A DNA stretch of 64,000 bases from Chlorobiaceae bacterium. GTDB lineage: Bacteria; Bacteroidota; Chlorobiia; Chlorobiales; Chlorobiaceae. The position numbers were made by a program, and so were the translations under genes. The stretch lies in assembly GCA_013334525.1 (NCBI GenBank), contig JAAXXK010000004.1, positions 19,629-83,628 on the forward strand, in the 5' to 3' direction. Below the pieces are notes generated by a model. That model did not search any database, was not told where the DNA came from, and was given only the letters and a program-made list of their open reading frames with translations. Below, piece after piece: positions 1 through 64,000 of this stretch. Every line of letters starts with the position of its first letter. Position 1 is the first letter of the stretch.

Positions 1-86
1 ACCCTTTTGCAGCAGAGTGCCCGACGCAGTACATTACCTCATGGCCGACCTCTCCATCACCTTGACCTGAACGAAAGCCTCAACCG

Positions 87-1196
87 ATGAACCCGATGAA
101 TACACCGAAGATCAACAAGATCGTCGTTCTCATGGTGGCGTTGCTGATCTCTGCGCTTTTTCTTGCCATGATCCGCCAGTTTTTCCTGACCATTCTTCTG
201 GCCGGGATTTTCGCCGGTCTCGAAATACCGCTTTTCAACCGTTTTCAGGCCATGCTTGGCGGTCGCAGAACCCTGAGCGCCGCGCTCACGCTCATAACCT
301 TTCTGCTCATCGTCTTGATTCCCCTTGCCGGGTTGCTGGTCATCGTGGCCGCACAGGCCGTATCGCTCAGCATTACGGCCATTCCCCTCATCCGCGAGCA
401 GCTCAGGACGCAGGAGGCCTTTCACAGCATGTTCACCAGGCTGCCTTTCTACCATGACCTTGAAGCCTACAGCGACCTGATCCTGCAGAAGGCCGGCGAG
501 CTTCTTGGAAAATTGGGCTCGGCGATGTTCGACACCTTTTCGGCCTTTACCTATACCGCGGTGTACGACATATTCCTGCTCTTCATTTTTCTCTATACCA
601 TGTTTTTTTTCCTGAAGGACGGCCAGGCATTCCTTGAACGCGTTCAATACTACCTGCCGCTTAACCAGAGCGACCAGAAACGCCTTCTCGGCAAGTTCCT
701 GTCGGTCACGCGGGCTACGCTCAAGGGGACGCTGGTGATCGGCATTGCGCAGGGAACTCTTGCAGGTGTTGCGTTTCAGGTGGCCGGAATCGATAACGCG
801 GTGTTCTGGGGGACCATCATGGCCATGTTGTCGATACTGCCCCTGATCGGTTCCGCCCTGGTATGGATACCGGCGATAGTCGTTCTTGCCCTTTCCGGTC
901 AATACATTCAGGCTATGGGGCTTCTTCTGTTCTGCAGTCTCATCGTCAGCCAGATCGACAACATCTTCAGGCCGATCCTGGTCGGGCGCGACACCCAGAT
1001 GCACGAGTTGTTCATCTTTTTCGGAACGCTTGGCGGCATAGGGATGTTCGGGGCTTTCGGATTCATCGTCGGGCCGGTTGTGGCCGCGCTGTTTGTTACG
1101 GTCTGGGATATTTACGGCGAGACCTTCAGGGATACCCTTATCGATATGAGGAGCGGAGGAGTGCCGGGCAAGGGGAGTTCGGAGGATGATGGTTAA
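87..1196 (+). CDS. AI-2E family transporter / permease (multi-pass membrane protein)
   Basis: 369-aa ORF with many hydrophobic segments and a C-terminal GTLGGIGMFGAFGFIVGPVVAALF motif typical of the AI-2E transporter family. Confidence 0.85.
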   Translation: MNPMNTPKINKIVVLMVALLISALFLAMIRQFFLTILLAGIFAGLEIPLFNRFQAMLGGRRTLSAALTLITFLLIVLIPLAGLLVIVAAQAVSLSITAIPLIREQLRTQEAFHSMFTRLPFYHDLEAYSDLILQKAGELLGKLGSAMFDTFSAFTYTAVYDIFLLFIFLYTMFFFLKDGQAFLERVQYYLPLNQSDQKRLLGKFLSVTRATLKGTLVIGIAQGTLAGVAFQVAGIDNAVFWGTIMAMLSILPLIGSALVWIPAIVVLALSGQYIQAMGLLLFCSLIVSQIDNIFRPILVGRDTQMHELFIFFGTLGGIGMFGAFGFIVGPVVAALFVTVWDIYGETFRDTLIDMRSGGVPGKGSSEDDG

Positions 1197-1197
1197 T

Positions 1198-1229
1198 GAA
1201 AAAGGCTACCGTTTCGGGTAGCCTTTTTC
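1198..1229. terminator. Bidirectional rho-independent terminator between the AI-2E permease gene and ndk
   Basis: gaaaaaggctacc-gtttcg-ggtagcctttttc, 13-bp perfect stem with A/T tails on both sides, between convergent genes. Confidence 0.85.
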
Positions 1230-1252
1230 ATTACTGGGATTTGATCGCTGGT

Positions 1253-1675
1253 TCAGTCGACCCTGACGACCTCTTCGGCGGCGAAGAAGAATGCGCCTTC
1301 GATGGCGGCGTTTTCTGCCGAGTCGGATCCGTGGACGATGTTCTCGCCCTTGCTGTCTGCAAAGAGCTGGCGGATGGTGCCTGCATCGGCCTGGGCCGGG
1401 TCGGTTGCGCCGATCAGAGTCCGGAAGTCTGCCACGGCATTCTCTTTTTCAAGAATCATGGGGACGCAGGGGCCTGATGACATGAAGTCGACCAGTTCGC
1501 CGTAGAACGGGCGCTCGCTGTGGACTGCATAAAATGCGCCGGCGGTCTGTTTGGTGAGGCGGGTTTTTTTCATGGCCACGATACGGAAACCGGCACGTTC
1601 GATTTTGTCGGTAACGGCGCCGATCAGCTGCTTGCGCACGCAGTCGGGCTTCAGGATGGTAAGTGTTCTTTCCAT
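1253..1675 (-). CDS. ndk: Nucleoside diphosphate kinase
   Basis: [21 protein letters not shown]...[17 protein letters not shown] active-site motif present. Start placed at the internal Met of the listed ORF. Confidence 0.95.
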
Positions 1676-1807
1676 TGAGAGGTTCATTTGCGTTTTCGGA
1701 AAACTGGTCGGTGCGAAGATACGCAAACTCCCCCTATTATGGAAGCGTCACCGAGATTAGGGCCACCATGAGTTTTCCGGAGCCGGGACGTTGCGTTGTT
1801 GAGCGGT

Positions 1808-3160
1808 TCAGCCGGCCTGGTTGCCCCTGCTCATTTTCGCGGCCTCCTGCTCGTTCAGCTCGACCAGTATCCTTGCGACCCGCTGCCCGTCCATCTTGAT
1901 GACCTTGAACACGATATCCTGCCATTTGAGAAGGTCGGAAACTGCCGGCACCTGGCCGAGCCTGTCCATCATGAAGCCCCCCATGGTCTCATAGTGCGGT
2001 TCCTCGTCACCGAGAAAGGACTCCTGGTTGAGGTTGAAGCCTGAGACGAACTCGTCAACCGGCAACATGCCGTCAACAATCCAGGTGCGCTGGCTTCTCC
2101 TGACAATTTTCCGGTTGACCTCCAGATCGTCTGCCGGTACGTCGCCGACAATGCTTTCAAGCACGTCGGTGAGGGTGATCGCCCCCTGCACCGAGCCGTG
2201 CTCGTCGATGACCAGGGCGAGATGGGCCCTGTTTTTTTTGAACACCTCAAGTACCTGGAAGGCCGGAATCGATTCCGGTACGAACAGTGGTACCTTCATG
2301 GACTCCCTTATGGCGCTGCCGATGCTTCCCGGCCTGGAGAGCTGAAGGTTTACCAGGTCGAGCGCGCGCACCACTCCGAGCAGGTTGTCGAGGCCACCTT
2401 CGGCGACAGGGAATCGTGAGCGGCCGCTGGCCTTGATGCGGGCGATCAGCTCTTCATCAGATTTTTCAAGGTCGAGCCATTCGATTTCGTTGCGCGGGGT
2501 CATGATGGCGCTGGCCCGCTTGTCGCTCATACGGAAAATTCTCGAGATCATCTCATACTCGACAGATTCGAAAACCCCCTTCTTGGCTCCCTGCTTGATC
2601 ATGAGCATCACATCCTCATCGCTGACCAGCGGCTTTTCGGCCGCGTCGATACCGAGCGCCTTGAGGACGATGTTCGTTGAGCCGTTGATCAGGTTTACAG
2701 CCGGGGAGCTGAGCCTGGAGAACAGATCAATAAATGCGGCAATCCGGAGGGCGACCGATTCGGGATGCCTGAACGCGATTTTTTTTGGAACCAGCTCTCC
2801 GATCACCAGTGACAGATAGGTGACCGAAACGACCACGACAGCAAGGGCGATTTGGTTGCCGAAGGGTTTGAGCGGGGGGATGTTGTTGAACAGGGTCGCG
2901 ACACGAGCCGAAAAGACCAGGCCGCTGTATGCGCCGTTGAAGGTGCTGATCAGGGTGATGCCGATCTGTATGGACGAAAGGAATTTCCCTGGATTGTCGA
3001 GCAGCTCAAGCACCACTCCTGCCGATGGATAGCCAGCCTCCAGCAACTCGCGGAGTCGCGTGGGTCTTGATGAGATAATGGCAAATTCCGCAAGAGAGAA
3101 GACTCCGTTGGCAAGAACAAGGAGAAGTATGATAAGTGTTGCTGTACTGTCGGGATTCAT
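1808..3160 (-). CDS. Hemolysin/CorC-type protein (CNNM transmembrane domain, CBS pair, CorC_HlyC domain)
   Basis: NGVFSLAEFAIISSRPTRLRELLEAG, MTPRNEIEWLDL, LALVIDEHGSVQGAITLTDVLESIVGD; start chosen at MNPDSTATL. Confidence 0.85.
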   Translation of the reverse strand: MNPDSTATLIILLLVLANGVFSLAEFAIISSRPTRLRELLEAGYPSAGVVLELLDNPGKFLSSIQIGITLISTFNGAYSGLVFSARVATLFNNIPPLKPFGNQIALAVVVVSVTYLSLVIGELVPKKIAFRHPESVALRIAAFIDLFSRLSSPAVNLINGSTNIVLKALGIDAAEKPLVSDEDVMLMIKQGAKKGVFESVEYEMISRIFRMSDKRASAIMTPRNEIEWLDLEKSDEELIARIKASGRSRFPVAEGGLDNLLGVVRALDLVNLQLSRPGSIGSAIRESMKVPLFVPESIPAFQVLEVFKKNRAHLALVIDEHGSVQGAITLTDVLESIVGDVPADDLEVNRKIVRRSQRTWIVDGMLPVDEFVSGFNLNQESFLGDEEPHYETMGGFMMDRLGQVPAVSDLLKWQDIVFKVIKMDGQRVARILVELNEQEAAKMSRGNQAG

Positions 3161-3398
3161 ACGTAAAATGGTACGGGCCAGTTGTTTTGGGTTTGGTGCC
3201 CCGTGAAACGCAAATTGCGTCAAGATACCTAAATAAAACAGAATAACCGGAATATAGTCCTGAACGTTCACAGTAATGGAACGGTTATTGCTTGATGCAT
3301 AAGCCGTTCAAAGGGCAAAAACCGTCCGCTGTCTTGCCGAAAGCGGTTTTTATATGTAAATAGCACTACACAAAAGCCAAACACAGTCCCGGTTTGCC

Positions 3399-5471
3399 AT
3401 GAAACATATCCGAGTACTGAATTACCTCCTTGTTATTACCGCCTGCGTTCCCCTTCTGCTCTGTTCGTGCAGGCCGAAGGATGGTGCGGATCCTGCGGCT
3501 CTCTACGATGAGGCTGCCCGTTTTTACCGTCAGAAGAAATATTCCGCCGCACTTGACAACTATAACAAGGCGCTGGCTGTCGATACCCTGAAAGGATTCG
3601 CTCCCCGGGCTGTCGATGCGCTTTACCGGAAGAGTGGGATCGAGTTCCTCACCGGCGAGTACAGCGAGGCGTTCAATACCTTCGCGCTCCTGGAAAAGCA
3701 CGCCGGCCAGGGGCTCCCTGATTCCCTGCATACCGACATGGTGCTCAACCGCTCAAGGATGTATACCGAACTAGGCTTTTTCAGTAAAGCGGCATCGGTC
3801 ATGGTTTCGCTCAGGAAACCTGACTCATGGCAGCTCATGGATCAGGCCGATTTGTGGTTGAAGGGAAGGGAGTTCCGACAGGCTGCGCAAATATACGGCC
3901 AGATGGCTGTCGCCGAAGATCCTGCGATCAGGATCGTGGCTCTTTCCGGCCTTCTTGACTGTTCGATTGCCAGCCCCGAACTTGGACTCGATCCTCCCGA
4001 AAGATATGCAGGCAAGATCGCCGCCATTTCAGGCAGGGTCATGAAGATGGAGGCTCCTCCGGAGTTGAGGATCAAGGCGCTGCGTATTGCTGCCAGAAGT
4101 CTCGAACAGCTCGAAAAGGAGCGCCCGAACGCCAGCTTTCTTCTTTTCAGGGCGCTCGCCATCGCGCAGCAGGCCAACCTGCCGAGGCTGGTCCAGATCC
4201 TTCAGTTCGAGTCAAACGCCATCATTGTCCAGAAGCCGGACGCATATCGCGGCGTGATCGAATACTACGGACAGAAGAATATGCCGTATGCCAGGGTGGC
4301 AGCGCTCTACATGCTTGGCAGATGCCCCGGGCTCACCGACGCTGAACGGATCGACGCGCTGAAAAGCGGCCTTGCGGCTTGTCAGTATTACGGTATTCCC
4401 GCTACGGCGACCAGTTATGTAAGGATGGAGAAAGAGGCGGCTAACCAGCTGAACGACCTTTTGATTGCCGGAGGCCGATACTTCGAACTGTTCGAGGTCA
4501 GCGAGCAGGAGCGGCTCCTTGAACTGCAGCGCGATCTGCAGGCAAATATTTCCGGTTTCCAGTTACCCGCCGGCCACCAGGTTCTCCAGAACGAGATCAT
4601 CGAATTGACCAGGGAGATCTCCGGCCTGTTGCAGCGAAAAATCACCATGACCGAGGAGGGGAGCGGGTTCGAGCTTGCCGCACCCGCCGATATTGCGATC
4701 AGGAAAAAAAGGGGGCGCCTGATAGAGTTGGTCGCAGAGGCTGCAAAAATCGACAATACGGTAACATCGAGGCTCCAGCCAGCTCCCGTTACCCTGAGGA
4801 CCGTCCAGAAGAGCCTTCGTCCCGACCAGGCGCTGGTCAAGATGTTTGTCAGGGACAGTCTTTCAATGGGGATGCTGATCAGCAACAGGGAGGTGCAGAT
4901 CGTTACCTCACGGGTACCCGGTGCCCAGGTTCGGGAGCAACTCGCATCATTCCGGAAAACGCTCTCCACCGCAGGGCCTGATCCCTCTTCAACCCTGGTG
5001 GGCGACCCCCAGCGCCTGTGGCTGACCGACGCGCTTCTGCAGTCGATGAACGAACGCCTGTCGGGATACCGGCACCTTATTTTCGTGGATGATCAGCCGG
5101 CGCCTTTCCATCTGCTCGGCCGTGACCGGATGCTCGGACGGGACAAACAGATATCGTTTATTGTTTCATCGAACGAGGTTGTCGTTTATGCAGGGGTTCA
5201 GCCTGCAAAAGGCCAGGTGCCGGGGATCGCGTTTTTCGATGCCGCAAATTCCGGACAGGCCGAAATCTACAAGATGTTCCATCCTGCAGACCGGGTGTTT
5301 TTGCTATGGAAACCCATGTCAGGACAGGAGATCGGTGAGTTGAAAACGGCAATGGCCGGCGCGTTCAAAAGCGATGCTTCCGGTTCAGGGTTCAACAAGA
5401 TTCTCTTCCCGGGTACCGGCAATTCACCGAATGGCGGCTGGTTCTGGGTCAGCGTTTACGGCATGGATTGA
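3399..5471 (+). CDS. TPR-containing lipoprotein with a C-terminal region resembling a degenerate CHAT domain
   Basis: Lipobox-like LLLCSC; TPR-like AARFYRQKKYSAALDNYNKAL; C-terminus DQALVKMFVRDSLSMGMLISNREVQIV...LSGYRHLIFVDDQPAPFHLLGRDRMLGRDKQISFIVSSNEVVVYA. Confidence 0.65.
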   Translation: MKHIRVLNYLLVITACVPLLLCSCRPKDGADPAALYDEAARFYRQKKYSAALDNYNKALAVDTLKGFAPRAVDALYRKSGIEFLTGEYSEAFNTFALLEKHAGQGLPDSLHTDMVLNRSRMYTELGFFSKAASVMVSLRKPDSWQLMDQADLWLKGREFRQAAQIYGQMAVAEDPAIRIVALSGLLDCSIASPELGLDPPERYAGKIAAISGRVMKMEAPPELRIKALRIAARSLEQLEKERPNASFLLFRALAIAQQANLPRLVQILQFESNAIIVQKPDAYRGVIEYYGQKNMPYARVAALYMLGRCPGLTDAERIDALKSGLAACQYYGIPATATSYVRMEKEAANQLNDLLIAGGRYFELFEVSEQERLLELQRDLQANISGFQLPAGHQVLQNEIIELTREISGLLQRKITMTEEGSGFELAAPADIAIRKKRGRLIELVAEAAKIDNTVTSRLQPAPVTLRTVQKSLRPDQALVKMFVRDSLSMGMLISNREVQIVTSRVPGAQVREQLASFRKTLSTAGPDPSSTLVGDPQRLWLTDALLQSMNERLSGYRHLIFVDDQPAPFHLLGRDRMLGRDKQISFIVSSNEVVVYAGVQPAKGQVPGIAFFDAANSGQAEIYKMFHPADRVFLLWKPMSGQEIGELKTAMAGAFKSDASGSGFNKILFPGTGNSPNGGWFWVSVYGMD

Positions 5472-5610
5472 TTGACCGTTGTTTTTTTGTTGGAGACAGG
5501 GACCTCATGTGACGTATTTTGTCTTGTATTATTGCGATGGATGTTTGTTTTTCGTAAAATCGAGGTAACGTCTTTTGGCGGTTTTTTTTACAATAATCTG
5601 ATCATCTCCC

Positions 5611-6036
5611 ATGGCGGACGAGATACTTGCCGGAGGTTCTCTCGAACAGCTCGTACGGGCGTTGAAAAACGCACGGGTGCAAAGGAGTCTGTCGATCGAC
5701 GAAATTGGCCGGCTGGTCAAGATTCGCAGCAGTTATATTGAAAAACTTGAAGAGGGTGATTTCTCCTTTCTTCCCCCGCTGTATGTTTTTTCATACATCA
5801 GAAAATACGCCGATGAACTGGGTATCGGCAATGAAACCCAATTCAGGCAGTGCCGCCAGGAGCTTGGAATTCCCCTTGCCAATTATTCGGTTAAACCTTC
5901 ACCACCAACCATGCCTTCAGCTGCCGGCGATTCCGTGCCGCAAGCCGCAAGGTCGTGGCGCAAAGTGCTGGTCATTGCCGCAGCGCTCCTCATTACCATT
6001 CTCGGCATGGCGGCTTTTTTCCTCATCCGTCACTGA
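5611..6036 (+). CDS. RodZ-like helix-turn-helix protein with C-terminal transmembrane helix
   Basis: LKNARVQRSLSIDEIGRLVKIRSSYIEKLEEGDFSFLPPLYVFSYIRKYADELGI followed by a C-terminal TM segment. Confidence 0.75.
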   Translation: MADEILAGGSLEQLVRALKNARVQRSLSIDEIGRLVKIRSSYIEKLEEGDFSFLPPLYVFSYIRKYADELGIGNETQFRQCRQELGIPLANYSVKPSPPTMPSAAGDSVPQAARSWRKVLVIAAALLITILGMAAFFLIRH

Positions 6037-6307
6037 ATCGCATTTCCACAGACTTTTCCAGCTCAACATAGTTGTACAGGCTCTGCCCAAAGCCTTAGTG
6101 AATATCCCTGCCCGCCGTTTCCCGTATAATTTTACGATCAGAAAGTCTGCTTTCGATGCAGCCGCGTTTGTTTTTTATACTAAATAAGACTACTTTAGTC
6201 CCTAATCGGATTTGGCGGGAACGCATCTTTCGCCATCGTTGTTGATCTTGAATAACCTTATATTTATCTCGCTTGCGGCAAGATTCACCGAAATTCATAA
6301 ATCTATT

Positions 6308-7510
6308 ATGTCATTAAGGCAGATATACTTCGACAATAACGCCACAACTCCTCTTCACCCGGAAGTGAAGAAAGAGATGATTGCGGCGATGGAGATGTTC
6401 GGCAACCCGTCCAGCATGCATGCGTTCGGCCGCGAGGCAAGGGCCAACGTGGAAGATGCCCGCCGTCGTGTGGCCGGCTTCATGGGAGCAGATGAGAGCG
6501 AAATTGTTTTCACCGGCAGCGGTTCGGAAGCGAACAACACGGTACTCTCCCTGTTTGTGTGCGGTTCGAGCCAGTGTATCCCTGGCATGAGCCCGACCAT
6601 TATTACCAGCAAGATCGAACATCCATGCGTCCTTGAGACCTCACAGTGCCTGACGCACAGGGGCGTCAAGGTCAAGTTCCTCGATGTCGACCGATACGGT
6701 AAAGTCGATCTGCAGCAGTTGGAAGAGATGTTGTCGGAGGGTGGTGTCGGCCTGGTTTCGGTCATGATGGCAAACAACGAGATCGGCACGTTGCAGGATA
6801 TTTCAGCAATCAGCCGTATCGCCCGTCAGTACGGGGCATACACGCACACCGACGCGGTGCAGGCATTCGGCAAGGTTCCGGTGGACGTAAACGAACTGGG
6901 AGTTGATTTCCTGACGATTTCAGGCCACAAGATTTATGGCCCGAAGGGCATCGGAGCGCTTTATGTCCGCAAGGGCATACCCTACTGCCCCTTCATCAGG
7001 GGCGGCCATCAGGAGCGGGGAAGAAGGGCCGGTACGGAAAATACGCTCGGCATTCTCGGCCTTGCCATGGCCGTAGATATGCGGACCGCCGAGATGGCGC
7101 AGGAAGAGGTCCGTCTTCAGGGACTCAAGGATATGCTTCGCAGGGGAATTGAGGAGAGTATCGACGATGCGCTGTTCAACGGCCACCCTGTCGACTCCCT
7201 GCCCAATACGCTCAACGTATCGTTTCCCGGTGCCGAGGGGGAATCGATACTTCTTTACCTCGATTTGGCAGGCATCGCCGTTTCGACAGGATCGGCCTGC
7301 GCTTCCGGTTCGCTCGACCCGTCCCACGTGCTGCTTGCAACCGGTGTCGATGCCGAGCGTGCGCACGGCTCCATCAGGATCAGCCTTGGTCGTCACAACA
7401 CCGTCGAGGAGGTCGAGTATCTGCTCGAAGTCCTTCCGGGAATCATCAGTCGTATCAGAAACATGTCAACAGCTTATATAAAAGGAGGAATTCATGCTGC
7501 AGCCAGGTGA
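6308..7510 (+). CDS. nifS: Cysteine desulfurase (NifS/IscS family)
   Basis: IYFDNNATTPLHPEV, SGHKIYGPKGIGALYVRKG, STGSACASGSLDPSHVL; start at internal ATG 6308. Confidence 0.92.
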   Translation: MSLRQIYFDNNATTPLHPEVKKEMIAAMEMFGNPSSMHAFGREARANVEDARRRVAGFMGADESEIVFTGSGSEANNTVLSLFVCGSSQCIPGMSPTIITSKIEHPCVLETSQCLTHRGVKVKFLDVDRYGKVDLQQLEEMLSEGGVGLVSVMMANNEIGTLQDISAISRIARQYGAYTHTDAVQAFGKVPVDVNELGVDFLTISGHKIYGPKGIGALYVRKGIPYCPFIRGGHQERGRRAGTENTLGILGLAMAVDMRTAEMAQEEVRLQGLKDMLRRGIEESIDDALFNGHPVDSLPNTLNVSFPGAEGESILLYLDLAGIAVSTGSACASGSLDPSHVLLATGVDAERAHGSIRISLGRHNTVEEVEYLLEVLPGIISRIRNMSTAYIKGGIHAAAR

Positions 7511-8105
7511 ATGGGCATATACAGACAAACTCAAGGAGCATTTCGAGAGCCCGAAGAATATCATGCAGGGCAACAGCCCCGACGATTTTGACGGCGTCGG
7601 TATGGAGGGAAACCTCCAGTGCGGTGACCAGATGCTTGTGGCCATCATGGTTGACAAGGATAAAGAGGTGATCAGCGACTGCAAGTGGAAAACCTACGGT
7701 TGTGCGAGCGCCATTGCCAGCACATCGATCCTGTCCGAAATGGTCAAGGGCATGACGCTCGACCAGGCGTTCAACGTATCCCCGAAAGATGTCGCCAGGG
7801 AACTCGGTGGCCTGCCGGACAACAAGATCCATTGCTCGGTGCTCGGCGACAAGGCATTGCGTTCGGCGATCAACAACTACTATGTCCGCAACGGCATGGA
7901 GGACCGCGTCAAGAAAGAGCAGGTCAAGATCGTCTGTCAGTGCATGAACGTTACCGACCACGATATCGAGGATGCCGTTCTCGAAGGAGCACGGACCTAC
8001 TACGAACTCCAGGAGCGGACAAAGCTCGGTACCGTATGCGGTCAGTGCAAGGATGAGGCGGAATCACTGGTCAATAAATTCAAGCATATCCATTTCGGTC
8101 TCTGA
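7494..8105 (+). CDS. nifU: NifU-like Fe-S scaffold (IscU-like N-domain plus BFD-type [2Fe-2S] domain)
   Basis: CGDQMLVAIMVDKDKEVISDCKWKTYGCASAIASTSILSEM...KIHCSVLGDKALRSAI...VCQCMNVTDHDIEDAV...GTVCGQCKDE; no C-terminal Nfu domain. Confidence 0.9.
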   Translation: MLQPGEWAYTDKLKEHFESPKNIMQGNSPDDFDGVGMEGNLQCGDQMLVAIMVDKDKEVISDCKWKTYGCASAIASTSILSEMVKGMTLDQAFNVSPKDVARELGGLPDNKIHCSVLGDKALRSAINNYYVRNGMEDRVKKEQVKIVCQCMNVTDHDIEDAVLEGARTYYELQERTKLGTVCGQCKDEAESLVNKFKHIHFGL

Positions 8106-8203
8106 AGAAAGCGGATCGCATATGAAGACGGTCATTCAACCCGGGAGGCCATCTGGCCTTCCATTTATTGTGCGGGCCGCTTTGCGGTCTGCGTGATGTA
8201 GCC

Positions 8204-8650
8204 ATGAACGGAGTCGCAAGGCAACGCATGGTTTTTTTTTCGGTTCTCTACCTGGGTGCCTTCCTTCTCAATTTTTTGTGGGAATCTGGCCAGGGTATAC
8301 TGTACACGGCCCACAATGATATGGCCGCAAGGGAGTATGTGCCGATGATGGTGCAGATGGCACTGCTCGATGCCCTATCGATAAACGGGCTCTACCTTTT
8401 TACTTCGGTCTGTACCCGATCGCTCCTGTGGCGGATGGACGGCAGGAATCTCTTCCTGTTTTGCCTTTCAGGGACGCTTTCAGCCTGGGTGGTCGAATAC
8501 GCTTCGGTCAACCTTTTCCACGCATGGTCCTACACCCCGGCTATGCCCATGCTTTTCATGGTGGGCCTCTTCCCGCTGCTTCAACTGGTCATCACCGGAG
8601 TGCCGGCTGTATTTATGGCTCACGCTTCGGCAGGACTCTCAAACGCATAA
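8204..8650 (+). CDS. Uncharacterised integral membrane protein
   Basis: Hydrophobic ORF MNGVARQRMVFFSVLYLGAFLLNFLWESGQG..., in line with flanking + strand genes. Confidence 0.6.
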   Translation: MNGVARQRMVFFSVLYLGAFLLNFLWESGQGILYTAHNDMAAREYVPMMVQMALLDALSINGLYLFTSVCTRSLLWRMDGRNLFLFCLSGTLSAWVVEYASVNLFHAWSYTPAMPMLFMVGLFPLLQLVITGVPAVFMAHASAGLSNA

Positions 8651-8674
8651 TTCCGGATTCTCCAACCTCACTGC

Positions 8675-9997
8675 ATGATGAACAGTAACTTGCCATCGTA
8701 TTTTTTCCATACCTTCGGTTGCCAGATGAACCAGGCCGACACGGAGATCATGGGCGCCCTTCTGCAGGCGGAAGGATTCCAGCCTGCCGCGGACGAGGAT
8801 TCTGCAGGGGTCATCCTGCTCAACTCCTGTGCTGTAAGGGAGAACGCGGTCGACCGCATCGGCAATTTCCTGCAACAGCTCAAAGGCAGGAAACGGCGAA
8901 AGAAGGGATTGATTGTAGGTGTGGTGGGGTGTGTGCCGCAGTTCGAGCGCGAGGAGATGTTTACCGATTTTCCATTCCTCGATTTCATTGCCGGGCCGGA
9001 TACCTACCGCTCCCTGCCCGCCATGATCATCAGAGCGCACCAGGGCTCCCGCCTTGCGTACCTCGACTATGACCACCGGGAAACCTATTCGGGTATCGAT
9101 CCAGTCCGCTCCGGCACTATCAGCGCCTTCGTACCGGTTATGCGGGGCTGCAACAACAGTTGCGCCTTTTGCGTCGTGCCGGTGACCAGGGGACGTGAAC
9201 GAAGCGTTGGTTTCGACCCGGTTGTCGATGAGGTCGCAAAGCTCTGTGCATCGGGTTATCGTGAAGTGACCCTGCTCGGCCAGAACGTGAACTCCTACCG
9301 TGACGCCGAAAGCGGTCGTGACTTCTCGGCCCTGCTCGATGCCGTCAGCATGCGTGCGCCGGAAATGCGCATCAGGTTCACGACCTCCCATCCAAAGGAC
9401 ATCTCCGAGTCGCTCGTGCGGGTTATCGCCGAAAGGCCCAACATCTGCAGCCATATCCACCTGCCGGTCCAGTCAGGTTCATCGAGGATCCTGGAACTGA
9501 TGCGCAGGGGTCATACCAGGCAGGAGTATCTCGGAAAGATCGACATGATCAGGCGGCTCATTCCCGATGTCGCCATCACCACGGACCTGATCGCCGGGTT
9601 CTGTACGGAGACGGACGAAGAGCATCGCATGACCCTGTCGCTGATGAACGAGGTTCGCTTCGACACCTCCTTCATGTTTTACTACTCGGTTCGACCGGGA
9701 ACCTGGGCGGCCAGGAACCTGCCGGACGATGTGCCGGAAGCGGTCAAGAAGGCGAGGCTCCAGGAGATTATCGACCTTCAGAACGCCATTTCGCTTGAAC
9801 GTTACCGTCAGGAGGTCGGCAGGAGCGTAGAGGTTCTTGCCGAAGCCGAAAGCCGCCGTTCATCCGCCGAACTCATGGGCAGGACAGGGGGCAACATGGC
9901 CGTGGTTTTCGGGCGGGATCGCTTCAGTCCTGGCCAGTTTGTTACGGTCAGGATTACCGGAGCCTCTTCGGCGACCCTGACCGGGGTGCCCGTATAG
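8675..9997 (+). CDS. miaB: tRNA-2-methylthio-N6-dimethylallyladenosine synthase (radical SAM methylthiotransferase)
   Basis: [53 protein letters not shown]-terminal TRAM-like region. Confidence 0.95.
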
Positions 9998-10153
9998 TCC
10001 CCTCCTCCATCAGGCCCCTGATGCCCGTGCCGTTTGCCGGCGGGGCATAAATGTTCCCGGTATGATGATTTATCTGACGGGATTCGTAAATTGGTCATAC
10101 ATTTTATAGTTATTACTAATCGGCCGGTAGCCGTTTCCCCTAAAGCAGTTGTC

Positions 10154-11152
10154 ATGTCAGCAGTCGCAGGTACAAGATTTATCGATAAAGTCAAGGCGCA
10201 TCTCGAGCTTCTCGATCCAGTGACCTGGATCAGCGTTTTTCCCTGTCTGGCTGGCGGTGTCATGGCCTCTGGCGCAATGCAACCGACCGTACATGACTAC
10301 CTGTTGCTGTTCGCGCTGTTTCTTCTCTATGGCCCGCTGGGCACCGGTTTCAGCCAGTCGGTCAATGATTATTACGACCTAGAACTCGATCGGGTCAATG
10401 AGCCCACACGTCCGATTCCCTCCGGCAGGCTTTCAGAAAAGGAGGCGATCTGGAACTGGAGTATCGTGCTGGTCATTGCGGTGATCCTGAGCACCTGGCT
10501 CGGCCTTCACATCGGCGGGCAGCGGGGCATTGTTTTCGTAGGATCCCTGCTGACAGGCCTTTTCGTCGGATTCATCTATTCCGCACCGCCACTGAAGCTG
10601 AAAAAGAACATCTTTTTATCCGCGCCGGCCGTAGGCCTTTCCTATGGCTTGATCACCTACCTCTCGGCCAATGCGCTATTCAGCGATATCCGTCCCGAGG
10701 TTCTCGGTCTTGCAGGGATGAACTTCTTCATGGCCGTTGCCCTGATCATCATGAACGACTTCAAATCGACAGAGGGAGACGCGAAAGGGGGCATGAAATC
10801 GCTTACCGTCATGATCGGCGCCAAGAACACTTTCCTGGTCGCGTTCATTATCATCGACCTCGTCTTTACCGTATTTGTGTTTCTTGCATGGAACTGGGGT
10901 TTCACCACCTTGTCCTATTTCGTCCTTGGGTCACTGGCCGTGAACATATTTATCCAGATACCGCTGTACCGCGATCCCAAAACCGGGGTTTCGTTCATGC
11001 AGCATGCCGTCGATGACGGGTTCGGAAACGCCATCGGCCATAGCGAGGTGCAGGAGCATAACGCCTTTCTCAGGTTTCAGGTGGCCAACAACCTTCTGTT
11101 CCTGACGAACCAGATGTTTGCCGCCGCCTTGGTCGGCGCCAAATACATGTGA
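10154..11152 (+). CDS. bchK: (Bacterio)chlorophyll synthase, UbiA prenyltransferase family; probably bacteriochlorophyll c synthase
   Basis: GTGFSQSVNDYYDLELDRVNEPTRPIPSGRLS and NDFKSTEGDAKGG motifs; BchK assigned over BchG/ChlG from the order bchK...hisG...cruC, remembered as similar to Chlorobaculum tepidum. Confidence 0.8.
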   Translation: MSAVAGTRFIDKVKAHLELLDPVTWISVFPCLAGGVMASGAMQPTVHDYLLLFALFLLYGPLGTGFSQSVNDYYDLELDRVNEPTRPIPSGRLSEKEAIWNWSIVLVIAVILSTWLGLHIGGQRGIVFVGSLLTGLFVGFIYSAPPLKLKKNIFLSAPAVGLSYGLITYLSANALFSDIRPEVLGLAGMNFFMAVALIIMNDFKSTEGDAKGGMKSLTVMIGAKNTFLVAFIIIDLVFTVFVFLAWNWGFTTLSYFVLGSLAVNIFIQIPLYRDPKTGVSFMQHAVDDGFGNAIGHSEVQEHNAFLRFQVANNLLFLTNQMFAAALVGAKYM

Positions 11153-11296
11153 TTTTTTCGAACTTTGCATGCCGGGGCTTCTGTTCCTGCATGGATGATA
11201 CCTATGATTGCCGGACGACGATACGATGACGATGCGCTGATCGGACATTCGATTTTCAGACCATCTTCCTCATAACATTCACCATCCGGAGGCGCC

Positions 11297-12010
11297 ATGA
11301 CAGACATTGCCCCGACCTTTTTTTCCCTTCCCCTCGTGTGGCATAACGCACTTGTCACACTGTTCACGTTCGTCTATGTTTTCAGCGTTCCGCCGCTGAT
11401 GGATTACCTGGTGACGAACCATGGCCTTGCGCGGGACATCAGCCGTAAAATCACCCATATCTGTGCAGGTTCGGCCATAGTATTCCTGCCGCTGTTTCGC
11501 GAGGGAGACTGGTCCCACTACCTGAACATCACCGTTTTTGCCGTATGGACGCTGCTTCTGATCCAGAAAGGGCTTTTCGCGGCAGCGGACGACCAGGCGG
11601 TCAAGACCATGACCCGTACCGGCGACAAGCGTGAGTTGCTCAAGGGCACCCTCTATTTCGTGATTGTGGCCATGATCTGCGGAACCCTCTATTACAAGAC
11701 CTTTGCCGGCGTCTTGGCCATGGCCATGCTTGGATGGGGCGACGGTCTTGCCCCGATCATCGGCACAAGGCTCGGAAAGATCAAATACAAGGTGCTCAGC
11801 GACAAGAGCGTCGAGGGCAGCATGGCCTTCCTGCTCGGCGCCCTCCTTGCCGGCCTTTTCTTTGTCAAGCTGATCGTACCGGGAGCTTTCGATCCCGTCA
11901 AGATCTCCATTATCGCTGTTGCAGCGACCATCGTCGAGGGAATCAGCCCGAAAGAGGTGGACAACATTCTAATTCCTGCGGTTGTCATCGGACTCGCAAC
12001 TGTGCTTTAA
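11297..12010 (+). CDS. VTE5/SEC59-like prenol (phytol/farnesol/dolichol) kinase family membrane protein
   Basis: ISRKITHICAGS, GWGDGLAPIIGTRLGKIKYKVLSDKSVEGSMAFLLG, CTP-dependent polyprenol kinase motifs. Confidence 0.75.
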   Translation: MTDIAPTFFSLPLVWHNALVTLFTFVYVFSVPPLMDYLVTNHGLARDISRKITHICAGSAIVFLPLFREGDWSHYLNITVFAVWTLLLIQKGLFAAADDQAVKTMTRTGDKRELLKGTLYFVIVAMICGTLYYKTFAGVLAMAMLGWGDGLAPIIGTRLGKIKYKVLSDKSVEGSMAFLLGALLAGLFFVKLIVPGAFDPVKISIIAVAATIVEGISPKEVDNILIPAVVIGLATVL

Positions 12011-12033
12011 CCTGAATCTGCAGACACGATGCG

Positions 12034-12765
12034 ATGCCGGGACTCTATTTCGTAAGTGATATTCATCTCGGCCTGCAGGACCCGCAGGCTGAACGGCAGA
12101 AGATTGAGCGACTCGAATCCCTTTTTGCGATAATCCGCAGCCAGGGCGGGGCGCTCTATCTCCTCGGCGATATCCTCGATTACTGGATGGAGTACCGGCA
12201 CGTGATTCCCAAAGGGTATTCCCGGTTCCTCTGCCTGCTTTCAGAACTTACCCGCAGCGGCATAGAGGTGACATGGCTGGCCGGCAACCACGATTTCTAC
12301 CTTGGCACCTACTTCAACGATGAACTCGGCGTGAAGACACTCTACGGCTTGCAGGAGGTGCGCCATGATGGGAAACTTTTCCTGATGGCCCACGGTGATG
12401 GACTCGGAGAGGGTGAACTCGGTTACAAGTTTTTCGCCAACGTCGTCAGGAAACCGTTTAACCTTGGATTGTTCACCGGTTTTCATCCTGACCTTGCCAC
12501 GGCGCTGATGAAAAAATTATCCCGCCTCAGCCGGGCCCATAAAAAGGGCGACACCCGGTACGAATCGACCCGTCTGATCGATTTTGCAACCTCATTGGCT
12601 CATGAACGCGTTTTTGATTATTTTGTCTGCGGCCATAACCATGCAGAGAGGATTCAGGCTGTCAATGAATCGGGCTGCACCTATGTCAACCTCGGCTCGT
12701 GGATTGAAGGCCAGTATCCTTACGGCGTTTACGACCAGGGAATTTTTCAGATCAGAAAGGTATAA
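12034..12765 (+). CDS. UDP-2,3-diacylglucosamine diphosphatase-like metallophosphoesterase
   Basis: FVSDIHLGL, LLGDILDYW, LAGNHDFYLG, MAHGDG, VCGHNHAER. Confidence 0.85.
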   Translation: MPGLYFVSDIHLGLQDPQAERQKIERLESLFAIIRSQGGALYLLGDILDYWMEYRHVIPKGYSRFLCLLSELTRSGIEVTWLAGNHDFYLGTYFNDELGVKTLYGLQEVRHDGKLFLMAHGDGLGEGELGYKFFANVVRKPFNLGLFTGFHPDLATALMKKLSRLSRAHKKGDTRYESTRLIDFATSLAHERVFDYFVCGHNHAERIQAVNESGCTYVNLGSWIEGQYPYGVYDQGIFQIRKV

Positions 12766-12789
12766 GTCAACTATCATATTTCACGTATC

Positions 12790-13674
12790 ATGAGCAATAG
12801 CAACAATGTTTTGAAGCTTGGACTGCCGAAGGGGAGCTTGCAGGATTCTACACTTGAACTTTTCGCCAACGCCGGCTTCAAATTTTCCGTACAGAGCCGT
12901 TCATATTTCCCGTCGATCGACGATGATGAACTTGAAGCCATACTGATCCGTGCGCAGGAGATGGCGCGCTATGTTGCCCAGGGGGCGTTCGATGCCGGCC
13001 TGACCGGCCGGGACTGGATTATCGAGACCGATGCGGACGTGATCGAGGTCGCCGACCTTGTCTATTCCAAGGCATCCATGAGGCCTGTCCGCTGGGTGCT
13101 GGCCGTTCCGGAAAACTCGCCGATCAAATCGGTCAAGGATCTTGAGGGCAAGCACATCGCCACCGAGGTGGTGAACATCACCAAAAAGTACCTCGCGAAG
13201 AACAACGTCAATGCATTCGTAGAGTTCAGCTGGGGTGCGACCGAAGTCAAGCCGCCGGAACTTGCCGACGCCATCGTCGAGGTGACCGAGACCGGCTCGT
13301 CTTTGCGCGCCAACAAGCTCAGGATCATTGAAACAGTTCTCGAATCGAACACCAAGCTTATCGCCAACAAGGCTTCGTGGGAAGATCCATGGAAGCGGGA
13401 GAAGATCGAAAGCATGGCCCTTCTTCTGCAGGGCGCCATCAACGCGCAGGGCAAGGTCGGCCTGAAGATGAACGCGCCGAAGTCCTCTCTCGACAAGATC
13501 ATGTCGGTAATTCCGGCACTTCGTCTTCCGACGGTATCCGACCTGGCCGACAATGCGTGGGTCGCACTTGAGGTGATCGTGGCGGAAAAGATCGTGCGCA
13601 AGCTGATTCCCGAACTGAAGCGTGCCGGCGCTGAGGGGATCTTCGAGTACAACATCAACAAACTGATCGACTGA
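12790..13674 (+). CDS. hisG: ATP phosphoribosyltransferase (long form)
   Basis: [36 protein letters not shown], regulatory C-terminal domain. Confidence 0.95.
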
Positions 13675-13704
13675 GCGGAACAGGTTTCAATCTGTTATCC
13701 ATGA

Positions 13705-13767
13705 TGAGGACAACCGCAATGTGAGGGCAACCGCGAGGGTAGGGGCAACTGCGAGGGTTGCCCCTAC
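13705..13767. repeat. Imperfect tandem repeat ending in an 11-bp palindromic hairpin
   Basis: gaggacaaccgcaatgt/gagggcaaccgcgagggta/ggggcaactgcgagggtt; hairpin gtaggggcaac(13739-13749)-tgcgagg-gttgcccctac(13757-13767). Confidence 0.7.
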
Positions 13768-13973
13768 GGTTCTGAACCCGGGTCTGTCGGGAATCCTGAA
13801 TTTAAGAGTGATTTTTTCCTGTTTTTTCCAAATCAGCCCGAATATCAGAGGTTTTTGTGCTCCGGTCGCCTTGAACCCGAAACGATTATCACGATTTCAG
13901 CGGTACTATAAAAGCAGCTATTCATTTGTTATAGATCCAACTCAAGGTCGCCTGGTGCGGCTTTTTTTTTGCC

Positions 13974-15122
13974 ATGATCATATATCAGTTCATCATCCTC
14001 GGATCGCTTCTGGTTTTTCTGGCCATTGTCCTGAAAAACCTGGTCGATTTCCCGGATCTTCCAGCAGGCCGCAAGGCCGATCCATCCGTACCGATGGTCT
14101 CGATGCTTGTCCCTGCCCGGAACGAGGAGCTGAACATCGCCGGTTGCGTTTCGTCGCTGCTTGACCAGGATTATCCGAATTTTGAGGTCATCGTGCTTGA
14201 CGACCAGTCGACCGATGGTACTTCGTGTGAATTGCTCAAGCTTGCCGGTGGATCAAAAGGCGGCCGGCTGCGCATTATCGAAGGCACCCAGCTCCCCGAA
14301 GGGTGGCATGGCAAGGCATGGGCCTGCCAGCAGCTTGCCGACAGCGCTGCCGGGACCCTGCTGCTTTTTACCGATGCCGATACGCGACACAGGCCAGACT
14401 CCCTGAGAAGGGCCGTGGAGGCCATGGACAGGACCGGAGCCGGTATGCTCTCCCTCACGCCGGCACAGGAGATTGAGACGTTCTGGGAGAAGCTTATCGT
14501 GCCGCTGGTCTATCATATCCTTTTCAGCTACCTCCCGATCGGCATGGTCTGGAAGAGCCGCTCTCCGGCGTTCTGCTACGCCATAGGCCAGTTCATCCTG
14601 TTCAGGCGCGAGGCTTACGAAAGGATCGGGGGACACCGCTCGGTCCGCACCAACCTTGTCGAGGATGTCGGGCTTTGCAAGACTGTCAAACGGGCCGGCG
14701 GAAGGGTCGTGGCGTTCAATGGCATTGATGCCGTCAGTTGCCGGATGTACAGGGGATTTGGCGAGGTTTGGAGTGGATTTTCAAAGAACCTCTTCGCCGG
14801 TCTCGGTAATAACACCATTGGGCTTTTCGCCCTGATGGCCCTGGTGTTCATTTTCTACATTGCGCCATACGGGTTTGTTTTATCGGCACTGCTCCATGGG
14901 GAGCGCTCACTGGAGCTGTTCTGGCTTCCGGCAATGCAGATCGCCATCGCCATAGGTATCCGCATCATTATCGCCGTGAAGTTCCGCCAGCCTCTCTGGC
15001 CCGCTTTTCTGCATGTCGGTTCACAAGTGATGCTGCTGCTTATCGCCTTCAATTCGTTTCGCCTGACGAGATTCGGAAACGGGCCGGAGTGGAAGGGTCG
15101 CAGTTACAGCTTCGACGAGTAA
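13974..15122 (+). CDS. cruC: Family 2 glycosyltransferase, candidate chlorobactene glucosyltransferase
   Basis: VPMVSMLVPARNEELNIAGCVSSLLDQDYPNFEVIVLDDQSTDGT; C-terminal TM helices. CruC assignment rests on family and remembered synteny. Confidence 0.65.
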   Translation: MIIYQFIILGSLLVFLAIVLKNLVDFPDLPAGRKADPSVPMVSMLVPARNEELNIAGCVSSLLDQDYPNFEVIVLDDQSTDGTSCELLKLAGGSKGGRLRIIEGTQLPEGWHGKAWACQQLADSAAGTLLLFTDADTRHRPDSLRRAVEAMDRTGAGMLSLTPAQEIETFWEKLIVPLVYHILFSYLPIGMVWKSRSPAFCYAIGQFILFRREAYERIGGHRSVRTNLVEDVGLCKTVKRAGGRVVAFNGIDAVSCRMYRGFGEVWSGFSKNLFAGLGNNTIGLFALMALVFIFYIAPYGFVLSALLHGERSLELFWLPAMQIAIAIGIRIIIAVKFRQPLWPAFLHVGSQVMLLLIAFNSFRLTRFGNGPEWKGRSYSFDE

Positions 15123-15265
15123 GATCGCCATAACCGGAGCTGAAACAGGCAAGCGTTGCGAGCTGTGCGTTCCGGATAAAATTATTTACATTATGGGGCT
15201 ATAAATCGACTTTGTTATTCTTTACGTGCTCCTGCGGGACCATCAATTCAAACAATTATACAGTC

Positions 15266-16216
15266 ATGGGTTTCTTGTCAAAAATTTTCGGGAAAAAAGA
15301 AGAAGAGCTCAAACGTCCAACGGTCAGGGAGGATGTGAATCTCATCAAGACCATGGAGGGGCATCTGGACAGGGTGCTTGGTGTCAAGTTCAGTCCCGAC
15401 GGCAAAAAACTGGTGAGCGGAGGATTCGACGAGCTGGTGATGCTTTGGGATATCGAAAGCGGAAAGTCGATCTACACCATGAAGGGTCACGATACCTGGG
15501 TGGAGTGCATCGATTACAGCCGTGACGGGAAAAAACTCGCCAGCGGCAGTACCGACAGCACCGCCCGTATATGGGATGCGGCAACCGGCGCATGTCTTCA
15601 TGTGTGCAAGGGTCACGATACGGCCGTGAGGATGGTTGCCTTCAGCCCCGACAGCAAAGTTCTCGCCACCTGCTCAAGGGATACGACGATCCGCCTGTGG
15701 GACGTCGAGACAGGCAAAGAGACGGCAAGGATTCTTGGCCATAAATCCTATATCGAATCGCTCGCATGGAGCCACGACGGCAAAAAGCTGGTCAGCTGCG
15801 GCGAAGAGCCGGTGCTCAGGATATGGGATGCGGAGAGCGGCAGGAACATCGCAAACTATGAGACCGGCGATACCCTTTCACATTCGGTCTGCTTCAGCCC
15901 CGATGACACCCTGATAGCGCTTTGCGGCCGTGACTCCAAGGTCAAAATCATCGATGCAGCTTCAGGACGCATTCTCAAGGTACTTGCAGGTCATCTGGAC
16001 GCTGCCCGAAGCGTCTGCTTCAGCCCCGACGGTACGGTGGTCGCCAGTGCGGCCAACGACGAGTCAGTTCGCCTGTGGGATGTGAAGGCGGGTACGGAGC
16101 TGCACAGCTATCGCGGCCATACGCTCGAAGTCCAGTCGGTCGACATATCGCCGGATGGCCGCATCATTGCAAGCGGAAGCGATGATCGCAAGATCAAGCT
16201 TTGGGGAATAAGGTAA
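15266..16216 (+). CDS. WD40-repeat (beta-propeller) protein
   Basis: Seven WD-like units, e.g. GHLDRVLGVKFSPDGKKLVSGGFDELVMLWDIESGK. Confidence 0.9.
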   Translation: MGFLSKIFGKKEEELKRPTVREDVNLIKTMEGHLDRVLGVKFSPDGKKLVSGGFDELVMLWDIESGKSIYTMKGHDTWVECIDYSRDGKKLASGSTDSTARIWDAATGACLHVCKGHDTAVRMVAFSPDSKVLATCSRDTTIRLWDVETGKETARILGHKSYIESLAWSHDGKKLVSCGEEPVLRIWDAESGRNIANYETGDTLSHSVCFSPDDTLIALCGRDSKVKIIDAASGRILKVLAGHLDAARSVCFSPDGTVVASAANDESVRLWDVKAGTELHSYRGHTLEVQSVDISPDGRIIASGSDDRKIKLWGIR

Positions 16217-16241
16217 GGTGGGAGCCAGCACTGATAATTCT

Positions 16242-16275
16242 ACAATTCTGCCGGGGTATCGCCCGGCAGAATTGT
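16242..16275. terminator. Hairpin between the WD40 gene and the convergent ferredoxin gene
   Basis: acaattctgccggg / cccggcagaattgt 14-bp perfect stem; weak T-run. Confidence 0.6.
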
Positions 16276-16324
16276 TTATGGAGGTTCATTGACGTCAATG
16301 GCTCCTGAATGAAATGCGCAATTC

Positions 16325-16573
16325 TCAGCCGTCGTTCCCGATAGCCAGCGGAGGACAAGTCTCCATCTGCTCCCTGCAGAGAGTCTTTTCAGGTTCGGAG
16401 CCCGGTTGCTGATAGACATACGCGTACCCTTCGCTGTCCGCGGCGAAGAACTCGGGTGCCGCATTGTAGCATATGGTGCATGCGGTACACCCCTGGCCTT
16501 CGGTATCGTCGGGGCTGGTCACGTAGAATCTCCCCGGAGCGTTGGCGGGATGTTTCATTTCGTTGTTTGCCAT
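16325..16573 (-). CDS. Single-cluster ferredoxin
   Basis: GCTACTICYNAAPEFFAADSEGYAYV...CREQMETCPPLAI; Cys spacing of one-cluster ferredoxins; start at MANNEMKHP. Confidence 0.8.
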   Translation of the reverse strand: MANNEMKHPANAPGRFYVTSPDDTEGQGCTACTICYNAAPEFFAADSEGYAYVYQQPGSEPEKTLCREQMETCPPLAIGNDG

Positions 16574-16914
16574 CCTGTTCCTCGATTTTGATTTGACCCC
16601 TGTTGTCCGGATTTTTCCGGCAGCAACATGGAGCCATTCAATAATTGACGCGCAAAGAGGGTAAAGAGTTCCGTTGTTAACCGTCCCTTTCGCCTTAGCG
16701 TTGAGCCGCTTTGCCATCGCTCTTTGTTTCCTTATCTTTTCTGCACCGCAACGCCTTTGTTTTCGGAGGATTGTCGTCAGCCGGGATGTTTGTGATGCTG
16801 GAAGCTTCGCTTAAAACTCAAGGGAATCAGTAACGGCACTTATTATGTCCGGCTCTTTTTTCATCGTCGCCGGCTGGGTGCAGGTAACCATCATCGTGAT
16901 CGGGAGCATAACCG

Positions 16915-17337
16915 ATGATCAGAATCAATGACAGTATTTCGATCGGCGAAGAACAGATCGAGATAAGGACCATGCGTTCTCAGGGGGCGGGTGGACAGAA
17001 CGTCAACAAGGTCGAAACCGCCGTTCATCTTCGTTTCGATATCGCGGCATCATCACTTCCTGAAGAGTTGAAGGAGCGGCTTTTAGAGCTCAGGGATCGG
17101 AGGATTTCCAGGGAGGGGGTGGTTGTCATAAAAGCGCAACGGTTCCGGTCCCAGGAAAAAAACAGGGAAGATGCTGTTATACGGTTGGTTGATCTGCTGT
17201 CGAACGGATTGATGACTGACGCTCCCCGCCGACCGACAAGACCGACCAGGAGTTCCCGGCAGAAGCGGCTTGAAGTCAAGTCAAGGAGAAGCGAAATCAA
17301 GTCCCTGAGAGGACGGGTGAGCGATTCCGGTGCATGA
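16915..17337 (+). CDS. arfB: ArfB/YaeJ-type ribosome-rescue peptidyl-tRNA hydrolase
   Basis: GGQ motif RSQGAGGQNVNKVETAVHLRFDI with basic C-terminal tail and no RF1/2 codon-recognition domain. Confidence 0.85.
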   Translation: MIRINDSISIGEEQIEIRTMRSQGAGGQNVNKVETAVHLRFDIAASSLPEELKERLLELRDRRISREGVVVIKAQRFRSQEKNREDAVIRLVDLLSNGLMTDAPRRPTRPTRSSRQKRLEVKSRRSEIKSLRGRVSDSGA

Positions 17338-17400
17338 ACCATGCGTCGTTTCGCATTTTGCACTCGCTATTTGCCATAATCATCAACTTAACGAAATACC

Positions 17401-18303
17401 ATGTTTGCAACCAATGAGCAACGCCTTGTGGAGATCCTGCTTCAGTGCCAGCCGGGCCAGCCACGTACCAGGGGAACCTGGGAGGTCGACCATCAGGGCA
17501 CTCCCTTTATCCTTCCATCGATTGGCGGCATCACAACAAACATCCAGGTCGGGGATGATGCGTTCGGCTGGGAAGGCGACCACATCGAGCCTGGTGTGAG
17601 CTGTACTGCCGACACCCACAAGCCTTACGAGCATCCCAATGTCACTGTACAGGTGTTGACCTGCGTCGGCAACACGGCGACCATTGTCTCCGGAGAGGCG
17701 AAAGGGGCGACCGGAGTGGTGATCGGCCATCACGGCGGCTCGGAGCACATCATCATAGATTTCCCCAGCGAAGCCAAGGAGAAGATGACCTACAGCGACA
17801 CCATCATGATCCGCTCCAGGGGTCAGGGACTGAAGCTTACCGATTTTCCCGTAGTCACGCTCTTCAACCTCGACCCTTCGCTCCTGAAAAAAATGGCTAT
17901 CAGGGTTGGGCCCGATGGCGTGCTCGAGGTTCCGGTCACAACCGTTGTGCCGGCATACTGCATGGGTTCCGGTATCGGTTCGGCGCATGTGGCCAAAGGG
18001 GATTACGACATCGTGACCAGCGACGAGGATGCGGTCAGGGAGTTCGGCATCGACAAGATCCGTTTCGGCGACTTCGTGGCGCTTCTCGATCACGACAACC
18101 GGTTCGGGCGCGCTTACCGGAAAGGCGCCATTACCATTGGCATCGTCGTACACAGCGATTGCCGTGAAGCCGGCCATGGTCCCGGCGTCACCACCGTCAT
18201 GACCTGCGCGACTCCGGGCATCAGGCCGGTGATCGATCCGAAGGCCAATATCGCCGATCTTCTCGGCATCGGCACCATGCTCAAAGGGCAGCGGCTCTCC
18301 TGA
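17401..18303 (+). CDS. DUF4438-type conserved protein
   Basis: Sequence resembles the DUF4438 family ([35 protein letters not shown]). Confidence 0.6.
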
Positions 18304-18314
18304 GGTCGCCGACT

Positions 18315-18374
18315 ATTTTCGTGAATTCCGACCCTGTCAACGCCCTTGTCCAGAGTTTCGGAATTCACGAAAAT
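18315..18374. repeat. Long perfect inverted repeat
   Basis: attttcgtgaattccga (18315-18331) and tcggaattcacgaaaat (18358-18374): 17-bp perfect arms, 26-nt loop. Confidence 0.85.
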
Positions 18375-18673
18375 CCAGCTCTTCCCTTTTCCTGCCCCAT
18401 GGTTGCTCCACGCCCTGATCAAACAAGTACCGGGCAAGGCTTTTATGTATATGCCCTGATTAACGGTTTCGTTTTTTCAGGGCGGATAATTTTTTTTTAG
18501 TACGTTCGATTGGTCAATTGCGGCGTAGTTTTTTGGTGGTGTGTGTAAATAATATGTATTATTGAGATGGTTTATATGACAGCTTTATCCGGGTATGGTT
18601 GACGTTCTGCCGGTTCATGTCTGGCCAGTGAATTCGGAAAAGCGAATGAACATCAATAATCGATCCTCTCACC

Positions 18674-21600
18674 ATGAAAAAACGCAGGCTTTCTCTTTTG
18701 ATCGCGCTCGCCTTTTTTTCCTCCATTCCTTGTTATGCGGCTAACCATGATGTAACGACGATATCCGGAAGCGGCGCAGGGTCCTTACCCGCCGCAGTCG
18801 TTGAAGCCAATGCTGATGCCGGCGTGGGCCCAATCACCGTTACCTTCCAGCCGTCGGGAAGCGGCATCATCCCGTTAGACGATTCCCTGGTTCTCAGCAA
18901 AAGCATGAGTTTTGTCACGACCGGGACCTCCGTCGCGATAAGCACAGGAACGACCGGCGCGCCGGTTTTACGCTTGCAGGACGGCATCGCCGTCGGAGGG
19001 CTATCTTCTTCATTTCAATTGAGCAGTTTCACGAATGTCGTCGGCGGCAACGCACGGGGCGTCTACGGCAACGGGAACATGACCGTATCGGGACCTTTTG
19101 GAAGTACGATATCCACGTTCGGTTTCCAAAGGAGTTCCGGTATCGAGTCGCATGGCAACCTCGTCGTCACGGGTGATTTAGGGGGCAGTATAGCGGCGGG
19201 GGTGAATTCCGGAAATCCATCATCGTTCGACTATTCGCTTGGTGCAGGTTCGATACTTGGCAATGCGACGTTCGGCAGCGTGTCGGGCACCCTGAATGTG
19301 CAAAGCCAGAGCACGGCTATCGGTCTTGGAGCGACGATCGTAGGAACAGGTGAAACCGTCAACAGCAACGGTGACCTGACCATTACCGGCAATCTCAGCG
19401 GCAGTATTACCGTCAGCGCCAGTACGTTCTCGGGGGACAATGACCATGTCGACGCCTACGGAATTCTTGCCGATCGCTCGGTTACCCTGGGTGGGCAGTT
19501 GACCGGCACGATCGATGTAAGCTCCACAAAGGTTGACGCTTACGGAATCATGTCGAACGATTCGGATGTGAGTGTCGGCGGCATCGGCGAAACAGGCTCA
19601 ATAACCGTCAACGGGGTCGACAACAGTGTGGGTATTCGGGCGGTCAACAACTCTTCCGGCAAAGGAAATATCTCTATCGGAACCATGGCCGGTACCATAA
19701 CGACAGTCTCGGAAAGCAATAACAGCTATTCCGGCGGTATTTACGCGGACCATGCTGTTTCGATCAATACCCTTTCCGGAACGATCGACAGTTCATCTCC
19801 TGGAGGTTCTACCGAGAGTATCGAAGGGGATACGGTCACCATAGGAACGATGAACGGTAAAATCTTCAGCAGGAACTTGTCCCCGACCTTTGTCGATAAC
19901 TGGTCCGAGGGCATCTTTGCACACAATTCACTTGATATAACCTTATTGAGCGGGCAGATCCGGTCGAGCAGGCTCAATGGCGGGCAGGCCGATGCCATTT
20001 ATGCGCATAACCTCACCATCGGTGAGCTGAGCGCGAGCGGAAGCCTGGATGTCACCACAGGAGGAACCGGCAATCTGTCGGCAGTATATGGCCTCTATGC
20101 CGAGAACGATGCCACCGTCCATACTCTTGGAGGAACGATCAGTGCGGTTACCACCATGACCGGCGGGATTGCGGGGAGTGATATGGCTGTAGGTATTTAT
20201 GCCGATCAGGGCAAGGTCCGCATCGATGCCGATAGCGGTACGATCAGCGCCCGGTGCGTCAACGGGAGCGCGTTCGGGATTCTGTCCCATTCGGATGTGA
20301 CGATCGGCAGCATGAGTGGTTCCATTACGGCAAACGGCATCCACGCATACGGAATCGTGTCCGGGGCAGGAACTCTTCAGGGTTCGTCGTCTACATCCCC
20401 GATGCTGGTGAGCGGTACGATCAATGTGCAGGGCGCGACATCCGGCAGCACATCTGGTACCGCTGCAGCAATCATCTCCTCCGGAGCGATGAACCTGAAT
20501 ATCACGGGCACGGTCAGCGCAATCGTGGACGGGGATGCTTCCAGAGGCTATGCGATTTATGCCGGCACGATTGACCCCGAATCCGGTTTCGCACCATCTT
20601 CTTCCAGCAGCAACGTTTCGATTTCCGGAAATGCGACGGTCGCCGGCAATATCGTGTTCGGTTCCGGCAGCAATACGCTGACCTTGTCGGGAAACGCCGA
20701 CATCACCCAGGTGCATACCCTTGACGGCGGTGCGGGCGGAAGGGGCAGCCTCATTTTTAACGGTTGGGGCAGGGCGGCGGCAGAGGCCGAGTTCGGCCAT
20801 TCAGCCGGAGACTCCATAATAAACTGGGGCACCATTGAACTGCAGAACAATTCGTGGGTGCATCTTGGCCGCATTGCAGGATTCCAGGTCGGGACGCTTG
20901 GCATTGATTCCACCTCGGTGCTTGACCTTCACGGAAACTCGCCGGCATCCTATACGATCAGCGGAAATATCGTCAATAACGGTCTTGTCACCCTGATCGA
21001 TCCTGCCGGAACCGTCGACCCGCTTGGAGATCACCTCATTGTGGGCGGCAACTACTCCGGTAACGGCCTTATCGGTATTGATGTATCCCCATTGCCGGGC
21101 GGGTACGGCACGCATGACCAGGTCTCCATCACCGGTACTGCTTCCGGAACGATCACCTTCAGGTTCAATGACGTCAGCTCTTCCGGCCCGTTCCATAACG
21201 AGCAGTTCCTTGACCTGGTCACCTTCGGGAGCGGCAGCACGGTGAACTTTGCCGGGTATGGTGAATACGATTACGGTGCCAGGGTCTACAATGCCGACGT
21301 CTCCTATGATAACGGGGTGTTCACGCTCTTCAGGTTCGTGCCGGTGACTTATCAGGAGCCTGTCGCCGTCGTCCAGAGCGTGATGCCTTTCATCGAACGT
21401 CTCGGGAACGTGTCGCTCAGCCGGTTCCACGATCGCAACTGGCACGGCAACGACTGGTGGGTCCGTTCCTTCGGCAGCAAGTATCGCCTCGGCGTCTCTG
21501 GCGATTTGGATACGGAGTTCAAAGGGTATATGGGGGGCCTTCAGATCGGCGTCGACCTCACGGCGATCAAGCCCGGCAGGTCGTGCGGCTGGAGCGCAGG

Positions 21601-22270
21601 CATTTTTGCGGGCTCGGCGTACGGACAGGCCGATGTTTCGGGATTCAGGACAGACAGGGCGGGCAAACTGAGCGATTACACGCTTAACCTTGGGCTGTAT
21701 GCAGATTTAAAGGATGGCGAATGTTACTGGGTCGATTCGGTCGTGCAGGCCAGTTACCACAATCTTCGGATGACCTTCTTCGACCAGTCCCTGCAGGTCG
21801 ACAGGAATCTCTGGGGCGTAACAGCATCGGTCGAGGCTGGTTGCAAAGTGCCGGTCAGCGACTCTGTCCACCTCGAGCCGCAGGCGCAGCTCATCTGGCA
21901 ACGTAATCCATCGATCGATGTTTCGACAGGTATCGGCGATGTGGTCATGAACGGCCATGACGGTGCATATGGGCGAATCGGGATTAGCGGGGTGACCGGT
22001 GCAGCCGGTACGCGAACCCATGCGTTTGCAGAGGTTAACGCCGTCAGGGATTTTTCTTCAATGACAAGGGTTTCTTACCTGCGAAATGACGAGGTGCTCA
22101 CTACCTTCCCGGAAAAGTCGTTTGCCGGAGGTGCGATCGGCGTGAAACAGGACGCTGCAAAAGACGGTTCCGGTTTCAGCTATTTCCTCAAGGCTGAATG
22201 CATGGCCGGTATCGATGGCGGAGGATCGAACAGCTACGGATTCAGCGCCGGTCTCAGCAAGATGTTCTGA
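18674..22270 (+). CDS. Autotransporter (type Va-like) with repeat-rich beta-helical passenger
   Basis: Signal peptide MKKRRLSLLIALAFFSSIPCYA; Gly/Ser/Thr repeats (GNLSGSITVSAS); C-terminal beta-barrel WWVRSFGSKYRLG...GFSAGLSKMF ending in F. Confidence 0.85.
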   Translation: MKKRRLSLLIALAFFSSIPCYAANHDVTTISGSGAGSLPAAVVEANADAGVGPITVTFQPSGSGIIPLDDSLVLSKSMSFVTTGTSVAISTGTTGAPVLRLQDGIAVGGLSSSFQLSSFTNVVGGNARGVYGNGNMTVSGPFGSTISTFGFQRSSGIESHGNLVVTGDLGGSIAAGVNSGNPSSFDYSLGAGSILGNATFGSVSGTLNVQSQSTAIGLGATIVGTGETVNSNGDLTITGNLSGSITVSASTFSGDNDHVDAYGILADRSVTLGGQLTGTIDVSSTKVDAYGIMSNDSDVSVGGIGETGSITVNGVDNSVGIRAVNNSSGKGNISIGTMAGTITTVSESNNSYSGGIYADHAVSINTLSGTIDSSSPGGSTESIEGDTVTIGTMNGKIFSRNLSPTFVDNWSEGIFAHNSLDITLLSGQIRSSRLNGGQADAIYAHNLTIGELSASGSLDVTTGGTGNLSAVYGLYAENDATVHTLGGTISAVTTMTGGIAGSDMAVGIYADQGKVRIDADSGTISARCVNGSAFGILSHSDVTIGSMSGSITANGIHAYGIVSGAGTLQGSSSTSPMLVSGTINVQGATSGSTSGTAAAIISSGAMNLNITGTVSAIVDGDASRGYAIYAGTIDPESGFAPSSSSSNVSISGNATVAGNIVFGSGSNTLTLSGNADITQVHTLDGGAGGRGSLIFNGWGRAAAEAEFGHSAGDSIINWGTIELQNNSWVHLGRIAGFQVGTLGIDSTSVLDLHGNSPASYTISGNIVNNGLVTLIDPAGTVDPLGDHLIVGGNYSGNGLIGIDVSPLPGGYGTHDQVSITGTASGTITFRFNDVSSSGPFHNEQFLDLVTFGSGSTVNFAGYGEYDYGARVYNADVSYDNGVFTLFRFVPVTYQEPVAVVQSVMPFIERLGNVSLSRFHDRNWHGNDWWVRSFGSKYRLGVSGDLDTEFKGYMGGLQIGVDLTAIKPGRSCGWSAGIFAGSAYGQADVSGFRTDRAGKLSDYTLNLGLYADLKDGECYWVDSVVQASYHNLRMTFFDQSLQVDRNLWGVTASVEAGCKVPVSDSVHLEPQAQLIWQRNPSIDVSTGIGDVVMNGHDGAYGRIGISGVTGAAGTRTHAFAEVNAVRDFSSMTRVSYLRNDEVLTTFPEKSFAGGAIGVKQDAAKDGSGFSYFLKAECMAGIDGGGSNSYGFSAGLSKMF

Positions 22271-22358
22271 GGGAAGATTTCTGGAGGCCTGATCGCCAAT
22301 GGCGTCATATCAGGCACGAGTCGTGCACGTCCGGCGGATTTGTTCATGCTTTCAATAC

Positions 22359-22400
22359 AAAACAGCCATTCCTGTTTGTCGCGGGAATGGCTGTTTTTTT
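22359..22400 (+). terminator. Rho-independent terminator after the first autotransporter
   Basis: aaaacagccattcc ... ggaatggctgtttttttt, 14-bp stem and T-run. Confidence 0.85.
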
Positions 22401-22656
22401 TGCGGCTTTTTCCGGGATGCTGTTCCGATCGGGGAGGTTGTCGGGTTATCTCCTGGGTTGCCGGAATATCCAGGTACGAAAATGATTTTATTAATCATGT
22501 AATTACATGGTATAATTGTAAAATAATAAGTAAAAAAGTATAATATGAGTACCGTTTTGGCTGGAATATGGCATCTGCCCGGTTGCCGATATCCAGCTTT
22601 TCCAGTCAGAGGATTTTCAGATACTTCTCGCTATCAACCCCTAAATCTTAGCGAAA

Positions 22657-25600
22657 ATGAAAAAAAGCAGGTTGTCCCTCCTCATTTTGCTTGCCATGCT
22701 CTCCTGGAACACCGCGGAAGCGGCCGATTACAGCGTGACGACATTTGACTCCGGGGGAACAGGCTCATTCCAATGGGCATTTGACAATGCAAACGCTGAT
22801 ACCGGGACAGATCCCGTGACCATCACCTTCCAGCTGCCGTCAAGCGCAAGGAGCGAACTCAATGGATATATTCCGATCAATAGGTCCCTCAGTTTCATTC
22901 CCAACTCGAAAGTCGAGTTCACTACCGGCACGACAGGAGCCCCTGTTTTTCGTGCTGCCGACGGCGTTACGATTGGTGGGCTCTCTTCGATGCTGTCATT
23001 GCACAGTTCGATAGAAAACGGGACCAGCACAGGAATTGGTGGATTAGGGGCCTTTACCGTATCGGGGACACTCGATAGTATGATCGACGCCTCGGTTGGT
23101 GGATTGGGCAGAGCTTATGCTGTCCAAAGCAACGGGAGTCTGACAATCGGAACGATCGGCAGGAATTCACTCATTACAGCCTCTTCGACATCAGCAGATA
23201 ACACGGCAGGGTATGTCTATGGTGTCAGAGCTAATGGGGACCACCTGTCGATCGGGACGCTGGCAGGGCGAATCGAAACAACCTCCCGGGGGGCAACGGC
23301 CATTGGTGTGGCGGGAGGTAATATCCTGATGGAGATCGGAACCCTGAGCGGAACGATCACCAGTGTCAGCAATGGGCAGGGAGGGGGCGATAAAATGTCG
23401 GAAGGCATCTTTGCTTTCAAGGACCTCCAAATTGGTAACCTGAGCGGGAAGATTGAGTCATCAAGAAGTGCTGGCGGTGTCGCAGATGCAATCTATGCTA
23501 CCGACAATGTCAACATCGATTCATTGAGCGGTCAGTTGTCCGCCTCTGTGTCGCTATCGACATCGGATGAGGGCGGTGTGGCCAATGTGAACGGCATCCG
23601 TGCGAATAACAAGGATATTCACCTGGGGACTCTTGCCTCCGGGGGCGAAATAACGGTGAACGTGGATATGACCGGTAAAAACGGCATCGCCAATGCAACA
23701 GGGTTGTATGCTGGCAATGACATCAATATCGGGACGATGGAGAATGGATTTTCAATAACCGCAAAATCACAGGTGACCGGTGATGGCGGTAATGGTGCCG
23801 CAAACGGAGTGTTTGCTTTGCGCAACATTACGGTGACGAACCTTGGGGGCACAATACGTGCGACGATGACGTCGACGGGCGTACCTGGGACGGAGTTTGA
23901 CGCTTATGGTATTTCAGGACACGGAACGATCGACATCGGGACTCTCTCCGGAAAAATCGAAGCCAGTGTGGATAACGGGAGCGCCTACGGCATCTATTCT
24001 GATCGTTCAGATGTGAAGATCGGAAATATGAGCGGTTCTATAAAAGCTTATGGTTCAATGGCAAGTTACGGGGTTCTTGCAGACGGGAATCTGGATGTTG
24101 CCGGGGTTTTTGGAGGTGAAGTGACGGCAGGAGATGCCGTTTCTCCGTCTTCCTCCTCGGTAGGTGCAAGCGCATATACCGGCCATGCGACCTTCGGCAG
24201 CGTCTCGGGCACCATGACTGTCACGGCCACGAAATCAGCACAAGGCCTTGAAACTGTTGGTTTTGCAGATGGTTCTGTGAACAGATCGACGGAGCCCGAT
24301 GCGGGAAAACTCTCTGTTGCCGGTAACCTCGGCGGAAAGATGACGGTTAATGCCATCGGTGACGGGTTGGGCACGATTACCTATGCCCGAGGTGTCGTTG
24401 CCGATCAGTCGATTACGATTGGCGGACAGCTGACGGGATCGATCGATGTGTTGTCGGCCAATGGGGTAGCAACAGGTTTGAATTCATACAACGCAAACAT
24501 CAATATCGGCGGAATGGCATCAAGCGGCTCGATCAGCGCTTATGGAGCAACTGCCAGCGTCGGAGTCATAGCGCATGGAGACTTCGTTGTAACGGGGGAC
24601 CTCGGAGGAAGCATAACGGCAGGCTCGGCTGAAAAACCTTCCCTGTTTGCAATGGGTGCCGTTTCGGTATTGGGCGATTCAACGATCGGCAGCCTGTCCG
24701 CTACCGTCAATACGACGGGCAGCAATATGGCGATCGGCCTCGGTTCGACGATCCTCGGTTCCGGTGAGAATGTCCAGAATAACGGCAACCTGACGATACA
24801 GAACGACATGTCGGGCACGATCAGCGCTACCGCCAGTGGTTCAGGCAGCTTTGCCGGAGGTATCGTGGCGGATAACAACGTCTCGATCGGGAGCATGAGC
24901 GGCGCCATCTCGGCAAACGGGGGAACCTATGCTTACGGCATCAAGTCGTTTAATGGTAATATTGGTATTGGTGGGGATATGTCGGGATCGATCACCGCTT
25001 CCGCCAGCGCTGCAATAAGCTACACCGAAGGTATCGTGGCGGATAACAACATCACGATCGGTAAGCTGAGCGGAAACATTACGGCATCCGGCGGGGCCTT
25101 TGTTTTCGGCATCAATGCTTTGAACGGCAGGTTGGACATAAGCGGAGAGATGTCGGGCACGATCAGCGCCACATCCAACACAACAGGAGGTGGCTTTGCC
25201 AAAGCTATCGTTGCCAAAAACGGTATTTCCATAGGCAACCTCAGCGGTTCGGTGACTGCGACAGGCAATGCGGTTTATGCCGTAGGTGTTGAATCCTCGG
25301 CGGATGTCACGATCGGCACCATGACAGGTAAAGTTACTGCGAATGGCCAGAGTCTGAGTGAAGGCATTGCGGCATTGGGTAATGTCACGGTAACGGGAGA
25401 TCTCGGCGGAGCTATCACGGTGGGCAATTCCGGCTCTCCTTCGCTCCTGGCATATGGGATCGACTCGTTGAATGGCTCAGTGATTTTGGGGAGCGTGTCG
25501 GGGTCGGTCGACGTTTCAGGTAGCCTGAGCGCCTACGGCATTGCCGCCGAATCTGCCTATGGGGGTATGGATGCGGGGAACGTGACCGTCACCGGAAACC

Positions 25601-28600
25601 TGGGAGGCTCCATTACCGCCAATGCAACAGACGCAAATAAGTCGTCGGCGTATGGTGTTCTTGCCGTTCAGTCCCTGAGGGTTGACGGTAAGGTGACCGG
25701 AACGATCTCTGCCAGTTCCGCGGCCGGAACGGCAGCGGGCATCATGTCCATGAATTCCGATGTAACGCTTGGCGGCATGTCCGGCACAGCAACGGTGAGC
25801 GCCTTCAGTCCAGATACGAGCATCGGTATCGGAGCAAATGGCAGTCTTACGGTGAACGGCGATCTTGGCGGCACTATCAATGCAGGCAAGTCGGATATTG
25901 AGTCCACGTTCGCTTTTGGTGCGGGCTCGCTGACGGGGGATTCGAGCTTCGACAGCGTTTCAGCAACGGTCAAGGTGACCGGCAGCAACCTCGCCATCGG
26001 TCTTGGCGCGACGATCCTCGGCAGCGACCAGGCGATGACAGACAACGGGAACCTGTCGATCAAAAACGATATGTCTGGCAAGATCAACGTCACCTCGGGC
26101 GACTCCGACGGCAGCGCCTACGGGATCGTTGCAGACAACGCCATAAGGATCGGCAGCCTGATTGGAACCGTCACCGTTACTGGCGTTACGGCTTCTGGCA
26201 TCGAGTCGTTCAACGGCCCCGTTACCATTGGTGGAAACCTGTCGGGCAAGATAGGGGTGACAGGCACAGGGGACATAAACCCGGCGGTCGGTATCGGGGC
26301 TGTCGGCGATATCACGATCGGCGGAATAAGTGGAAGCATTGATGCTACGAGCGGAAACAATGCTTACGGCATCCGGGCAGTCAACGGTGCTGTGGGTATA
26401 TCCGGGAATATATCGGGCAAAATTACCGCCAGGGCAGAAAGCGGCAACAGCGATGCTGTCGGTATCGCCGCTGACAAGGATATCACGATTGGCAGCATGA
26501 GCGGTTCGGTTTCCTCGACAGGCGCATTGAATGCTTACGGTATACGATCGTTGAGTGGCGCTGTCATTATCAACGGAGACATGTCGGGCACGATTACGGC
26601 TGCCGATGCGGCGTTCAGACCCGAGGCCCTTGGTATTGTGGCGAACAATGACGTTACGATCGGCACTATGAGCGGATCGGTGACAGTGACAGGCAATTAC
26701 CATGTTGCAGGCCTCCAGTCCCAAACCGGAGCGGTTGCCATCAACGGAGCGATGTCCGGAGCCATTACCGCTTCCGCCCGGGGTGAGGGTACCTTTGCTG
26801 CGGGTATTCTTGCACAAGGCGATATTTCCGTTCCAACGGTATCCGGCATGATCCAGGCTTCAGGTAATGATGCTTTTGGCCTGATGTCCAATACAGGAGG
26901 GCTTCACGGTTCATCGTCTGCTTCTCCAATGCTTGTAAGCGGAACGGTCAACGCCCAGGCCTCAACGGTCGGCATCACACCCGGCGTTGCCTCGGCGCTT
27001 ATCTCATCCGGCCCCATGAACCTCCAAATCGCGGGAACGGTAAGCGCAACCGTGGATGGCGATGCATCGAAGGGATATGCGGTCTATTCCGGCACGTACG
27101 ACAGGTTGAGTGGATTCACTCTCTCCTCTGCAGACAACAACCTGCTTATCTCAGGCAACGCCCGTGTCATCGGCAACATCGTGCTCGGTTCCGGCAACGA
27201 TACGGTAACGTTGTCCGGTAATGCCGACATCACCGGGGTGCATACGCTTGATGGCGGAAAGGGAGGGACGAACACCCTTGTCATGGACGGATGGGGACGT
27301 TCGATTGCCGAGGCTGAATTCGGCCATTCGGAAGGAGACTCTGTGGTCAACTGGGATAGCATCCAGCTCAGGAGTGGTTCGTATGTGCATCTGGGACACA
27401 TTACAGGCTTCAACGTCGGTACGTTGAGCATCGATGCGACCTCTTTGCTCGATCTGCACGGAAACTCGCCATCGACTTACACCATTACCGGCAATGTCGT
27501 GAACAACGGCGTTATTTCATTCGTCGATCCGTCCGGAGCTTCGGGTCCCGGTGCCGACGACATTACAACCATTACCGGAGATTATTCAGGCAACGGAACA
27601 CTGAAGTTCGATGTGCTTTTGGGAAGCTCCATGCATGATACCCTCGTCGTCGACGGCAATGCCTCCGGCAGCACAACGCTCGTGTTCAACGATGTTGCCA
27701 CCAGCGGCGGAGCTCTACCGTCGACTATTTCAAATCTCGTCACTGTCGGAGGAACAAACTCCCTTACATACAAGGCTGGCGAGTACGATCATGGAAGCGA
27801 TGTCTACACCTTCGACCTGAGCACTTCCGGCACTGACCTCTCCCTGGGTAATTTCCAGTTCGTGGGTTTCCAGGAACCTGTTGCGGTCATGCAGGGAGTA
27901 ACTCCTTTCATAGAGCATCTGGCCTACGAATCGATCAACAGGTTCCATGATCGTAGCCTTGAAGGAAAGGGCTGGTGGGCCCGTTCCTTTGGAAGCAGAT
28001 ACCATCTCAACATTTCCGGACAGGCCGGGACGAAGATAAGTGGATATAGCGCAGGCATGCAGGCCGGCGTCGACCTGACGTCACGCAAATCCGGTGGTGG
28101 GGTTGGATACGATGCCGGCATTTTTGCCGGAACCGGTTACAGCCACGGCGATGTCGCCGGTTTCAGGATCGACAAGGCGGGGCAGCTGAGTGATTATGCA
28201 TTAAGCGTCGGAATCTACGCTAACGCGAAAGTGTCAGAGAGGTTCTGGCTTGATTCGGTTGTCATGTCCAGTAACAATAACCTCAGGATGACATTGAACG
28301 ACGAAAACCTGAACGTCAACAAGGCCCTGTGGGGAGTGACGTTCGCTGTTGAATCCGGATATAGCGTTCCTGTGAGTGAAGGATTCATGCTTGAACCGCA
28401 TGCCCAGCTCCTATGGCAGCACTCGCCCCGGATCGAAGCGACGACCGGTATCGGCAACGTGGTGGTGGGCACTCATGAGGGGTTGTATGGAAAATTTGGT
28501 ATCAGCGGCCAGACCGGCGGGGCCACTTCGAGGAGCCATGCGTTAATAGAGCTTAATGCCATGAAGGATTTTTCGACCTTGACACATGTGTCGTATCTAA

Positions 28601-28788
28601 GGAACGACAAGGTTTTGACAACTTCTCCTGAAAAGCTTTTTGTCGGAGGCGCAGTCGGCTTGAAACAGGAGGCCGCAAAAGATGGTTCAGGGCTGAGTTA
28701 TTTCATCAAGGCAGAGCTCATGGCGGGCGTTGATGGCGGAGGATCGAACAGCTTCGGATTCAGTGCCGGCCTCAGCAAGATGTTCTGA
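22657..28788 (+). CDS. Giant autotransporter (2043 aa), paralog of the upstream gene
   Basis: MKKSRLSLLILLAMLSWNTAEAA; many units like DITIGSMSGSVSSTGALNAYGIRSLSGAVIINGDMSGTITA; C-terminal barrel GFSAGLSKMF nearly identical to upstream paralog. Confidence 0.85.
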   Translation: MKKSRLSLLILLAMLSWNTAEAADYSVTTFDSGGTGSFQWAFDNANADTGTDPVTITFQLPSSARSELNGYIPINRSLSFIPNSKVEFTTGTTGAPVFRAADGVTIGGLSSMLSLHSSIENGTSTGIGGLGAFTVSGTLDSMIDASVGGLGRAYAVQSNGSLTIGTIGRNSLITASSTSADNTAGYVYGVRANGDHLSIGTLAGRIETTSRGATAIGVAGGNILMEIGTLSGTITSVSNGQGGGDKMSEGIFAFKDLQIGNLSGKIESSRSAGGVADAIYATDNVNIDSLSGQLSASVSLSTSDEGGVANVNGIRANNKDIHLGTLASGGEITVNVDMTGKNGIANATGLYAGNDINIGTMENGFSITAKSQVTGDGGNGAANGVFALRNITVTNLGGTIRATMTSTGVPGTEFDAYGISGHGTIDIGTLSGKIEASVDNGSAYGIYSDRSDVKIGNMSGSIKAYGSMASYGVLADGNLDVAGVFGGEVTAGDAVSPSSSSVGASAYTGHATFGSVSGTMTVTATKSAQGLETVGFADGSVNRSTEPDAGKLSVAGNLGGKMTVNAIGDGLGTITYARGVVADQSITIGGQLTGSIDVLSANGVATGLNSYNANINIGGMASSGSISAYGATASVGVIAHGDFVVTGDLGGSITAGSAEKPSLFAMGAVSVLGDSTIGSLSATVNTTGSNMAIGLGSTILGSGENVQNNGNLTIQNDMSGTISATASGSGSFAGGIVADNNVSIGSMSGAISANGGTYAYGIKSFNGNIGIGGDMSGSITASASAAISYTEGIVADNNITIGKLSGNITASGGAFVFGINALNGRLDISGEMSGTISATSNTTGGGFAKAIVAKNGISIGNLSGSVTATGNAVYAVGVESSADVTIGTMTGKVTANGQSLSEGIAALGNVTVTGDLGGAITVGNSGSPSLLAYGIDSLNGSVILGSVSGSVDVSGSLSAYGIAAESAYGGMDAGNVTVTGNLGGSITANATDANKSSAYGVLAVQSLRVDGKVTGTISASSAAGTAAGIMSMNSDVTLGGMSGTATVSAFSPDTSIGIGANGSLTVNGDLGGTINAGKSDIESTFAFGAGSLTGDSSFDSVSATVKVTGSNLAIGLGATILGSDQAMTDNGNLSIKNDMSGKINVTSGDSDGSAYGIVADNAIRIGSLIGTVTVTGVTASGIESFNGPVTIGGNLSGKIGVTGTGDINPAVGIGAVGDITIGGISGSIDATSGNNAYGIRAVNGAVGISGNISGKITARAESGNSDAVGIAADKDITIGSMSGSVSSTGALNAYGIRSLSGAVIINGDMSGTITAADAAFRPEALGIVANNDVTIGTMSGSVTVTGNYHVAGLQSQTGAVAINGAMSGAITASARGEGTFAAGILAQGDISVPTVSGMIQASGNDAFGLMSNTGGLHGSSSASPMLVSGTVNAQASTVGITPGVASALISSGPMNLQIAGTVSATVDGDASKGYAVYSGTYDRLSGFTLSSADNNLLISGNARVIGNIVLGSGNDTVTLSGNADITGVHTLDGGKGGTNTLVMDGWGRSIAEAEFGHSEGDSVVNWDSIQLRSGSYVHLGHITGFNVGTLSIDATSLLDLHGNSPSTYTITGNVVNNGVISFVDPSGASGPGADDITTITGDYSGNGTLKFDVLLGSSMHDTLVVDGNASGSTTLVFNDVATSGGALPSTISNLVTVGGTNSLTYKAGEYDHGSDVYTFDLSTSGTDLSLGNFQFVGFQEPVAVMQGVTPFIEHLAYESINRFHDRSLEGKGWWARSFGSRYHLNISGQAGTKISGYSAGMQAGVDLTSRKSGGGVGYDAGIFAGTGYSHGDVAGFRIDKAGQLSDYALSVGIYANAKVSERFWLDSVVMSSNNNLRMTLNDENLNVNKALWGVTFAVESGYSVPVSEGFMLEPHAQLLWQHSPRIEATTGIGNVVVGTHEGLYGKFGISGQTGGATSRSHALIELNAMKDFSTLTHVSYLRNDKVLTTSPEKLFVGGAVGLKQEAAKDGSGLSYFIKAELMAGVDGGGSNSFGFSAGLSKMF

Positions 28789-28902
28789 TCACACGAATCC
28801 CAGGCTTGAAAGGAATTTTGAAGCTTTCGTGAGTGTTATACAAAATGCACTATTTCAATGCGTTCTGTTTTTTCTTATAACATTTAAACGGAAGATTTAG
28901 CC

Positions 28903-29331
28903 ATGACACTCAAGCTTTACGGGAAAGACCCGCTGAAGATGTTTGAAGATGTGTTCAACGAACGGCTGACACCGTTTTTCAGTAACGTGGGTTCGATGAT
29001 CACTCCGACCTTCAAGGTTGATATCAGTGAAGACGAAAAGTCATTTTACCTTTCTGCTGACATTCCCGGTGTGAAGAAGGAGGATGTGAAGGTCACTATG
29101 GAGGACGACGTGCTTTGCATCTCTGCCTTAAGGACGCAGGAGGAGGAGGAGAAGAGCAAGAATTTCCACAGGGTCGAACGCTCATGGGGAAGCCTGTCGA
29201 GAAGCTTCAACATGGGAGGTAACGTCGACACCGAACACATTCAGGCATCTTATGACAACGGAGTGCTCAAGATCGTAGTCCCCAAACTGGAGGCGGTCGA
29301 GAAGAAGAGCAAGGAGATCTCCGTCAGTTGA
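28903..29331 (+). CDS. Small heat shock protein, Hsp20/alpha-crystallin family
   Basis: PTFKVDISEDEKSFYLSADIPGVKKEDVKVTMEDDVLCISALR...NGVLKIVVPK. Confidence 0.93.
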   Translation: MTLKLYGKDPLKMFEDVFNERLTPFFSNVGSMITPTFKVDISEDEKSFYLSADIPGVKKEDVKVTMEDDVLCISALRTQEEEEKSKNFHRVERSWGSLSRSFNMGGNVDTEHIQASYDNGVLKIVVPKLEAVEKKSKEISVS

Positions 29332-29352
29332 TCCACAAGTTCCAGAAAAAGA

Positions 29353-29381
29353 AAAACCCTCCGAGTTCCGGAGGGTTTTTG
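29353..29381. terminator. Bidirectional terminator between hsp20 and bchE
   Basis: aaaaaccctccg-agttc-cggagggttttt. Confidence 0.85.
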
Positions 29382-29412
29382 CTTGTGTGGTTGACTGTCG
29401 TTTTCGCAGCGA

Positions 29413-31053
29413 TCAGCAGTTGCGAACGGTTGTCGAGGTCCTGTCCTTGATGGTCGTCTCGTCGAACTCGTCCCAGTTGTGCTCGTCGTGCTCGCGTTGG
29501 TAGCCTGCTTCCTTGAGGCCGAAGCTCATGTCGGCGACCATTTCCGGGCGAAGCTCCTTGAGGTTCTTTACCTCCGCCTCGGTCAGGATCCTTGATTTGT
29601 CGAAGCCGAGGTCGATCTCGATCTTGCGGTTCTTGGTCTTGACGCGGTCGATGTCGTAGAAGCGCTTGGTAATGGTGGTCTGCGCAAAGGCCTTAAGGCA
29701 TCCGAGCATGTACTTGCGCACATACGGGTCCTTGATCCAGGGATAGCTGAAGAAGGTCTTGCGGGCGTAGAAACGGGCATATGATTTAAGCACCCCTTTC
29801 AATACGTCCTCACGCTCCATGTTGTCCGGCTTGATGATCGGGGAGACGAAGTTGTAACGGGAGTAATCGCGGACTTCGACGCGGTCGCCGAGCTCCTTGA
29901 ACAGATCGGAGAAGGGCCATGGCGTGTAGATGGTCCAGTTGGCCATGTCCGGATCCCAGTCCTTGCAAAGCTGGTAGGTCTCCTCGATGCTCTCGTTGGT
30001 TTCGTGCTCAAGACCCATAACGAACTGCGCTTCGGCAACGATGCCGTTCTTCTGGAGCAGCTTGATGGCGTACTTGTTCTCTTCGATCGTGGTCTCCTTG
30101 CGGAAACGGTTCAGGTTCATCTGGCTGGCGGCCTCGGTGCCGAGCGACACGTGGACCAGGCCGGCCTTGCGGAAGAACGGGAGCAGGTCCTCGTCACGCA
30201 TGATGTCGGTCACGCGGGTATTGATGCCCCAGGTAACGTTCAGTTTGCGGTCGATGAGCTCCTGGCAGAGTGAGACGAACTTCTGCTTGTTGATGGTCGG
30301 CTCTTCGTCTGCGAGGATGAAGAATCCGACATTGTATTTCTTGACGAGGATTTCGATCTCGTCGACGAAAAACTTCGGGCTGCGTGCGCGATACCGGCGC
30401 CAGAACTGCCACTGCGAGCAGAAGGTGCAGGTGAACGGGCATCCTCGGGCGAAGTTCGGTACGGCGAGGCGGCAGTTCAGCGGGGTGTAGATATATTTGT
30501 CCCAGTCGTAGAGGCTCCAGTCGGGAGTCAGCGTGTCGAGGTCCTCGATAACCGGGTGGGCCGGGGTCGCAAATACCTCACCATTGTCGTCGACATAGGC
30601 GATGCCGGTGATGTCGCCGCGATCCTGTTTGTCGGTTCCTGCTGCGATTGACTTCATAAGATTGACCGTCACCTCTTCGCCTTCACCGCGGACGACGTAA
30701 TCGGTTTCCGGAGCTTCGGTCAGCACCTGCGGGTACATGAATGTGGAGTGAATGCCACCCATGATGGTCCTGATCTTCGGATTGACCTTCTTGGCGATCT
30801 TCATGATATCCTGGGCCTTGAAGATCGACGGGGTGATATTGGTCGTCATCACCACATCAGGCTGGTTTGTGCGGATGAGCTCCTCAATGGTTTCATCGGG
30901 AATGTTGTCGGCCATCGCGTCTACGAATTTCACCTGAGTGAAGCCGGCATGCTTCAAGGCTCCGCCGATGTAGGCAACCCAACTTGGCGTCCAGTTACCG
31001 GCAATCTCAGCTCCGCCTGAGTGATAATTCGGCTGAATCATCAGAATCTTCAT
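29413..31053 (-). CDS. bchE: Anaerobic Mg-protoporphyrin IX monomethyl ester cyclase (B12-binding radical SAM)
   Basis: N-terminal MIQPNYHSGGAEIAGNWTPSW, B12-binding-like domain, radical SAM FARGCPFTCTFCSQWQFWRRYRARSP; adjacent to bchM and bchH. Confidence 0.88.
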   Translation of the reverse strand: MKILMIQPNYHSGGAEIAGNWTPSWVAYIGGALKHAGFTQVKFVDAMADNIPDETIEELIRTNQPDVVMTTNITPSIFKAQDIMKIAKKVNPKIRTIMGGIHSTFMYPQVLTEAPETDYVVRGEGEEVTVNLMKSIAAGTDKQDRGDITGIAYVDDNGEVFATPAHPVIEDLDTLTPDWSLYDWDKYIYTPLNCRLAVPNFARGCPFTCTFCSQWQFWRRYRARSPKFFVDEIEILVKKYNVGFFILADEEPTINKQKFVSLCQELIDRKLNVTWGINTRVTDIMRDEDLLPFFRKAGLVHVSLGTEAASQMNLNRFRKETTIEENKYAIKLLQKNGIVAEAQFVMGLEHETNESIEETYQLCKDWDPDMANWTIYTPWPFSDLFKELGDRVEVRDYSRYNFVSPIIKPDNMEREDVLKGVLKSYARFYARKTFFSYPWIKDPYVRKYMLGCLKAFAQTTITKRFYDIDRVKTKNRKIEIDLGFDKSRILTEAEVKNLKELRPEMVADMSFGLKEAGYQREHDEHNWDEFDETTIKDRTSTTVRNC

Positions 31054-31203
31054 ATGTTTCCACCCTCCGGATAGGTTGAATTTTACAAATTCGGTCTACT
31101 CTGCATACGGCAATAATGGTAACGTTCGTATGCCTGAAAAAAAATCCATTGACATTCAATTTACAACAAAATCGACTAAAATCCTGAGCATCATTCCCAT
31201 CGC

Positions 31204-31902
31204 TCAGCCTCTGTCCACATGCATCAGCATGGTATGATAGAAGCCGAAGCTTATTTTCTGGCTGGCGATGACCTTGAGTCCGAGTTCGGCGAGCACCCGC
31301 GTCATCTCTTCGTCCTTGATCATCTGGATGGTCGTACGACGCTCCTTTTTCGGGAAGAATCCTCCGATCCAGTGCTGGAAAGCAAGGATATTATTGAACG
31401 GCGCGTAGGTGAAGATCATTGGTCCACCAGTCAACCGGCTCAGGTTGCGGAACGCATGGGCGAATCCTTCGGCGGGATAGTGGATCAGCACGTCGAAGCA
31501 GACAACGGCGTCGTAGGTGCCTTTGACCGACTCGATCGGGCAGACCTCGAAATCCATATTGCCGGCCACACCTGCTTTCTGTGCATCGTTCCTGGTTTTG
31601 TCCACCATCTGCGAGGCGATATCGATAGACTTGACCCTGTAGCCGTTTTTTGCGAGCCGGATGCTGAACAGGCCGGTACCGCAGCCGGCATCGAGAACCG
31701 AGGCACCTTTTTTAAGGCCGGTTTTCTGCAGCCATTCGAACGCCTTGTCCATCATGACCGCGTGGCCCTGCCTTACGGTAGACCTGACGGTGGAGAGTTT
31801 TTCGTTACCGTAAATCGAAGCCCAGCGCTGGAAGCCCTGGCCATTGAAATACGACTGAAGCATCTTTTTGTGTTCTTCGGCGTTGAATGATGAACTGTTC
31901 AT
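31204..31902 (-). CDS. bchM: Mg-protoporphyrin IX O-methyltransferase
   Basis: SAM motif [48 protein letters not shown]; adjacent to bchE and bchH. Confidence 0.9.
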
Positions 31903-31947
31903 TGGTTTTGTTGCGTCGTTGATGATAATGAGTGAGCACCACGGCTG

Positions 31948-34900
31948 TCAGGACTGGCTGCTGTGGGCACCTTCAATTCTTGTTTCGAGTTCTTCGTAAA
32001 GCTCCTGCAGCTCTTCGATCGTAGCTTCGTCTGCCTGCCAGAATCCCCGTGAATGGGCTTCAAGAAGGCGTCTGGTCATGGAGATGGTGGCCGTCGGGTT
32101 CAGCGCCGTCATGCGCTCCAGCATCTGGCGGTCCTGAAGGAAAGTTTCCGTAAACTGCTGGTAGGTCCACCCCTTTACCGCCGAAGCCGTTGCACTCCAT
32201 CCGTATGTGTTGGTCAGGTGGGCCTCGATCTCCCTTACCCCTTCATAACCATGTTCAAGCATCGCTTCGTACCACTTCGGGTTGAGAAGCTTGGTGCGGG
32301 CTTCCAGGGCGACCATGTTTTCGAGGGAGCGAATTTTCTGGCCCTTTCCGAATCCTCCGGTGTCTCCGACCATCACTTTCGGCTTCGAATTGCTGAGCAC
32401 TTCGACCGATTTTGAGACCCCGCCAAGATACTCATAATAGTGGTCAATATCGGACAATCCGATCTCGAAACTGTCGATATTCTGGAAGGTCAAGGTTACA
32501 TTTTTAAGGGCGGCCCTCAGGATGTCAGGGCTCTCCTGCCACTCACCCGCCGGTGTGAACGAAAAACTCTTCCGGTTCACAAATGCGTCTGCAAGTTGAC
32601 TTTCCTCTTCCCATGTACTGCTTTCGACCAGGTGGTTGACGTTCGATCCGTAGCTTCCCGGTGCGTTGGAGTAGATTCTTCCTGCGGCCTCCTCGACTGG
32701 TATCTGCAACTCGGCGGCCTGCTGGAGTACATGTTTTCTGACAAAGTTCATCGATTCGGGTTCGTCTGCCGATGCCGCCATGCGAACGGCTCTGTCCAGG
32801 AGCTTTACCTGATGCGAGAGCAGGTCCCTGAATATACCGCTGACCGTGACCACGATGTCGATGCGCGGTCGTCCCAGCTGTTCGAGCGGGATGAGCTCAA
32901 CATCGCCTATTTTACCGAGCTCATCGGTTTTTGTTTTAGCCCCCAGCAGCGCGAGCGCCTGGGCGACTCCTTCACCGTCGCTTTTCAGGTTGTCCGTTCC
33001 CCAGAGTATCAGGGCGATCGATTCAGGAAGCTGGCCGGTCTCTTTTCGGTACTGTTCAAGCAGCTCTTCGGCCGAGCGCTCGCCCGCCTTCCGGGCAAAC
33101 GGCGTCGGGATGCTGTAGGGATCCAGGCTGTGGATGTTGCGGCCTGTGGGAACAATGGCCGGGTTCCTGACCAGGTCGTTGCCCGGAGAGGGAGGGATGT
33201 AGGCCCCCGAAAGGGCGCTGATGACCGCTTCGACCTCCCGGTTTTCAAGCAGGCTGACGAGGATGCCGTTCAGGAAGTGCCAGAGTTTGTCGAGCTGGGC
33301 GGGTTTTACTCCGGCCGATTTCTGCAGAACGCTTCCTGCATCGCTTATGCGGACGGCAAGCGTGCCTTCGAGGAGCGATGTGATCGTCACTCCTTCCGGG
33401 AGGTTTTCCGGCAGGGTGCCGATAAATCGCCCAACCGCCTCGCGGCAGATCGCAGTGACCTTCTGCCAGGATTCACGGTACGCCATGTTCTCCTCATGTT
33501 GCTCTACAATCGCCTCGAAGTCAAGGTGCAGGCCTGCGCAGACGAGTTCGGGCAGGGAGCGGTTGTCGAGTTCGGGGCGTGCGTGGCTTACCAGCAGGGT
33601 AAGGTTGTCTGTCAGGCTTTCGACTGTCGGAGCCTGGCCGAGCACATGAAGGCCGAGCGGAATCATGCGCTCCTCGACGAGGTAAAGCTCATTGTTGAGC
33701 CAGGTGATGTACTCTTCGTCTCCCAGTTCGTCGGCGGGGGGCAGCATATCAATGCTTCCTGCCAGTTCCCGGACCTGTTCCAGTGCTTCCGACGACGGAC
33801 GGCTGCGCCATGCGCTGACCAGTTCGCGGAGTTGACGCATCCCCTTGTACAGGCCGGCGTGTTCGAGCGGCGGTGCCATGTAGCTGACCAGCGTGGCCAG
33901 GCCTCGCCTTTTTGCGATGGCTCCTTCGCTCGGGTTGTTGACGCAGTAACAGTAGAAGTGGGGTAATGAACCGATCAGCAGCTTCGGCCAGCAATCCGCC
34001 GAGAGCCCGACCTGTTTGCCCGGCATGAATTCGAGCGCACCATGCGTTCCGAAATGCAGGACTGCATCGGCACCGAACTCATGGTCGAGCCATGAATAGT
34101 ATGCGGCGAACGCATGGTTTGGCGCGGCGTCCTTGGCCATGAGGAGCCTCATGGGATCGCGTTCATAGCCGAACGACGGCTGCTGGCCGACGAAGATGTT
34201 GCCAAACGAAGCACCAAGTATGTGGAACCGGTTTCGATCGTTGAGGATTTCACCCGGCGCATCGCCCCAGAATTGCTCGATCCTCTCATAGGCAGGGAAC
34301 TGTTTCCTGTAAAGTTCTATGGGATAGTGCCCCTCGACGTTGCCGTCGGTGCCGAATACCAGACGGTTTCCTTCAAGAAGTTTGTCCCTTAAATCATCTA
34401 CCGATGCCGGCAATTCGATCTTGTAACCTTCGGCTTTCAGTTTCTGCATCAGCCGGAAGAGGCTTTCGAACACATCAAGGAATGCCGCGGTTCCGGCGTT
34501 GCCGAGGTTGGGGGGGAAATTAAAGAGGATGATGGCGATTTTTTTCTCTTCATTCGCCTTGCTGCGGAGTTTCATCCATCGGGTAATCCTTGAGGCAAGC
34601 GCACGTGTTTCGACTTCAAGGGGCATTGTCCGTTCGCTACCCTCCTCGAGTCCGGCGAACACATGGGGCTCGATAGCGCCGTCGAGTTCGGGAACAGCTA
34701 CGCTCAAGGCGGTCTGCAGGGGGGTCAGCCCGAGGTTGTTCTGTTTCCAGTGGCTTATCGGCTGGAACGCAAGAGGGATAATGTTGAAACAGGGCACCCC
34801 GATTTTCTTCAGGACACCGATCGCCTCGGCAGTGCGGGTCTCTGCAGGCCCGCCGACCAGGGAGAAGCCTGTTGCATTGATGAGCAGGTCGATCGGCAAT

Positions 34901-35784
34901 GATTCCTGTATGGCGGGGTCGAAAAACCCTTCAAGGGCCGGCCTGAAATCGAGTCCACCGCTGTAGGCTATGCAGCACCTGATTCCCTGTGATTCGATCT
35001 CCCTGAGCAGGTTTACAATGTGAAGCATGTTTTCGCTCAGGAGCGTGGCGCGCATCACGAGTATGGCCACCCTGCCATTGCCTTTGCCGGGGCGGTTTTT
35101 CTCCTGCCACTCACGCAGTTGGGCCGTGGTGGAAAAGGGGCTTCCGGCATCGGGATGGTATAGGGCGGTATCCGGATAGAAGATCGGGTCTTTCTGGGGA
35201 AGCACTCCCTTGTACCCCGGGACATAACGGTCTACCAGTACACAGAGAAAGCGCTTCATGTTTTCCTTCGAACCGTTCAGCCAGAACTGGTGGGCTGAAA
35301 TGAAGGTATGGATATCCCGAGCCTTTCCGGGGATATGCTTCATCAGCTTACCGACGTTACGTACGAGCGAGAGCTGGCGCTGGCTTTCTCCGCTGCTGCT
35401 GACCGGCCTGAGCTTCTGTGCGAGCTGCTTGAAGATTCCCTGGGGCTTCTCTTCTTCGTCTGTTTTGTGCAGGGAGAACTTCCCGACGCGCGTCTGGTTG
35501 ATCAGGGCAGGGTTGCTGGTGATCATGCAGACCGGGCACGATGCCATTTCGAGAAGCTGTTCCAGCGGGCGGACGATCTCCTCACTGAACAGCATCGATC
35601 CGAAAATGAAATCTGCTACGGGGATCTCTTTTGCGAGCCGCTCCCATGCCTGCGGTCCATGGTTGAGGCCGAGATTGAACATGGACACGTCAATATCGAG
35701 GCCGAACTCTCCGTTCAGTTCTGCTGCCGCCGATTTGAGCACACTGTTGTTCGTGGGCTCCATGGTTATGAAAAGAAATCGCAT
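31948..35784 (-). CDS. bchH: Mg-chelatase large subunit (BchH/CobN family)
   Basis: 1278 aa; [74 protein letters not shown]. Confidence 0.88.
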
Positions 35785-35985
35785 AGGTCAAATCCTGTTT
35801 CCGGGCATTTGTGTGTGTGCCTGACCGAGCGGCCGGGCATGGAAGAGCCGAAGAGCTCTTTTGACTACTGTTCCCGAACGAGGCAAACCATCAAAGACGA
35901 TAATATCAACAGCGCCGGATAACATGGTATCCGTTTTTGCTGTGTTTAACGCGATGTGTTCAGCCTGACAGGACAGCGCCCGGGT

Positions 35986-36405
35986 CTATACCAGAAGCAC
36001 AGGATTCTGCTGGAGGAGATTGAAGGGAAGAGAGGGGGAGTCCGGACTGAAGCCGAAAAGCTGCCGGCTTAAAAGAAGTGAAAATCGATAATCGGGATGC
36101 AAGGGGGAGCTGAAAAAAAGAAAATGATCTGCGGCAAATGATCGAGCAGGTTCTTCACTTAAACTGCTATAGGTTCGCTTGCCCGGAAAACGAAAATCCC
36201 CCGGAAGTACCTTGAGCTCCCTGTGAAGGCCGTCAGGCTCAATGCTCCGTTGGACGCCGGTAGCCTGGTCGCGACTCTTTGATTTGCTGTTGCCCGAGGA
36301 GGTTTTAACGAGAAGGCCGTAACCGAGCACCGAGATGGCAAAGAATATTGCTATCTCGAAAATTCGAAGGATGTTTCGCCCTATTGTATGCTTTCCGCTA
36401 TACAT
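35986..36405 (-). CDS. Possible small membrane protein between the two BchH paralogs
   Basis: 139-aa ORF with one predicted N-terminal TM segment (IFEIAIFFAISVLGYGLLV); coding status uncertain. Confidence 0.3.
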   Translation of the reverse strand: MYSGKHTIGRNILRIFEIAIFFAISVLGYGLLVKTSSGNSKSKSRDQATGVQRSIEPDGLHRELKVLPGDFRFPGKRTYSSLSEEPARSFAADHFLFFSSPLHPDYRFSLLLSRQLFGFSPDSPSLPFNLLQQNPVLLV

Positions 36406-36542
36406 AAAAAGGTATTAGTATAAAGTAATATAGCAAACCTGAGCATGATAAGGAAGTGTACATATGCACGAAAGGTGCATGAATATTGAGTTATTGTTAA
36501 AAATAGAGTAATAAGTGGCGAAAAAAGCCTCTTTGGCAAAAA

Positions 36543-36577
36543 AAACGAAGAGCCCGTTTCATGCGGGCTCTTCGTTT
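36543..36577 (-). terminator. Terminator downstream of the second BchH-type gene
   Basis: aaacgaagagcccg ... cgggctcttcgttt, 14-bp stem with A-run on + strand (T-run on - strand). Confidence 0.85.
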
Positions 36578-36593
36578 AGGTGTATTTTCAGCT

Positions 36594-39500
36594 TCAGGCT
36601 TCAATGCCTTCAAGGCGGTCTTCAAGGTCGGAGTATATCTCCTGCAACTTTTCGATGGTATCGGGATCGGCTGCCCACATGCCTCTTCCGCTGGCTTCAA
36701 GCATCCTGCCGACGATGTTCTTGAACGCTTTGGGGTTCAGCTTCATGAGCTTGTCACGCATGGCCGGGTCGAATGCATAGGTTTGTGCGGCCTCTTTGTA
36801 GACCCAGTCGTCGACACTTTTGGTGACGGCATCCCAGCCGAGCATGTAGGTGAAACGGTTGCTGATCTCGGTTGCGCCGCTGTGACCCTGTGCAATCATG
36901 CCCTCAAACCATTTCGGGTTGAGCAGCTTGGTGCGGAACTCTACCTTCAGTGCCTTGGCGGCATCGTCAACCTTGATGTCGGCCGTGTAGGTTTCGACAT
37001 AGTTCAGCTTGACGTTGTCACCTTTCGGGTTGCGGCGGCGTGCCGACATCTGCAACGCACCCGATGAGGAGAAGTAACGGTCGATATCCGAAATGCCGTA
37101 CTCTGCGGAGTCGACCTGCTGTACGACCCTGTCAACGGTGCCGAGAAGGTCGTTCAGGACGTCGGACTGCTGGTCTCCGTAGCGGTTTCCGCCATAGGCA
37201 AAGCTCGTACGTTTGACGAACATGCTGTCGAGGTCCTCTTCGGTCTCCCAGGCGGAATCTTCGACCAGCTCTTCGACTTGTGATCCATAGGAGCCGGGGG
37301 CCTGGGTGAAGAGGCGTGAAGTCGCGCTCTCAAAGTCCTTACCCTGCCGCATCGATTCGTCGACATGCTTTTTGATGTGGTTCATCTCGACCGGTTCGAT
37401 AGCCCTTGCGGCATCCTTGACCAGTTTGTCGAGGTGGTCGACCAGTACGCCGAAGGTGTCGCGGAAGATTGAACTGATCTGGATCAGCACGTCGATTCTC
37501 GGGCGACCAAGCTTTTCGAGAGGTACGAGACGGTAGTGGCTGATCTTGTTCTGTGCATCGTATGCCGGCTCCGCTCCCATCAGGTGGATGATGACGGCTA
37601 CGGCTTCACCCTTGCTCTTGATCGTGTCGAGACCCCAGAGCACCTGGGCGATTGTTTGAGGATACTCACCGTTGTTCTCCTCCTGGTGTTTCCGGATGAT
37701 CGTGTCGGCAATCTGCTTGCCGCGCTTGAAGGCCAGTTCGGAAGGGATTCTCCAGGGGTCGATGGCGTGGATGTTGCGGCCGGTAGGAAGGATGGCTGCG
37801 CCGTCGCGCACCAGGTCGCCGCCGGGGCCGGACGGAAGGTACTCGCCGTTCAGTGCGCGGAGGAAGCTCTTCATCTCCTCGCCGTTGTCCTGCAGGGCGC
37901 GCTTGAGTGCCAGGCCCTCCTGCAGCGAGGTGTTGATGGCGGCAGCCATATCCTCGTTAACTTTGGTATTGTCCGTCAGTGCGCTGAATACGGTTCCGGG
38001 GTTGCCGTTGCCGAAAATGGTCTTTTCGATGAACTCCTTCGTAAGGTCGTCCACCTTTTCCCTTACCTTCAGCGCTACCGGGTCACCTTTGCGGGCTTTT
38101 GTCGCCAGCGAGCCGTAGTCGCCCCAGGCCCTTTTTTCGCCGATCGCCTCGATGATCACCGAGGGTAGCGAGCGTTCGTTGCCGCGCACCTTCAGGTACT
38201 CGGAGATCGTGGTGACCTGGAAGGAGAGTTCCGGGGTTTCGCCGAAGATGTGCAGGGCGTTTGAAATCAGGCGGCTTTCGAGTTCGAGCATATAGATGTA
38301 GAGGCGACTGATGTAGTCGCTGAAAGGCTCTCCTTCGATTCTCGGGCAGTCGTCGGTCAGGTTCAGCTGCTCGGCTTTTTCTGCAATGGCCATCTCTGTT
38401 TCCACGTCGACGATCTTCTCAAGTCCGCGTTCGCGGTAATCGTTGAGCATCTCCTTGAACGCAGGGAGCTCCTTGTACAAACCGGCGCGGGCAAGCGGCG
38501 GGATGTTGTGCGAAATCATGGTCGCGTAACCGCGGCGTTTGGCGATGTTGGCTTCGCTCGGGTTGTTGACCGGGTATATGTAGAAGTGGGGAACCTCGCC
38601 GAGCAGGGCATCGGACCAGCACTCGCCGGTAAGGCCGAGCTGAAGGCCGGGCATCCACTCCGCCGTGCCGTGCATACCGACGTGCACCATGGCATGGGCA
38701 CCGAACTCGCGGCTGATCCAGCGGTAGAAGGCGATGTACTGGTGGTGCGGCGTGTTGGCCTTGTCGAAAAGGAGGCGCATCGGGTCGCCCTGCACGCCAA
38801 GCCTCGGCTGGACACCGATGAACAGGTTGCCGAGCCTGATGCCGCCAAGGAATACCTTGTTGACTCCGACCGGCGCGATGTCGCCGGGGAATCCGCTCCA
38901 CCTGGCCTCGATGCGTTCACGTTCGCCAGGTGTAGTTATGGCGTTGAAGGTCTCGCGCTCAATACCGAAGTTGTCAGCCTCGTGGGCCTGGATCTCGTAA
39001 TCAGTTGCCCTGTCGAGCATGGCGAGCAAAGCTTCCGGCGATTCCGGAACTTCACCTACATTGTAGCCCTCGCTCTTCAGGCGCTGAACCATTTTATAAA
39101 GGCTTTTCGGTACGTCAAGCAGGGCGGCGCTGGCCTTTTTGCCCATACCCGGGGGATAGTCGTATACGACAAATGCGATCTTCTTGTCCCGGTTCGGCGT
39201 ATGACGCAGGTCGGAGAATTTTTTTGCCAGTCCCGATAGCCGGTCGAGCCGGTCCTGCACCGTCTGCAGGCGTCCGTCCTTGATCGCGCCGAGCACGACA
39301 GGGCAGACTGCGCCGTCCATTTCGGGCAGGGCAAAGGTCATGGCTGACTGCAGCGGCACGACACCCTGCGTCTTCCACGAGTTCATGTCCTGGATGAAGA
39401 GAGGCTGGGAAACAACATAGGGGGCATTGATCTTGCCAAGAATTTCATCGCGTGCGGCAGAAGATGCTCCCGGGGTGGTCGCACCGGCCGGGCCGCCGAC

Positions 39501-40397
39501 GAATCCAAAGCCCATCATGTTGATGAGCATGTCAGGCTTGGCATGGGTGAACCACTCACGAGCAGCGACGTGACCCTCGACGCCCATCACGAAAACAGGC
39601 AGGGGATTCAGTCCCTTGTTTTCGATGGCCCTGATGGTATTGTCTATGTAACCTTTCTCCTGCAGCAGGTGCTTGCGGAAGAAGAGAAGAGCGATATTGT
39701 GCTGCTTTGCCGAGTTCTTGTTGTGTTTGTGCAGCCACTTCTCGTAATGGTGCAGGTCTTTCAGGTATTCCGGTGCATCGGGGTGGTAGAAGCCCATGGT
39801 CGGCACTTCCTGCACCTTTTCGGCTTTTACCGGAACATCGAAATACTCAGCCATGATATAGTTGAACATGGACGCCAGGTTCTCGGCCGTCGGGTGCATC
39901 CAGTAGGTGTACACCTGCATCCAGTTCTTGAAATCCTTCGCTTTTTTCGGGATCAGCGGCAGCATGGTCCGCATGATCTTCAGCAACTTCATGTATCCGT
40001 AAAGAGCATCTTCGTCACGCCCCTTGACGAGCATCTTTGCGACTTTCTTGACGATGTCGGGCATGCCGCTGCCGTTCTCGGATACCACATAGGTCCCGAT
40101 TTTGGTCATTTGCATTACTTCGGGCATCGACTCGTAGGCGAAGACGGTTTTCACCTTCGACTGGTCGATCTGTTCCTGAAGCCAGTCAGCCTGACCCTTG
40201 AACTGGATCAGCGTGGTGAAAATACAGTCTGCCTCACGGATGGCCTTACCTGCCTCCGGATTCTGGTGTTCTAGATCCTGATCGGTCCATTGCGTCAGTT
40301 CGGCGTGCCGGCTGAGCAGATCTTTCACTTCCCGCCATACTCGCTGGTTGCACTGTTCCATTCCGACAACCGCGGCAATTCGGATTTTATCGCCCAT
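36594..40397 (-). CDS. bchS: Second Mg-chelatase large-subunit paralog (BchS/BchT type)
   Basis: 1267 aa; MVHVGMHGTAEWMPGLQLGLTGECWSDALLGEVPHFYIYPVNNPSEANIAKRRGYATMISH; paralogous to the 31948-35784 protein. bchS symbol from remembered Chlorobaculum order. Confidence 0.78.
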   Translation of the reverse strand: MGDKIRIAAVVGMEQCNQRVWREVKDLLSRHAELTQWTDQDLEHQNPEAGKAIREADCIFTTLIQFKGQADWLQEQIDQSKVKTVFAYESMPEVMQMTKIGTYVVSENGSGMPDIVKKVAKMLVKGRDEDALYGYMKLLKIMRTMLPLIPKKAKDFKNWMQVYTYWMHPTAENLASMFNYIMAEYFDVPVKAEKVQEVPTMGFYHPDAPEYLKDLHHYEKWLHKHNKNSAKQHNIALLFFRKHLLQEKGYIDNTIRAIENKGLNPLPVFVMGVEGHVAAREWFTHAKPDMLINMMGFGFVGGPAGATTPGASSAARDEILGKINAPYVVSQPLFIQDMNSWKTQGVVPLQSAMTFALPEMDGAVCPVVLGAIKDGRLQTVQDRLDRLSGLAKKFSDLRHTPNRDKKIAFVVYDYPPGMGKKASAALLDVPKSLYKMVQRLKSEGYNVGEVPESPEALLAMLDRATDYEIQAHEADNFGIERETFNAITTPGERERIEARWSGFPGDIAPVGVNKVFLGGIRLGNLFIGVQPRLGVQGDPMRLLFDKANTPHHQYIAFYRWISREFGAHAMVHVGMHGTAEWMPGLQLGLTGECWSDALLGEVPHFYIYPVNNPSEANIAKRRGYATMISHNIPPLARAGLYKELPAFKEMLNDYRERGLEKIVDVETEMAIAEKAEQLNLTDDCPRIEGEPFSDYISRLYIYMLELESRLISNALHIFGETPELSFQVTTISEYLKVRGNERSLPSVIIEAIGEKRAWGDYGSLATKARKGDPVALKVREKVDDLTKEFIEKTIFGNGNPGTVFSALTDNTKVNEDMAAAINTSLQEGLALKRALQDNGEEMKSFLRALNGEYLPSGPGGDLVRDGAAILPTGRNIHAIDPWRIPSELAFKRGKQIADTIIRKHQEENNGEYPQTIAQVLWGLDTIKSKGEAVAVIIHLMGAEPAYDAQNKISHYRLVPLEKLGRPRIDVLIQISSIFRDTFGVLVDHLDKLVKDAARAIEPVEMNHIKKHVDESMRQGKDFESATSRLFTQAPGSYGSQVEELVEDSAWETEEDLDSMFVKRTSFAYGGNRYGDQQSDVLNDLLGTVDRVVQQVDSAEYGISDIDRYFSSSGALQMSARRRNPKGDNVKLNYVETYTADIKVDDAAKALKVEFRTKLLNPKWFEGMIAQGHSGATEISNRFTYMLGWDAVTKSVDDWVYKEAAQTYAFDPAMRDKLMKLNPKAFKNIVGRMLEASGRGMWAADPDTIEKLQEIYSDLEDRLEGIEA

Positions 40398-40544
40398 AGA
40401 TAACTCAGATGTGCTTTGTTGATAGGTATTTCAGGCTACCTAATGTAATAAATCCTGCCTTGATTAACAGCAGGAAAAAACGAGTGGTCATCCCGGAGAA
40501 GTAAAACTGACGCGGTCTGGCTTGAGCATGTGGGAATATGTGAA

Positions 40545-40644
40545 TGGACTGAATGGACGTGACAGACGTAGATGCCTGATTTGTTGATTAATCTTGCGTT
40601 TTGTCCATCAAGTCCATTCAGTCCACAACCTCCATTCTTACATT
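40545..40644. repeat. GTCCAT-type intergenic repeat with 14-bp inverted arms
   Basis: tggactgaatggac (40545-40558) vs gtccattcagtcca (40612-40625); 40603-40644 closely matches the element near 46960. Confidence 0.75.
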
Positions 40645-41369
40645 CGGGGAGGTGCGACTGAGTTCAGATGGTTTTTCAATGTGGCCTCGTGGATGAAAGA
40701 GAACTCACGGTATTTTTCGGAAATGTGAAAAATCCGGTACCCCGCAGCCTGCAGTTTGCTGACTACCGATTTTGTTTTATCCACAGGAACACTCCTGAAC
40801 CGGTGATGAAATTCAACAAGCAACTGATATGGCTTAACGCCCGAGTCCAGCATGTCGTCGATGACTTCGTACTCAGAAGCCTCGATGTCCATTTTAAGGA
40901 TGTCGATTTTCCGGATCCCGAGCTCGTTCATGATCGTCGGGATTCTTTTTACAGGGACATCAACAGCAATTCCTTCTCCCGCCCCTTCATCGACAAGGGT
41001 CAACATGGTCGATGATTTTTTACCTTTCTGTATTCGGGGATACATGCGGATGTTGCCGTCCCTGCCTCCGATTGCGTAAGGATGGAAATGGAACCGGGAG
41101 GGGGTGTTCTGGGTCTTGATCCACTCGATCCATCGCGGAGTTGGATCGAAGGCATGTACATCACAACAGAGCAGCTCGATTATTCCGGTGTCAAACCCGA
41201 TATCGTTGGCGACTCCGAGTGAAAACACCACGCTCGAACTGTCGAGGCCGATCGGGGAAAATGTCCAGCCTCCAATGCTCCGAGTCTCGCAATCCAACTC
41301 AATCTTGCTGCTGAGTTCCTGCCCGGTTGCCTGACGCAACAGGAGCTTGGATTTCGTGAATAATCCCAT
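40638..41369 (-). CDS. FkbM family methyltransferase
   Basis: VVFSLGVANDIGFDTGIIELLCCDVHAFDPTP...IDILKMDIEASEYEVIDDML. Confidence 0.8.
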   Translation of the reverse strand: MGLFTKSKLLLRQATGQELSSKIELDCETRSIGGWTFSPIGLDSSSVVFSLGVANDIGFDTGIIELLCCDVHAFDPTPRWIEWIKTQNTPSRFHFHPYAIGGRDGNIRMYPRIQKGKKSSTMLTLVDEGAGEGIAVDVPVKRIPTIMNELGIRKIDILKMDIEASEYEVIDDMLDSGVKPYQLLVEFHHRFRSVPVDKTKSVVSKLQAAGYRIFHISEKYREFSFIHEATLKNHLNSVAPPRM

Positions 41370-41610
41370 AGGACCGCATTTAGTAATTGACTGGCCCGGA
41401 GGCAGATACAGGAAGGCCTGAAGATGGAAACATTTTACTCAATAATCGTCTAAAAAGAAAGCGAATGAAGCTATTGGGCCTCGGGGCCGGGAAAATGGGG
41501 CTCTACGGCTGGTCATTTTCATCGTGTGATTCCGTGGCGCCGACGAACCGCTTTTTCATGTTGGTAAGATCTCAGTTCCTTTATTGCATTCATTATCGGG
41601 GGCGCGGGGC

Positions 41611-41650
41611 AAAAAAAAAGGCCGCCTTTTCGGGCAGCCCTTTTTTTTTC
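41611..41650 (-). terminator. Terminator-like hairpin downstream of the TonB receptor gene
   Basis: aaaaaaaaaggccgccttttcgggcagccctttttttt; imperfect GC stem flanked by A-run and T-run. Confidence 0.6.
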
Positions 41651-41714
41651 ATGCCCTGTCCTTGCGGGACAGGCTGTTGAAGAATGAATCGACGTGATTC
41701 GCTGAACGTTCAGC

Positions 41715-44108
41715 TCAGTAGGTCAGGTCGATACCTGCTACATAGCTGCGACCAGCCGAGCGGAAGTTCACGACCTCCTCATACTGGACGTTGCCGATGT
41801 TGTTGCAGCCTACTGAAGCCGAGATGTTCTTGTTGATCTGATACTTCGCTCCCACGTTGAACAGCACATAATCGCCAGGATACCCTGCACCGAGAACATT
41901 GGTGCTCGAACTGATGTTCTTGTACTTGCCGATATACCGTCCGTTTACGTTGAGCCCAAGCGACTTGGTCGCTTTCCATGTCACGCTTGCCGATGCCGAA
42001 TGTTCAGGCCTGTAGGGAAGCCATGCCGGATCCGGGTTTGCATAGTTCGTGATGTACGCAAAGGTTCCAGGAGTATAAGTAGACCCCAGCGCTTTGTTCT
42101 TTGCGTTCAGGTAGGTGTACGAAAGGTTCAGGTTGACAGTGTCCGACGGACGGATGTTCACGCTTGTCTCGATACCCCAGATTCTTGCTTTGGCGAGGTT
42201 CTTGTACTGGAAGATCGGGGCTGTTCCGGAGTAGTAACCGTAGGTGCCAATCTGAACGGATTCGATCAAGTCGTTGTAGTCGTTGATAAATCCTGCAACG
42301 TCCACAGAGACCTTGTCGGTGAACTGTTTGAACATGCCCAGTTCATAAGCTGTCATGGTCTCTTTGTTCAAGTCCCCGTTTGGATAAACGGCACCATAAC
42401 CGCCTGCGTCAGTGACGAACCGTTCGTAGATAGACGGAGCCCGGAAACTTCTGCCCCATGATGCCCGGAAACTCAGGTCGTCCTGGGCTTTGTAGTTCAG
42501 GGCCACACGTGGACTGATAGCGTCGACCGCTTTGTTTTTGACTTCTACGGTACTTGGTATTCCTGGCGCAAAAACGCTGGTGATTTGATTGTACTTGACG
42601 ATGTCAGCACCAACGCCGCTCCAGTCATAACGCAAGGATGCGAGAGAAGTCAGCTTATCGGTGATTTTCCACTCGTCCTGCAGGAATGCCGAGAAATTCC
42701 TCTCCGGTTTTTCATGGTACGAACTGTCCGTAGAGAAGAGCAGCGATGAGGTGGCTTTAACATAGTTGGCGTCAACGCCCATAAGCAGACGATGGTTGTC
42801 GTTGAGTCTCCAGTCAAGCTTTGTTCCCACACCAACCCTGTCGGAGTAAGTCTCATTGAACGTTGAGCTCGTTGGGAAAACGTTGCGGCTTCCGTTGTGC
42901 GTGTAATAGACCCTGGTGTCAAGGGTGACATTGTCGTTGAAAAGCTTGACATAGTTCAAGCCAGCGAGCGCATTTTTCCTGATGGTTTTGGCAACGGTAT
43001 ATTTGGCCGAAAACGCATCATATGGGTGCAGAGCATCTGGCCACTGGTACTGATAGCCGCCGGACGACTCGGTATAGAAGCTGGAAAGCTGCAGGTACTG
43101 GGTCGAATCGATGTCGTAACGAACCTTGTACTTGATGTCGTTCATGTAGTACTGCAGGTTCTTGCGGTAGCCATCGTCATCGTTGTGGGTATAAAGCAGG
43201 CTGTAGCTCCACTTGCCGTTCTTGTTCCCGAGGCCGGCATACGCACTCTTGAAGATCGGGGTGTAATCCTTTCTGTAGTGGCTCTGGTCGCCCGATGGAG
43301 GCGCATCATAGAAGCCGACGCTCACACCGGCAACGACCTCCTGCTTCTGGGCAAGGTGACCGGTGACGTTGACCACACCACCCATGGCACCTGATCCGTA
43401 GAGGGTAGCCGCAGCGCCTTTCAGTACCTCGACTCTGTCTGCAGAGTTCAAGCTGGTTGTCTGCCAGACGATTTCACCGGATTGCGGTGCGTTGATCGGG
43501 AATCCATCGTAAAATGCGTTGACGCGGAGTCCGATACCGCCACCCTGGAAGGTGTTGGAGCCGCGGATCTGCATCGACGATGCTGTCTGACCGCCAGCGC
43601 GGGTCATGACGACGCCGGGGACTGATTCAAGTACCTTGTCGAGAGTTGGATTCGCTTGCTCCTTCATCTTCTCCTTTGAAACCACGTTTGCTGTAACCGG
43701 TACAGCGAGTCGGTCCTGCTTATAAAGCGAAGCGCCGACGACAACTTCAGAGGCCATGATGGTGGTCTGGCCGAGTGCGAAGTTGATTGTTGCGGTCTGT
43801 CCGTCACCGAGGTTCACGATCTGGGTCACCGGGGCATAGCCGATGATGGAGACTGAAACTTTCTGCTGCTTGGCAGGGACGTTCTTGATAACGAAGTTGC
43901 CGTTGATGTCCGTGGCTGTTGAGAAGTTGGTGCCAGGAATGACTACCGAGGCTCCTACGACGCCTTCACCGTCTGTTTTGTCTGTGACCCGTCCTTTCAG
44001 TACACCGTCCGCGGCGTAAGTCGTCAGCGGAACCAGTGAAGCCGAAACGAAAGACACAGACAGGAGAAGCCGCATCAGGAAAGATCCCTTTGCTTGTTGC
44101 TGTTCCAT
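41715..44108 (-). CDS. TonB-dependent outer membrane receptor with carboxypeptidase-regulatory-like N-domain
   Basis: GRVTDKTDGEGVVGASVVIPGTNFSTATDINGNFVIKNVP; plug GVVMTRAGGQTASSMQIRGSNTFQGGGIG; C-terminal YVAGIDLTY. Confidence 0.92.
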   Translation of the reverse strand: MEQQQAKGSFLMRLLLSVSFVSASLVPLTTYAADGVLKGRVTDKTDGEGVVGASVVIPGTNFSTATDINGNFVIKNVPAKQQKVSVSIIGYAPVTQIVNLGDGQTATINFALGQTTIMASEVVVGASLYKQDRLAVPVTANVVSKEKMKEQANPTLDKVLESVPGVVMTRAGGQTASSMQIRGSNTFQGGGIGLRVNAFYDGFPINAPQSGEIVWQTTSLNSADRVEVLKGAAATLYGSGAMGGVVNVTGHLAQKQEVVAGVSVGFYDAPPSGDQSHYRKDYTPIFKSAYAGLGNKNGKWSYSLLYTHNDDDGYRKNLQYYMNDIKYKVRYDIDSTQYLQLSSFYTESSGGYQYQWPDALHPYDAFSAKYTVAKTIRKNALAGLNYVKLFNDNVTLDTRVYYTHNGSRNVFPTSSTFNETYSDRVGVGTKLDWRLNDNHRLLMGVDANYVKATSSLLFSTDSSYHEKPERNFSAFLQDEWKITDKLTSLASLRYDWSGVGADIVKYNQITSVFAPGIPSTVEVKNKAVDAISPRVALNYKAQDDLSFRASWGRSFRAPSIYERFVTDAGGYGAVYPNGDLNKETMTAYELGMFKQFTDKVSVDVAGFINDYNDLIESVQIGTYGYYSGTAPIFQYKNLAKARIWGIETSVNIRPSDTVNLNLSYTYLNAKNKALGSTYTPGTFAYITNYANPDPAWLPYRPEHSASASVTWKATKSLGLNVNGRYIGKYKNISSSTNVLGAGYPGDYVLFNVGAKYQINKNISASVGCNNIGNVQYEEVVNFRSAGRSYVAGIDLTY

Positions 44109-44346
44109 GATTGTGGTGTTGTGTTGTTTGTGTTGTGTGTGTGCTTTAGCGAGAGAAAAAAAATCCTAAAACGGCAGCAAACTGGTGCTGCCATTCCCTT
44201 GCTGCTCATGGGCACAGGCGGGTGGCCATCGGTATGTATGGGCGTGTGTATCATTCAACTGCAATACTGCATCTTGCAAATCTATGGTAAAATGACAGAA
44301 AGTCCAAGTAATGATTTGACGGGCATTTGCCGGAGGGCAAAAAAAA

Positions 44347-44368
44347 GTCCCGCGGTTGAAGGCGGGAC
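44347..44368 (-). terminator. Terminator downstream of the alpha-oxoamine synthase gene
   Basis: gtcccgc ... gcgggac stem with A-run on + strand (T-run on - strand). Confidence 0.75.
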
Positions 44369-44403
44369 CATGTATATAAATATTGTCTACAGAGGCTTCA
44401 GCC

Positions 44404-45606
44404 TTATATAACGCCCAGTTCGCGGCCTATGGTTTCAAACTCCATGATGACCTTGTCGAGGTGCTCTTTTTCGTGCGTTGCCATAAAGCTGGTTCTCAGC
44501 GCTTCGTGGCCGGGCATGACTCCGGGCCGGATGAATGCATTGACATAAACGCCTGCATCGAACAGTTTTTTCCAGAAAATGAGGGTTTTCATCTGGTCAG
44601 CGATCAGTACGGTGACGATGGCCGTACGCGAAGGCATGAGCGTGAATCCTGCCTTCAGCAATCCCTGTCGCACATAGTCGGTGTTTGCAATCAGCTTTTC
44701 GGTCAGCTCCGGCTGATCCTTGATGATTTCAAGGGAGGCGAGCACGGCCGCCACGCTGGCCGGGGTTGGAGATGCGCTGAAGATGAGCGAGGCTGCGTTG
44801 TGCTTGATATAGTTGATCACCGAGCGGTCACCGACGACATAGCCGCCAAGGGATCCGAACGTTTTGGAGAAGGTTCCCATGATCATGTCGACATCGTCAA
44901 CAAGGTCGAATTCAGAGGGGGTTCCCCTGCCTCCGCGACCGATGACGCCTACGGCATGTGCATCGTCGATAAGGATGCGGGCATTGTATTTTTTTGCAAG
45001 GGCGACAAGGCCAGAAAGGTCGACGATCTCGCCTGAGACCGAGAAGACGCCATCGGAGACGATAAGCCGGGCAGCGGCCTCCGGGATACTCTGGAGCACA
45101 CGCTCCAGGTCGGCCATGTTGTTGTGGTTGTAACGCACCTGGATGGCTCCGGCACCCTGCGCCATGATCGAAGCGGCTACGAGGCTGGCGTGGTTGTCAC
45201 GGTCGGCAACGATGTATTCGCCGCGCTGGACGAGCGTTGGTATGATGCCCTGGCCCGTCTGGTAACCGGTGCTGAAAAGCAGGCAACGCTCTTTTTCGAA
45301 AAAGTCGGCGAGCTTCTCCTCAAGTTCGTTATGAAGTTTGACCGTCCCGGTCATGTATCGTGAACCGGAACAGCTCGTCCCGTATTTCTTTATTGCATCG
45401 ATCGATGCCTGCTTTACCTTCGGTTCGGCAGTCAGTCCCAGATAGTTGTTGGAGCCTGCCATGACCATCCTTTTGCCACCAAAGGAGACGACAGGTCCTT
45501 CTGTTTCATCTATCGGGTGAAAAAACGGGTAAACGCCCTGCGCCTTGACTTCGTCAGCAAGGGTGAAGTCAATACACTTCTTAAAAAGATCTTTCGTTTT
45601 TTCCAC
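44404..45606 (-). CDS. PLP-dependent alpha-oxoamine synthase, serine palmitoyltransferase/KBL/BioF family
   Basis: [85 protein letters not shown]. Confidence 0.88.
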
Positions 45607-45858
45607 AGGTTACGGTTTTACGTCTATGTTCTCGCTGATCACTTGAGTAGGTAATGTTTCTCTCTGGCGATAAACATTCAGCGCAGCTTCAATGGGGTTG
45701 CGTATTCTATAATGAAGCAGAAATGTATTAAAAATTTCCTTTTTTTGATAGACAGCGATTCGTTTTTTATACGGTAGGCTTACCGTAGGGCTCTCGCTGG
45801 ATTCGGAAAGCCCCTGGGTTCTGGTGCTGAACGTAACATCAATTGGAGTAAGTATTTT

Positions 45859-46860
45859 ATGGGAGAGATGATTCTGGTTACCGGATCGACCGGTTTTATC
45901 GGGTCGAGGATGGTCGATGCGCTTCTCAGCCGTGGGGTCGCAGTCCGGGTGCTGCTCAGGCCTGAAAGCACGCCATCGCTCCCGGAATCGAACCATGCCG
46001 GAGTCGAGGAGTGCCGTGCCGGCTACCGTGATCCTGAAGCTCTCGGCAGGGCGGTCAGGGGGGTCAGTGCGATCATCCATCTTGCCGGCGTGACCAGGGC
46101 GGTCGATGAGGTCGGGTTTTTCGACGGTAATGTTCTGCCTGTCGAAAATATCCTGGAAGCTGTCAGGAAACACAATCCGGAACTGAAACGATTTCTGCTG
46201 GTCTCATCGCTTGCCGCAGCAGGCCCCGCATCATCCTCCTGGCCGGGAGTCAGCGAGTCCGACCAGCCCAATCCCGTCAGTGCTTACGGGCGAAGCAAAC
46301 TGCTTGGTGAGGAGGCTGCTTTACGCTACGGCGCAAAGGTGCCGGTAACCATTGTTCGTCCTCCTGCCGTTTACGGACCGGGAGACAGGGATATCCTTGA
46401 GGTGTTCGGGATGATGAAGAAAGGCTATCTGGTTTCGGCCGGCTCCGCAAAACGACAGCGCTTCAGCATGGTTCATGTCGATGACCTGATCGAGGGTATC
46501 CTGTTGGCGCTGCGAAGCGAAGCAGCAGCCGGAGGTACCTATTACATTACTGCTCCCCGTGCCTACGGGTGGGATGAAGTGATCGCCGCAGCCCGTCCTG
46601 TGCTCGGATTCGGGCGGCTTTTGCGCATCAGCCTTCCCGATCCGCTGGTATTCGGTCTCGGCGCGGTTTTCGGCGCTGCGGCGGGTATTACCGGCAAGAG
46701 CTCCTTGATCAACAGGGACAAGGCCACCGAACTGGTGCAGGATTACTGGGTCTGCAGCCATGAAAAAGCCGAACGTGAGCTGGGCTTTGTCGCCAGGACA
46801 ACGCTGACCGAAGGGGTAGTTACGACGCTGCAATGGTACCAGCGCAAAGGGTGGCTGTGA
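45859..46860 (+). CDS. NAD-dependent epimerase/dehydratase (extended SDR)
   Basis: ILVTGSTGFIGSRMVDALLSRGVAVRVLLRPES; YGRSK active-site motif. Confidence 0.87.
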   Translation: MGEMILVTGSTGFIGSRMVDALLSRGVAVRVLLRPESTPSLPESNHAGVEECRAGYRDPEALGRAVRGVSAIIHLAGVTRAVDEVGFFDGNVLPVENILEAVRKHNPELKRFLLVSSLAAAGPASSSWPGVSESDQPNPVSAYGRSKLLGEEAALRYGAKVPVTIVRPPAVYGPGDRDILEVFGMMKKGYLVSAGSAKRQRFSMVHVDDLIEGILLALRSEAAAGGTYYITAPRAYGWDEVIAAARPVLGFGRLLRISLPDPLVFGLGAVFGAAAGITGKSSLINRDKATELVQDYWVCSHEKAERELGFVARTTLTEGVVTTLQWYQRKGWL

Positions 46861-46890
46861 AAAGAGGGAAGGGAGCAAAAATCAAGAAAA

Positions 46891-47002
46891 GGACCAAAAG
46901 GACATAAGGGACCAAAGGGACATAAAGGTTCTAAGAAATAATTCTTCGTCCATCAAGTCCATCAAGTCCATTCCGTCCATAACGTCCATTCTTACATTAC
47001 AT
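46891..47002. repeat. GGACC/GTCCAT-periodic intergenic repeat
   Basis: aggaccaaaaggacataagggaccaaaggg and cgtccatcaagtccatcaagtccattccgtccataacgtccattcttacatt, about 10-nt periodicity. Confidence 0.75.
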
Positions 47003-47021
47003 TCTTCTCCCCCCCCCCCGT

Positions 47022-48062
47022 TCACCCGAGAATCTTCTGCATCAGGCGGAGCAGGGTGAATTTTTCGTCGGTGGCGGTTGCCAGGCCCTTGAGGGCGGCG
47101 TCGGCTTCCCTGAGGGCGAGAATTGCTCGTTCGGTTTCGATGCTGCTGAAAAGTTTTGCGTAGCCGATATAATTCTTTGCGAAAAACTCCTGGCGTCCGT
47201 ACATGCCGAGCATGGCGGCTGTTTCCTGAAGCGTTTTCTGCTGCAATCCGGGGGTCTGCAGTTTCCAGATCCGAATGAAAAAGGTCGTCAGGTAGCGCAC
47301 GATGTTCATCAATCCATCTTTCTGCCCCTCCTGGTCCATGATCATCAGGGCGATGCCGCTGCAGAGCCTGAGGTTTTTGCCGACGAGCGCCTTTTCAAGT
47401 TCAAAAACGTTGTATTTGCGTGAAATGCCGACGCAGTCGCAGACGTCGTCGAGGGTGATGCGTTTGTCAGGTCGTTTGTCCGACGCATAGAGAGTCAGTT
47501 TTTCCAGCTCCTGGCAGATCTGCCGCGACGAAGGTTCGATGTAGCCGGAGAACGCCTTGAGGGCTTCGGGTTCGAAATCCCATCCAGCCGCTCTTGCCCT
47601 TTCGGATGCAAAGATATCGGGGTGTTTGATGGCCGGGAACTCCTGGCGGAACGGTTTCAGGTATTTGTAGGGAGATTTTTCGAGCTCCTTTTTCTCGATC
47701 TCTTCGGCATCGAGCACCAGCACGGCGAACGGAGCCGGGCTGGAAAGGTAACGGGCGAAAGACTCTTCCTGGTTCTGGAGCTGTTCCTTGCTTCCCCCTT
47801 TCTTCAGCTTTTCGAACTGGCGGACGATCACCAGCTTTTTTTCGGTGAACATCGGGTACTCCGACGCGGCGGATATGATCTCTCCGAGTGAGAGGTCAGG
47901 TCCGTACAGGACGAGCGTATTGAGGGCGGCCTCGTTTTCCGATGGAAAAAGAGCCGCCTTCAGTTGCGCTTCGATCTCTTCCTTGAGCCAGCTTTCAGGG
48001 CCCTGAAAGAAATACACCGGGGCTATCCGGCCCGATGCGATCTGTTTTTTCAGGTCTGACAT
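47022..48062 (-). CDS. holA: DNA polymerase III delta subunit
   Basis: [24 protein letters not shown]...[18 protein letters not shown]; HolA-like architecture. Confidence 0.87.
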
Positions 48063-48088
48063 GACGATTTTCCGGCTGGTATCAAGGT

Positions 48089-48583
48089 TCAGAAGGGCAG
48101 GTCATCTTTTTCGATCTCCTGCACGCTGCCGGTCGAACTCCTGTCGCTGAAATCCCCGGATGCGGATTCCTGCCTTGGTGGTTTTACGGACGGTTGGCGC
48201 TCCTGGCCTCCATACGACTGTTCACCCATGCCACTGCCGGAATCTTTGCCTGAACCGAGCATCTGCATGTCGCTGCAGACGATCTCGGTCGTATATTTTT
48301 TTTCACCGGACTTGCTGTCGTCCCATGAGCGGGTCTGGAGACGGCCTTCAAGATAAACCTGACGTCCTTTTTTGAGGTACTGGCTGCAGATGTCGGCGAG
48401 CTTGCCCCAGACGACGATGCGGTGCCATTCGGTGCGCTCCTGCTGATTGCCGCTGCTGTCCTTGAAGCCCTCGCTGGTCGCGACGGTGAAATTGACGACT
48501 ACCTGGCCTGATGCGGTTTCCCGGCGTTCAGGATCGTTGCCCAGATGTCCGATGAGCATCACTTTGTTTAAGCCTTTTGCCAT
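48089..48583 (-). CDS. ssb: Single-stranded DNA-binding protein
   Basis: [40 protein letters not shown]...EIEKDDLPF acidic C-terminal tip. Confidence 0.95.
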
Positions 48584-48733
48584 GGTGATAAGCAGGTTTT
48601 TCGGTTTTGTCAAAGGAGTCTCTCATTATTTGCCGTAAGCAGAGACCCCGGAGATCATGCCAGTTCGGATGAAAAATGCATGATTTTATTGATAAATGTA
48701 AACTACGCCAATATTCGCAACTCTTCCAAGAGC

Positions 48734-49528
48734 CTATGATGTGAAACGGCTTGAGTCGATGACCGGTCCTTCCCGGCAGAGAAGCATGCTCTCTTTTTCT
48801 CCATTGGCATTGTTCAGCTCCACCATACATCCGTAGCAGATGCCGACGCCGCATCCCATGATCGATTCGAGGGAGAGTTCGCAGGAAATATCGCGCTCTT
48901 TGCAGAACCGGGCGAGCGCTTTCAGCATCGGGTTAGGACCGCAGGCGAAGACCTTGGATCTTTCTGACGAAGGTCGCGATGCGAGATGGTTTCTGAGCAG
49001 TTCCACGACATTGCCGTGGAACCCCTCCGAGCCGTCGTCGGTTGCCGTGCTGCAGTTCGAAAGGCCCCGGGTCAGCAGATCGGAGCGGGTACGACCTCCG
49101 ACAAGGTGACGGAAATGGTGACCTTCAGCGGCAAGCCTCTTTTCAAGAAACAGCATGGGAGCGGTACCGATTCCGCCTGAAACGAGCAGTGCGGTATCAA
49201 AATCGCCGGTATCGGTGCCGAATGCGTTGCCGAGCGGTCCGAGTACCATGATGCTCTCCCCGCAGGTCGACCCGCATAGCTGGGCCGTTGCCCGGCCGAC
49301 GGATTTGACCATGACGTCGATGATGTCGCCACGGACGTTATGGATGCAGAACGGTCGTCTTAGCAGGGGCTGGTCGGAAGCATTGACCTTGATGTTGACG
49401 AAGTTGCCGGGTCGCGCAGTGGCGGCGATTTCAGGGCAGACCATCGAAATGATCGAAACACCGGATCCCGCTTGACGGGTTTCACTGATCTGGGTCCTGA
49501 GATCGGAAATGGAGCTTGTGGGAAGCAT
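48734..49528 (-). CDS. pyrK: Dihydroorotate dehydrogenase electron transfer subunit-like protein
   Basis: LLRRPFCIHNV, VLGPLGNAF, LVSGGIGTAPMLFL, C-terminal SLESIMGCGVGICYGCMVEL Fe-S motif. Confidence 0.88.
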   Translation of the reverse strand: MLPTSSISDLRTQISETRQAGSGVSIISMVCPEIAATARPGNFVNIKVNASDQPLLRRPFCIHNVRGDIIDVMVKSVGRATAQLCGSTCGESIMVLGPLGNAFGTDTGDFDTALLVSGGIGTAPMLFLEKRLAAEGHHFRHLVGGRTRSDLLTRGLSNCSTATDDGSEGFHGNVVELLRNHLASRPSSERSKVFACGPNPMLKALARFCKERDISCELSLESIMGCGVGICYGCMVELNNANGEKESMLLCREGPVIDSSRFTS

Positions 49529-49856
49529 TGGTCAACACTTTGTTATGTCGTGAGCCGTCAATAGCCGGTATCGATATTGATCCGGCACTGAAACACTCTT
49601 CGATAAATCGTCAGCCATTAATTAAGAGCACCGGCAACGATTTTGCAAATTAGTTTCGGCAGGCATGGCAAGGCCTGGTCATCATAATAGACAGTATAAT
49701 AAATATATACAGGCCGCCGGAGTCGTACATGCCGGAATACAGCTTTCATGAGACACTTTATTGTTCAAGCATTGGCTGTTAATGTTCTTTTGCAGAATAA
49801 CGGGAGATGTATATCTTTAACGTCTTGGCTGTAACAATAAATCCAATGCCTGGTTC

Positions 49857-51074
49857 ATGCGTATATTAACTTTTACTGGTAAAGGCGGAGTAGGGAAAAC
49901 AAGTGTTTCGGCTGCTACAGCCGTTCGTCTTTCCGAGTTGGGGCATCGCACTTTGGTGCTGTCTACCGATCCTGCCCACAGCCTTTCCGACTCTTTCAAT
50001 CTCCCCCTTGGCGCAGAGCCGACCAAAATCAAGGAGAACCTTCATGCTATCGAGGTGAATCCCTATGTGGACCTCAAGCAGAACTGGCATTCAGTACAGA
50101 AATATTATACCCGTATTTTCATGGCCCAGGGAGTTTCAGGGGTTATGGCCGATGAAATGACGATCCTGCCCGGCATGGAAGAGCTTTTCTCACTGCTTCG
50201 GATCAAACGTTACAAGGCCTCAGGCCTCTACGATACCCTTGTACTCGACACGGCTCCTACCGGAGAGACGCTTCGCCTGCTTTCCCTTCCTGATACCCTT
50301 TCCTGGGGAATGAAAGCCGTCAAGAATGTCAACAAATACATTGTTCGCCCGCTCAGCAAGCCGCTGTCGAAAATGTCCGACAAGATAGCCTATTACATTC
50401 CGCCGGAAGATGCCATCGAATCGGTCGACCAGGTTTTTGACGAGCTTGAGGATATCCGCGAGATCCTGACCGACAACGTCAAGTCTACGGTCAGGCTGGT
50501 CATGAACGCCGAGAAGATGTCGATCAAGGAGACCATGCGCGCCCTTACCTACCTGAACCTTTATGGTTTCAAGGTCGATATGGTGCTTGTCAACAAACTG
50601 CTCGATACACAGGAAAACAGCGGATACCTTGAGAAATGGAAGGGAATCCAGCAGAAATACCTGGGCGAAATCGAAGAGGGATTTGCCCCCCTGCCGGTCA
50701 AGAAGATGAAGATGTACGACCAGGAGATCGTTGGCGTCAAGTCACTCGAGGTTTTTGCACATGACATCTACGGAGATACCGATCCGTCACGACTCATGTA
50801 CGACGAACCGCCGATCAAGTTCATCCGCAACGGCGACGTTTACGAAGTGCAGCTCAAACTCATGTTCGCCAACCCTGTCGATATCGACGTTTGGGTGACC
50901 GGCGACGAACTCTACATCCAGATCGGAAACCAGAGGAAAGTCATAACCCTCCCGATCAGTCTCACCGGACTGGAACCGGGCGAAGCCGTATTCAAGGACA
51001 AGTGGCTCCACATTCCGTTCGATCTTGCCAACCAGGGGCAGCATCATCGTACCAGGGAGCTTCACAAGGCTTGA
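49857..51074 (+). CDS. ArsA/Get3-like P-loop ATPase with C-terminal Hsp20-like domain
   Basis: [47 protein letters not shown]-terminal EVQLKLMFANPVDIDVWVTGDELYIQIGNQRKVITLP; no Cys residues. Confidence 0.9.
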   Translation: MRILTFTGKGGVGKTSVSAATAVRLSELGHRTLVLSTDPAHSLSDSFNLPLGAEPTKIKENLHAIEVNPYVDLKQNWHSVQKYYTRIFMAQGVSGVMADEMTILPGMEELFSLLRIKRYKASGLYDTLVLDTAPTGETLRLLSLPDTLSWGMKAVKNVNKYIVRPLSKPLSKMSDKIAYYIPPEDAIESVDQVFDELEDIREILTDNVKSTVRLVMNAEKMSIKETMRALTYLNLYGFKVDMVLVNKLLDTQENSGYLEKWKGIQQKYLGEIEEGFAPLPVKKMKMYDQEIVGVKSLEVFAHDIYGDTDPSRLMYDEPPIKFIRNGDVYEVQLKLMFANPVDIDVWVTGDELYIQIGNQRKVITLPISLTGLEPGEAVFKDKWLHIPFDLANQGQHHRTRELHKA

Positions 51075-51189
51075 GGCGAAGGTGGTCAAGTTTGATCAGG
51101 GTATATTTTTTTTTACCTTGAACTATGGTAATTTGCACTGTAACAAACTAACGAGGGCTGTTTAAGCAGCCGCAATTAAGGAGGACACA

Positions 51190-51609
51190 ATGTCAGAGTC
51201 GTATCAGAAACTTCGCAAGGACTTTAAGGAACTCGATTTCACCGACAGACTCACCTTTCTTGCCGAAAGCGTGCTTCTGACCGGCCAGAGCGCCATCGTC
51301 GGCGGACTGGAAGTGGCAGGCAGCGTCGTAGAGACCGTCGCCGGTACGGTTGGTTCGCTTGTCGATGCATCGGGTATCGGCAACATCCTGGGTGGCCCCA
51401 GCGGTGTCGTTGGTGAAACCATCGACCGTGTGGCGATCACCGTGAAAGATGTCTCCCGTTCCGCAGGCGAACTTTACAGCGATGCCGTAAAGAACGTTGA
51501 GAACGCTACGGGCAATGCTGCGAAAGCTGTCGGCGATGCCGGTGTATCAGCTTCCGAAGCGGTAAAAAATATTGCCGGTTCGTTCCAGAAAACCACAGGT
51601 AAAGCATGA
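51190..51609 (+). CDS. csmC: Chlorosome envelope protein, CsmC-like
   Basis: Gly/Ala/Val-rich 139-aa protein ([40 protein letters not shown]) directly upstream of csmA. Confidence 0.82.
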
Positions 51610-51771
51610 TGTAGTTGAATATTCCGGTTCGTTTCCGTCTGGAAACACGGCTGGATAGCCATCAGAATCTTTTATTTGTGTTTTTTTGATTATTCGCTTA
51701 TTTTTATCCTAAAGTCGCAATTTTATCGAATGTTGTTTTTTTCTGTCAATTAAATTCCAAAAGGAGGAGTT

Positions 51772-52014
51772 ATGAGTGGAGGAGGAGTATTTACCGATAT
51801 CTTAGCCGCCGCAGGCCGCATTTTCGAAGTTATGGTTGAAGGTCATTGGGAAACCGTCGGCATGCTTTTTGACTCACTGGGCAAAGGCACCATGCGTATC
51901 AATCGCAATGCCTATGGTTCACTGGGTGGCGGTTCCAGCCTTCGTGGTTCTTCACCTGAGGTTTCCGGCTATGCCGTTCCTACCAAGGAAGTTGAATCCA
52001 AGTTTGCCAAATAA
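51772..52014 (+). CDS. csmA: Chlorosome baseplate bacteriochlorophyll a-binding protein (precursor)
   Basis: [54 protein letters not shown]..., immediately recognisable CsmA. Confidence 0.98.
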
Positions 52015-52038
52015 GCAAACTGGTCAGCAGATTACACA

Positions 52039-52075
52039 AGCAGTGACAGGCAAAAACCGTCACTGCTTTTTTTTT
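52039..52075 (+). terminator. Rho-independent terminator of csmC-csmA
   Basis: agcagtgac-aggcaaaaacc-gtcactgct followed by T-run. Confidence 0.85.
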
Positions 52076-52262
52076 GTAGTGAGCACTCATCTGACTTTGC
52101 GCATTTTTCGACATTCGACTCGTCTACCGATCTCTTCCTGCACCTTCCTGCCCTGCTTTCCCCGGTTCTTTGTTACGTAATTTATTTTAGTTTTCATATT
52201 TTAGTAATTCGAGCATTTAATTGACGATCAACGGACTTTACAGGTAACAGACCGAAGCGGTA

Positions 52263-54308
52263 ATGGCTAATTTTTCTCTATATGTCTCAGGGCAGACAGA
52301 ACTGAATGATGTCACTGAGTTTTTCCAGAAACGTCTTCTTGGTGAAGGTGAAAATCCAATTGCGTTTTTTGATGGGGTTTTTTACGAGTCTCACCAGGAG
52401 CGTGTAGGCAACATCGTCTACCAGGACTATCTGATTTATACCGACAAGGCGCTCTACCTTTGGGCAAGGGGCTCTTCGAAGGATTATCTCGATCGTTTCA
52501 ACCTTGGGGCCGTTTCAGTGAACAGCCGCAACAAGGACAGTGCGTTCGCGACGCTTAACCTCAAGATCAGGCGCGAGGCGAAGGAGCCTGTGTACGTGAT
52601 TTTCGACATGGTCGAAATTCGTGAAGCAGAGACTATCGTAAAACTCCATACGGTTGTCGAATCGACCATCGAGGATTATCTCGGCGTCAATTACCGACAG
52701 GAAATTCCTGATGATACTGCCGACAGGATTCTTGAGGCGGCCAGGAAGTTCTGCCCCCCCAAAAACCTCTCCATCCCCCTTGAATCTCCCCAGATTCCGG
52801 TCAGCGATGCGGGTATCGGTTATGGCCAGGATCTTCTCGAGCAGTACAAGGCCTCTATCGGCTACAATCCGAATCAGGATCCCCAGCAGCAGGGAGTGCC
52901 CCCGGGCGCGAGGCAACATGCCGGCATGGGTCCTCAGGATGCCATCAGAGGCGGTATCGAGTCTCTGCTTCCTACCGATCCGGCCTCACTCAAGCGGATT
53001 GCCGATCAGATAAAGAATATGGTGGGCGATGCTCCGTTCAAGCTTCGTGACCAGGTGATGAAAGACCTGCAGCATGTGCCCGGCGATGTCGCCACGGTTC
53101 TGACTGCCCTGAACGAGCTGCTTTCCAATATCGCAGGCAATCCTCTTGCCGAGCGTTTCGTCATGAATGCCATCAAAACCGCAGTCGTCAACGATGGGGT
53201 TCTCGGTTCGCTTACAAAAATCATCAAGCTGACTTCGGGCGGCGGTGGAAAAAAACCGGCCAAGCCGACAGCGCCATCTTCGCAGGACGATCAGCCGTCA
53301 GGAAGGTCAAACAACTCAGGCTTTCACGATGATTCCGATGACGATACGACGATCCGGAGAAAAAAGATCAGCGTCAAGGACGATGACGAGCGTCCGGCAT
53401 ACGATCCTTTTGCGGATAACGACGATCCTATCGTTTCAAGGGAGAACCGCCCGCAACCGTCACGTCCCAAGCCCGCCAGGGATGACGATTTTGATGCCGA
53501 TGCGGCAGCGCCGAGAAAGAAGATCTCCATCAAGATGGACGATGACAGTGGTTCTGGCAGCAATGAGATTGCCCGAAAACTGATGAGTTACGACGAGACT
53601 GAGCGTGATGAGCCTGAACCTTCAACACGGGAAATACCCTCTGTGGAACCGGTTGCAGCTGAACCAGTGATCCGCAAGAAAAAAGTTTCAATAAAAGCCG
53701 AAGCGGGTAGTGGTGCAGAGGCCGATATCGCCCGCAAGTTGATGAGTTACGACGAGGCGGCCAGAGAAGGAAACGATTCCGGCCAATCTGCTCAAGTTTC
53801 TCAGGACCTTTCCGAAGATGATTCATTTTCACCGGTGGTTCCAGAGTCGACCAGGAAAAAAATCAGGATCAAGGCGGAGTCCGGGGCCGAAGAGGCCGGC
53901 GGAGCTGAATCTGGTATCGCCAGCAAGCTGATGAGCTACGACGAAGAGGCTCCTTCGCTTCAGCCAGCCCCGGAATCGCAGCAGAAAAAGATCAGGATCA
54001 AGGCGGAACCGGAACCGGCACCCGAGCCCGAGCCGGAAGAGTTTTATATTCCTGAAGATATCCTCTTCTCCGCCCTGGGTGAAGAGGAACCAGAAGATCG
54101 TTCGAGTAAGTACATGACCATTGTCTCCGAGGATTTGGACTCGGAAGTATCGGTTACGGAAAAAGAGCCTGAACGTATCAAGTTACCATCAGGTAATGCC
54201 GGCAATGGCACGCCTGTCGGCACACTGCCGCGCAAGAACAGCGTAAAGGACATCGGCGATGAGTCAGAGGGAGATAAGCATTTAGTCACAGTCAAGATTA
54301 CACCTTAG
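52263..54308 (+). CDS. Uncharacterised 681-aa protein: globular N-domain, charged/disordered C-terminal repeat tail
   Basis: N-terminal MANFSLYVSGQTELNDVTEFFQKRLLGEGENPIAFFDGVFYESHQERVGNIVYQDYLIYTDKALYLWARG; repeated RKKISIKAE...IARKLMSYDE in the C-terminal third. Confidence 0.85.
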   Translation: MANFSLYVSGQTELNDVTEFFQKRLLGEGENPIAFFDGVFYESHQERVGNIVYQDYLIYTDKALYLWARGSSKDYLDRFNLGAVSVNSRNKDSAFATLNLKIRREAKEPVYVIFDMVEIREAETIVKLHTVVESTIEDYLGVNYRQEIPDDTADRILEAARKFCPPKNLSIPLESPQIPVSDAGIGYGQDLLEQYKASIGYNPNQDPQQQGVPPGARQHAGMGPQDAIRGGIESLLPTDPASLKRIADQIKNMVGDAPFKLRDQVMKDLQHVPGDVATVLTALNELLSNIAGNPLAERFVMNAIKTAVVNDGVLGSLTKIIKLTSGGGGKKPAKPTAPSSQDDQPSGRSNNSGFHDDSDDDTTIRRKKISVKDDDERPAYDPFADNDDPIVSRENRPQPSRPKPARDDDFDADAAAPRKKISIKMDDDSGSGSNEIARKLMSYDETERDEPEPSTREIPSVEPVAAEPVIRKKKVSIKAEAGSGAEADIARKLMSYDEAAREGNDSGQSAQVSQDLSEDDSFSPVVPESTRKKIRIKAESGAEEAGGAESGIASKLMSYDEEAPSLQPAPESQQKKIRIKAEPEPAPEPEPEEFYIPEDILFSALGEEEPEDRSSKYMTIVSEDLDSEVSVTEKEPERIKLPSGNAGNGTPVGTLPRKNSVKDIGDESEGDKHLVTVKITP

Positions 54309-54320
54309 TATTTCAATACC

Positions 54321-55475
54321 ATGAGAATCATTCTTTACCTGGGCAAAGGCGGGGTGGGTAAAACCACTGTATCGGCTTCCACCGCGACTGCGATCGCTCG
54401 CAGCGGAAAACGCGTGTTGATTATGAGCACCGACGTTGCCCACAGTCTTGCCGATGCTCTCGGCGCCGAGTTGAGTTCCACTCCTCTGGAGGTCGAGAAA
54501 AATCTGTTCGCCATGGAGGTGAACGTTCTTGCTGAGATCCGGGAAAACTGGACCGAACTGTACTCCTATTTCTCCTCGATTCTTATGCATGATGGTGCAA
54601 ATGAAATTGTTGCTGAAGAGCTGGCCATTGTGCCCGGTATGGAGGAGATGATCAGTCTTCGCTACATCTGGAAAGCCGCAAAATCTGGTTCTTACGATGC
54701 CGTAGTCGTCGATGCGGCCCCGACCGGCGAAACCATGAGACTGCTCGGTATGCCGGAATCATACGGCTGGTATTCAGAGAAGATCGGTGGATGGCACGCC
54801 AAAGCCATTGGATTTGCTGCACCGCTGCTGAGCAAATTCATGCCCAAAAAGAATATTTTCAAGCTCATGCCGGAGATCAACGAGCACATGAAGGAGCTTC
54901 ATGGCATGTTGCAGGATCAGAGCATTACGACTTTCAGGGTGGTGCTGAATCCCGAAAACATGGTGATCAAGGAGGCTCTTCGCGTCCAGACCTATCTCAA
55001 TCTTTTCGGTTACAAACTCGATGCGGCAGTTGTCAACAAGGTACTCCCTGCCAGCTCAAACGATCAGTATCTGCAGAGCCTGATTGACATGCAGGCCAAA
55101 TATCTTCGTGTTATCGAGAACTGTTTCTATCCTGTGCCGATTTTCAGGGCAAAGCAATCTTCTAAGGAAGTTATTGCGCCAGACAGGTTGTTCGAACTGA
55201 GCCAGGAGATCTTCAACGGAAAGAACCCTATTGATGTGCTCTATTCGAACGCAAAGACCCAGACCCTCGAAAAGATCAACGGCAAGTATGTCCTGAGCCT
55301 CTATCTTCCGAATGTCGAGGTGGAAAAACTTGCGGTCAACATAAAAGGCGACGAGCTTCTGGTCGACATCAACAATTTCCGTAAGAGCATTATCCTTCCT
55401 AATGTGCTGGTAGGTCGCAAGACCGAGGGTGCTGATTTCGAGCAGGGAACCCTGAACATTACGTTCACCAACTGA
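54321..55475 (+). CDS. Second ArsA/Get3-like P-loop ATPase with C-terminal Hsp20-like domain
   Basis: [47 protein letters not shown]-terminal [39 protein letters not shown]. Confidence 0.9.
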
Positions 55476-55501
55476 CTCTTTTCAGAGCGGTAAAATACCT
55501 G

Positions 55502-55532
55502 GCGGACTGTTTTTCAGCAGTCCGCTTTTTTT
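55502..55532 (+). terminator. Terminator of the second ATPase gene, overlapping the 3' end of folK
   Basis: gcggactg-tttttcag-cagtccgc followed by T8. Confidence 0.8.
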
Positions 55533-56038
55533 TTGACCAGGAGTTTCTCCGTAAGCTTAATCGGTACCGAAGGATCGGCGCAGCTTTTCAGAAGGTCGGC
55601 GATGGTGCAATGCATCTCCGGGTGGGCGGGGTTGTCGATGTCGAGCAGGGGTATGATGACGAATTTTCTATGGTGAAGCTCTGCATGGGGAATGGTGAGG
55701 ATCTCGCTTTTCAGGTTCAGTTCTCCATAAAGCAGGATGTCGAGATCGATGGTTCTCGGACTCCATCGGCGGTACTGGTCAGGCCTGCCGAGATCGTGTT
55801 CTACAGCTTTGCACCGGGCACGAAGCGCTTCAGGACTCAATTCCGTGGTGATCGCGATCACGGCGTTGAAAAACCTTTCCTGCCTGATATCTCCGACCGG
55901 CTCGGTCATATAAACACCTGAAAGGGCGGTAACAGCGGTTTGCGGAAACAGGTCGAGCATGTCGACAGCCTTTTGAAGGTGGGCTAAACGGTCGCCGACA
56001 TTTGAGCCGATTCCGATATAGGCGGTAATGGGGGGCAT
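55514..56038 (-). CDS. folK: 2-amino-4-hydroxy-6-hydroxymethyldihydropteridine pyrophosphokinase
   Basis: AYIGIGSNVGDRLAHLQKAVDML, RWSPRTIDLDILLYGE, PHAELHHRKFVIIPLLDI. Confidence 0.94.
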   Translation of the reverse strand: MPPITAYIGIGSNVGDRLAHLQKAVDMLDLFPQTAVTALSGVYMTEPVGDIRQERFFNAVIAITTELSPEALRARCKAVEHDLGRPDQYRRWSPRTIDLDILLYGELNLKSEILTIPHAELHHRKFVIIPLLDIDNPAHPEMHCTIADLLKSCADPSVPIKLTEKLLVKKKADC

Positions 56039-56041
56039 CGG

Positions 56042-56419
56042 TCAGGCTTTTTCGATATGGTGTTCGGCTTCCGCATAATCGCAGAGTCCTCCGAGCGGGA
56101 GGCTTCTCTTGCGCACCCTGACCGTTATGCTGTCGATTAATGTCAACTCTTCCATCAGGCTTTCCGCGATGACGAAGGCAAGCGTTTCGATCAGGGCTAC
56201 CGGTTTGCCGGTCATGATCGCCCTGATGGTTTCATAGGCCTGCTGGTAATTCACCGTTTGAGTGATATCGTCCGTTTCAGCAGCTTTTCTGGTATCGAAA
56301 ATGAGTTCGGCATCGACCTCGTATTTGCCTCCCAGACGACGTTCTTCAGCATGAACGCCATGCCATCCATAAAATTGGGCATTTACGAGCCTGATGCAGG
56401 AGCGGTGACGAATATTCAT
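56042..56419 (-). CDS. folB: Dihydroneopterin aldolase
   Basis: LVNAQFYGWHGVHAEERRLGGKYEVDAELIFD...TVNYQQAYETI...IETLAFVIAESLM; abuts folK. Confidence 0.92.
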   Translation of the reverse strand: MNIRHRSCIRLVNAQFYGWHGVHAEERRLGGKYEVDAELIFDTRKAAETDDITQTVNYQQAYETIRAIMTGKPVALIETLAFVIAESLMEELTLIDSITVRVRKRSLPLGGLCDYAEAEHHIEKA

Positions 56420-56572
56420 GACGATCGCATTGGCGGAAATCGGTTATCGAAACGGGGTCGATGCTGCCCTGAAAAGCGCATGCGTCAAGCCGCAAGGAAT
56501 ATAAGCATTTCATGCCCTCATTGTAAGGTGCCGGGATTGGGCGGTATTCGAAATATCCGTTATATCCCTGCC

Positions 56573-57271
56573 CTATCCGGCCGGGCAGCAATCGCTGTCG
56601 ATAAAATGGCTGTAAAATGCCATCAAGCTTCCCTCGGGATGTCTGCTGACGATTTTGTCGTACTCGTTTTTCTGCACTTTGCGTCCGAAAGCAGCTTCAA
56701 TGGTGGGCGTTGTCATTATCCTGAATATCTCATCCATCTTTTCGGCCGGGTAGGGCATGTTGTTGTCAAGCCACCAGGTCAACAGCGACAGCAGCGAACT
56801 GACCAGGCAGTGGGTCGTGATTTCAACGGGTACCGGTGGAGATTTTTTGTTCTTCATGAGCAGGGTATGGGGCTCAATCAGCAGGTTATAGAGATACCGG
56901 TGAAGGTATTTCAGGATCATTTCGCCGCTCTGTTTACCCGCGATGGCCTTGTATAATTTTTGATGCTCACCTGTGTGACGGAAGAGTTCAAGAATGAAAT
57001 TGACTTCAGGCTCCTGCCCGGTACGCATAGAGGCAATGAGCGCTTGCTGCTGCTGTTCGAAGAGGTTTCTCAGATGCTCAAAACTTGACAGGAGCAGCTC
57101 GTCCTTGTCCCGATAGTGAGCGTAGAAGGTCGATCTTCCAATGTCTGCACGATCAAGGATATCCTGTACGGTGACGGCCTCGTAACCTTTTTCCACAATA
57201 AGGGACATGAGGGCTTCGTGCATCAGCCTGCGCGTGCGGCCTATCCTCCTGTCCTCCTTTTTTTCTTTCAT
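56573..57271 (-). CDS. TetR/AcrR family transcriptional regulator
   Basis: TRRLMHEALMSLIVEKGYEAVTVQDILDRADIGRSTFYAHYRDKDELLLSSFEHL; start at MKEKKEDRRIG. Confidence 0.88.
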   Translation of the reverse strand: MKEKKEDRRIGRTRRLMHEALMSLIVEKGYEAVTVQDILDRADIGRSTFYAHYRDKDELLLSSFEHLRNLFEQQQQALIASMRTGQEPEVNFILELFRHTGEHQKLYKAIAGKQSGEMILKYLHRYLYNLLIEPHTLLMKNKKSPPVPVEITTHCLVSSLLSLLTWWLDNNMPYPAEKMDEIFRIMTTPTIEAAFGRKVQKNEYDKIVSRHPEGSLMAFYSHFIDSDCCPAG

Positions 57272-57374
57272 ATATCCTCTTTTTTCGTGACAACTCCGGC
57301 CTTTATGTCCGGTAGTGAACAATTTGCGAAACATTGATTGTTGACAGCGCGATTAAATATATCTATTATTTTAT

Positions 57375-57389
57375 CGAACACCATGTTCG
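57375..57389. promoter_or_regulatory. Candidate TetR-type operator in the tetR-arsM divergent intergenic region
   Basis: cgaaca-cca-tgttcg perfect 6+3+6 palindrome, with partly symmetric AT-rich flanks attttat/ataaaat. Confidence 0.5.
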
Positions 57390-57435
57390 TAATAAAATAA
57401 TGTATTTCTTAATTGCAGGGCTGGAGGAGCTTAAA

Positions 57436-58272
57436 ATGGACGGTAAAAGTATCAGGGATGCGGTAAAGGAGAGGTATGGTTCTACAGTAAAACAAAGCGG
57501 CTCGTGCGGGTGCGCCAAAAAGGCCGACTATCCGGATCCTGACTTTATCCAGTCGGCAGCTACGGTCGCCGGGTATTCGGACCGGGAGTTGAAAAGCATA
57601 CCTGATGGAGCCAATCTTGGCCTGGGGTGCGGAAATCCTGTTGCTCTGGTGGCGATCAGGCCGGGCGATGTGGTTCTGGACCTCGGATCGGGTGCCGGAG
57701 TGGACTGTTTTCTGGCTTCGCGCATCGTTGGCGAAAAGGGTCTTGTCATAGGAGTGGACATGACGCCCGGGATGGTCGATCGGGCAAAGGCAAACGCACA
57801 AAATATCGGTTTCGGAAATGTCGATTTCAGGCTGGGCGAGATCGAAAATCTTCCTGTAGGGAGTTCGACGGTTGATATCGTCATATCAAACTGCGTTATC
57901 AACCTTTCAACCGACAAGCCAAAGGTATTTCGGGAGGCCTGGCGTGTAATGAAGCCCGGCGGGAGGCTTATGGTTTCGGATATGGTCCTGCTTGAAGAGC
58001 TGCCTGATTATCTCAAAGGTTCTGTTGAAGCATACCTCAGGTGCATTGCCGGCGCCAGCCTCAAGGAAGAGTATCTTGAAGCCATAAGGGAGGCTGGATT
58101 TGAGGAGATATCGATTGTCGATGAGAGTCATTTCCCGACGGAGCTGATTGCTGAACAGCCCTTCCTGAAGGAGCTCGCCGGGAAAATGAACATACCTATG
58201 GTCGAACTGCAGCTGATTGGAAGCAAGGTTGTCAGCCTGAAGGTATCAGCGAAAAAGCGGGTACTCCCCTGA
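57436..58272 (+). CDS. arsM: Arsenite (As(III)) S-adenosylmethionine methyltransferase-like protein
   Basis: SCGCAKKADYP, LGCGNPVALVAIRPGDVVLDLGSGAGVDCFLASRIVGEKGLVIGVDMTPGMVDRA, ISNCVINLSTDKPKVFREAWRVMKPGGRLMVSD. Confidence 0.9.
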   Translation: MDGKSIRDAVKERYGSTVKQSGSCGCAKKADYPDPDFIQSAATVAGYSDRELKSIPDGANLGLGCGNPVALVAIRPGDVVLDLGSGAGVDCFLASRIVGEKGLVIGVDMTPGMVDRAKANAQNIGFGNVDFRLGEIENLPVGSSTVDIVISNCVINLSTDKPKVFREAWRVMKPGGRLMVSDMVLLEELPDYLKGSVEAYLRCIAGASLKEEYLEAIREAGFEEISIVDESHFPTELIAEQPFLKELAGKMNIPMVELQLIGSKVVSLKVSAKKRVLP

Positions 58273-58710
58273 ATGGGTTTATCAGCAGGGGAAAATGAAT
58301 GAGGATTCGTTTTATTGCAGCTTATAGAATCGGCCACTGTAGGAACGGGGGAGATTTCTACCGTGGCCGGAAGCAGTTTATCGGCGGATGAGTCGGTGAA
58401 CTGCCGCTCTGCCGGATGGGTTGGAAAGATGATCAAGGCAGATCCCGATACGATTCCGGCGCTCTCAGGCGCCGGATTGCTCCCTGGCTTTCAGGTGATT
58501 CCGGCTGGTCGGGAGGTACTGCATTCGCAGAGTTCCGAAAAAAGTTATATTGATTCTCATCGGCCTCCGTGGATCTATCAGTGCTGCATGGATTAAGCGC
58601 ACATCTCGAAATCTGTTGAGCAATCAGATCATTCAAGACGGTTTTAACGGAGCAAGCATGATACCCCGCAGTATTCTGCTTTTGCTAACCGCTCATTATA
58701 AAATTATTTA

Positions 58711-59604
58711 ATGCCAGACTACACTACCATACAGACGTTTGGGGATTTTTTCGAGACGTGCAGGTCAAAGGCCCTGCAACTTGCCATAGAGGAGGATTGC
58801 TACCAGGGTGACGTTACTACCCGGGCGACTGTCGACAAGAGCCAGCTCGGAATCGGATACATTGAAGCAAAGACAGAGGGGATAATAGCCGGGGTTGAGG
58901 TCGCCAGGCAGGTATTCCAGACATTGGATTCCGGGCTTGAGATCACCGTTTTTGTAAATGACGGTCGGAGGGTCTATCCAGGCGAGCGAATTCTTGAAAT
59001 CAAGGGCGCGATCTCTTCCATTCTTTCCGGTGAGCGCACGGCGCTGAATTTCATGCAGCGCATGTCAGGCATAGCGACCAGGACGAACATGTACGTCGAA
59101 CGGGTCAGCCATACAAAGGTTTTTATACTCGATACCCGTAAAACTTCGCCGGGTTTGCGCTATTTCGACAAGGAAGCCGTCCTGATCGGCGGAGGACGAA
59201 ACCACCGGTTCGGCCTGTTCGATATGATCCTGATAAAGGACAACCACATCGATGCTGCCGGAGGGGTCGAAGAGGCCGTCTCGAGGGCGAAGGCCTATTG
59301 CAGGGATCACGCTGTCAAGATCAGGATTGAAACCGAGGTCCGCAGCATGTCAGAACTCAAGAAAGCCTGTTTGTGCAGGCCTGACATCATTCTGCTCGAT
59401 AATTTCATGGTCGATGGTCTTGCCGAGGCGGTGCGCTGGGTAAAGGCCAACGATTTTGCAGAGATAGTGCTGGAAGCGTCTGGCAATATCGGCCTGCACA
59501 ACGTCGCAGAGGTTGCCATGACCGGGGTCGACTATATTTCGGTTGGTGAATTGACCCACAGCGTCAAGGCGCTTGACCTTTCCATGAAGATAGAACTATC
59601 ATGA
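58711..59604 (+). CDS. nadC: Nicotinate-nucleotide pyrophosphorylase (carboxylating)
   Basis: EDCYQGDVTTRATV, GERTALNFMQRMSGIATRT, DTRKTSPGLRYFDKEAVLIGGGRNHRFGLFDMILIKDNH. Confidence 0.96.
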   Translation: MPDYTTIQTFGDFFETCRSKALQLAIEEDCYQGDVTTRATVDKSQLGIGYIEAKTEGIIAGVEVARQVFQTLDSGLEITVFVNDGRRVYPGERILEIKGAISSILSGERTALNFMQRMSGIATRTNMYVERVSHTKVFILDTRKTSPGLRYFDKEAVLIGGGRNHRFGLFDMILIKDNHIDAAGGVEEAVSRAKAYCRDHAVKIRIETEVRSMSELKKACLCRPDIILLDNFMVDGLAEAVRWVKANDFAEIVLEASGNIGLHNVAEVAMTGVDYISVGELTHSVKALDLSMKIELS

Positions 59605-59611
59605 AGCGCTG

Positions 59612-59974
59612 ATGGAGATTGGAGTTGACATTGTGGAAATCTGTCGGATTCGCGCCCTTTACGAACGTTTCGGCGCGGTTTTCATGCGAAGGATACTGAC
59701 GGAGGCCGAAATGGCGCAATGCCTTTCCAGGCCTGATCCCGTTGCCAGCCTGGCTGGGCGTTTCGCCGCCAAGGAGGCGGTATCCAAAGCACTTGGGACA
59801 GGCATATCAGGCGGCCTCTCCTTTCACTCGATCGAGGTGCTCAATGACGAGGCAGGCAAGCCGCTGGTTACCTTGCATCCTGCAGGCTTGACCGGCGCGC
59901 CTTGCCGGATTTGTCTCTCCATCTCCCACGACCGGCATTCGGCCATTGCCATGGTCCTCGTTGAGCCGGCCTGA
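59612..59974 (+). CDS. acpS: Holo-[acyl-carrier-protein] synthase
   Basis: IGVDIVEICRIRALYERFG, LAGRFAAKEAVSKALGTGI, SISHDRHSAIAMVLVE. Confidence 0.94.
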   Translation: MEIGVDIVEICRIRALYERFGAVFMRRILTEAEMAQCLSRPDPVASLAGRFAAKEAVSKALGTGISGGLSFHSIEVLNDEAGKPLVTLHPAGLTGAPCRICLSISHDRHSAIAMVLVEPA

Positions 59975-60030
59975 GCAGGTCGCTATGCTTGCAAAACGGG
60001 GCAGCCTCTTTCTTTTTTTGTATAAAATTG

Positions 60031-60066
60031 CAAGGACCAAAAGGACTTCAAGGACCAAAAGGACTA
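60031..60066. repeat. Two-copy 18-nt tandem repeat, GGACC type
   Basis: caaggaccaaaaggactt then caaggaccaaaaggacta; resembles the 46891 element. Confidence 0.75.
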
Positions 60067-60228
60067 AAGGGGGGCAAGAGGAAATGTTGATGATGGGCGT
60101 CTCTTCATTTGGCAGGAACGCCAGGCTCCTGTTCTCCGTCCGCCTTGCACGTAGGGGCGGTTTGCGGCCTGCCCTCTATCGGATGGCAATAAACCGTAAC
60201 GACCAAATGATTTCTTGCCGGGCATAAA

Positions 60229-60256
60229 AAAAGGGGCCCTGTTCGGAGCCCCTTTT
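60229..60256 (-). terminator. Terminator downstream of tig
   Basis: aaaaggggc ... gcccctttt stem, A-run on + strand upstream. Confidence 0.75.
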
Positions 60257-60279
60257 GTACTTCTGTGCCGGATGCGGCG

Positions 60280-61563
60280 TTACATCTCGTGTGCCGGAAT
60301 CGGAGTGGCCTCTTTGGTGATGGTCACCTTGGTCTTGATGACGTCGTAGACCTTGTCTTTCATGAGCGTGTCGACGATGTAATCCCTGAATTCTGACGAC
60401 AGGTATGTGTTGAGAAGCTCTTCGGCCTTTACTGTGGTATCTTTTTCTGCCTCTTTTTCGGCATAGGCCCTGATGTCGTCGTCGCTGACGCTCAGGTTGT
60501 TGAGCTGTGCGATCTTCTGGCTGACAAGGAGCCAGCGGGCATGCTTTTCGGCGTTCGGTTTCATCGCGTTGAGGAACTCGCGTTCGTCGAGCCCTTTCGG
60601 CAGTTTACCGCCGACCTGGCGCTTTGCGTTTTCGAGCAGCATGTTCTGGAACGATGCGACCATTGATTTCGGTGTCGGGATCTCATGCTCCTCGATCAGC
60701 TTCTCGGAAATGGATTCGAGCAGGTCCTGTTCTGATTTGTGGGTGAAGTGCTGTTCGAGCTGTATGCGAACGTCCGCCTTGAAGTCGGCGACCGTTTCAA
60801 AGCGCTGATGGGTTATCTCCTTGACCAGCTCATCGTTCAACTCGGGTAGCTCAAGGTGTTTGACCTCCTTGACCTCGACACGGTAGCGAACGGTTTCGTC
60901 GCCCTCTTCTTTCGGCTCAATGGTCACATCGGCCACATCGCCGCCCTTCTTGCCTTCAAGCGCCAAGCGGAACGGATTGTCCGCAGGCAGGTACTCAAGG
61001 TTGAAGTGGTGGTTCTCATTTGTCTGGCCCTCTTCCGGCTGGCCTTCAGCATCGAGTTTCGAAACGTCTCCGATGACCGTATCGCCCTCTCCGGCAGGTT
61101 CGCTGCTGCTCACCAGGGTTCCGTGTCCTTTCAGGATCAGGTTGATTTCACGGTCGATATCCTCGTCGGTAACGGTATAGTCCGCCTGGGTGAAGGTGAA
61201 TCCGCTGAAATCCTTCAGCTCGAACTCGGGATGAATCTCGTAGATCATGCGGATAGTGAGCTGGTCGCCTTCGTAGTTGTAGCTTTCGATCTGCGCACGA
61301 CTTGCCGGATTGATGTTTTCCGCCTCGGCGATGGTGCCGAAATGTTTGGAAGCCATCTTTTCCGCCACGGATGCTTCTATGGATGGCCCGACAAAGCGTT
61401 TGAGCATGCCTGCGGGCACATGACCCTGTCTGAAGCCCTTGATCTTGACTGATCTGCGTGCTTCTTCCAGTTCGAGTTCGAGTTCGGGGTTGAATTCTTC
61501 GGCAGTCAGAATGATTTCAAGTTCCTGCTCGGTTTCGCTGACATTCCTGATATTCTTTTGCAA
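60280..61563 (-). CDS. tig: Trigger factor
   Basis: [26 protein letters not shown] ribosome-binding signature, PPIase-like and C-terminal domains. Confidence 0.94.
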
Positions 61564-61652
61564 AGCTTTCGTGACCGGTTAATGGTTGAAAAATTAAAGT
61601 TCGAATTATACGATTTTTTCGACGCTTTTAAAAAACGGCATGTTAAAGGCTT

Positions 61653-63212
61653 TTATCGAGATGGTTTGTAGACCAGTGTCGACAGCAGCGTCGGGATGCC
61701 GAGTTTGACGACCGCTGCGGCAACGTCGTCCGACGTGACCGCCTCTATGAGGCTTGCCTTTTCGGCGGGCGACATGTAGTTGCCGGTATAGAAAATATCC
61801 TGTGCGAAATGCGACATGCGCTGGGTCATTTTTTCCATGCCCATGATCAGCGAACCGAGCATTTTGGCCTTCGCGGCTTTCAGTTCCGCTTGATCCGGCT
61901 CCATAAGGCTTCCTTCACTGAAAAGGGCTGCAATGGTATCGAGGGTATTGGCGGTTTTACCCTTGTCCGTGCCGGCATAGATGTTGAACGTCGTGATCTC
62001 GTCGAGGAACGCGATGGAGGAGTAGGCCTGATAGACCAGTCCACGCTTTTCACGCAGTTCGAGGTTGAGGATCGAGCTCATTCCGCTGCTCAGCATGGTG
62101 TTCAGCACCATAAGCCCCCAGAAATTGGCATCGTCCCGCGGGAAAACCGTGCCGATGAGTATCTGGGCCTGGCATACGCTCTTTTTCAGTGTCGCCTTGA
62201 ACGGGCTGTAATCGGAGAGGTCGAAGAGTTTTCGCTGCGGGCTGCCGGGCGACGGCTGACGGAGGTTGCCCAGGCATGACGAAGCGATGCTGGTGAGTTC
62301 ATCGTGGTCGATGTTGCCTACAGCCGTAATGAGCATCTTTTCCGGTACGTAATGCTCGCGCATGAAGCTTCGAAGGTTCTCTTCCGTGATCGCCCCGACG
62401 CTCTGTTCCGTACCGAGGATCGCGGTGCCGAGAGGATGGGCCGGAAATGAGCGACGGTCGAAATCCTCGAAGATCAGCTCTTCCGGGGTATCGTTCACGC
62501 TGCTGATCTCTTCGAGTACGACCTCTTTCTCCTTGACGATCTCTTCGGGCGGGAAGACCGGGTTGCAGACCAGGTCGGCCAGGAGGTCAAAGGCGACAGG
62601 CAGGTGCTCGCGGAGGCATCGGACGTAGATGCAGGTCTGCTCTTTGGTGGTCCATGCGTCAATGTAGCCGCCGGTCTTTTCGATGCAGCGTGCGATTTCG
62701 ACATAATCGCGCCGGATGGTACCTTTAAAGACGGCATGTTCGATAAAGTGTGCCAGTCCTTCAAGCCCCTGGGGGTCTTCACGCGAACCCGCATTGATCC
62801 ATATGCCGAGCGTGATGCTATGGACATACGGTACCAGATTGCTGATGATGCGGAGGCCGTTTGGAAGAGTACCGGTCTTTATGACGCCTGCGGAAAGCCG
62901 CTGTTCCGAATTCCAGGCATCGCCGGATGTCGATGCGATATTTTTTCTCACGCTTGTGGATGGATTTGAGTGCAATGTAAGTTTATTCTTATTATTATTA
63001 AGTACAAATCGGCGCAAGGCCGTCAGGTTCGTATTGTGCACAGGGTCATCTCCCGGAAATTCCGCAGTTGAATTGCTCAGGTTGCCATGCGGATTTGGAG
63101 AGATTCCATAAGGGCACCGCTGAAACCGGTATTCAGTGGTTCGAACAGCAGCCAGGGTTGCCGGTCGAATTGCGGAGAAGGTTTTTAAGGCGTCCATAAG
63201 CCAGGTTTTCAT
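61653..63212 (-). CDS. M16 family zinc protease (start uncertain)
   Basis: LPNGLRIISNLVPYVHSITLGIWINAGSREDPQGLEGLAHFIEHAVFKGT (HxxEH); the N-terminal ~100 aa of this ORF do not look like M16 and the start is likely further in. Confidence 0.88.
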   Translation of the reverse strand: MKTWLMDALKTFSAIRPATLAAVRTTEYRFQRCPYGISPNPHGNLSNSTAEFPGDDPVHNTNLTALRRFVLNNNKNKLTLHSNPSTSVRKNIASTSGDAWNSEQRLSAGVIKTGTLPNGLRIISNLVPYVHSITLGIWINAGSREDPQGLEGLAHFIEHAVFKGTIRRDYVEIARCIEKTGGYIDAWTTKEQTCIYVRCLREHLPVAFDLLADLVCNPVFPPEEIVKEKEVVLEEISSVNDTPEELIFEDFDRRSFPAHPLGTAILGTEQSVGAITEENLRSFMREHYVPEKMLITAVGNIDHDELTSIASSCLGNLRQPSPGSPQRKLFDLSDYSPFKATLKKSVCQAQILIGTVFPRDDANFWGLMVLNTMLSSGMSSILNLELREKRGLVYQAYSSIAFLDEITTFNIYAGTDKGKTANTLDTIAALFSEGSLMEPDQAELKAAKAKMLGSLIMGMEKMTQRMSHFAQDIFYTGNYMSPAEKASLIEAVTSDDVAAAVVKLGIPTLLSTLVYKPSR

Positions 63213-64000
63213 GTCAGGTATTCCGATTCTTATTACCGGTGCAACGGGTTACATAGGGGCTCAGCTCGTTTTCGACCTGATCCGCAGGTTTGGTGACGGG
63301 GTCAGGTGCCGCGTCACGGTCAGGGAAGGCTCGAATGTCGGCTTTTTCAAGGGGTTGCCGGTCGAGATCGTCAGGGCTGACATCCACGACCCGGTCGCTG
63401 TAGCAGAGGCTGTCCGCGGCTCAGAGGTTGTGTTTCATTGTGCAGGCCTGATCGCCTACACCAATAATTTCCGGAACCAGCTTTACGAAACCAACGTCCT
63501 TGGCACCAGGAACGTCGTCAATGCCTGCATTGCCGCCAATGTGCGCAGGCTGGTAGCCACGAGTTCCATTGCGGCTGTCGGCTCTGGAGGGACCGAACAG
63601 GGCGATACGGAGTCGAATGAACACTCGGCTTTCAGCGAATGGCAGCGCCACAACGTCTACATGGAGTCGAAACACCTGTCTGAACTTGAATGTCGCCGGG
63701 GGGCAGCCGAAGGGCTCGAGGTGGTGATGGTCAATCCCGGGGTGGTGATCGGCAGGGGCGGGGAGGATGGCGCGCCGGACAGCTCTTCGAACGAGGTGCT
63801 GAAGATGATTTATGCCGGCAGGTTGCCGCTCTGTCCTGACGGCGCCACAGGATTTGTCGATCTCCGTGATGTTGCCGACGCCCATATCGCCGCCTGGCAG
63901 AAGGGCCGCCCGGGAGAGCGCTATATCATTGTCGCGGAGAATCTCTCATTCACGGAGCTGTTCGACCGCATTGCCGCCCTGCCGGGGAGCCGGACGAAAA
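63211..64000 (+). CDS. NAD-dependent epimerase/dehydratase (extended SDR), truncated at window end
   Basis: Translated from ATG at 63211: MSGIPILITGATGYIGAQLVFDLIRRFGDGVRCRVTVREGSNVGFFKGLPVEIVRADIHDPVAVAEAVRGSEVVFHCAG; YMESK motif. Not in the supplied ORF list because it runs off the window. Confidence 0.85.
   Translation, partial: MSGIPILITGATGYIGAQLVFDLIRRFGDGVRCRVTVREGSNVGFFKGLPVEIVRADIHDPVAVAEAVRGSEVVFHCAGLIAYTNNFRNQLYETNVLGTRNVVNACIAANVRRLVATSSIAAVGSGGTEQGDTESNEHSAFSEWQRHNVYMESKHLSELECRRGAAEGLEVVMVNPGVVIGRGGEDGAPDSSSNEVLKMIYAGRLPLCPDGATGFVDLRDVADAHIAAWQKGRPGERYIIVAENLSFTELFDRIAALPGSRTK

Follow-up and report, generated by a model that had tools for sequence, protein, structure and literature searches.

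CsmA is stated to be the sole chlorosome protein recognizably common to phyla (PMC9316378; PMC10972752), and the choice between the 'budding' and 'aggregation' models of chlorosome biogenesis is undecided (PMC9316378). In Chlorobium and Chlorobaculum, csmC is followed by csmA, mono- and dicistronic mRNAs are produced, and CsmA is essential and CsmC dispensable (Chung and Bryant, as summarized in PMC12214013). The closest described relatives of the two ATPases that flank these genes in the locus presented here are the Get3d proteins (NosGet3d, All4481; AtGet3d, At1g26090; Barlow et al., 2023, PMC10248533), which have the same ATPase and alpha-crystallin domains, no CxxC motif and an intact P-loop. 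Get3d showed ATPase activity and bound a transmembrane-domain client in vitro, for which the alpha-crystallin domain was not needed; AtGet3d has a closed hydrophobic chamber and copurified with adducts consistent with phospholipid, which according to the authors were possibly adventitious. The alpha-crystallin domain was described as being without oligomerization features, Get3d had no known partners, and green sulfur and green non-sulfur proteins were already assigned to Get3d with chlorosomes unmentioned (PMC10248533). In the classification of ArsA homologues by Castillo and Saier (2010; PMC2963123), cluster 11 held only proteins from Chloroherpeton, C. tepidum, Chloroflexus aurantiacus and Chloracidobacterium, and cluster 8 had Chlorobi and Chloroflexus members; links to ars, cst and gas-vesicle genes were reported and the word chlorosome is absent. 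We found no open-access paper that treats the chlorosome together with Get3 or an anion-transporting ATPase, although the neighborhood may be noted in closed literature or book chapters.

The locus occupies positions 49857-55475 of the window (the whole 64,000-nucleotide stretch of Chlorobiaceae DNA that was analyzed) and consists of five co-directional + strand ORFs. The order ATPase-1, csmC, csmA, 681-aa protein and ATPase-2, which a first-pass annotation had given, was confirmed by ORF and Pfam calls. The gene for ATPase-1 (ATP1; 49857..51074, +; 405 aa; ORF and Pfam/NCBIfam calls) is followed by csmC for chlorosome envelope protein C (51190..51609, +; 139 aa; PF11098, 5.8e-70), csmA for the 80-aa precursor of the BChl a-binding baseplate protein (51772..52014, +; PF02043, 8.3e-35), the ORF of the 681-aa protein (52263..54308, +) and that of ATPase-2 (ATP2; 54321..55475, +; 384 aa). 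The intergenic gaps measured 115, 162, 248 and 12 bp in gene order, which makes the 681-aa gene and ATP2 the tightly coupled pair. A hairpin with a T-run 3' of csmA (52038..52075, +; -17.2 kcal/mol, z -4.4) is a probable intrinsic terminator or attenuator, so that transcription of csmCA can be separate from that of the 681-aa gene and ATP2 and the five genes need not form one transcript. A strong intrinsic terminator 3' of ATP2 (55501..55534, +; -17.6 kcal/mol, z -5.4) closes the module. The csmC-csmA order is the same as in Chlorobium and Chlorobaculum, and the mRNAs reported there are consistent with the hairpin found here; the open papers on csmCA that we found describe neither the ATPases at its sides nor the 681-aa protein.

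Both ATPases matched PF02374 ArsA_ATPase (7.9e-118 for ATP1 and 6.2e-81 for ATP2) and lay above the 135-bit cut-off of TIGR00345 (284 and 229 bits). The KGGVGKT deviant Walker A and APTGET motifs that the first-pass annotation had read in both were present, and its Cys counts, 0 in ATP1 and 1 in ATP2, were correct as well; orthologues have 0-2, so that the lack of Cys is not a family trait. A CxxC zinc motif was found in neither protein. The C-terminal alpha-crystallin domains of both ATPases had been overlooked in that annotation. This HSP20-like domain (PF17886; 5.9e-20 and 2.4e-19), a hallmark of Get3d, covers residues 327-388 of ATP1, behind an ArsA/Get3 ATPase domain at residues 1-305, and residues 320-382 of ATP2. 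In the AlphaFold2 model of ATP1 (mean pLDDT 80.7) the strands at 320-389 match an alpha-crystallin domain, and the best structural match was NosGet3d (8egk) over the whole chain including this domain (E 1.7e-23), followed by archaeal TRC40/Get3. The NCBIfam NosAFP cut-off of 325 bits, which delimits the cyanobacterial equivalog and not the Get3d architecture as a whole, was not reached (145.9 and 143.8 bits). ATP1 and ATP2 are Get3d-type proteins, composed of a Get3/ArsA ATPase and an alpha-crystallin domain; in contrast to the Get3d proteins of PMC10248533, they have intact catalytic motifs and are encoded beside csmA and a PH-like protein. Up to five paralogues were present per genome.

The Pfam name 'anion-transporting ATPase' and a homologue of the arsenite methyltransferase gene arsM, located 1.9 kb past the module (57334-58272, +; NF008823, 310 bits, cut-off 263), could point to ATPases that energize arsenite efflux. 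This reading is already contradicted and its probability is close to nil. The module proteins share the P-loop fold superfamily with the arsenite pump ArsA, but they are single-domain and Cys-poor, carry the alpha-crystallin domain and scored only 116.6 and 85.7 bits on the ArsA equivalog model (TIGR04291), far below its cut-off of 650, whereas the genome's true ArsA reached 876 bits and lies on another contig (C61) in an arsR-arsC-arsD-arsA-acr3 operon. The arsM gene had no orthologue at other csmA loci, and its proximity is therefore considered incidental; a TetR-type regulator (56573-57334, -) is divergent from it. The earlier statement that the ATPases are not arsenite-pump subunits was thus borne out, and its remark that no arsB is nearby was correct as far as examined, with the arsM homologue to be added.

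The module ATPases also gave weak MinD/ParA profile matches and belong to the same SIMIBI P-loop class, which could suggest that they space or partition chlorosomes along the membrane in the manner of ParA, MinD or McdA, with the 681-aa protein linking the ATPase to its cargo; systems of this sort typically employ an adaptor that is repetitive and multivalent. The full Get3/ArsA domain with its switch motifs, the alpha-crystallin domain and a structure nearest to Get3d and TRC40 argue against organelle positioning, up to five paralogues in one genome would be odd for it, and we regard it as decidedly unlikely.

The 681-aa protein had no match in Pfam or NCBIfam. It is divided into a PH-like N-terminal domain (approximately residues 1-165), a helical middle (approximately 240-325) and a low-complexity tail. 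In the predicted structure, residues 1-165 appeared as a seven-strand barrel with a C-terminal capping helix, with a pLDDT of about 90 or higher for most of the domain, and the top Foldseek matches were PH or PH-like domains (E 3e-4, probability 1.00; the query-normalized TM was low because the model includes disordered parts). The N-terminus is thus predicted to have a PH-domain-like fold, and PH-like domains often bind lipid headgroups. The tail contains five K-[I/V]-x-[I/V]-K motifs, at residues 368, 420, 474, 533 and 576. In the tails of 94 family proteins 105 K/R-[I/V]-x-[I/V/L]-K/R/N motifs were observed as compared to 11.8 in shuffled tails, and the stricter form K/R-[I/V]-x-[I/V]-K/R occurred 2.16 times per 1000 aa versus 0.033 in 1246 neighboring ORFs, a 65-fold difference. 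The motif is present as a single copy at the extreme C-terminus in deep Chlorobiales (RKKIKIK-like), is repeated in Chlorobiaceae and has an RRIxVR version in Chloroflexales. The I-x-I/V motif of small heat-shock proteins docks in the beta4/beta8 groove of the alpha-crystallin domain, and because the module ATPases carry such a domain, the likeness of the tail motif to this ligand is suggestive at the sequence level. KK[IV]x[IV]K was rejected as a genome-wide signature, since a reversed-pattern control gave equally many matches in AT-richer genomes; it was useful in the GC-richer G000 and in G019, where 5/10 and 4/4 of the matches, respectively, fell inside the 681-aa gene.

CsmA was found in 96 of the 98 Chlorobiales genomes. 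The order ATP1-csmC-csmA-681-ATP2 was seen in neighborhoods of all four Chlorobiales families, in one of which (f3) the contig ends before ATP2. By tblastn, with some genomes counted twice, all five genes were in order at 60/64 loci; the other four were cut by contig ends, which leaves 60/60 uncut loci. The outer flanks mostly differ outside Chlorobiaceae. The 681-aa family, which is at least as conserved as the ATPases, was present in 89/98 Chlorobiales and 0/296 other Bacteroidota genomes, and its orthologue is just 388-474 aa long in the deeper families. Among the nine Chlorobiales without a match, which include G038, two (G016 and G049) carry several of the ATPases on separate contigs, consistent with assembly gaps. 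The placement of csmC within the cluster was restricted to Chlorobiales. A short CsmC-like gene was often observed between csmC and csmA in deep Chlorobiales (L062 9499-9711, L063 9345-9584, L068 9140-9481 and L069 8649-8990). Some of these short proteins end in IPIK-type motifs (AIPIK or TIPIR) that resemble the tail motifs of the 681-aa family.

Outside Chlorobiales, a CsmA alignment search retrieved 28 Chloroflexales csmA loci; the first row of the query alignment, a Chloroflexus CsmA, was confirmed by 96-99% identity to the Chloroflexus matches. The order ATPase-csmA-681like-681like-ATPase was found in 26/26 loci that were not cut before the second ATPase, and in 24 of these 26 a third ATPase came next, which is degenerate and lacks both the P-loop and the switch motifs. 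This protein (L071 14132-15247, +, and its Chloroflexales equivalents) has kept ArsA and alpha-crystallin similarity; going by its sequence it is probably a pseudo-ATPase, which may serve in regulation or as one half of a heterodimer. Castillo and Saier tabulated two Chloroflexus ATPases with GI 163845724 and 163845728 (PMC2963123), a spacing that fits the cluster order seen here. The order was ATPase-csmA-681like-681like in both of two more Chloroflexia genomes (G183 and G184; 2/2), which are probably 'Ca. Chlorohelix' and whose csmA is distant. A third, unlinked 681-family gene was present in one of them (G183:C2:1569718-1570272). A single contig scan for csmA-bearing groups yielded only Chloroflexales and Chlorobi, plus one Latescibacterota bin that is probably contaminated.

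Co-occurrence was counted in 158 genomes of the class Chloroflexia, 35 of which had csmA; related genomes in these counts are not independent trials, and the pattern recurs in separate lineages. The ATP1 clade (>=667 bits) was present in 36/158, namely all 35 csmA genomes and G119, whose ATP1-type gene ends at a contig edge, and all other genomes scored <=454 bits. The 681-aa family also occurred in 36/158 (all 35 csmA genomes and G124), as did the second ATPase clade (34/35 csmA genomes, with G130 missing, and G119 and G124). In the three discordant genomes, G119, G124 and G130, the locus lies at contig ends. Eight csmA-negative genomes had a Get3d-type ATPase, exactly one each at the cut-off used and none of the ATP1 type. 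We looked in the two phyla for the ATP1 clade or the 681-aa family in many chlorosome-free genomes and did not find this; in the groups searched, the 681-aa family was found solely with the csmA cluster. Conservation of the neighborhood across Chlorobiales and its absence from non-chlorosome relatives, both put forward in the first-pass annotation, therefore held, the contig-edge case of G119 being the one exception for the ATP1 type among csmA-negative Chloroflexia.

An ATPase tree of 77 rows was built without ArsA outgroups, which had caused long-branch problems. One clade (support 100/100) joined a Chlorobi paralogue (C42-type) with a protein from a Chlorohelix-like genome and with the ATPase that stands second in the csmA cluster of Chloroflexales. 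It contained only chlorosome bearers, and its proteins are similar to those of cluster 11 of Castillo and Saier, where Chloracidobacterium is listed too (PMC2963123). A second clade (96/93) comprised ATP2 of Chlorobi, proteins from Chlorohelix-like genomes and the one Get3d that Chloroflexia without chlorosomes possess. The third (86/74, moderate) united ATP1, the csmA neighbors of Chloroflexales and Chlorohelix-like genomes and further Chlorobi paralogues, again only from chlorosome bearers. Clusters 8 and 11 of Castillo and Saier match ATPase clades found here (PMC2963123). According to these clades, csmA is constantly partnered by an ATPase of the ATP1 type, and the second ATPase differs between the phyla. 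The ATPases had been proposed to work as a pair, possibly as a heterodimer, and both do flank csmC-csmA-681 in Chlorobiales; a strict pair was rejected, since the second ATPase of the csmA cluster is of the ATP2 type in Chlorobiales and of the cluster-11 type in Chloroflexales, so that the two phyla do not share one orthologous pair.

The grouping of ATP2 with the one Get3d that non-chlorosome Chloroflexia retain would be expected if a housekeeping Get3d for membrane-protein quality control were merely parked beside csmA. We consider this very improbable, because in Chloroflexia ATP1 and the second ATPase clade occur only with csmA, the order is kept across families and phyla despite changing flanks, and the 681-aa partner was specific to chlorosome bearers within the groups searched. 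Hitch-hiking within the lineage of this genome alone was ruled out by the same cross-family and cross-phylum order.

The ATP1 clade, CsmA and the 681-aa family are thus firmly established as members of a conserved gene block, which accompanies chlorosomes in both phyla and is joined by additional Get3d-type ATPases. The dedicated chlorosome-making role proposed from the single locus is the best reading of this linkage and co-occurrence, and the link is wider than had been claimed in that it spans Chlorobiota and Chloroflexota. We give about even odds (a probability of roughly 0.5) to the locus being a chlorosome-dedicated assembly module, in which a Get3d-type chaperone would handle CsmA or other amphipathic cargo and would be scaffolded by the 681-aa protein. 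In such a module, ATPase dimers would be chaperones gated by ATP. They would shield the CsmA precursor, which is amphipathic, prone to aggregation and, with 80 aa, presumably too short for co-translational targeting, and would release the cargo at the growing baseplate. CsmC-type proteins, or their lipid or BChl a ligands, may be further cargo. The 681-aa protein would be the organizer, with its PH-like domain toward the membrane or envelope surface and its K/R-[I/V]-x-[I/V]-K/R tail motifs recruiting the ATPases, possibly by docking into the alpha-crystallin domain like the I-x-I motif of small heat-shock proteins.

Comparative genomics is the basis of this claim. The maintenance of the order while the flanks change between Chlorobiales families was counted in favor of a dedicated module, and the closeness of the ATP1 model to NosGet3d, combined with the client binding and lipid copurification of Get3d, in favor of a chaperone. 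The proteins of the module are not among the listed chlorosome Csm proteins (PMC9316378), which fits a transient assembly factor. Counted against the model were the lack of tail anchors or strong transmembrane domains in CsmA and CsmC, the hairpin 3' of csmA, the moderate support (86/74) of the cross-phylum ATP1 clade and, for motif docking, the Get3d alpha-crystallin domain, which lacks oligomerization features and may have no I-x-I groove. Clusters may also be inherited or transferred as a unit, and conserved order alone is therefore no proof of physical interaction.

The first-pass annotation had pointed to the insertion of tail-anchored membrane proteins by Get3/TRC40 ATPases when it suggested the delivery of envelope proteins to nascent chlorosomes. 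Tail-anchored insertion of CsmA and CsmC did not survive hydropathy analysis, as neither has a C-terminal transmembrane segment; their best 19-residue windows are N-terminal or central (Kyte-Doolittle approximately 1.3; 0.18 for Chloroflexus CsmA). Poor transmembrane-domain clients would suit ATPases that carry pigment or lipid instead, with galactolipid, quinone or BChl a carried in the Get3d chamber and passed on to CsmA or the envelope, and with the PH-like scaffold marking the delivery site. The BChl a binding of CsmA, the lipid-headgroup binding common among PH-like domains, and the closed hydrophobic chamber and phospholipid-like adducts of AtGet3d would agree with this, but the lipid may be adventitious according to its authors (PMC10248533) and the constant neighbor is a protein gene, csmA, and no pigment or lipid enzyme; we regard such a carrier as rather unlikely. 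A bolder version of the assembly module, in which a single machine of ancient origin, shared horizontally, builds every chlorosome and its Get3d ATPases are recruited via repeated I-x-I-like motifs to a PH-like membrane scaffold and load CsmA and pigment into the baseplate, is put forward tentatively, as something that could well be wrong. If true, a Get3-family system would here assemble an organelle without handling tail-anchored clients, and Get3d would have its first partner known from genetic linkage.

The 681-aa family and two Get3d ATPase clades are now added as companions of csmA in Chlorobiota and Chloroflexota. The module provides concrete candidate genes for chlorosome biogenesis, gives Get3d a genetically linked partner and a candidate client, and bears on how chlorosomes moved between phyla.

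Further Get3d-type genes were observed away from the module. A csmE-like gene, the second one of the CsmA type, lies approximately 3.7 kb from another Get3d paralogue in two genomes of this genus (L050 7857-9065, +, and 12723-12980, -; L199 1460-1708, +, and 5352-6536, -); no Get3d paralogue was seen beside the equivalent csmE-like gene in G024 (L061). In Chlorobiales, a conserved block in the region of the C42-type ATPase (L052, L180, L186 and L190) includes a FabI-like reductase as well as a large protein of 741-762 aa that is isocitrate-dehydrogenase-like by eye. In a Chlorobiales genome of family f4 (G090; L183 5725-7880), a 4Fe-4S membrane protein (Fer4_5) is encoded after the ATPase of the second chlorosome-only type. 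Its N-terminus contains RTKIPIR; here, too, a Get3d ATPase has an I-x-I-like motif next to it.
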